Below are positions 1 through 28,796 of a DNA stretch of 28,796 nucleotides, in pieces. The stretch spans positions 1 to 28,796 of the IMG/VR virus record IMGVR_UViG_3300020283_000019; one strand, written 5' to 3'. Source of the DNA: a virus. The position numbers and the translations under genes are program-made. Within the stretch, counting starts at the first letter, position 1. Every line of letters begins with the position of its first letter. The notes beneath the pieces are model-generated. The model saw only the letters and a program-made list of their open reading frames with translations. It was not told the DNA's origin and made no database searches.

Positions 1-1049
1 CGTTTGCGGACCCATTCGAAACACGCTTTCATCCAATCGTATGCTTTAATTTTATTAATCCAAGCATAAGAATCCTCGTATTGTCTATGTTTATGTAACA
101 TATAAGCATTAACCATAGGTATTGCTACATCCCGTATAGACGGGTTTTGAAAAGTTTTTATTGGTCCCGTATATTCTTTAGTTGAAAATAATTCACCTGT
201 CGTTATAACATCATCAAACGCCTCGAAAAATAAATTTAATTCCCAGTGAAAAGTTTTAGAATGAGTTATTAAAGGTACAAGGTCTTTTTGTTTAATATAT
301 TCATAATCGTTTTTAGTAGAACGCCAACTATAAATATCAATAACGCCTAACTCTTTACAACGCTCCCAAACATCGTTTTGATAAACATGAAAACTATCGC
401 TAATTTGAGTATATTCACCAACAGCTATTTCTAGCCCCGCATATCGTAATCTCGAAGCGATATATTCTTGTAACATTGACATATGTACTGCGTTAGCACC
501 ATACGCTCCCCAAAGCATATCGTTCGAACGGTTACAAACAGTCATATTTAATTTTTTATCTCTAACTTTAAAATAAATATGGGTATTACAAGGCACGTCT
601 TTACCGTCCCTATCTAAATCTTCTTTAACGTCCCACATCTGTAACACTGCTCGTCTATCGTTAGGGTTACGATGTAACATAGCGATAATAATTTCTAATT
701 GATCTTTATCAAAATATTTTTTCCAACGCCAACCGTAAGCCCCCCATAAAGTTTCGTTATCATCAGAAAAATCTCGCATAGATTTTACAAAAAAAGTTAA
801 AGGTCTTAAATCGTTACGTCCATGTAACATCCATAGTCCTTCTATAAAATGGAAAAAAGGATTAGCGTCGCGTTTTTCACAAAACAATACACGTTCCGTA
901 GGTTTTTGATAGACCGTAGTTACTGGTTCTACTGCTTCTAGCGTCAACCCGTTTCTACTTTCTTGTTCTCGATAATTAGTTTTATCTAAAAAGAAATCGA
1001 CACCTAATCTAAAAGCGTCGTTTATATTTCGTGCGGTTATTACTTTCAT
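1..1049 (-). CDS. Thymidylate synthase-family protein, probable dUMP hydroxymethylase (3' end cut by window edge)
   Basis: The family transfers a one-carbon unit from methylene-tetrahydrofolate to C5 of a pyrimidine nucleotide. The ATG is at 1049-1047 and the frame stays open to position 1, so about 349 codons are seen and the C-terminus is missing. Visible family signatures are LWGAYGWRW (equivalent of the GPVYGxQWR block), DRRAVLQMWD (phosphate-binding Arg), VPCN with the catalytic Cys, NRSND (RSxD block), GAYGAN with an Asn where dUMP enzymes have Asn, and FHVY (HxY uridine contact). The retained Asn favours dUMP over dCMP. The start overlaps the stop of the next gene upstream by ATGA. That neighbour is an HMUDK/aGPT-family protein, so the product is more likely 5-hydroxymethyl-dUMP for a modified genome than ordinary dTMP. 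Plain thymidylate synthase cannot be excluded from sequence alone. Confidence 0.85.
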   Translation of the reverse strand, partial: MKVITARNINDAFRLGVDFFLDKTNYREQESRNGLTLEAVEPVTTVYQKPTERVLFCEKRDANPFFHFIEGLWMLHGRNDLRPLTFFVKSMRDFSDDNETLWGAYGWRWKKYFDKDQLEIIIAMLHRNPNDRRAVLQMWDVKEDLDRDGKDVPCNTHIYFKVRDKKLNMTVCNRSNDMLWGAYGANAVHMSMLQEYIASRLRYAGLEIAVGEYTQISDSFHVYQNDVWERCKELGVIDIYSWRSTKNDYEYIKQKDLVPLITHSKTFHWELNLFFEAFDDVITTGELFSTKEYTGPIKTFQNPSIRDVAIPMVNAYMLHKHRQYEDSYAWINKIKAYDWMKACFEWVRK

Positions 1050-1963
1050 AATTCGTATTTGCTTTTACCTGCTACTACATCCTCTACTATAGGCAAGTCG
1101 TTTTGTTTATAGATAGAACGTGTCCTACCCTCATTTTTAAGAATACGTGAGTATTTATCAAACTCACATAAACCCCCTTCTATCTCCCTTAATTCATAGT
1201 TAACAGAGTTTCTTTTAGTAACCCAAGAATTTCTTTCGAATGCTATTTTTAACAACTCTTGCATTTCACTGTTCCAATCATGACTACGTAAACAATAATC
1301 TAATGGTCTACCTGTTAAACGATTAAGACCTCGCATAGCTCCTGGACCTGCGTTAGCCCAAGTCATAATATCATTAGCTTCATCTAATAAATATGTATGT
1401 CTTAAATCAGTAACTACTTCATACGCCATAAATGGACCCATGTACGGGTAGTCTCGTAAAGTTTCCCAACAAAACTCTAAAGAAGACTCGTTTAATGTTT
1501 TCTTATTTTCTAATTTAGTTACTAAATAATCTTTATCATTCCACATATGACTTACACACTCAGCTACCCCTGTAACTTTATCCATACGGTTTGGAGTTTT
1601 AATAATATAAGAACCAGTAATCCATTTAGGTTGTTGTTTAATAAGTTCAATAGCTTTCTTCCTATCCCAGTTAAACAATAAATCATTTTCTATTAACGTT
1701 CTTCCTGTTTCTATTAAATTAAACCACCTAAAAATTATTACTGCCATAAAAACTCTAGGGTCGTCTCGTAATGGTTCTCTAATATGTTTTTTAAGCCACC
1801 GAGTAGTTCTATCTTCTTCTCGATACACTTGACAGAATTTAAACTCTTGTAAGATAGGATCATCAGTCCAAGGTGCGGGTAGACCGTTTTCTTTCTTTCT
1901 ACGAATACTTTCCCGTTCTTCTTGCCAATAAAAATATCTATCGAGTTCTTCTGCAATAAACAT
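1046..1963 (-). CDS. 5-hmdU DNA kinase helical domain / alpha-glutamyl-putrescinyl thymine pyrophosphorylase-like protein
   Basis: This 305-residue all-helical protein matches the family found in thymine-hypermodifying phages (HMUDK helical domain, also called aGPT-PPlase2). Signatures are FKFCQVYREEDRTTRWL (about 41-57), DDPRVFMAVIIFRWFN (67-82), GPFMAYEVVTDLR (176-188) and TWANAGPGAMRGLNR (201-215). Family members act on 5-hydroxymethyluracil already in DNA, by phosphorylating it or processing the activated base so that amino or sugar groups can be attached. I see no Walker A motif, so no separate P-loop kinase domain is fused here, and which chemical step it does is unclear. Its stop overlaps the TS-like gene by ATGA, and its start shares one base with the stop of the methyltransferase gene. 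The family call is strong; the exact reaction is inference. Confidence 0.8.
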   Translation of the reverse strand: MFIAEELDRYFYWQEERESIRRKKENGLPAPWTDDPILQEFKFCQVYREEDRTTRWLKKHIREPLRDDPRVFMAVIIFRWFNLIETGRTLIENDLLFNWDRKKAIELIKQQPKWITGSYIIKTPNRMDKVTGVAECVSHMWNDKDYLVTKLENKKTLNESSLEFCWETLRDYPYMGPFMAYEVVTDLRHTYLLDEANDIMTWANAGPGAMRGLNRLTGRPLDYCLRSHDWNSEMQELLKIAFERNSWVTKRNSVNYELREIEGGLCEFDKYSRILKNEGRTRSIYKQNDLPIVEDVVAGKSKYEL

Positions 1964-2814
1964 TACTTCTTAGTTAATCTCCAAGCACAGTTATTAGCGT
2001 GTTCAGGATACATAGTCGCTGCTGCCATACGTAAAAACTGTTTACCGAAACGCTCACTTAACATAATCATTTGTTCGTCTGACCACTCTATCTTTAAATC
2101 ACGAGTGCCATCAAACCTAGCTTTCTTTAAATTAGGCATTTGTATAAACGTACCCGTAACCGCTTCAATATTAAAGTTACGTTCTAGTTCTTCTTTTAGT
2201 TCTTCAAAGCCCCACTCATAAACGTGGTCTTCAGGTAACTTATCATTTGACCCGTCATGGTTAGGTGTAGAAACATAGCCCAGTGCGTCAGGTCGCATAA
2301 CCCTAGCTACATCATCTAACCATGCGGGTACAAACTCTCTACCCATATGTTCAATAACTTCGGTAGACCAAAAGAAATCTATACTTTCATCAGGTAAATC
2401 AAACACAGGGTTTACCGTTAAATCTTGTATTCTTATTTGTCCGTTAAAGTTTTTAAACCAAGTAGATTCTTCTAACCTACCTCCTGCGTTAGACCAAAAT
2501 TTATTTTCTAACTCACAAGCAGGGTCGATATCGTAACCATAATAAGAACGGATAATATCAGACTTTTTAACTACGTATGCTTTATATAAACAACGTAACG
2601 CCCAACACTCTCCACAACCAACTTCTAAAGTATCTAAGGGTCTACCCAACACTTTAGCTTCATCTATCGCTAAACTAGCAATTTTATCAAAACGACTCAT
2701 ATGAGCTAATTCATCTGGTCGCCAGTTACCTAGCACCCCTGCTGAAGCAAGGTCCATTCTAGTATTTTTACTGTCATTTTCATTGACAGTAAGTTTCTTT
2801 CTAATTGATGACAT
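1963..2814 (-). CDS. Class I SAM-dependent methyltransferase
   Basis: This 283-residue protein has a Rossmann-type methyltransferase core. Motif I is LEVGCGECW near residues 63-71. A following acidic region contains YYGYDID, and a post-motif block IDFFWSTEVIEHM and VMRPDALGYVSTPNHDG resembles the Methyltransf_11/12 families. No DNA methyltransferase motif such as DPPY or a catalytic PC is visible, so action on a small molecule, protein or modified base is as likely as on ordinary DNA. A good ribosome site (AAAGGAG) precedes the ATG, and a probable promoter lies in the 70-nt gap upstream. It is the first gene of the methyltransferase/HMUDK/TS group, which suggests a part in DNA hypermodification, but that is context only. 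Confidence 0.75.
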   Translation of the reverse strand: MSSIRKKLTVNENDSKNTRMDLASAGVLGNWRPDELAHMSRFDKIASLAIDEAKVLGRPLDTLEVGCGECWALRCLYKAYVVKKSDIIRSYYGYDIDPACELENKFWSNAGGRLEESTWFKNFNGQIRIQDLTVNPVFDLPDESIDFFWSTEVIEHMGREFVPAWLDDVARVMRPDALGYVSTPNHDGSNDKLPEDHVYEWGFEELKEELERNFNIEAVTGTFIQMPNLKKARFDGTRDLKIEWSDEQMIMLSERFGKQFLRMAAATMYPEHANNCAWRLTKK

Positions 2815-2848
2815 ATATTCTCCTTTCTAAAAAATTAATCACATATTT

Positions 2849-2878
2849 ATTATCCTTTACTTTTATATGCAAAGTAAA
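2849..2878 (-). promoter_or_regulatory. Candidate sigma70-like promoter for the DNA-modification genes
   Basis: In the gap after the helicase stop, the minus strand reads TTTACT (2878-2873), an 18-nt spacer and GATAAT (2854-2849), 35 nt before the methyltransferase ATG. The same TTTACT in the same 10-mer CTTTACTTTG occurs at the promoter in front of the gene starting at 8160. No transcription data support it. Confidence 0.45.
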
Positions 2879-2879
2879 G
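2855..2879. repeat. Inverted repeat with 9-bp arms, candidate operator
   Basis: CTTTACTTT (2855-2863) and AAAGTAAAG (2871-2879) are perfect inverted arms around a 7-nt spacer. They lie across the -35 element and spacer of the promoter just described, so repressor binding there would block it. As a transcript hairpin it comes right after the helicase stop, but no U-run follows and the stem is AT-rich, so I do not call it a terminator. Confidence 0.45.
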
Positions 2880-2884
2880 AACTT

Positions 2885-4381
2885 TTATACTTGATAGCAG
2901 CGTGTTGTTTTAGGCTCAATCAAATATAAATTCTCTTTCGTTCTAGTAATACCTACATAAAACACTCTATTTTCATCATCAGGATTACGTTGGTAGTTTT
3001 TATAAACTCGTGCCGTAATATCCGTTAATAGCACTACATTAGTTGCTTCTCCACCTTTTGCTGCATGAATAGTAGATAAACGTATACGTGGTTCTTTTGT
3101 TATTTTTTCTCCTCTACGTAACATGGCTCGTATATAACTTATTTCTTTTACACTTAACATAGTAAAAGCATCATACCAACGACCTTCAGGTAAATCAGGA
3201 AACATATTTTTTAAATCTTGATACTGCATGGTTAAATCAGCATCAACCACCTCTAGTTTTTTACTATCTTTAATTCGCATATATTTCAAAATATTTATAC
3301 ATTCAACCATGGGTATTGTTCTACCTTGATTTAGTCGTTCCCAATTTATTACGGCTCTGATTTTCTTTTCAGAGATACTAGGTCTACCTTTTACTTCAAA
3401 AAACCAACCTTGATTTCTACAATACTCGTCTACTTCTTCTAATAAATAATTAGTCCTAGCTAACACTAGCCACTCACCTTCTTCCATATTTACTAATTCA
3501 ATAGTTGGTTCCCAACGTACGGTGCCTTGTTCTTTTCTAGGCGTCCATTCTTTATAGATTCTAGAACGTACTTGGTCGATACAACGTTTAGCTACTTCAT
3601 GCACTTCTAAAGGTACGCGATATGATTGTTTTAAGACTAAAGCATTGTTAGAGTTTTTAATTAAATACTCAACATCTGCCCCTGCCCATTTATAAATTGC
3701 TTGATCATCATCACCTGCAACATAAATACGGTCAGCTTTTTCTGTTAGTTTACGTACTACCGCCCATTGTAACGGTGATAAATCTTGAGCTTCGTCTACG
3801 AACATAACATCTAATTTAGGCACATCACCACGTAATAAAAATTGTTGTAACATATCTGTATAATCAACTAATAATCTATCTTCTTTAAACAAACGTAGCC
3901 CTCTAGCGTAACGTTCTAACTCAAACCACCCTACTGCGTCTTCTACTTCGTGCCATTGTTGTTCTAACGGTATCTCTCGCATACGAGCTAAGTTTTCTAT
4001 AAACGCTAAACGATCATCATGTGTCATAGCAAACAGATGTCCATCATCTGAATTAGTGCGTCCTGTTAAACGAATATTTAATTTTTCATTTAAATCTAAT
4101 ATATCGGAATGACTTATAACACTTTCTCTACTTAGTCCTAGTTGTCTAAACGCTAACGAATGTAACGTTCTAAAAAACGGTAAATCTTTATTAGCAATAT
4201 TAAAACGTTGCATAGCCCTTTCTTTACCCTCGTTTACGGCTTTTTTAGTAAATGTAAAAAAGCCAATACTTTCTGGTTTTGTACCTTTTTCTAACTCATC
4301 TTCTATTAACCCTAATAAAGTGCTGGTTTTACCCGTTCCAGGAGGTCCAAGAATTACTTGAGTATGAGCAGGTAATGTCAT
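2885..4381 (-). CDS. UvrD/Rep-like superfamily 1 DNA helicase
   Basis: This is an ATP-driven helicase, probably 3'-5', used in replication or recombination of the phage genome. Its 498 residues contain the SF1 motifs in order: Walker A GPPGTGKT near residues 12-19, a Q/Ia region with FFTFTKKAV, the Walker B DEAQDLS, motif III GDDDQAIYKWAGA, motif IV QSYRVP, motif V STIHAAKGGEATNVV and motif VI FYVGITRTKENLYL. It is shorter than bacterial UvrD (about 720 residues), as is usual for phage versions, and lacks the long 1B/2B insertions. The ATG overlaps the stop of the AlkB-like gene by ATGA, placing it in the replication operon. Confidence 0.9.
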   Translation of the reverse strand: MTLPAHTQVILGPPGTGKTSTLLGLIEDELEKGTKPESIGFFTFTKKAVNEGKERAMQRFNIANKDLPFFRTLHSLAFRQLGLSRESVISHSDILDLNEKLNIRLTGRTNSDDGHLFAMTHDDRLAFIENLARMREIPLEQQWHEVEDAVGWFELERYARGLRLFKEDRLLVDYTDMLQQFLLRGDVPKLDVMFVDEAQDLSPLQWAVVRKLTEKADRIYVAGDDDQAIYKWAGADVEYLIKNSNNALVLKQSYRVPLEVHEVAKRCIDQVRSRIYKEWTPRKEQGTVRWEPTIELVNMEEGEWLVLARTNYLLEEVDEYCRNQGWFFEVKGRPSISEKKIRAVINWERLNQGRTIPMVECINILKYMRIKDSKKLEVVDADLTMQYQDLKNMFPDLPEGRWYDAFTMLSVKEISYIRAMLRRGEKITKEPRIRLSTIHAAKGGEATNVVLLTDITARVYKNYQRNPDDENRVFYVGITRTKENLYLIEPKTTRCYQV

Positions 4382-4959
4382 ATCCCTGTCCTAAAAGTTA
4401 AATTTACTCGCTCCCCACCACCTACAACATCAGGCACTGCATGGGTAGCTTTCATCTGTGAGTGACCATCAAACACGAAGGTATCACCATTTTCCATTAA
4501 ATAATTAGTCAATCTTTTCTTAGCTATATAGTTTGTGTTGATTTTACTGGTCGCGGTATGTTCTTTAATATTACGTTTATATTCTTGCCACTGAAACACT
4601 CTAGGTGAGCCGAAAGATATAGACACAACTAAATCGTCTAAGGTAGGTACAGTATCAGAATGATGTGGTATACCTTTACCATCAACGCCATAGTAACCAC
4701 ATAAACAAAAATTAAAATCAACGGTTCTACCAAATTCTTGTTTTATAAAAGTTTCTAAATTACCTTTGATATAATTCATTGGTTGTGTCCAAGGTACAGG
4801 TTTATACAACCTACCTGCGTATTCAAAATTAGCAGTACCAAATGCTTTAGTTTTTCTACCTTGTATATCTTTTCCGTTAAATTTTCTATTTACGGGTTCG
4901 TCCCATTCTGTTATTAATGGGTTAAATCCGTTAAATTTACTTTTATAAAATTTAATCAT
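4378..4959 (-). CDS. AlkB-like 2-oxoglutarate/Fe(II) dioxygenase
   Basis: Enzymes of this family use iron and 2-oxoglutarate to oxidise alkyl groups on nucleic acid bases. This 193-residue protein has the facial triad H100-S101-D102 (in IPHHSDT) and a distal H173 (in ATHAVP). The 2-oxoglutarate-binding block is ERVNLTFR with R184 and R190, which closely matches the RISLTFR end of AlkB. The central FCLCGYYGVDGKGIPHHSD corresponds to AlkB NxYxxGxxxIxxHxD. It overlaps both neighbours by ATGA, between an AEP primase and a helicase. The likely role is repair of alkylated phage DNA. Oxidation of a modified thymine is a weaker possibility suggested by the hypermodification genes downstream. Confidence 0.8.
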   Translation of the reverse strand: MIKFYKSKFNGFNPLITEWDEPVNRKFNGKDIQGRKTKAFGTANFEYAGRLYKPVPWTQPMNYIKGNLETFIKQEFGRTVDFNFCLCGYYGVDGKGIPHHSDTVPTLDDLVVSISFGSPRVFQWQEYKRNIKEHTATSKINTNYIAKKRLTNYLMENGDTFVFDGHSQMKATHAVPDVVGGGERVNLTFRTGI

Positions 4960-6479
4960 AATAAACTATCATCAAAATTAGGTAAGTCATGTTCCTCGTC
5001 TTGAGCTACAAATTCATCTATATACCAAACGTTTACACCTTTGCCTTTAATATTAAAAAAGTATGGTTCTCCGTTTAATTGTTTTAATTTAGAAGTCAAC
5101 CGATTACGTTGATATTCTTTAAAATTGTGTCTATGTAGATACTCCATTAAATCTGCTAACCTAAAATAAGTTTTGCCTTTATTAGTCCAAGGTTTATGTA
5201 ATAGTAATTCATCACGTTCTCTAGCAGGTCGTTCGGTACAAAAAGACTCTAGTAGCTCCATGAAGTGTCCTTCGGTAGAAGATTCTTTAGGTACTTCAAC
5301 CACAGTTAATGCGTCTAATAATTGTTGTATTATTTGTCTCCAAACGTTTTCTTTTACCTTCGGCGGTATTTTATTTAACGCGTCCATACACTTACGTTGA
5401 AACCTATTTTGATTTAACAAATCATCTGTTTCTAATTCTAACCTGCCTCCTTCTACATCTAAAAACCATATCGGCGGGTCACTGTCTTGTTTAGTTAAAT
5501 TACTAAACAAAGGCGTACCACCATTAGCCCCTATGCCGTGTTTTCTAGTTCTACAAAGAGGGCTATTACAATGACTCGCTATTGGCTGATCATTACACCG
5601 ATAAAAATAATCCTTACGTTGTAATTGTTTACCTATCGTTAATACTTCTTGTGCTCCTAATGGCGGTTGCATATATTGCATATTTACATCTTCTAAACGT
5701 TTTTCCCAATCGTCAGGATATTTCTTACGTAAAAACACACCTACGTTAAATAGTCCAGAGTTTCTTGTACCTTTAGGAAAACCCTGCACTACTAAGTGCT
5801 GTAGACAAGGCGGTGCTTGGTCTAACCAATCAACGTCTTCTGTTAAAGGCGTTGCTTCATAACTTTCTAAATCAGCTTTACTAAACGTAATTTTCTCAGC
5901 GTATGCTAAAAACTCCTCAGGAGTTAGAGCTTGACCTTTTTCACCATAAGCGTATCTTGTAGAGTTTTCACCTCCGAAGTACGGCATATTTAAAGTGCTC
6001 CCTCTATCTCCACGTTCTAACAATAACTGTGTTTGTTTAGGAAATATCTCTGCTTGTCCGAAACCGATAGAAGCTGCCAGTTGACGTAACTTACGTTGTA
6101 ATAAACTAGCGGACACAGGTTCATCTATAAAAAGATAAATATGTGCCCCACCACTTTTACTACGACAAAGCACCAACGGTAATTTATGTTTAACTAATTT
6201 TTTAGCTAATCCTTTTAAATCTAATTGATATTCATCAACGTCTATAGCACCCCAAACACAAGTATTGTTTTCGTCTATAGGTACAATCCCTACACTTTGT
6301 TTACCTGACAAATGACCTTCCCATAATTTTAGAAGATCATCGTCAGATAACTCTTTAGAGATAGTTACATTTTTTCCGTTTGCTTTACCGTCCTCTCGCA
6401 GATCATCAGTAGCTGTGAACGTCCCGTATGCTTGGCGTAGCCCCGCATATCGTATAGCAAATTCCTCTGCTAACGACAT
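4956..6479 (-). CDS. Archaeo-eukaryotic primase (AEP/PrimPol-like) with C-terminal cysteine domain
   Basis: The protein probably makes primers for phage replication. In its 507 residues the AEP signatures are IDVDEY with metal-binding D80 and D82, SKSGGAHIYLF with H113, and the third acidic residue E144 in AEIFPKQ. This resembles the TOTE-type primase group. Further on are PPC (C223), YRC (C293), SHC (C302) and PLC (C307), followed by a GIG motif. The spacing, with PPC early and three later Cys, recalls the iron-sulfur C-terminal domain of the eukaryotic primase large subunit PriL. The last 110 residues look like a winged-helix region. No helicase domain is fused; separate helicases lie nearby. 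The primase call is firm and the PriL comparison tentative. Confidence 0.85.
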   Translation of the reverse strand: MSLAEEFAIRYAGLRQAYGTFTATDDLREDGKANGKNVTISKELSDDDLLKLWEGHLSGKQSVGIVPIDENNTCVWGAIDVDEYQLDLKGLAKKLVKHKLPLVLCRSKSGGAHIYLFIDEPVSASLLQRKLRQLAASIGFGQAEIFPKQTQLLLERGDRGSTLNMPYFGGENSTRYAYGEKGQALTPEEFLAYAEKITFSKADLESYEATPLTEDVDWLDQAPPCLQHLVVQGFPKGTRNSGLFNVGVFLRKKYPDDWEKRLEDVNMQYMQPPLGAQEVLTIGKQLQRKDYFYRCNDQPIASHCNSPLCRTRKHGIGANGGTPLFSNLTKQDSDPPIWFLDVEGGRLELETDDLLNQNRFQRKCMDALNKIPPKVKENVWRQIIQQLLDALTVVEVPKESSTEGHFMELLESFCTERPARERDELLLHKPWTNKGKTYFRLADLMEYLHRHNFKEYQRNRLTSKLKQLNGEPYFFNIKGKGVNVWYIDEFVAQDEEHDLPNFDDSLL

Positions 6480-6493
6480 AAAATATCTCCCGA

Positions 6494-7267
6494 TTAGATA
6501 GTTTCATTTAACGTAATATCTTCAGCTTGTTCTTGTTTTACTTGAACTTCACCTGACCTAGCCGCCGACATAAACTCTTTAGCGATTTTAGCTATATCTA
6601 AATCAGTAGCCGAAGTTTGATTTACACTATAACCGTGCCACGTACCTTTATCGTTAGATTGGGTAGTAGAAGATAAGTTATAGGTATAAGCAAACATAGG
6701 AGCTTCTACAGACTCTCCTTTAGAGTTTTGTACTCTAGCCATACGTAACATAGTAAGCCATTTTCTAGCCACTCCTAACTGAGTAGAAGTAAATGCTAAT
6801 ACTGCTTGTTGTGGAGTAGGGTCAGTAATCAATACAAAAAACTGTGCCGTTTCTACTATTTCGTTACCCTCAGGTGTGTAGTATCTTCTAGATTCTTCGT
6901 CACGTTTACACTTACTAAGTATAGACATATCGTGTCCAGCATTTACTAAGCCACCACCTTTTTCTCTAGGAATCCACTCGATAAACTTTTTATTATAGGC
7001 ACAAGGCACAATACTTATACCTTTCTCACCATCGTAAGTTTCACCAGTAACAGTATTATATAAATCTCCTGCACTAGCTCCTTCTACATAGTTACCGCTA
7101 GATTTTATTAACTGCGGGGACATGGGTTGCAATACGCGAATAAACGGTATCGCAAAGTCTTCCGTAGTAGTTTCCTCTAGTCCTGTACCTCCCGATAATA
7201 AAGTATCATCGAAAGTTGTTATCGCTGTGTTTTGACTCTCAGCTATTTGAGTTTTTTCTTCTGGCAT
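6494..7267 (-). CDS. Conserved phage protein, possible single-stranded DNA-binding role
   Basis: This 257-residue protein has an acidic, low-complexity first 35 residues. A mixed beta region follows with IPFIRVLQPMSPQL, GDLYNTVTGETYDG, and KKFIEWIPREKGGG, and the end is acidic again (QAEDITLNETI). I recall similar proteins in many marine phages next to replication genes, usually without a function. The acidic tail and the position directly before a primase would suit an ssDNA-binding protein, but I see no OB-fold signature I can point to. A 14-nt gap with a ribosome site separates it from the primase gene. Confidence 0.55.
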   Translation of the reverse strand: MPEEKTQIAESQNTAITTFDDTLLSGGTGLEETTTEDFAIPFIRVLQPMSPQLIKSSGNYVEGASAGDLYNTVTGETYDGEKGISIVPCAYNKKFIEWIPREKGGGLVNAGHDMSILSKCKRDEESRRYYTPEGNEIVETAQFFVLITDPTPQQAVLAFTSTQLGVARKWLTMLRMARVQNSKGESVEAPMFAYTYNLSSTTQSNDKGTWHGYSVNQTSATDLDIAKIAKEFMSAARSGEVQVKQEQAEDITLNETI

Positions 7268-7268
7268 A

Positions 7269-7841
7269 TTAATCCTTTTTAATAGTTGCTTTAGTACCTA
7301 TATAGATACCAAATGGTTCTGATGGAATGTCCTTCCCCGTAGTAAGTTGTTCTTTTACGAACGCTTTTAACGTACTAGGATGAACGCTTTGTTTTATTTG
7401 TGGGTCTAGTCCACGGGTTTTAAGAGCTTCTACGGTCTGATCAACCGCTTCACTTTCTTCACGATTAAATTTAACTAAAACTTCGTTTTTAATTAAACCT
7501 TCGTGTCCGTTATCTATCAACCACCTATACGCTACCTCTTGATTAGCTTTAGAAATATGAGCACTATAAAACTCTCCAACGGATATTTTTTCACCCGTGC
7601 TAAGAGTAATCTCATTTAGACCTGCTGCTGCCATAGCGTCAGGTAGCTCTTGTTCTGAAGTTAATCTAAGTTCTTCTTTTTTAGCTTTTACATCTAGTTC
7701 TAGCTGTTCTAGTTCTTTAGCTAGTTGTAGCTGTTTATTGGCTAAAACAGAAACGGTAGATAACTCGCTATCGGAAACTTCGTTATTCCATTCCTGGACG
7801 CCGTCTTCCCCAACAAGTTCTTCGAACGTAGGTTTAGTCAT
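7269..7841 (-). CDS. Conserved phage protein with N-terminal coiled coil
   Basis: This 190-residue protein of unknown function has two visible parts. Residues 28-65 form a heptad-rich segment (LANKQLQLAKELEQLELD, then KAKKEEL) that should be a coiled coil. The C-terminal 100 residues carry AYRWLIDNGHEGLIKNEV, a charged helix, and QSVHPSTLKAFVKEQL followed by GIYIGTKATIK. I recall this C-terminal block from many phages, always near replication genes. It starts inside the end of the upstream gene (8-nt overlap) and is almost contiguous with the next one, so it belongs to the replication operon. Confidence 0.55.
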   Translation of the reverse strand: MTKPTFEELVGEDGVQEWNNEVSDSELSTVSVLANKQLQLAKELEQLELDVKAKKEELRLTSEQELPDAMAAAGLNEITLSTGEKISVGEFYSAHISKANQEVAYRWLIDNGHEGLIKNEVLVKFNREESEAVDQTVEALKTRGLDPQIKQSVHPSTLKAFVKEQLTTGKDIPSEPFGIYIGTKATIKKD

Positions 7842-8160
7842 CTAACTCTCCTTTCTGATGTAGGTCGATTTCAACAGGATAATAAATACCCTCTTGTCTA
7901 TCCCATTTAAGAATATTAAATCTTCCTCGATTAAAATACGCAGCGATTGAACACGCCACACCTATTGCCGCAGGATCACCAATCAGAAGTAAATAATCTT
8001 CTGTTTTATAATCTTGTAAGATTTTTTTCATCCTACGTACCGAAGGAGAAGCACTTAACATGATTTGAGTATTAGAAGGTAATAGGACTTCGAAGTCGCC
8101 ATACTGCCGAGCAGAGGCGATATTTCGTCCTGGAACTTCTTGAACAACATATACTGTCAT
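7834..8160 (-). CDS. Small conserved phage protein, first gene of the replication operon
   Basis: This 108-residue protein of unknown function reads as a compact alpha/beta fold: MTVYVVQEVPGRNIASA, a strand-like FEVLLPSN, SPSVRRMKKILQDY as a helix, and DYLLLIGDPAAIGVACSIAA. The LIGDPAAIGVA stretch recalls a nucleotide-binding loop but lacks a GxxxxGK motif. The ATG has a strong ribosome site (AGAAAGGAGAAAC) and a promoter lies 30-58 nt upstream, so it is likely the leading gene of the operon that runs down to position 1. Confidence 0.55.
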   Translation of the reverse strand: MTVYVVQEVPGRNIASARQYGDFEVLLPSNTQIMLSASPSVRRMKKILQDYKTEDYLLLIGDPAAIGVACSIAAYFNRGRFNILKWDRQEGIYYPVEIDLHQKGELDD

Positions 8161-8189
8161 GTTTCTCCTTTCTAATTTCTAGTAATTAA

Positions 8190-8218
8190 ATAATATATAT
8201 CAGTAACGACAAAGTAAA
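8190..8218 (-). promoter_or_regulatory. Candidate sigma70-like promoter of the replication operon
   Basis: The minus strand reads TTTACT (8218-8213), a 17-nt spacer and TATTAT (8195-8190), 30 nt before the ATG at 8160. The -10 matches the consensus at five of six bases and the spacing is ideal. The -35 sits inside CTTTACTTTG, shared exactly with the promoter before the methyltransferase gene. Confidence 0.55.
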
Positions 8219-8345
8219 GTTATTACGGATATTATGTTTTTAAAAATAAAAATTTACTAAACAAAATAATAAAAAGCTACTAATATCGTTAATAAACTAA
8301 TATTGATTTTAAATTTTTACCGTTATAAAAGGATTCGTCAATATT

Positions 8346-8361
8346 ACTTTTACGTAAAAGT
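8346..8361. promoter_or_regulatory. Perfect 16-bp palindrome, candidate operator
   Basis: ACTTTTACGTAAAAGT equals its own reverse complement. It lies in the divergent intergenic region, about 30 nt before the putative -35 of the plus-strand helicase gene and about 130 nt from the minus-strand promoter. The arms resemble the CTTTACTTT arms near 2855. Binding of a regulator is inference. Confidence 0.4.
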
Positions 8362-8390
8362 TATTAGAGGGCATGAGGAATCTATTAGTT

Positions 8391-8420
8391 TTGGATTATA
8401 TTTTTTATAAATTGTAATAT
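8391..8420 (+). promoter_or_regulatory. Weak candidate promoter for the SNF2 helicase gene
   Basis: TTGGAT (8391-8396), an 18-nt spacer and TAATAT (8415-8420) make a plausible but weak promoter 28 nt before the ATG. A perfect TATAAT at 8420-8425 is an alternative -10 without a matching -35. In DNA this AT-rich such matches arise by chance. Confidence 0.3.
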
Positions 8421-8448
8421 ATAATCAAGTTTAGAAATTAGAAAGAAC

Positions 8449-9891
8449 ATGCAATATAAATTTAAAACGGAGCCGTACGAGCACCAACTAGAAGCGTTAA
8501 AACGTTCTTGGAATAAAAAAGAATACGCGTATTTTATGGAAATGGGTACGGGTAAATCGAAAGTATTAATCGATAATATTTCTATGCTTTATGATAAAGG
8601 CGGTATCAATGCCGCAGTTATCGTAGCTCCAAAAGGTGTGTACCGTAATTGGTCAGAAAAAGAAATACCGACACACATGCCTGAACACGTGTTAAAACAA
8701 ATAGCAGTATGGAACCCTGCTCCGACTAAAGCACAAAAGAAAACTCTTACTGATTTATTTTTGCCTAGCGATGATTTAAAAATATTAATCGTAAACGTTG
8801 AAGCGTTTAGTACTAAAAAAGGTGTAACTTTTGTAGAAAAATTTATTTTAAATCATAACTGTTTAATCGCTGTAGATGAGTCTACTACTATAAAAAACCC
8901 TAAAGCTCAACGAACTAAAAATCTTTTAAAACTAGCCGTAAATACAAAGTACCGTAGAATCTTAACTGGTTTTCCTGTTACGCAATCACCATTAGATTTA
9001 TATAGTCAAAGTGCTTTTTTATCAGACCATTTATTAGGGTATACGTCTTTTTATTCTTTTCAAAATCGTTACGCTCAACTTATTAATAGAAATATGGGGG
9101 CTAGGACATTTAGACAAGTAGTCGGTTATCAAAACTTAGAAGAACTAACTACTAAAGTAAATGGGTTTTCTTACAGAGTTTTGAAAAAAGAATGTTTAGA
9201 TTTACCTGCTAAAGTTTACCAACGTAGGGAAGTAGAACTAACCCCTGAACAAAAGAAAGTTTATAAAGAATTAAAAGATTATGCGATAGCTGAACTAGAA
9301 TCGAATGAACTTGTTAGCGTTACTTCTATTTTGACACAGATATTAAGATTACATCAAGTAGTTTGTGGTTTCGTTAAACACGATCAAGGTGAAGAAGTAG
9401 AAATAAAAAATAATCGTTTAGACGCTCTTATTGACGTATTAGCAGAAACTCAAGGCAAAACTATTATTTGGGCTAACTATCAATACGACATTAAAAGAAT
9501 ATTAAAAACGTTACAAGAATTTGTAGGAACAGAAGCGGTGGCTACTTACTACGGAGAAACACCTGATGAAGAACGTCAACAAATAATTAATCGTTTTCAA
9601 AACCCTGACTCTAAACTACAGTATTTAATTAGTAATGTACAAACGGGCGGTTATGGTATTACTTTAACTGCTGCAAGTAATGTTATTTATTACAGCAACA
9701 ACTATGATTTAGAAAAACGCTTACAATCTGAAGATCGTGCTCATCGTATAGGACAAGAAAATAAAGTAACGTATATTGATTTAGTTGCTAAAGACACAGT
9801 TGACGAAAAAATCGTAAAAGCGTTACGTAATAAATTAAATCTTGCTCAAGAAGTTTTAGGTGATGAAAAATGGAAAGATTGGATTACTTAA
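8449..9891 (+). CDS. SNF2-family DNA helicase/translocase
   Basis: This ATP-driven dsDNA translocase probably serves replication, recombination or protein clearance from phage DNA. In 480 residues it has the compact phage SNF2 layout: EPYEHQLEAL (Q-like motif), Walker A MGTGKSK near 32-38, Walker B variant VDEST near 142-148, LTGFPVTQSP (motif III), then a C-terminal RecA lobe with TIIWANYQYDI, SNVQTGGYGITLTAAS (motif V) and QSEDRAHRIGQ (motif VI). It is the only plus-strand gene, divergent from the replication operon and convergent with the virion operon, overlapping the latter by 8 nt at the 3' ends. Its leader lacks a good Shine-Dalgarno (AGAAAGAACATG), which predicts modest translation. 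Confidence 0.9.
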   Translation: MQYKFKTEPYEHQLEALKRSWNKKEYAYFMEMGTGKSKVLIDNISMLYDKGGINAAVIVAPKGVYRNWSEKEIPTHMPEHVLKQIAVWNPAPTKAQKKTLTDLFLPSDDLKILIVNVEAFSTKKGVTFVEKFILNHNCLIAVDESTTIKNPKAQRTKNLLKLAVNTKYRRILTGFPVTQSPLDLYSQSAFLSDHLLGYTSFYSFQNRYAQLINRNMGARTFRQVVGYQNLEELTTKVNGFSYRVLKKECLDLPAKVYQRREVELTPEQKKVYKELKDYAIAELESNELVSVTSILTQILRLHQVVCGFVKHDQGEEVEIKNNRLDALIDVLAETQGKTIIWANYQYDIKRILKTLQEFVGTEAVATYYGETPDEERQQIINRFQNPDSKLQYLISNVQTGGYGITLTAASNVIYYSNNYDLEKRLQSEDRAHRIGQENKVTYIDLVAKDTVDEKIVKALRNKLNLAQEVLGDEKWKDWIT

Positions 9892-10606
9892 AATACTGTT
9901 CGTAATAAGCGTCAGCCGATAAACCTAAAGTATCTAAGTCATTATTAGACATTCTTCTACCTGCTTGAGTAAGAGCCTCATTAGATATTCTTCTACCTGC
10001 TTGAGTAAAAGCCTCTTTATCTTTATCAGATATAGCTCTACCGCTTTGAAATCTTTTACCGCCTTCAGGTGCTTTAATATTATCCATTATTATCTGACGT
10101 AATGTATCAGCATCCTTGTCTGATATTGCTCTACCCTCAGCCGCGTATAACGGTCCACCCATACTCTTATAGCCCATACGGTTTCGTACTTCTTCAGGGA
10201 GTTTGCCTAATCCTGGATTATCTTCGGGAACAGCTTTTAACTCACCACCATCAGCTGCCATACGTGGTTCACGATCATCAGCTTGAGCTAACAACATATC
10301 AGCTTGAGCTAATACTGCACGAGCTGAAGCTATATCACCACCTGTTCTACCAACTACTGCCTGAGCTAAAGCTGTTGCATCACCTTCTATACTCATACCA
10401 CCTTCCATAGGGTCCATACGGGGGGCACTCGCATCCATTCTAGGTTCAACCATAGGAGGAGGTCCACCTACAGGAGGTCCACTCATAGGAGGAGGTCCAC
10501 TCATAGGAGGAGGTCCACCAGCAGCTACTGGAGGTCCTTGTACAGGAGGTACATCAGTTCTAGTACCTGTCATCATCATATTAGTTAAATCTTCTATACC
10601 TGCCAT
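9884..10606 (-). CDS. Proline/glycine-rich, repeat-bearing phage protein, probable virion-associated
   Basis: This 240-residue protein of unknown function has a Pro/Gly/Met-rich section (about 20-52). An Ala-rich helix follows (79-109, with ARAVLAQADMLLAQADD). A conserved-looking block, LPEEVRNRMGY, sits at 136-146. The C-terminal part (158-226) repeats a GRxxS motif four times: GRAISDKDADTL, GRAISDKDKEAF, GRRISNEALTQA and GRRMSNNDLDTL. It is the last gene of the virion block, two bases after the 126-residue protein, and its stop overlaps the convergent SNF2 gene. ADGG-type motifs seen here recur in the neighbouring virion proteins. The role may be structural or adaptor-like. Confidence 0.6.
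   Translation of the reverse strand: MAGIEDLTNMMMTGTRTDVPPVQGPPVAAGGPPPMSGPPPMSGPPVGGPPPMVEPRMDASAPRMDPMEGGMSIEGDATALAQAVVGRTGGDIASARAVLAQADMLLAQADDREPRMAADGGELKAVPEDNPGLGKLPEEVRNRMGYKSMGGPLYAAEGRAISDKDADTLRQIIMDNIKAPEGGKRFQSGRAISDKDKEAFTQAGRRISNEALTQAGRRMSNNDLDTLGLSADAYYEQYFK
9929..10135 (-). repeat. Four coding repeats of a GRxxS motif
   Basis: The C-terminus of the gene above encodes four copies beginning at residues 158, 189, 204 and 215. The last two are nearly identical at DNA level (around 9930-10010), indicating recent duplication. A related GRTLSDKDLAFF occurs in the 570-residue virion protein encoded at 14407-16119. Confidence 0.7.
10451..10549 (-). repeat. Pro/Gly-rich coding repeat
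   Basis: Short repeats of GGPPPMSGPP type come from an AGGAGG-rich plus-strand array (for example ataggaggaggtccac twice around 10484-10517). They form a flexible linker-like segment. Slippage could vary copy number. Confidence 0.6.
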
Positions 10607-10608
10607 TG

Positions 10609-10989
10609 TTATCTCCTGGGTCTAAAACCGTTTTGAAACATTTGTGTTGTCATTTTATCACCTTGTTCGCTCATCGGCAACTGCATAATACCTCTACGGT
10701 TAATTTGTCCACCATTAGCAAATCTTTTTTCTATACCTAAATTAGCTTGATCATCACCAAAATTATAAGTAAAAGTGCTTGTTACGTTGTTACCTAGATT
10801 TTTAGAAAATTCTAATTTGTTATCTAATAAACCTGCAATACCTTTTTCTATAGCACCAACCTCACGGTCTAGGTAATTAGCGATATCTGTTTCATATTGA
10901 TCAGTAGCAGTAGTACGAGCAATATTCGCTTCTCGTCTAAGGTCTGTAACCGCTAAGGTATCAAATAATTTATTATAAAAGTCAGTCAT
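10609..10989 (-). CDS. Small phage protein of unknown function, virion block
   Basis: This 126-residue protein starts with a helical half (residues 1-65, charged, for example DLRREANIARTTATDQYE and a long helix ending LLDNKLEFS). A beta-like stretch follows (NNVTSTFTYNFGDDQANLG), then FANGGQINRRGIMQLP and a basic end FRPRR. The FANGG motif resembles ADGG/DGG motifs in adjacent virion proteins. It overlaps the end of the 1140-residue gene by 8 nt. I do not recognise a family; a minor virion or assembly role is inferred from position only. Confidence 0.5.
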   Translation of the reverse strand: MTDFYNKLFDTLAVTDLRREANIARTTATDQYETDIANYLDREVGAIEKGIAGLLDNKLEFSKNLGNNVTSTFTYNFGDDQANLGIEKRFANGGQINRRGIMQLPMSEQGDKMTTQMFQNGFRPRR

Positions 10990-13900
10990 TTTCTCCTAAA
11001 CCTACTTGGTCTAATATTAAATCTACAGAATTTCCTGAGTATTCTAAAGGTTTTATTCTGTTATATAGTTTAGTATCGGGATTATAATTTCTATAATCAT
11101 TAGTTGCATCAAAAAAATTCAACGTGCCTATTGCCGTCATGTATCGTAAATAACTTTGAATATTTAATCTTCTTTTTCTAGCTCTCATCGCTTTATCTAA
11201 TTTATCAGGACTTAATAACAACTCACCTAAATAACGACCACTATTTAATGTTGCCATATTTCTAACAGCGGTTACTCTCCTACCTCTTTGTGTTAGTGGT
11301 GGAAAAATTAATCTTTCTATAAAACCTGTTTGTGGTTCTAAATCTTGTGCTTCTTTAATATCTCGAACTGCTGTCGTTCTCGTATTATAACGTTTATAAA
11401 TTAAATCTAATTTTTCTAAGTTATCAACATATTTTGCACCATCAGAACCTATTAAAGGTGCCATAACGTCCTCGAAACTTAATCCTGTCGCCTTAGGTCC
11501 AAAACCCCCATATAAAATTTTATCTAATCTTTCAGGAACGAAATAACTTCTACCGTCAGCTCCTCGTTCCATTACGTTGCTTAACAACCATGCTTTAGCA
11601 ACCGAGGCACTTTTTGCTTGTAAAATAGGATTGTTTTCTAAATAAGGTTTTAAAAAATTTAAACGTTCTACAAAAGCTCCCGTTTGTCTGTCAGCACTTG
11701 ATGCATTTAAAATTCCTGTTATAATCTCACCGTATCCTGCATTAAGACTATTTTCTATTTCATTAATAGCTATTTGACCTTGTTCTACGTCAGCTATTAT
11801 TTTTTCAAATTGTTTAAAATTATTTAATTTACCGTACGTTTCTTCTGGAAAAAATGCTTTTAAAGTTCCTTTATTATCGTTTATAAATTGTTTTGCTCGA
11901 TTTACTCTTTCTATTGAAGACGGTGCTACTCCATTTTTAGGTTTGTTTATATAATCACGAAAAACTCCTAAAGCAGAGTTTTGTATATCAGTAAGTTCAG
12001 GAGCGTTAGTTTCTGTTAAAACCTTAACTAAAGTTTCTACTTTAGTGTTTTTAACATTACCTGCTTTATTATCAAATAAATTTAAAACGAATGCCTCAGG
12101 GTTTTTAGTTTTTTCGATATCTACTAAAACAGCTGCGTCATATATTGCATTTCTTTGATCGATCGCAGCTTGTGTTATATCAATACCATATTCATTTTGT
12201 TCCATCCATTGACCTAATTGTTTAGTGCTGGTTATTGGTATACCTGACTCTAAACTAGCTCCTTCTAACAAAGTTAAATACATTTGTTCTTCTAAACCAC
12301 GTTCTAAATTTCTTGCTGCATTAATACTCAGTTGATTATCTGTTTGCGAAGAAGCGTATTTATTTAATACTTCTCTTGCATCATTTAATTCTTTTAAAGT
12401 ATATTCAGGTCTAACAAAACCACCTTCGCCTTTTACTCCTAATCCTTGTAATTTTCTTAGGGTATTTGTTCCGTCATTGCCTAATAGTTGATATAAGTCT
12501 TCTTTAGCACTATTTGCATCAAAATCTTTTAAAATACCTTCTGCTTGTTTAGCGATATTAGCCCAAGCAGCAGCAGGTCCTCTAGTTTTCCCTGCTCCAG
12601 AAGTTAATTTTTCATAACGTGGGTCATTTATTGTTTGTAAAAACTTTTCTCTATAAGGCGTAGTATAACTTGACCTAATTTCTCTTAACCTAAGTTGTTC
12701 TTTATTAAATAAGTCAGTACTAATTAAAGGGTCAGGAACATTTTTAAATAAGTTCAAACCACCTTCAGCAACATCACTCGCTCCCATATTTTTTAAAACT
12801 GCGTCTAAAGCATTAGCGGTAATTTTTTCTATACTGTCTAATTGGTCGTAAGCGTCAGCTTCGAATAGTTTTTCTAAACTATTACTTTGCATATTTGGAT
12901 CGATATCTGCTCCTATGTTTTTGTTTAAACTATTTAAAAATCTACGTTGTAACTGTTCATCACCTTGTAAAATTAAAGAATAAATTCTCCTAAGTTTAGG
13001 GTCTGCTGATTCTTTTAACATTAAAACTTCATATTCTGAAGCTATTTTATCTAATGCCGCAGGACCTAAAGTCAAATTAGGTACGTCTTCTCCTCTATCG
13101 TATTGAGCTTTTGAATAATTACTTAAAATAAATCGTGTTCCTGGAAGCAATTTTTGTATCGCTTCGTCTAGTTCTTTAGTAGTTACTTCTTCACTAGCCG
13201 CTCCTATTTCATCCATAGGACTACGAATAAGTTTTCCTAAAGGTGTGGTTATTTCAAAAAGTTCTGAAGAAACAGGACCTCTAGGAGTATCTATTTTTAC
13301 AGGCGTACCATCGCCTTTTAGACCTTGAGCACTTCTTTTAGCTTTTGCGATAGATTCTTGCAAATCTGTAAAAACACTATCAGGAATAACTCGACCTCTA
13401 AATAAATCTTTTAATAAAGGTAATCCTCTAGCAATAGCGTCTAAAGTACCAACACTTGCAGTAGAAAGAAGCCCTGACATTCCTGACTCAAGTGCCATCT
13501 CAGTCTGTGTTCTGTCGTGTGCCCCTATTTGTTTACCGTATTGTAAACGTAAATAATCACCAAAAGCCGCACCAAAACCATAAGTAGCTGCAGTTTTCCC
13601 CCATTCTAAAACTTTTTGCGTTCCTGATGGAAACTGAGTTGGGTTTTTAAATATTTGTCTGCCAGTACCTCTGCCACCAAATAACCTTACCGCTATTAAC
13701 TCACCTAACATAGGTATACTTTCTGTCTGTAGAAAGTCAGGAATATCACGCATAGGGGTGAATTGAGGTAAATCAAAAATTACATATTTATTATCATTAG
13801 CCCCCTCTTGTTTTATAGCTATACCTTTTTCAGGAGCATTAGGGAACGCCCACTCAGCATTACCCTTTTGTCCTGTTTTTTCGTAAATAGTATTTAGTGC

Positions 13901-14404
13901 AAATTTTAAATCTCTAGGGGTTTTATTACGTGGCATGTAATAACTTAAATTTATTAAAGAATCCTGATCATAACCTCTAATGAATAAATTTCTATTAGGG
14001 TCTTTGTATTCTTCGTAACCAGAAAAACCTGCTTGTTGTAGTTCAGCTATAGCAGGATTTCTTTCGAACCCTAAAAATTCTTTAAAATCTTGAAAAGCAC
14101 TGCCACCTGTTTCTGCAACATCTATTTTAGGGTCTACGGGAGGTCGATTGTATAAAGTATATCGTTCTTTTAAATTATTAAAATAGGCATCATGTGTTTC
14201 AGCAGTAGCTCCTTCATTGTATTTTCCAGGATTTGTTTTTATGTCTTGATGAATATCTGGAAAATATTTCATATACGTCATGTATCTTAAATCTGCGTCA
14301 CTGAAATAATCTTTTAAAATTTTAGAGGAGTTTTGTTCAAACGTTGAGTTTGATAATTCGTTTAAACTTCTATCAAAATCTTCTTGAGTAAAGTTTGTTT
14401 GCAT
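10982..14404 (-). CDS. Large (1140 aa) virion-type protein, candidate internal/ejection protein
   Basis: This is the largest gene in the window and I do not recognise a named family. The protein is mostly helical and charged, with long coiled-coil-like stretches and a small hydrophobic section near residues 275-330 (around YGFGAAFGDYL and GLLSTASVGTLDAI). No signal peptide, lytic transglycosylase signature or polymerase motif is apparent. Size, helical character and location among virion-type genes fit a podovirus-like internal protein ejected with the DNA, or a tape-measure-like protein. It is separated from the next gene upstream by only 2 nt. Function is inference. Confidence 0.6.
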   Translation of the reverse strand: MQTNFTQEDFDRSLNELSNSTFEQNSSKILKDYFSDADLRYMTYMKYFPDIHQDIKTNPGKYNEGATAETHDAYFNNLKERYTLYNRPPVDPKIDVAETGGSAFQDFKEFLGFERNPAIAELQQAGFSGYEEYKDPNRNLFIRGYDQDSLINLSYYMPRNKTPRDLKFALNTIYEKTGQKGNAEWAFPNAPEKGIAIKQEGANDNKYVIFDLPQFTPMRDIPDFLQTESIPMLGELIAVRLFGGRGTGRQIFKNPTQFPSGTQKVLEWGKTAATYGFGAAFGDYLRLQYGKQIGAHDRTQTEMALESGMSGLLSTASVGTLDAIARGLPLLKDLFRGRVIPDSVFTDLQESIAKAKRSAQGLKGDGTPVKIDTPRGPVSSELFEITTPLGKLIRSPMDEIGAASEEVTTKELDEAIQKLLPGTRFILSNYSKAQYDRGEDVPNLTLGPAALDKIASEYEVLMLKESADPKLRRIYSLILQGDEQLQRRFLNSLNKNIGADIDPNMQSNSLEKLFEADAYDQLDSIEKITANALDAVLKNMGASDVAEGGLNLFKNVPDPLISTDLFNKEQLRLREIRSSYTTPYREKFLQTINDPRYEKLTSGAGKTRGPAAAWANIAKQAEGILKDFDANSAKEDLYQLLGNDGTNTLRKLQGLGVKGEGGFVRPEYTLKELNDAREVLNKYASSQTDNQLSINAARNLERGLEEQMYLTLLEGASLESGIPITSTKQLGQWMEQNEYGIDITQAAIDQRNAIYDAAVLVDIEKTKNPEAFVLNLFDNKAGNVKNTKVETLVKVLTETNAPELTDIQNSALGVFRDYINKPKNGVAPSSIERVNRAKQFINDNKGTLKAFFPEETYGKLNNFKQFEKIIADVEQGQIAINEIENSLNAGYGEIITGILNASSADRQTGAFVERLNFLKPYLENNPILQAKSASVAKAWLLSNVMERGADGRSYFVPERLDKILYGGFGPKATGLSFEDVMAPLIGSDGAKYVDNLEKLDLIYKRYNTRTTAVRDIKEAQDLEPQTGFIERLIFPPLTQRGRRVTAVRNMATLNSGRYLGELLLSPDKLDKAMRARKRRLNIQSYLRYMTAIGTLNFFDATNDYRNYNPDTKLYNRIKPLEYSGNSVDLILDQVGLGEND

Positions 14405-14406
14405 AA

Positions 14407-16119
14407 TTAATTAAATAAATTTTGCATTTCTGCAGCCCCAGGAACAGTCAATACATCGTCTTCTTCTAGCTCTACTCCTGAATTAGCTAAAGCCTCGAAA
14501 TATCTTCTTATAGACGGCTGTATAAACTGGTTATTTACATCTTGTGCTCCGTATCTAGTTAAAAAAGGCACTCTAATATAATCCATGTTTAAATAAGTAT
14601 CAGCAGGTGTGTTTCTATCTAAAACAATAGGCTGTCCATTAAGAGCTGTATTATAGTAATTGTTTATAATACCTTGTATTTTAGGATTACCTAAACTACT
14701 GCCGTAAACAGTTTTTATAGCCCTACCGTCTACTCCAAATTGAGAGTCGATAGTGTTTTCTATTTCTCTAGTTAAAGTTGAAACAAAATTAGTTAAATAT
14801 TTAAGTTGACCAGTAGGACTCGTAGCTTTTCCATAACCCACCATTTCTAAAAAGAACGCTAAATCTTTATCCGATAATGTTCTACCTGTTTGTCCTGCTG
14901 CCGCTGCTGCGGTATACGCTAATTTCAACATATTAGCGTTATATTGTATGGTATAGACATCGCCTCGCTCTCTTTTAAATTTAAAACCTGTATCTTTTTC
15001 AAAGATACCTATAGCTTCATTTAATTCATCATCTACATCTTCTCCTTGGGATTGTCGAACTAATAGTGAATGAATAACATTAGCATTTTTTCCTGTTCCT
15101 CGTTCATATATCCCACCTTCTTCGTCAGTACTAAACGGATTATCATAACCACTTAATGTTGCTATTGCGTTTAGTGTAGATGTCGCGTTATTAAACCCTT
15201 TATTGATTATAGAAGTCATTTGACCCCCTGCACCTATACCTCCTGTTGTTTCTCCCTCTGCTTGTTTACGTAGTATAGGAACTATTTCACCAACGGTGCC
15301 GTATACATCAAGTAAAGCATTTTCTTTCGATACTTGTGTTTTATAAAAATCGTCTAAGTTTGTTTCATCTTTAGTAGAACCTCTAGGGAATCCTTTTATC
15401 TTATCTAAAAACTCTAAAGGAACAAAATTAGAACTTTCGTTTCCTGCGTAAGTTTGAGCTTTTTTTGATTCGGTATCAAAATAACCTCCATCAATTTCAA
15501 CAGTATAACTGTAACGGTCTATCTCTGGTCTACCTTGTAAAAAACCTTTTCTTACAGATTTTACTAAATCGCCTGTTTTGTCAAACTCTACTAAGTCTAC
15601 AAAAGTCATGTTTTTAGGCGTCATTTTATCTAACAACTGTGTTTTATATTGTTTTCTAGCTGTATCGATACGAGCATCACGGTCTGTTCTAGCTTTATCA
15701 AAAGTACTAGCTGTGGTCATAAACGCTGCTAATTCTTTATCGTTATCTGCAAATAGTGCAGGTCCGAACTGAGTAAACATTTCTCCGATACGTTGTCCTG
15801 TTGTTTGAGTGGGTTGTTTCCCATAAACTTGGCTAGTTAAATAATCAGCTAATTGAACATCTGATAAATCACTTTGTTGTTCCTGAGATAAAGTTTCAGG
15901 AATCGTAGTTTTTGGAGTAAAAAATCTATCAGCTAAAAAACTTAAACCTACTGGTGCAAGATACGCTAATGGATTTATATCTTCTCTTGCAGGAGCTATG
16001 TTTATCGCTCTAGGATTAGGAAATCTAACAGGAGAAGGAGCTAAATTAACAGGCATGATGCCCCCTGTTTTATTATCAAACGTTGGAAAAGGACGTAAAC
16101 CTGCTATACCGTTAGCCAT
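14407..16119 (-). CDS. Virion-type protein of 570 aa, unknown function
   Basis: The protein begins with a Pro-rich, poorly ordered segment (about 1-60), then an ISSL-free helical middle with DKARTDRDARIDTARKQY near 135-155. It ends with a conserved-looking region: an Ala-rich helix followed by GRTLSDKDLAFFLEMVGYG and an acidic tail (NSGVELEEDDVLTV). The GRTLSDKD motif matches the repeats in the protein encoded at 9884-10606, which suggests that the two bind the same partner or derive from the same module. It lies between two other virion-type genes with 2-nt spacings. A structural or ejection role is likely but not shown. Confidence 0.55.
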   Translation of the reverse strand: MANGIAGLRPFPTFDNKTGGIMPVNLAPSPVRFPNPRAINIAPAREDINPLAYLAPVGLSFLADRFFTPKTTIPETLSQEQQSDLSDVQLADYLTSQVYGKQPTQTTGQRIGEMFTQFGPALFADNDKELAAFMTTASTFDKARTDRDARIDTARKQYKTQLLDKMTPKNMTFVDLVEFDKTGDLVKSVRKGFLQGRPEIDRYSYTVEIDGGYFDTESKKAQTYAGNESSNFVPLEFLDKIKGFPRGSTKDETNLDDFYKTQVSKENALLDVYGTVGEIVPILRKQAEGETTGGIGAGGQMTSIINKGFNNATSTLNAIATLSGYDNPFSTDEEGGIYERGTGKNANVIHSLLVRQSQGEDVDDELNEAIGIFEKDTGFKFKRERGDVYTIQYNANMLKLAYTAAAAAGQTGRTLSDKDLAFFLEMVGYGKATSPTGQLKYLTNFVSTLTREIENTIDSQFGVDGRAIKTVYGSSLGNPKIQGIINNYYNTALNGQPIVLDRNTPADTYLNMDYIRVPFLTRYGAQDVNNQFIQPSIRRYFEALANSGVELEEDDVLTVPGAAEMQNLFN

Positions 16120-16121
16120 AA

Positions 16122-17543
16122 TTAACCGACTCCATAATTAGGAAAACTACCAAAGGTTGGTATTCCTGCTATAGGAATATTTGGTATATTAAGACCCCCC
16201 GCTAAACTATATATTCCACTACCAAAACCGGGTCCACCAAGATAACCAGCTGCTGGTGAGGTTGGTGCTGTTCGTGAATAACCTATACTTCCAGGAAGAC
16301 CACTCATTCCAGGAAGACTACCAGTATTAGGAGTGTATACCGAACTATCATAATTTGATCCTACGGGAGGCACTGCTCCACCTGCATAACCATAACCACC
16401 TGCTAACGGTCCTAACGAGGCGGTTAATGCTCCAACATTTTGTAAAGTTTGCATCGGTAAATTGTATTGACCTGTAAAGTTTTGATATGCTAAATCTAAT
16501 AAGGACTGTTCTCTACCTCTACCTAACCCACCAAGAGCCATTTGTTGACTTATATCTTGTTGCTGTAATGCAGGTAATGCAGTAGCTAATCCTTGATATT
16601 GTTGTCCTAACGCTCCTAATCCTTGTCCTAAACGCTGTCCTAAATTAGCTAAACCAGTACCGCCTTGTAAGCCCATACCAAACTCAGCTTGTCCAAGTTG
16701 TCCTAATAGTTGACCCTGTCTTAACGCAGCTTGAGCTTCGGCACTGCCTAACTGTCCTTCTCTAGCAGCTAACTGTCCTTGTAACCCTGCTAATCCTAAA
16801 CCTCTACGTTGTTGAGCTTCGAATGCTTGTTGAGCAGCATTTCTAGCTCCTTCAAACCCTTGACTACGAATAGCTCCTACTTGTTGAGCAGCACCTCTAG
16901 CCGCGTCTTCAGCTAATTCTTCTTGGGTTAGTCTAGCACGAGAACCACCGAAAGCTCCTGCTCCTATAGCTTTATCTCGTAAACCAATATCAGCTTTACC
17001 AAAACGTTCAGTAATATCATCTAACGTTTGTTGTACTACCTGTTCTTCAAAAGGATTATAAAAGTTACTAACTTGTTGAGCAGGATTAAACATTCCTGTT
17101 GAGCCATAACCACTGAGCTCTGCCCTACCTAAACCACTACGAGCAGCAGAAAAATCAGGACCTGCTCCTCTAGTAAATCCTGCCGCTTCTCCTGTTAAAC
17201 CACGTCCTGCTGCTAACCCTGCAGAAATACCTTGTCCCCCGATATCAGCAGCACTACGCATAGTACCTGCTGCTTCTGATAATAAATTAGCTTGAGTACC
17301 TAAAAAGGGTTGATAACTACCAATCGCTTGATCAGCTAATTGCATACCCTTAACTTCTCTAGGGTCAAAATCAGCTACTCGTTCGCCTGTGTAAGTAAAA
17401 GGACTACTATCGTCTTTACCTAATTGTCCGAACTGCTGTCTTAAAAACGCCTGAGCATATGGAAAAATATCTCGTTGTAAAAAATCTCCTACATATCCCG
17501 CAGGGGCTTGGGATGAATATTCTTGGTTTTCTCTACTAGCCAT
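16122..17543 (-). CDS. Gly/Ala/Gln-rich virion-type protein, unknown function
   Basis: This 473-residue protein has an N-terminal block (GYVGDFLQRDIFPYAQAFL, then FTYTGERVADFDPREVKGM) that I recall from marine phage virion proteins. A long Ala/Gln/Gly-rich helical middle follows (about 100-340, for example LGQLGQAEFGMGLQGGTG). The last 100 residues are glycine/tyrosine/proline-rich and probably disordered or fibre-like. The composition suits an internal or elongated particle component. Its ATG overlaps the stop of the upstream gene by 8 nt. No enzyme motif is seen. Confidence 0.55.
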   Translation of the reverse strand: MASRENQEYSSQAPAGYVGDFLQRDIFPYAQAFLRQQFGQLGKDDSSPFTYTGERVADFDPREVKGMQLADQAIGSYQPFLGTQANLLSEAAGTMRSAADIGGQGISAGLAAGRGLTGEAAGFTRGAGPDFSAARSGLGRAELSGYGSTGMFNPAQQVSNFYNPFEEQVVQQTLDDITERFGKADIGLRDKAIGAGAFGGSRARLTQEELAEDAARGAAQQVGAIRSQGFEGARNAAQQAFEAQQRRGLGLAGLQGQLAAREGQLGSAEAQAALRQGQLLGQLGQAEFGMGLQGGTGLANLGQRLGQGLGALGQQYQGLATALPALQQQDISQQMALGGLGRGREQSLLDLAYQNFTGQYNLPMQTLQNVGALTASLGPLAGGYGYAGGAVPPVGSNYDSSVYTPNTGSLPGMSGLPGSIGYSRTAPTSPAAGYLGGPGFGSGIYSLAGGLNIPNIPIAGIPTFGSFPNYGVG

Positions 17544-18624
17544 ACTTCCTATTACCTTGTTTATTAAATGCTTCTAACATAGCAATACCTTTTTGGTGAT
17601 TGCCTTTACCCATATGTTTAACTGCGGCGTTAGATAGCATAAACTCGCCATCACTAGCCATAACAGGTATTAAATCATCTTTAGGACCTCCTGGACCTTC
17701 AATATCGCCTCCTTCTAACATAGGGGTAAACATAGGTCTATCTAAAACCCCACCGTCTTTAAAACCTCTACTACCTGCAAAAGCCGTACCCATTATCGGT
17801 TGTATGTTTCTTAAATAATCTCGTTTTGCACCTAAACCACCCTCAGGTAAAGTTTGTGTTTTAACTACACTGCCTTTTCGTTTTTTAGGTTTTTCTAATA
17901 AAGCTCCTAATACATCTCTTCCTGCACTTAATAAAGCATTAAACATTTCTGGGTTATCTTGAGCATAGGTTATAACAGGTTCTGCCATCGATTGTATTCT
18001 TTCAAAAAAAGTAGGATTCAAAGTAGTTTCTAAAGAGGCTAAACCCATTTCTTTCATACTATCTTTATCAATATCTAACACTGGTTTATCTGCTGTGCTA
18101 TCAAAAATAGCTACGTCTTTAGTTTTTGTTTCTACATCAGGTATTAAATCCACTAGACCTGCTGTTTTAGGTTCTTCTGCGTATAAACTTTCTTTTAATT
18201 CATCTAAACTTTCTGAGGCTAAATTTAAAATACCTCTTTCTACTCCTATATCACCTAAAAGTTCTTTTAAATTTAATTCACCACCGTTAGCAGCATTTAA
18301 CGCTCCACCGATAGACATTCCTGCGATACCGTAGTTAGCTAAATCTTCAGGATTTACTCCTACTTGAGCTAGTAAAGCTAAAATATCAGTTTGATCATTA
18401 TTAGTTCTTAACTGAGCAGGATCATCATATTCAAACTGTCCAAATTCTTTCGCTTCGCTTCCTTCAACAGGAGTAAAATTTAATTCAGGTCCAGGCTGTA
18501 TACCAGGAGCAGTACCTGAACCAATCATTGCAGCTTGTTCGTTTGCTCCTCTGTTAGATTGTATTTTATCTCTTAATAAACTACCTCCAACAGTTATTAC
18601 GGCAGCAGTGATACCAACAGCCAT
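17536..18624 (-). CDS. Virion-type protein with a DGEFMLSNAAV C-terminal motif
   Basis: This 362-residue protein has one short hydrophobic N-terminal segment (AVGITAAVITVGGSLL, about 2-17) that may contact membrane or be buried. A low-complexity helical middle follows, then a conserved-looking C-terminal domain: DGGVLDRPMF, GPGGPKDDLIPVMASDGEFM and LSNAAVKHMGKGNHQKGIAML. The GPG...DDIP...SDGEFV motif is, to my knowledge, common in tail or ejection proteins of many phages. The function of that motif is unknown. It shares one base with the stop of the cupin-like gene, and the following virion gene starts 8 nt inside its end. Confidence 0.6.
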   Translation of the reverse strand: MAVGITAAVITVGGSLLRDKIQSNRGANEQAAMIGSGTAPGIQPGPELNFTPVEGSEAKEFGQFEYDDPAQLRTNNDQTDILALLAQVGVNPEDLANYGIAGMSIGGALNAANGGELNLKELLGDIGVERGILNLASESLDELKESLYAEEPKTAGLVDLIPDVETKTKDVAIFDSTADKPVLDIDKDSMKEMGLASLETTLNPTFFERIQSMAEPVITYAQDNPEMFNALLSAGRDVLGALLEKPKKRKGSVVKTQTLPEGGLGAKRDYLRNIQPIMGTAFAGSRGFKDGGVLDRPMFTPMLEGGDIEGPGGPKDDLIPVMASDGEFMLSNAAVKHMGKGNHQKGIAMLEAFNKQGNRKYG

Positions 18625-19178
18625 TAAAAATTCTCCTCTTGATTTAAAAGGTCATCTATTTGTTTAATGTCGAAACCTGTTAATTTTAATTCAGCAAAAT
18701 CAGCTACAGTTACTTCCTCTATAACTTCGTCTACTGTTAAACAATCTGTTCTATGTACGGTAATAAAAGTACATTCTTCGTGAATAAATAAAGCTCTTTT
18801 TGTACCTGCTTCAGTAATACCGTGGAAAGGTGCTTTAATACGTGTTACGCCTTGTTCTGTAAAAATAGAAGCTTCCCCTTTCATAATAAAAAACGGATGA
18901 TTTTTAGCGTGAATTTTAGAAACCGCTAATAAGTTTTTAGGCATTACGATTGTTCTTATATACTGCCCGTCTGCAAAATTATGTGTGACCGCTCCTTCAG
19001 TTTTACCTATTATTTTATTTTTTAAATCTTCTTGATTAGTTTTTTTACAAAAATCATCTACAGCTTCTTCAAACTGTTTTATTTTATTTTGAAACTCTAT
19101 TTTGTTTTTCTTATATTCAAAAAACTCACAAGCCTCTTGATAAGTTAGTTCTGGAGTTTTTATTAAACTTAAACTCAT
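18624..19178 (-). CDS. Cupin-like phage protein
   Basis: This 184-residue protein has a helical, charged first 60 residues (KKNKIEFQNKIKQFEEAVDD). A single beta-barrel-type domain follows: RTIVMPKNLLAVSKIHAKNH, PFFIMKGEASIFTEQGVTRI, and IKAPFHGITEAGTKRALF. His residues in KIHAKNHPF and PFHG sit where cupins bind metal. I recall similar proteins in many marine phages, where their role is unknown; a small-molecule-binding or capsid-decoration role is possible. It is the first gene after the cyclase and has its own candidate promoter, so it may head the virion transcript. Confidence 0.6.
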   Translation of the reverse strand: MSLSLIKTPELTYQEACEFFEYKKNKIEFQNKIKQFEEAVDDFCKKTNQEDLKNKIIGKTEGAVTHNFADGQYIRTIVMPKNLLAVSKIHAKNHPFFIMKGEASIFTEQGVTRIKAPFHGITEAGTKRALFIHEECTFITVHRTDCLTVDEVIEEVTVADFAELKLTGFDIKQIDDLLNQEENF

Positions 19179-19254
19179 TATTTCCTCTGCGTTTATTAAC
19201 GTATTAGCGAGTTAAAGCCCATCTCGTAAGCTGCAGTTCAATACTGACAATTCG

Positions 19255-19283
19255 ATTATACTTCATACTGTATATATTTTTAA
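19255..19283 (-). promoter_or_regulatory. Candidate promoter before the cupin and virion genes
   Basis: A perfect TATAAT (19260-19255) lies 17 nt after a TTAAAA -35 (19283-19278) on the minus strand. The -35 is inside the 3' end of the cyclase gene, and the ATG of the cupin-like gene is 76 nt downstream. The 84-nt gap 19179-19262 shows no convincing terminator hairpin. Confidence 0.4.
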
Positions 19284-21020
19284 AGGTTTTTCTTTGCCTT
19301 TTACTTTTATAGGTTTTAATGGTTTTAACTGATAACCACACCTACTTTCCGTATTTTCACCTATTAAAATATCTACCCCCGCGTCTTTTGTGCCTGATTC
19401 TAATCTAGCTGCAGTATTTACCGCGTCACCGATAGCGGTATAATCAAACCGTGAAGAAGAACCCATATTACCGATTACTGCTTCTCCTGTGTTTATTCCT
19501 ATGCCTATGGCTACTGCAGGAAGTCCTTCCGCTTGGAGTTCTGTATTAAGTTCAGCCATGTTTTGCCAAATATCTTTAGCACAATCTACCGCTATTTGTT
19601 CATGATGTAGTACGTCTAAAGGAGCATTAAATATAGCCATCATAGCGTCACCTATGTATTTATCAACCATACCACCGTGTTTTTGTACTGCTGTTTGTTG
19701 AGCAGTAAGAGCTTTATTCATAATATAAGTTACTTCTTCTGGGGTTACTGCTTCTGATAAAGCAGTAAAACCTCGTACATCAGTAAATAAAAAAGTAGCG
19801 TACCTTTTTTCACCACCTAATTTTAATAAATTAGGATTCTTTTGTAGTTGTTTTACTTGTCTAGGGTCTAAGTAATGTTCGAATTGTTTTTTAATTTCTA
19901 AACGTAATTTGTATTGTTCACGGAAACGTAAGTAAAAAGCGATTGCTCCTGTTATAAATTCACTAATTAAAGTCCACGTTGTATCTATTAATAATCCTTG
20001 TTGTATAGCATAATATCCTCCGATAGCGGTGCTAGACATAATAGCACTAAAACAAAGAACCCCTGCAGTAACGCCTAAGTTGCTTAACACAACCCAAACT
20101 AAAAGCAGGGATATAACTAATATTAAAACTTCAACGGCTAAACTGTAGTCGGGGATAAATGGACTATTTTCTACCAATATTGATTCTGCTAGTGCTGCTT
20201 GTACCTTGTGTGGTTCAAGTAATCCAACTGGGGTAGCTAACTGTGGCATTACGCCCTCAGCAGTAACTCCTACAAAAACAAATTTATTTTGTACGGCTAA
20301 CTCTTGCATATTAGTTTCTGGAGTATCTACCCAACTAACCCACTTACGTCCTAATCCGTCCGTTTTAACAGCAGGTAAACCTTTTACCCGTACTTCTTCT
20401 ATACCGTTCGTATTAGTCTTAATAACGTACGTATTAGCCCCTGTTAGGGCTTTTAGTACTTCGGTACCGAAAGCGGGTAACCACCCGTTAGGCGTCTTAT
20501 ATAGAAGCGGTATGCGTCTAACTAAATTATCTACGTCTACGGGAGCAGTAGCTATACCTTCATTTGCTTCTAATTCAGGTATATTTCTTACCGTGCCTTG
20601 AGCTAAATAACCACCGTTACCCTCTCCCATAATAACGGTGCCTACCGTATCTGGGTATTTACCATTAGCGTTTTCGAATAAAGCTAATACCGAAGGAGCA
20701 TAACTAAGAGCTATTTTAAAATTACCGTCGCCACCAAAACGGTCTTTATGTGGAAAGCCAATAACCCAACCAACACCTAAAGCTCCTCGGTTTAACAATT
20801 CTATTTGTAATTCTGCTAAACGTTGTCTAGGAAAAGGATAACCACCTTCATTATTAACATCTTCTTCAGTAATATTTAAGATAACAAAATTACCAGAAGG
20901 TTCAGGAGTCTTTACAAAAGTATCAAAAGTTTTTAATTTTAATATTTCTTGTGGAGCTAAACTAAAAATTAACGGTAAACTTAACACCGTTATTATTACA
21001 ATAATTTTTAAATACTTCAC
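19263..21020 (-). CDS. Membrane-bound CHASE2-domain class III adenylate cyclase
   Basis: The predicted reaction is ATP to cAMP and pyrophosphate in the cytoplasm, controlled by a periplasmic sensor. The 585 residues contain a transmembrane helix (4-20), a CHASE2-type periplasmic domain (about 25-290), three transmembrane helices between about 294 and 365, and a class III cyclase domain (about 405-585). Catalytic residues are complete: metal-binding D414 (FTDVRGFT) and D458 (KYIGDAMMAIF), adenine-selecting K454 and D526 (FDYTAIGD), and transition-state N535 and R539 (VNTAARLE). The K/D pair predicts ATP, not GTP. Its start overlaps the FecR gene by ATGA, so the two are probably co-translated. 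FecR-domain genes beside CHASE2 cyclases occur in bacteria, so the pair was probably acquired together. A full-length, intact cyclase in a phage is unusual. Confidence 0.9.
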   Translation of the reverse strand: MKYLKIIVIITVLSLPLIFSLAPQEILKLKTFDTFVKTPEPSGNFVILNITEEDVNNEGGYPFPRQRLAELQIELLNRGALGVGWVIGFPHKDRFGGDGNFKIALSYAPSVLALFENANGKYPDTVGTVIMGEGNGGYLAQGTVRNIPELEANEGIATAPVDVDNLVRRIPLLYKTPNGWLPAFGTEVLKALTGANTYVIKTNTNGIEEVRVKGLPAVKTDGLGRKWVSWVDTPETNMQELAVQNKFVFVGVTAEGVMPQLATPVGLLEPHKVQAALAESILVENSPFIPDYSLAVEVLILVISLLLVWVVLSNLGVTAGVLCFSAIMSSTAIGGYYAIQQGLLIDTTWTLISEFITGAIAFYLRFREQYKLRLEIKKQFEHYLDPRQVKQLQKNPNLLKLGGEKRYATFLFTDVRGFTALSEAVTPEEVTYIMNKALTAQQTAVQKHGGMVDKYIGDAMMAIFNAPLDVLHHEQIAVDCAKDIWQNMAELNTELQAEGLPAVAIGIGINTGEAVIGNMGSSSRFDYTAIGDAVNTAARLESGTKDAGVDILIGENTESRCGYQLKPLKPIKVKGKEKPLKIYTV

Positions 21021-22171
21021 CCTGAACCTTGTCTAATATTTATTGTAGAATCACTACCACCGTTTACTTTAATTTCATTCATCACGCCGTCTTGTTCTAA
21101 AATTACAGTGTAGCTATTGTCGCTATCTATATTTAATACTGCACCTTGTCCTACAGTTCTATTTAAACTTATTTGTGTTCCAGAAACTACTGTTGTTATC
21201 TGAGTTTTAGTATCTTGACCAATGTTAGTGCCTCGAATAGTAGAAGAAATAGCTGATTGATCAAGCTGATCTTCGTCTGCTAAACTGTCTAGTTCATTTA
21301 AAATATTTAATAAATCTTCTAAAAAATTTACATTTAACGCATCGTAATCTAATTCAGTAAAATCTAACTGTTCTTCTTCTTTTAAGTTTTCTTCTGCTAA
21401 ATAATCAAAATCTAATTCATTAAAATCTAAAATAGGGTCTTTTATTTCTTGTGTTTCCTCTTCTTCTGTTTTTATTACTTTTTTAGGCGGTGTAACAATT
21501 AACATATTATCAATAAAATCTAATGACAAATCTAATAATACAGGAGGACTAGGCGTTGCTTCTAAAGTTGTGGTAGTAGTGGCTTGATATGCTTGGTTTA
21601 AAATTACCTCACCCATAGCCGTACTAACTACTATCTCTCCAGACGGGTTACCAAATTCATCAGGTAATAAAATAAATAAACTTTCACCTGTGTCGGGTTC
21701 TACTGTAATAGTAAAATCTGTTCCTCTAATCGCTACCGTAGCTGAGTCCGTACGAATAGTCATATTTTCTTTTGGAATACTACTAAATTTTGCAGTTACG
21801 AAACGAGCAGTGCCTTTAGCAAAAGATAACGCTAACTTACTTTTTGTTGGGTTAGGGTCGTAGATATATTCGTCAATAATTAAAGTGGAGTGTTCTGTTA
21901 GTTTAACTTTACTATCGTCAGCAAAACGTAAACCTAATCTACCTTGTTCAGTTTTAGCTTCATCGTTAGATTGTAAATTAAAATCAACTACTGCTTTATA
22001 ATCTTTATCACGGCTTATTTGTCCGTAACCTGAGACTTCTTCTACAGAGCCGATGTTAAGGGCAACTGGTTGCTGTGCCTTGATCGTTTTGGATAATACA
22101 GAAAGTACCATTAGAACCATTAGAAATGACACGTAACCAGTCGTTATCGAGTGTTGACGCCTGTGTAACAT
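21017..22171 (-). CDS. Secreted FecR-domain protein with curlin-like C-terminal repeats
   Basis: This 384-residue protein has a signal peptide (residues 1-33: HRR, hydrophobic GYVSFLMVLMVLSVL, cleavage near KAQ). A FecR domain spans about 38-195, with GYGQISRDKDYKAV, ADDSKVKLTEHSTLIIDEY and VAIRGTDFTI. An acidic linker (235-303) holds two related units, LDFNELDFDYLAEENL and LDFTELDYDALNVNFL. The C-terminal region (308-384) has curlin-type spacing, for example VILEQDGVMNEIKV and STINIRQGSG. The start lies 116 nt inside the curlin-like gene. An in-frame TAA directly before the ATG rules out a longer N-terminus, and an AGGAGG sits 14 nt upstream. It may sense or anchor the curlin-like protein in the periplasm and pass a signal to the CHASE2 cyclase. 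The domain calls are firm; the role is inference. Confidence 0.8.
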   Translation of the reverse strand: MLHRRQHSITTGYVSFLMVLMVLSVLSKTIKAQQPVALNIGSVEEVSGYGQISRDKDYKAVVDFNLQSNDEAKTEQGRLGLRFADDSKVKLTEHSTLIIDEYIYDPNPTKSKLALSFAKGTARFVTAKFSSIPKENMTIRTDSATVAIRGTDFTITVEPDTGESLFILLPDEFGNPSGEIVVSTAMGEVILNQAYQATTTTTLEATPSPPVLLDLSLDFIDNMLIVTPPKKVIKTEEEETQEIKDPILDFNELDFDYLAEENLKEEEQLDFTELDYDALNVNFLEDLLNILNELDSLADEDQLDQSAISSTIRGTNIGQDTKTQITTVVSGTQISLNRTVGQGAVLNIDSDNSYTVILEQDGVMNEIKVNGGSDSTINIRQGSG

Positions 22172-22766
22172 TTATAGTTCTAGAACCTCCTGTGTGGTTT
22201 AAATGAAAAAAGCCTCCCTGAAAACCATCACCGTTATAGTTAATGGTGTTATCAGAGCCATCAACGTTCATATAGTTAGTAGCCAAGTCTACATCGATAT
22301 CGGAATCAATAGTATTGTTTGAACCGTTAATGATCCAATCTAAATCTAACGTAGTAGCTAATGCTGCGGTGCCTTGGTCTAAAGACATATCGTTAGCTGT
22401 TCCTGTTACTGAAATATTTACGTTAGAGCCGTCAGTCGAATAAGTGTTAGTAGGGTCTGTTTGAATATCGAAAATGTTACTAGAACCAGAAAATTCAAAA
22501 AACCCAATATAATTATCAGCGTTAATATCTCCTTTAAATAAATTACTAGAACCTATCTGATTAATATCTAACGTCATGTTAGTTCCGTCTAAATCTAATG
22601 GCGTCATGCTCCCTGAAGTAGATAAAACCCCTCCAATTAAGTTACCTGAACCTAGCTGTTCTATATCTGCGTTTAGGGTTGCTCCTGATTGATCAATAGA
22701 TATTTCGTTATCCGCAGACCATAAAAAATTAGATAAAACTATTAACAAAAATAATTGTTTTTTCAT
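22056..22766 (-). CDS. Secreted curlin-repeat-like protein (CsgA/CsgB analogue)
   Basis: This 236-residue protein starts with a signal peptide, MKKQLFLLIVLSNFLWSA. I chose the ATG at 22766: it has a TTGGAG site 8 nt upstream and overlaps the csgG-like stop by ATGA. A TTG start at 22781 would only add five residues and would consume that site. The mature part has curlin-type repeats, clearest at 22-44 (ISIDQSGA, IEQLGSGNLI) and 64-77 (MTLDINQIGSSNLF). Degenerate GSxN turns follow (SGSSNIF, DGSNVNI, NGSNNTI, DGSDNTI, NGSNGTF), which suggests a beta-solenoid of seven or more rungs. Two cysteines (C223, C235) could form a disulfide cap. It is probably the fibre or surface subunit exported by the CsgG/CsgF-like pair. 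The sequence is divergent, so amyloid formation is inference. Confidence 0.75.
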   Translation of the reverse strand: MKKQLFLLIVLSNFLWSADNEISIDQSGATLNADIEQLGSGNLIGGVLSTSGSMTPLDLDGTNMTLDINQIGSSNLFKGDINADNYIGFFEFSGSSNIFDIQTDPTNTYSTDGSNVNISVTGTANDMSLDQGTAALATTLDLDWIINGSNNTIDSDIDVDLATNYMNVDGSDNTINYNGDGFQGGFFHLNHTGGSRTINVTQASTLDNDWLRVISNGSNGTFCIIQNDQGTATSCP

Positions 22767-23608
22767 TGTTTTAAGCTCCAATATTCGTATTGTATTCCTT
22801 CCATGATGGTTTTGTAAACTGCTGTTTCTATGGCTGCTTGTAGGGCTATAGTTACTCCTTCGTTCTCTACGTTACCGTTTTCTATCTCTATTAATCTAGT
22901 ATTATCTTTTACGAAACGGAAAATATCTTGATTAATACCTACGCTTAAAATAGTTTTAGTAACAGTAACTTCTGTTAAAATACGCCCCGTAAGCACAGAA
23001 ACCGTGCGTAAACTAATAGTTACTGTGTCTTGTCGGTATTCTTTACTTACCCCAATACCTAATATTCTACCTCCCGAACCACCTGAACGAGTATTAGTTT
23101 CATAACCAACTACCGCACCTTCCATTAAAATACCTGCAAATAATAAAGGTTTTAATTTTTGTTCTTCATCAAAGTCTTTTCGTGTACTACGAATTAATTG
23201 TCGTTCTTTAGTTAAGTTATCTAAACCAACGCGTTCTACTACTTCGAAAAAATTACCTTTGCTAGTGTCTTTTAATGCTTTTATTAATAATGCGTAAGGG
23301 GCTTGAGTAACTGCGGTGCTAAAAGAAGCATAAGTACTATTACTTCTACGTTGTCCTGTTTGATCAGTAAACGCGGTAGGATATACTGCTACTACGGGTT
23401 TTATATTTGGAATTCCTAAATTACTTAAGTTTTCATTAATAACTTCAGAAACCTCTGCATACCTTGAAGGTTCTAAGTTTTCTATCGCTTGTTCTGTTTT
23501 TAATAAAGCACAACTAGAAAGTAAAACTATCAAGAGGAAAAGTAATGATCGTTTCGCCGCCGTCAGAATCTGTGATAGTAAGTGTAATCGTAGTATCATC
23601 AGCAACAT
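22763..23608 (-). CDS. csgG: CsgG-like outer-membrane curli secretion lipoprotein
   Basis: CsgG forms the nonameric outer-membrane pore that exports curlin subunits. This 281-residue protein has an N-terminal hydrophobic signal ending in the lipobox LSSC, with C33 the lipidated residue. Ala at +2 would send it to the outer membrane. The body matches the family: KPVVAVYPTAFTDQTGQRR (conserved early strand), FFEVVERVGLDNLTKERQLI, LLFAGILMEGAVVGYETNT, and TVTISLRTVSVLTGRIL. The size is close to E. coli CsgG (277). The start at 23608 lies 95 nt inside the csgF-like gene. A GAGGG is 14 nt upstream, and the second ATG at 23599 is an alternative. It is followed immediately by the curlin-like gene with an ATGA overlap. 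Confidence 0.85.
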   Translation of the reverse strand: MLLMILRLHLLSQILTAAKRSLLFLLIVLLSSCALLKTEQAIENLEPSRYAEVSEVINENLSNLGIPNIKPVVAVYPTAFTDQTGQRRSNSTYASFSTAVTQAPYALLIKALKDTSKGNFFEVVERVGLDNLTKERQLIRSTRKDFDEEQKLKPLLFAGILMEGAVVGYETNTRSGGSGGRILGIGVSKEYRQDTVTISLRTVSVLTGRILTEVTVTKTILSVGINQDIFRFVKDNTRLIEIENGNVENEGVTIALQAAIETAVYKTIMEGIQYEYWSLKQ

Positions 23609-24011
23609 AGTCTATCTTGTTTCCCTCTAATTCAATAGTACCTGCGTTAGAAGCAGTCTCTCCGAATAAATTATCTACTAATTGTTGTGATAGCTTAGCA
23701 TAAACTCTAGATTCTAAATTTCTAATAAAACGGGCTAACGTGCTGTTATTTTTATCTCTTTCTGCTTCATCTGCGGCAGCTTTTAAAGCATCTGAAATAC
23801 TTTGTTTTCTTGTTTTTTCTTGATTTTCTATTGTTAAATAATGTGCTGAAGTTCCCACTCCTGAAAAACTAGGGCTTTTAAAAGTAAACTTCATTTCGTC
23901 TGCTCCTAGAACACTAGAAAAAATAATTGTAAATACCATAAATGCAATACCTGTGTACGCAAAAATATTTTCAAAAGCTATTTCATTCCTCGTCTTCTTT
24001 CGGTTCCTCAT
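23514..24011 (-). CDS. csgF: CsgF-like curli assembly factor
   Basis: CsgF binds the CsgG channel and helps couple secretion to fibre nucleation at the cell surface. This 165-residue protein has a long N-terminal signal (basic RNRKKTR, hydrophobic to about residue 36, cleavage near VLGA). The mature start KFTFKSPSFSGVG then matches the diagnostic YxFxNPSFGG block of CsgF, and IENQEKTR corresponds to the family's AQAQN region. A helix SRVYAKLSQQLVDNLF and a strand-rich end (TITLTITDSDGGETIITFPL) also fit. The start at 24011 has a GGGA site 8 nt away and overlaps the preceding membrane-protein gene by 29 nt. Confidence 0.8.
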   Translation of the reverse strand: MRNRKKTRNEIAFENIFAYTGIAFMVFTIIFSSVLGADEMKFTFKSPSFSGVGTSAHYLTIENQEKTRKQSISDALKAAADEAERDKNNSTLARFIRNLESRVYAKLSQQLVDNLFGETASNAGTIELEGNKIDYVADDTTITLTITDSDGGETIITFPLDSFTF

Positions 24012-24246
24012 CTTTTAATTCCCTTAGTTCAATTACAGTATCTAGTTTTTGTTGCAATCTAATTAAATCATTATCTAACATACGCACTCTGTCGATTAAA
24101 GCGATTAAAGTAACGTTTGCATCAGTCAATTTAGCTTTTATCTTTTTAGTAATAAAATTCCAAATATAGTAAAGAATATATAGTAACCCTACCGTGGCTA
24201 CGATAGGAAAACCATATTCACTAATTATTATGGCTATGTTATCCAT
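23983..24246 (-). CDS. Small one-TM membrane protein, holin-like candidate (paralogue 1)
   Basis: This 87-residue protein has a short N-terminal segment ISEYGFPIV leading into a single transmembrane helix (about 10-33), a basic KKIKAK stop-transfer, a cytoplasmic helix (NVTLIALIDRVRMLDNDLIRLQ) and an acidic tail (EEPKEDEE). The neighbour at 24246-24527 shares ISE-GFPI, the TM, and DxRVxxxxxDxIR, so these are tandem paralogues. Small membrane proteins of this design in late phage clusters are often holins or spanin-like, but nothing here proves that. It directly precedes the csgF-like gene, and a link with that envelope cassette is also possible. Confidence 0.55.
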   Translation of the reverse strand: MDNIAIIISEYGFPIVATVGLLYILYYIWNFITKKIKAKLTDANVTLIALIDRVRMLDNDLIRLQQKLDTVIELRELKDEEPKEDEE

Positions 24247-24527
24247 TAATCTCTACGAGCATCATTCTTACCGTCAGCTCTTGCAATACGTTCTAAATCA
24301 GGTCTAATACCTAATACGGAACACATAGTAGCATCAACTCGAATCATATCATGATTCATAGTTTTTACCCTGTTATCTAACGCTGTAACAATATTATGAA
24401 TACCGTCTACCTGACCTACGACGCTTTCTAAAATATATTTTACGGTAAGAAAAATAAAAAACCCGCCTAATAAAGACATGGCTATGGGAAAACCAACTTC
24501 GCTTATTAATGTAAGATAGGTTTGCAT
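24246..24527 (-). CDS. Small one-TM membrane protein, holin-like candidate (paralogue 2)
   Basis: This 93-residue protein has ISEVGFPIAMSLLGGFFIF as the start of a transmembrane helix (about 8-32), then a helix with ALDNRVKTMNHDMIRVD that aligns with ALIDRVRMLDNDLIRLQ of paralogue 1, and a charged C-terminus. The two genes share one base. Duplication followed by divergence could have produced a two-subunit membrane complex or a holin/antiholin pair. The assignment rests on topology and position only. Confidence 0.55.
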   Translation of the reverse strand: MQTYLTLISEVGFPIAMSLLGGFFIFLTVKYILESVVGQVDGIHNIVTALDNRVKTMNHDMIRVDATMCSVLGIRPDLERIARADGKNDARRD

Positions 24528-24694
24528 TCTTCTAAATCCTCAACCGATATTATTCCGTCTAGCATACCTACTACTATTACACCATAATGTTCTGCTTGTT
24601 CTTCTGCTTCTTCGAAAGACTCCGCAATAATATTAGGACCTTCGTGAATAGTTCCTTGGAATCTAAATTCTGTAAGAAACACTTTTAAAGACAT
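24506..24694 (-). CDS. Small conserved phage protein, unknown function
   Basis: This 62-residue acidic protein is free of membrane segments: a beta-strand start (LKVFLTEFRFQGTI), then SFEEAEEQAEHYGVIVVGML and a short acidic end. I recall relatives in marine phages without function. It is coupled to both neighbours (22-nt overlap with paralogue 2, one base shared with the membrane gene upstream). The clean coding overlap and typical composition make it a real gene. Confidence 0.5.
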   Translation of the reverse strand: MSLKVFLTEFRFQGTIHEGPNIIAESFEEAEEQAEHYGVIVVGMLDGIISVEDLEECKPILH

Positions 24695-25041
24695 TAATCA
24701 CCGCCTTTAAAGTTTTTGCTTTGCCCTGATGTTCCTGCATAAATACCAAAGACTGCTGCCATTGCTCCTACTACGATTGATACTAATGCTGATTGTTCTA
24801 GGTTAGGTTCTGGTAATTCCATAAACCAGATAACAACTTTGTAAAGGAGTACGATATAAACACTTACAAAAATTCTGGGAAAGATACGCCATGCGTCTAT
24901 AGTTTTAGCTAAATGTACCCAGTTTATATAAGGGTTTTCTCCTTTATTATTAGGCGTAACGTCTATATCTAATTCTAATTTCTTTTTTATTGGGGGTTCT
25001 TTTTCAACTATAGCGTTATCAGTTATTATTTTTTCTTCCAT
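24694..25041 (-). CDS. Two-TM membrane protein, holin candidate
   Basis: This 115-residue protein has a charged, soluble N-terminus (about 1-45), then DAWRIFPRIFVSVYIVLLYK entering a first transmembrane helix (about 53-75). A short PEPNLEQ loop leads to a second helix (about 80-100, LVSIVVGAMAAVFGIYAG), and the C-terminus is short and polar. The two-TM hairpin, the length and the position in a late cluster that also encodes a lysozyme make this the best holin candidate in the window. I recall similar DAWRxFPR proteins in marine phages. A GAGG ribosome site precedes the ATG, and it starts 16 nt inside the nuclease gene. Confidence 0.6.
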   Translation of the reverse strand: MEEKIITDNAIVEKEPPIKKKLELDIDVTPNNKGENPYINWVHLAKTIDAWRIFPRIFVSVYIVLLYKVVIWFMELPEPNLEQSALVSIVVGAMAAVFGIYAGTSGQSKNFKGGD

Positions 25042-25469
25042 GATATATCCTCTACTGGTGTAAATAAACCTAACTCAATAAGTTTAGCTCTATTAAGTAA
25101 ATGAGTTTCTTCTACTTCTTGTTTGTTTTGTCCATAATATGCTACTGCATAATGACCGTCAACCATAGCTTTATTTATATCTACACCATCACAAACTACG
25201 GTGCCTAACACTCTACCGTATTTACCACGAGAATCTTTTAGCTCTGTTCTAATAACTACTTGTTCTGCAGTATCTATAGCGTTTTGTAAATACGCAGCAG
25301 CTAATTTACCTCTAACTTTTTCATCTTTATTTCTAGTTCTAGATTCTGGAGTATCAATAGCATATAACCTAACTCTAGTTTTAAAAGAAACATCAAAACC
25401 TAAATCTAAAATAACGTCTATAGTATCACCGTCGACAACACGTTCTACTGTACAGCCGTACTCATACAT
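25026..25469 (-). CDS. Staphylococcal nuclease-like (thermonuclease family) protein
   Basis: Proteins of this family cleave DNA and RNA with calcium. I start the gene at the ATG at 25469 (147 residues). A GAGG lies 5 nt upstream and the overlap with the previous gene is then only 8 nt; the longer start at 25562 would overlap it by 101 nt. Motifs are VERVVDGDTID, VRLYAIDTPESR and YGRVLGTV, supplying the Asp, Glu and Arg residues of the SNase active site. No signal peptide is present, so it probably acts inside the cell, for example in host DNA breakdown or DNA processing. It lies between basic-protein and holin-like genes. Confidence 0.8.
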   Translation of the reverse strand: MYEYGCTVERVVDGDTIDVILDLGFDVSFKTRVRLYAIDTPESRTRNKDEKVRGKLAAAYLQNAIDTAEQVVIRTELKDSRGKYGRVLGTVVCDGVDINKAMVDGHYAVAYYGQNKQEVEETHLLNRAKLIELGLFTPVEDISWKKK

Positions 25470-25644
25470 TTCTGCCTCGTTTTTTAGTAGTAGTTCTTGC
25501 TTGTCTAAAATTCTTTTTACTTGGTGCACCTTTACTTCCTGGTTTACGCATACGTTCACCACTACCTGCTTTTATACGTCTACGTTTTGCATGAATATTC
25601 GCCCACAGTCCTGGACGTTTGCTTTTACCTTTTTTCTTTTTCAT
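25462..25644 (-). CDS. Tiny basic phage protein (GLWANIHAKR type)
   Basis: This 60-residue protein is about 40 percent Lys/Arg. The core PGLWANIHAKRRRIKAGSGE with MRKPGSKGAP after it is, in my recollection, strongly conserved in marine phages and even in large eukaryotic viruses. Its function is unknown. Nucleic-acid binding or packing within the particle is plausible because of charge. It sits next to four other basic proteins and overlaps the nuclease gene by 8 nt. Confidence 0.65.
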   Translation of the reverse strand: MKKKKGKSKRPGLWANIHAKRRRIKAGSGERMRKPGSKGAPSKKNFRQARTTTKKRGRNV

Positions 25645-25908
25645 TTAACACTTCCATCTTCTTCTTGCTTGTCTCAACCTAGAATTAGGATTTTTTGCTG
25701 CTTTAGGAAACTTCTTCATTTGTCCTGCTGATCTAGCACAAAATGATTTACGTCTCTTAGCTGCTTTACTACCTTTTTTGACTTTACCAGTAACAGCGGT
25801 TTTTAATTTACTTCCAGGATTCATACGTCTATACGCTTTTACCCCTGCAGCAGTCATACCCGCACCTTTTTTAGTAGGTCTAAAATTCTTTTTATTACGT
25901 TTAGGCAT
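25645..25908 (-). CDS. Small basic phage protein (KGAGMTAAGVKAYRR type)
   Basis: I choose the ATG at 25908 (87 residues, MPKRNKKNF...), because an AGG site precedes it and it avoids overlap with the neighbour; an upstream ATG at 25965 would overlap that gene by 44 nt. The body GAGMTAAGVKAYRRMNPGSK, TAVTGKVKKGSKAAKRRKSF, CARSAGQMKKFP and RLRQARRRWKC belongs, as I recall, to a conserved domain of unknown function seen in marine phages and giant viruses. Two Cys could bind metal. DNA binding is likely on charge alone. Confidence 0.65.
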   Translation of the reverse strand: MPKRNKKNFRPTKKGAGMTAAGVKAYRRMNPGSKLKTAVTGKVKKGSKAAKRRKSFCARSAGQMKKFPKAAKNPNSRLRQARRRWKC

Positions 25909-25921
25909 TTTCGCCTGTTTT

Positions 25922-26227
25922 CTAGGCACGTCTTTTTCTCCTTCTTGTGGTTTTCTTTTTAGCAAACGTTCTTACGTTAGTCGGTTTACCTCCTGGATTT
26001 CCTGCCGCTCTTTTTCTACGTACCGCACTTTTACGTTGTGACGCAGTCATACTTCTAGCTTTAGCTCGTGGAACACATTTAGGGTATTTTCTTTTAGATT
26101 TACCTTTAGCAGACTTACGCCCACATTTTTGAAACTTACCTTTTTTCTTAGGAGCACCTATATCAACCCAATCACCTTTAGGTCCTTTACCAAACCATTC
26201 TGTTAGTCCACCTTTAGGTTTTGCCAC
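25922..26227 (-). CDS. Small basic Cys-containing phage protein (DUF5872-like)
   Basis: This 101-residue protein carries GLTEWFGKGPKGDWVDIGAP, FQKCGRKSAKGKSKRKYPKC, VPRAKARSMTASQRKSAV and GGKPTNVRTF, the blocks I recall for DUF5872 proteins of marine phages and giant viruses. The two Cys in the KCGR...YPKC segment are constant in that family as I remember it. No function is established. The neighbour at 26214 overlaps it by 14 nt, so the run is co-transcribed. Confidence 0.7.
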   Translation of the reverse strand: MAKPKGGLTEWFGKGPKGDWVDIGAPKKKGKFQKCGRKSAKGKSKRKYPKCVPRAKARSMTASQRKSAVRRKRAAGNPGGKPTNVRTFAKKKTTRRRKRRA

Positions 26228-26516
26228 TTTTCTTCCTCGCTTTCCTAATAGCTTCTTTTCCGCGTTTAAAAATACTAACTACTTGTGTTTTACCCATGAC
26301 TTTAGCTCTTTGCTCACCAACGGTAAGTATTTGTATTTTTCTAGCAAAAGGTTTTTTAACCTTTTTAACTTTAGCAACTGTTGCTCTAGCATCAGCAGGT
26401 GTTGCAAACTTAATTTTAACAGTGTCTTTAGGATTTTCATCTGTATATAACCTTCTACCAGACCCTTTTGGTTTTTTACCTGTACCTTTTTTAGGGTCGC
26501 GTTTTTTCTTAGGCAT
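26214..26516 (-). CDS. Small basic phage protein, unknown function
   Basis: This 100-residue protein starts with a very basic stretch (MPKKKRDPKKGTGKKPKGSG), then has a folded-looking part: RLYTDENPKDTVKIKF, ATPADARATVAKVKKV and ARKIQILTVGEQRAKVMGKT. The DTVKIKFATPADA segment suggests a small alpha/beta domain. It belongs to the run of basic genes, sharing one base with the 59-residue gene before it. No family function known to me. Confidence 0.6.
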   Translation of the reverse strand: MPKKKRDPKKGTGKKPKGSGRRLYTDENPKDTVKIKFATPADARATVAKVKKVKKPFARKIQILTVGEQRAKVMGKTQVVSIFKRGKEAIRKARKKSGKT

Positions 26517-26695
26517 TATTTATAGCCACCACCACGTTTCTTATACGTACGTACTAACCAACCGTTAGCATAAGCACTTGGGTAAACTTTAAATTTACGT
26601 TTAGCTTCCGCTTTTACTCTTGCGTATAATGCAGGATTAGTTGGCGTAGCTCCCTTTTTCTTTTTAGTAGTTTTCTTTTTCTTTTTTGCGGGCAT
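26516..26695 (-). CDS. 59-residue basic phage protein
   Basis: The gene is too short for many gene finders. It runs from the ATG at 26695-26693 to TAA at 26518-26516, whose last base is the first base of the following ATG. It encodes a Lys-rich N-terminus (MPAKKKKKTTKKKKGATP), then LYARVKAEAKRKFKVYPSAY and ANGWLVRTYKKRGGGYK. I recall this YPSAYANGWLVRTYKKRGGG block in many marine phages. The fit between neighbours without gaps supports it as real. Function unknown, probably nucleic-acid binding. Confidence 0.7.
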   Translation of the reverse strand: MPAKKKKKTTKKKKGATPTNPALYARVKAEAKRKFKVYPSAYANGWLVRTYKKRGGGYK

Positions 26696-26696
26696 T

Positions 26697-27371
26697 TTAA
26701 TCCTCGTATAAATTGTTAAATGTAATTGCAGGGTCTAAGTAACTTTCATGCCCTTCAGCAGAATGTACCCACTGAGAGGGTTTAAAGTCGGGTGCTCCAT
26801 TACCTGTTACCCATAAAGCAGGACTTGTTGCTCTTACTCTATTATTAGGTAAAGCTACGAAGTTACCTTTCCACTTACAATCTTCAGTTATATATAGCAC
26901 ATGAGATTGTTTATGTTGAGCAGGGTCATCAGCAATATCGCTATCGGTATAGTCTACGGTAAACATATAACGACCAGTATAGAACTCGCCGTCTATTTTA
27001 CAAAGCCAAGGACTAGAACTGACTCTATCCATAATCACTATAGAATGGTTTCTTGATTCACAATCCCAAGGTTGAGCTAAATGATCTTCCATTGGTTCTG
27101 GGAAATCCTGACTAGGAATATCTGCAACTAATGCTTGTATTGGCATTCTAGCCCACATAGCACCGCCGTGGATATTACCTTCATTATTATCGTCACAATT
27201 AGCTTCTTCTCCAGTAAAAACTACTTGAAAACTTAATGATCTATCAGGAATAGTAGTAACTGCTATTGCTAATGCATGAATATACTCATCTTGGTATTCT
27301 TCATGGTTTTTAGTAAACTCTCGTCTAACCCAACATTTAAAATGGGGGATGTTACTTATTAAATAAGGCAT
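26697..27371 (-). CDS. Conserved phage protein of unknown function
   Basis: This 224-residue acidic protein is rich in Trp and His and stands out among the basic genes beside it. Notable segments are HFKCWVRREFTKNHEEYQDE, ALAIAVTTIPDRSLSFQVVF, EGNIHGGAMWARMPIQALVA, QPWDCESRNHSIVIM and FYTGRYMFTVDYTDSD. I recall near-identical blocks in marine cyanophages and other phages. The high conservation of such proteins suggests an important role in the particle or in assembly, but no fold or motif tells which. Confidence 0.55.
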   Translation of the reverse strand: MPYLISNIPHFKCWVRREFTKNHEEYQDEYIHALAIAVTTIPDRSLSFQVVFTGEEANCDDNNEGNIHGGAMWARMPIQALVADIPSQDFPEPMEDHLAQPWDCESRNHSIVIMDRVSSSPWLCKIDGEFYTGRYMFTVDYTDSDIADDPAQHKQSHVLYITEDCKWKGNFVALPNNRVRATSPALWVTGNGAPDFKPSQWVHSAEGHESYLDPAITFNNLYED

Positions 27372-27374
27372 AGC

Positions 27375-27521
27375 TTATTTCTTTTTCTTTTTAAGAATTT
27401 TACGTTTTTTAGATTTTTTTCTTAAAGAACCGCCCTTAGACATCTTCCTTAAAGAACCACCTTTAGACATCTTCCTTAAAGAACCACCTTTAGACATTTT
27501 TTTACGTTTGTGCATTGGCAT
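27375..27521 (-). CDS. 48-residue basic protein with three tandem repeats
   Basis: I start at the ATG at 27521, which has a very strong AGGAGG site 6 nt upstream (within the last codons of the lysozyme gene). The longer start at 27587 would overlap the lysozyme gene by 64 nt. The protein is MPMHKRKK, three exact MSKGGSLRK units and a KKSKKRKILKKKKK end: more than 40 percent Lys/Arg, without hydrophobic core. It is probably a nucleic-acid-binding tail-like peptide. Function unknown. Confidence 0.6.
   Translation of the reverse strand: MPMHKRKKMSKGGSLRKMSKGGSLRKMSKGGSLRKKSKKRKILKKKKK
27417..27497 (-). repeat. 27-nt tandem repeat, three copies, coding
   Basis: Three head-to-tail 27-nt units encode MSKGGSLRK each. 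They are almost identical in bases (for example cttaaagaaccacctttaga), so duplication is recent or maintained, and copy number may vary between relatives. Confidence 0.8.
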
Positions 27522-27523
27522 AA

Positions 27524-27967
27524 TTAACCTCCTTTTAATACACGTTTTTGTAATCTTACTGCTCTTTGTTTGACTTGTGTAGCCCAACGACTATCCATCA
27601 TTTCCGTAGCAGCAAGTTCCCAGTTTCTTTCAGATAACGCTGCTAAAAATTTTTTAAATTTTTTTAACCGTGTAATACCTAAATTGAAACACATATTAGC
27701 TAACACTAATTGTATATCTTCAGGCAGCTCTCGCCACCAAGATAAACTTCTATCTAACTCTTTAAAAACTATTTCTATATCGTTTTTAAAACACTCGTTA
27801 ATTCTTTTAGTAGATATTTTTGTACCTACAGGATCACCCCATTCTTTATCTTTATCTGTTATTAAATGCCCTATTCCAAAAGTATGATAACCAAGATGAT
27901 CTAAATAAATTTCGTTAATACAACCTTCGTCTACTTTTAATTCTTCTCTAAGTTTTTCTATATTCAT
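27524..27967 (-). CDS. T4-type lysozyme endolysin (GH24)
   Basis: The enzyme cuts the N-acetylmuramic acid to N-acetylglucosamine bonds of peptidoglycan to release progeny. The 147 residues align with T4 lysozyme. The catalytic triad is complete within KVDEGCINEIYLDHLGYHTF, giving the E11, D20 and T26 equivalents, followed by GIGHLIT. Later SLSWWRELPEDIQLVLANMC and FNLG match the lysozyme C-terminal lobe. There is no signal peptide or transmembrane segment, so release across the membrane needs a holin; candidates lie at 23983-25041. The gene sits 2 nt after a small virion-type gene. Confidence 0.9.
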   Translation of the reverse strand: MNIEKLREELKVDEGCINEIYLDHLGYHTFGIGHLITDKDKEWGDPVGTKISTKRINECFKNDIEIVFKELDRSLSWWRELPEDIQLVLANMCFNLGITRLKKFKKFLAALSERNWELAATEMMDSRWATQVKQRAVRLQKRVLKGG

Positions 27968-27969
27968 AA

Positions 27970-28296
27970 TTACTCAATAGGTATAGTGGTAGCCCCTGCT
28001 AAAGAAACCGTAACTTTGCCAAGTGCTGTTGTGCCTTGTGTACCTTTTTCTGTGCCTGTGTAGAGCTTAACCCATTGTTCTCCTGTCCAAAGTTGTATTT
28101 GATTAGTTGAAATATTCCAAATTAAATCTCCTGTTCTAAAACTTGTAGAATTTCTTTGTTCTTCTGTAAAGTTATTAGTCGAACCAACATCTACTTTATT
28201 TAAGCTAAGTTCTAAAATTCTTACTAGTCTATTAAATATCTCAGGAGATAGTTCATTTTGAGCAAAAGGTAATTTAGTTTCTAATATTTTAGCCAT
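27970..28296 (-). CDS. Small virion-type protein
   Basis: This 108-residue protein has a helical front (LPFAQNELSPEIFNRLVRIL, ELSLNKVD) and a beta-rich end with GDLIWNISTNQIQLWTGEQW, then VKLYTGTEKGTQGTTALGKV. The IWNxxTNxxQxWxGxxWV motif is common in tail-associated and fibre-linked phage proteins. It shares one base with the stop of the tail-hub-like gene. The family is uncertain; its place beside that gene and the lysozyme supports a tail role. Confidence 0.5.
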   Translation of the reverse strand: MAKILETKLPFAQNELSPEIFNRLVRILELSLNKVDVGSTNNFTEEQRNSTSFRTGDLIWNISTNQIQLWTGEQWVKLYTGTEKGTQGTTALGKVTVSLAGATTIPIE

Positions 28297-28796
28297 TATC
28301 TTTTACCGTCAGGTTGTGTTTCTATACGTGTTGCCCCTACTTTAAACCCTAGTCCTGTTACAGTAGTGTCTGTATCATCAGATTGAATTCTTAATACTGC
28401 TTGTCTACCTCTAACTCTAGTATCTATTTTAGTTGTTACTGAGGTACAAGAACCAGTAGCTCCTACGCTTAAATCTTCTCCAGGAAAATTTCTTTTCTTT
28501 AAAACTAAATTTACTTTTTGTCCAGAAGCACCTGTGCTTCCTGTGCCATTAAAAGTTACATCAGGTATTATTCTACTAACAAACTGAAACTCCTCTCCTT
28601 CACCTAAATCGAAATCACTAGACTCTATAAAAACATTAGTCATAGCATTTCCATCATCATCATTACCTAATTCATGATCAAATAAATAATTAGAAGAAGT
28701 TGCTTTAGGGTTAGCAAAAATACCTTCATCTAACCAAGCTGTTCTAGAAAGTTCTCCTATCATCCAAACATTTTCTTCATAATTATAAGTAACGTA
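28296..28796 (-). CDS. C-terminal part of a tail-hub / P22 gp10-like packaged-DNA stabilisation protein (5' end beyond window)
   Basis: The frame is open past the ATG at 28763 to the window edge (YVTYNYEENVW precedes MIGELSR), so that ATG is internal and about 166 residues of a longer protein are present. The pattern RTAWLDEGIFANP, NYLFDHELGNDDDGNAM, FIESSDFDLGEGEEF, FVSRIIPDVTF, VRGRQAVLRIQSDD and ETQPDGKR resembles the C-terminus of tail accessory proteins that plug the portal in P22-like podoviruses. The call is from memory of that family; the missing N-terminus would decide it. Confidence 0.55.
   Translation of the reverse strand, partial: YVTYNYEENVWMIGELSRTAWLDEGIFANPKATSSNYLFDHELGNDDDGNAMTNVFIESSDFDLGEGEEFQFVSRIIPDVTFNGTGSTGASGQKVNLVLKKRNFPGEDLSVGATGSCTSVTTKIDTRVRGRQAVLRIQSDDTDTTVTGLGFKVGATRIETQPDGKR

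Follow-up and report, generated by a model that had tools for sequence, protein, structure and literature searches.

Why should two genes that point away from each other carry the same leader, written in opposite directions? The question is raised by a linear-ended virus record from IMG/VR, 28,796 bases long, the whole of which is referred to here as the window. The two divergent neighbours are a gp32-like gene on the minus strand (7834-8160, with its ATG at 8158-8160), which encodes a protein of 108 amino acids matching PF23992 (E 6e-27), and an SNF2-family helicase gene on the plus strand (8449-9891), whose product of 480 amino acids matches PF00176 (E 1e-20), PF00271 (E 2.5e-15) and phrog_62, DNA helicase. 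PF23992 is named after phage Pam3, and the gp32-like product has no assigned function. The SNF2 helicase gene is the sole plus-strand gene among those judged real, all others lying on the minus strand. Beyond the gp32-like gene are genes resembling gp33 and gp34 of Pam3, followed by primase-like, 2OG-Fe(II) oxygenase-like and UvrD-like helicase genes. Elsewhere on the minus strand, positions 19263-21020 encode a 585-residue protein that combines a CHASE2 domain with a class III adenylate/guanylate cyclase catalytic domain; it has relatives in four of the six group A relatives fetched nearly whole and in neither 023Pt_psg01 nor HTVC027P, and also in Pelagibacter phage HTVC008M and Methylophilales phages Melnitz (33% and 30% identity). 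The adjoining gene (21017-22171, minus strand), which is present in the same four group A relatives, encodes a FecR-domain protein with a weak SPP1-Dit-like end under the Pfam cut-off.

The shared leader is TAGAAATTAGAAAG, 14 nt that are 100% identical in two inverted copies, one ahead of gp32 (8168-8181, minus strand) and one ahead of SNF2 (8432-8445, plus strand). An earlier note on this DNA had described an identical inverted leader at both genes, and its letters and coordinates are correct. Reading both leaders also confirms its remark that GAGA is found in the minus copy and not in the plus copy: the former runs TAGAAATTAGAAAG-GAGA-AACATG, the latter TAGAAATTAGAAAG-AACATG. The SNF2-side copy can be divided into AGAAA-TT-AGAAA-G and has no GG, while the gp32 leader matches AGAAAGGAGAAA (8162-8173, minus strand), which includes the extended Shine-Dalgarno sequence AGAAAGGAG. 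The record holds no further exact copy of TAGAAATTAGAAAG, and loose matches (three mismatches or fewer) are not enriched, with 12 found and 13.3 expected; among viral contigs, at least 120 stretches contain the exact 14-mer. When pairs of 30-nt leaders were simulated under a Markov model of the intergenic region, a shared word of 14 nt or longer arose in 14 of 200,000 trials, and the gp32/SNF2 pair ranks first among the 300 pairs that can be formed from 25 window leaders. The second pair, gp32 and the gene at 1963-2814, has 13 nt in common because the stretch is a common ribosome-binding word here.

Conservation was followed through 81 sequences, the window plus 80 relatives retrieved with the SNF2 protein as query, of which eight were dropped because they were cut or had no gp32 or SNF2 start. 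The 73 sequences with both starts comprise 61 distinct intergenic regions, window included; two of the 61 (L076 and L077, with SNF2 66-67% identical) share their contigs with two rows of group B, discussed below. The motif AGAAATNAGAAAG is kept ahead of SNF2 in 61/61 and ahead of gp32 in 57/61, and much of the region between the two motifs varies in its letters and in its length (249-434 nt). Mirrored 13-mer copies, with at most one mismatch each, occur in all 20 long relatives, and each record has 0-4 other one-mismatch matches. The T at position 6 of the first box is invariant in the 61 SNF2 leaders. The next position, N, has a different favourite on each side, namely T in 55, A in 4 and C in 2 SNF2 leaders, and A in 41, T in 11 and C in 5 gp32 leaders; together with the conservation of AGAAATNAGAAAG, this argues against both chance and a recent inverted copy. 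The motif is separated from the start codon by 3-14 nt in the SNF2 leaders and by 7-11 nt in the gp32 leaders, where this spacer begins with GAG in 57/57. Since the favourites at position 7 differ, the identity ends at the 14-mer and the spacers are dissimilar, the 4-nt difference singled out by the earlier note, correct as to its letters, is more plausibly a matter of two unrelated spacers than of a single deletion.

Both leaders lie close to promoter-like sequences, recognized by eye. For gp32 this is TTTACT-N17-TATTAT (8190-8218, minus strand), with a putative transcription start, and for SNF2 a region at 8391-8425 (plus strand) that contains TTGGAT (8391-8396), TAATAT (8415-8420) and TATAAT (8420-8425). 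The SNF2 motif stays at a more constant spacing from the -10-like box (in 46/61, 6-7 nt) than from the start codon (3-14 nt): TATAAT is 7 nt from AGAAAT in 45/61 leaders, 6 nt in one and 10 nt in three, and an exact TATAAT is absent in 12. The 46 leaders with TATAAT 6-7 nt ahead suggest that the SNF2 box may mark the 5′ end of the transcript, in which case transcription would start at or just before the first box. In the relative L325 (about 8.9-18.7 kb), boxes of the form TTTACTTT[G/C], accompanied by a TATAAT-like box that lies 17 nt past TTTACT, can be seen by eye upstream of several early-region genes, and these resemble the gp32 promoter-like site of the window. In L314 (1-73) and the 023Pt-like loci of group C, the divergent promoters seem by eye to overlap: the TGTCAA that follows each -10-like box is TTGACA, a -35 for the opposite promoter, in reverse complement.

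The divergent intergenic region has repeats of its own. TATTAG/CTAATA copies are scattered over 8280-8388 of the window (e.g. 8280-8285, 8297-8302, 8362-8367 and 8383-8388); in 60 related intergenic regions TATTAG occurs 159 times on the plus strand and 143 times on the minus strand, against a shuffle mean of 22 (plus), and 52 of the 103 gaps between successive plus copies are 19-22 bp. The arrangement resembles an array for DNA binding and may be an origin of replication or a regulatory site; the GC skew of one relative tracks gene direction and is uninformative on an origin. A perfect 16-bp palindrome, ACTTTTACGTAAAAGT, lies at 8346-8361 and has two letters changed in the close relatives L005 and L006. 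The leader box was considered as a copy of the TATTAG repeat, and this was rejected on two grounds: position 7 on the gp32 side is A in 41/57, which leaves no ATTAG, and 023Pt_psg01 keeps the boxes with only about 70 bp between the annotated genes.

Is the leader word confined to this pair of genes? Eight genomes were scanned (six group A relatives, 023Pt_psg01 and HTVC027P), a start being taken as an ATG, GTG or TTG in the first quarter of an open reading frame of at least 60 codons and located between 2 nt inside the word and 15 nt after it. Two AGAAA boxes on a 7-nt pitch, AGAAA-N2-AGAAA, occur at 72 sites, 61 of them directly ahead of a start. Four control words of the same composition and gap give 5-19 sites, 0-2 of them before a start, and when the gap between the AGAAA boxes is set to 1, 3, 4 or 5 nt the counts are 6-27 sites, with 0-7 before a start. 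Across 21 records the backward pattern has 35 sites and the word itself 215 (totals summed over the per-genome table), nearly all on one strand, with one or two on the opposite strand that include the SNF2 copy. The letters between the boxes are GG at 46 of the 61 sites before a start and GA at three, the other 12 being the non-GG boxes of gp32 (6) and SNF2 (6); gp32 leaders are counted twice in each of the six relatives (overlapping boxes). Outside the gp32 and SNF2 leaders, GG is present at 40/43 sites (46 less the 6 of gp32) and GA at three, so the tandem boxes at other genes are scarcely separable from a Shine-Dalgarno sequence with an A-rich spacer.

With GG between the boxes, the word contains AGAAAGGAG, the full complement of 16S tails ending CCUCCUUUCU. 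In the six relatives AGAAAGGAG precedes a start at 53/58 sites and serves 5-11 genes of each, including gp32, as their strong ribosome-binding site; it is absent from 023Pt_psg01 and HTVC027P. The earlier note proposed a search for the 14-mer ahead of other genes, and what such a search yields is not the exact 14-mer, found nowhere else in the record, but the related AGAAAGGAGAAA, which every one of the six relatives has ahead of 5-10 genes, including gp32. In G005, a relative of 62 kb, AGAAAGGAG occurs ten times, on a single strand, each time just before a gene and each time followed by AAA. Around AAGGAG, an AGA upstream and an AAA downstream tend to occur together in G005 (10/0 versus 3/11, p 1.5e-4), and p ranges from 1.5e-4 to 0.03 in six genomes that were each tested singly and are related to one another. 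The SNF2 leader is the same word with TT (55), TA (4) or TC (2) in place of GG in the 61 relatives. A narrow literature search returned nothing on AGAAAGGAG as a Shine-Dalgarno sequence in this phage group, and the main text of the HTVC027P transcription paper has 0 occurrences of 'promoter', 'motif' and 'helicase' (PMC12753301).

The consequence of GG for ribosome binding can be estimated from the 16S 3′ tail. The SAR11 16S 3′ end is ACCTCCTTTCTAAGGA in 60/80 loci, the other 20 having no ACCTCCT within reach, and pairing energies were computed against the tail GGAUUACCUCCUUUCU, which may not be the host's. Against this tail the window's gp32 leader pairs at -13.3 kcal/mol and its SNF2 leader at -5.5. 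Random 25-mers of the window have a mean of -4.3 kcal/mol and a 1% limit of -12.8, which gp32 passes, indicating strong predicted pairing, and SNF2 does not. Mean pairing in the 61 relatives is -13.2 kcal/mol for gp32 and -6.4 for SNF2, and in 59/61 the SNF2 leader pairs less strongly than the gp32 leader of the same relative. In the predicted fold of the SNF2 leader the motif is unstructured. The claim that one side is strongly and the other weakly translated thus gains support in this lineage from predicted pairing, and the SNF2 helicase is probably translated weakly. A second claim, that the Shine-Dalgarno sequence has been removed from SNF2, holds for GGAG and fails for a Shine-Dalgarno sequence of any kind, since UAGAAAG counts as one for ribosomes with a UUUCU tail (as listed in PMC5427494). 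The host presumably has a 16S tail of the UUUCU type. AAGGAG precedes a start at 1/171 sites in 592 kb of SAR11 loci, which suggests that SAR11 may not be the host.

Sister groups show how far the asymmetry extends. Their leaders form a set of 160 distinct rows; group D was left out because its gp32 assignments looked wrong. The start codon was not re-found in 1/21 (B), 16/52 (C) and 19/51 (D) leaders, and for these the start given by the alignment was taken. In group B (SNF2 65-72% identical) the SNF2 leader carries AGAAAGGA, which disproves the idea that SNF2 is devoid of a Shine-Dalgarno core in all relatives; 20/21 rows match AGAA[C/T/A]TTAGAAAGGA, one as an AGAG variant, and L078 is without the motif. 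Group B gp32 leaders read AAAGGAGAAATTAGAA-ATG in 14/20. In the 023Pt-like group C, AGAANTWAGAA abuts the gp32 start codon in 36/51 leaders (N being A in 10, C in 11, G in 11 and T in 4) and 15/51 have no box; the SNF2 leaders read AGAAAG[A/T]AGAAA in 34/53, two boxes 7 nt apart without GG, a pattern that missed 19. SNF2 pairs more weakly than gp32 in 0/20 of group B (means -9.9 and -9.1 kcal/mol; start uncertain in 1/21) and in 18/51 of group C (means -3.9 and -3.4, near background; start uncertain in 16/52). The strong/weak difference is therefore confined to the lineage of the window, where it holds in 59/61: both leaders are moderate in group B and both are weak in group C.

We lean towards an explanation in which both leaders are versions of one graded extended Shine-Dalgarno word, put before several early and replication genes, and consider it reasonably probable. 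The word itself, its placement before starts, its conservation and its pairing energies are results of computation. The translation-initiation word of the lineage would consist of a pair of AGAAA boxes with a pitch of 7 nt, a short way ahead of the start codon. With GG between the boxes, AGAAAGGAG would pair over 9 nt with a 16S 3′ tail ending CCUCCUUUCU and act as a strong extended Shine-Dalgarno sequence, and gp32 would have such a site plus one extra upstream box. With TT, TA or TC, as in SNF2, just (U)AGAAAG would remain to pair with the extreme 16S tail, so initiation should be much weaker, and the energy difference would set protein output. The mirror image would follow from the divergence of the two genes and from nothing else.

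Precedents for this explanation come from Bacillus subtilis, whose 16S tail is the same as that of SAR11 (PMC5427494). AGAAAGGAG and UAGAAAG are listed as extended or species-specific Shine-Dalgarno sites for 16S tails ending CCUCCUUUCU, and UAGAAAG is the sole listed site of phi29 gene 6, which is described as efficiently translated in B. subtilis and not in E. coli (PMC5427494; for extended Shine-Dalgarno sequences and phage early genes see also PMC13009471). The phage sequences match in AGAAAGGAG and UAGAAAG, and the tail is shared with the 60/80 SAR11 loci. They differ in having a second conserved AGAAA box 7 nt away, which adds little pairing, and in that SNF2 retains both boxes without GG. 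Pairing with 16S leaves the invariant first box of SNF2 (AGAAAT) and its T at position 6 unaccounted for; position 5, which would pair with 16S, is variable in the SNF2 leaders of group B and the gp32 leaders of group C, and the AAA that follows GGAG takes no part in 16S pairing either. Further points against the explanation are the direct contact of the group C gp32 boxes with the start codon, the steadier spacing of the SNF2 motif from the -10-like box than from the start codon, the likeness of the tandem boxes at other genes to a plain Shine-Dalgarno sequence, the rarity of AAGGAG before starts in the SAR11 loci and the absence of AGAAAGGAG from 023Pt_psg01 and HTVC027P. The main part of the arrangement is thus ordinary, an extended Shine-Dalgarno sequence that is strong for gp32 and weak for SNF2; what is unusual is a conserved tandem box that survives without its GG core.

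The shift of the box pair relative to the Shine-Dalgarno sequence, the retention of T6 and the freedom of position 5, the reverse of selection by 16S, leave room for a specific reader. AGAA-N-T-W-AGAAA could be an RNA operator through which a phage or host RNA-binding protein represses or activates gp32, SNF2 and perhaps other early genes, like RegA in T4; we think this unlikely. The register of the boxes fits it, as they lie before the Shine-Dalgarno sequence in group A gp32, after it in group B and without one in group C, and so does the strand bias of the sites in the 21 records. T4 RegA operators overlap or directly precede AUG and have no structure, and those of T4 and RB69 are likewise short A-rich elements common to many early genes (PMC3014915), but their sequences, AAAAUUGUUAUGUAA and AAUAAUAAUAAnA, are unlike the phage word (PMC3014915). 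RegA (PF01818) and RegB (PF10715) are matched in 0/21 records, with the control genomes equally silent, and a Pfam scan of 20 early-region G005 proteins gave no RNA-binding candidate. The T4 RegB/S1 site GG*AGRAYARAA, with GGAG and an A-rich 3′ flank in early-gene leaders, is a resemblance only to AGAAAGGAGAAA (PMC3014915); the window's SNF2 leader has no GGAG and so would escape action at sites of this kind. Against an RNA operator, too, 15/51 group C gp32 leaders have no box, and an extended Shine-Dalgarno sequence accounts equally well for most sites. In its fuller form, the proposal would make the motif the target of an undescribed phage early-gene regulator, with SNF2 controlled on top of weak basal translation and gp32 having both the target and a strong site; it is unlikely to the same degree.

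Near-identical RNA elements in two divergent early leaders are familiar from lambda nutL/nutR and HK022 putL/putR. The phage leaders differ from these in that no boxA/boxB or stem-loops were recognized in them, the SNF2 motif being unstructured, and in that related words precede other genes too.

It is rather improbable that AGAAATNAGAAAG is instead a DNA operator, placed where transcription begins at each of two divergent promoters, by which one phage transcription factor would control both. The near-constant distance to TATAAT in 46/61 SNF2 leaders, beside a variable distance to the start codon, is in keeping with such an operator, as are the mirrored 13-mers of the 20 long relatives and their few other matches, the extra units of 7 nt on the gp32 side (L033, L041) and 6 nt on the SNF2 side (L015), and a weak Mor-like (HTH) protein in 16/21 records, four of them above the cut-off. 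However, related words at other genes lie in the sense direction and tens of nucleotides from the nearest promoter-like box, and the two divergent promoters have different -35 and -10 letters (both by eye); a promoter-only reading was set aside on the same two grounds. An RHH_1 protein (PF01402) was found in 0/21 records, which may be fragments, while the control matched in 8/14. The Pfam scan of the 20 early-region G005 proteins for a regulator returned the weak Mor match and nothing more. L325 15012-15377 encodes a weak Mor-type (HTH) protein, adjoining the DNA polymerase gene in G005, that is a candidate phage transcription regulator.

That one of the genes acquired its leader from its neighbour through an inversion-duplication, as the earlier note suggested on the strength of 14 identical inverted nucleotides, is very improbable: the identity stops at the ends of the 14-mer with no shared flanks, the favourites at position 7 differ between the sides, the gp32 side is arranged differently in groups B and C, and AGAAAGGAGAAA precedes 5-10 genes per relative. 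Coincidence in AT-rich DNA, which the same note would have accepted had relatives shown unrelated leaders, has a negligible chance of being right despite the lack of enrichment of loose matches in the window and the at least 120 viral contig stretches, given the conservation in 61/61 SNF2 and 57/61 gp32 leaders and the 14/200,000 simulated trials.

If the preferred reading, that of a graded extended Shine-Dalgarno word, is true, the output of early proteins would be graded by a difference of two letters, GG or not, within a fixed leader word, in a marine phage group known here mostly from metagenomes. The first box, which 16S pairing does not explain, raises the question of a shared leader code for translational control outside the T4 group.
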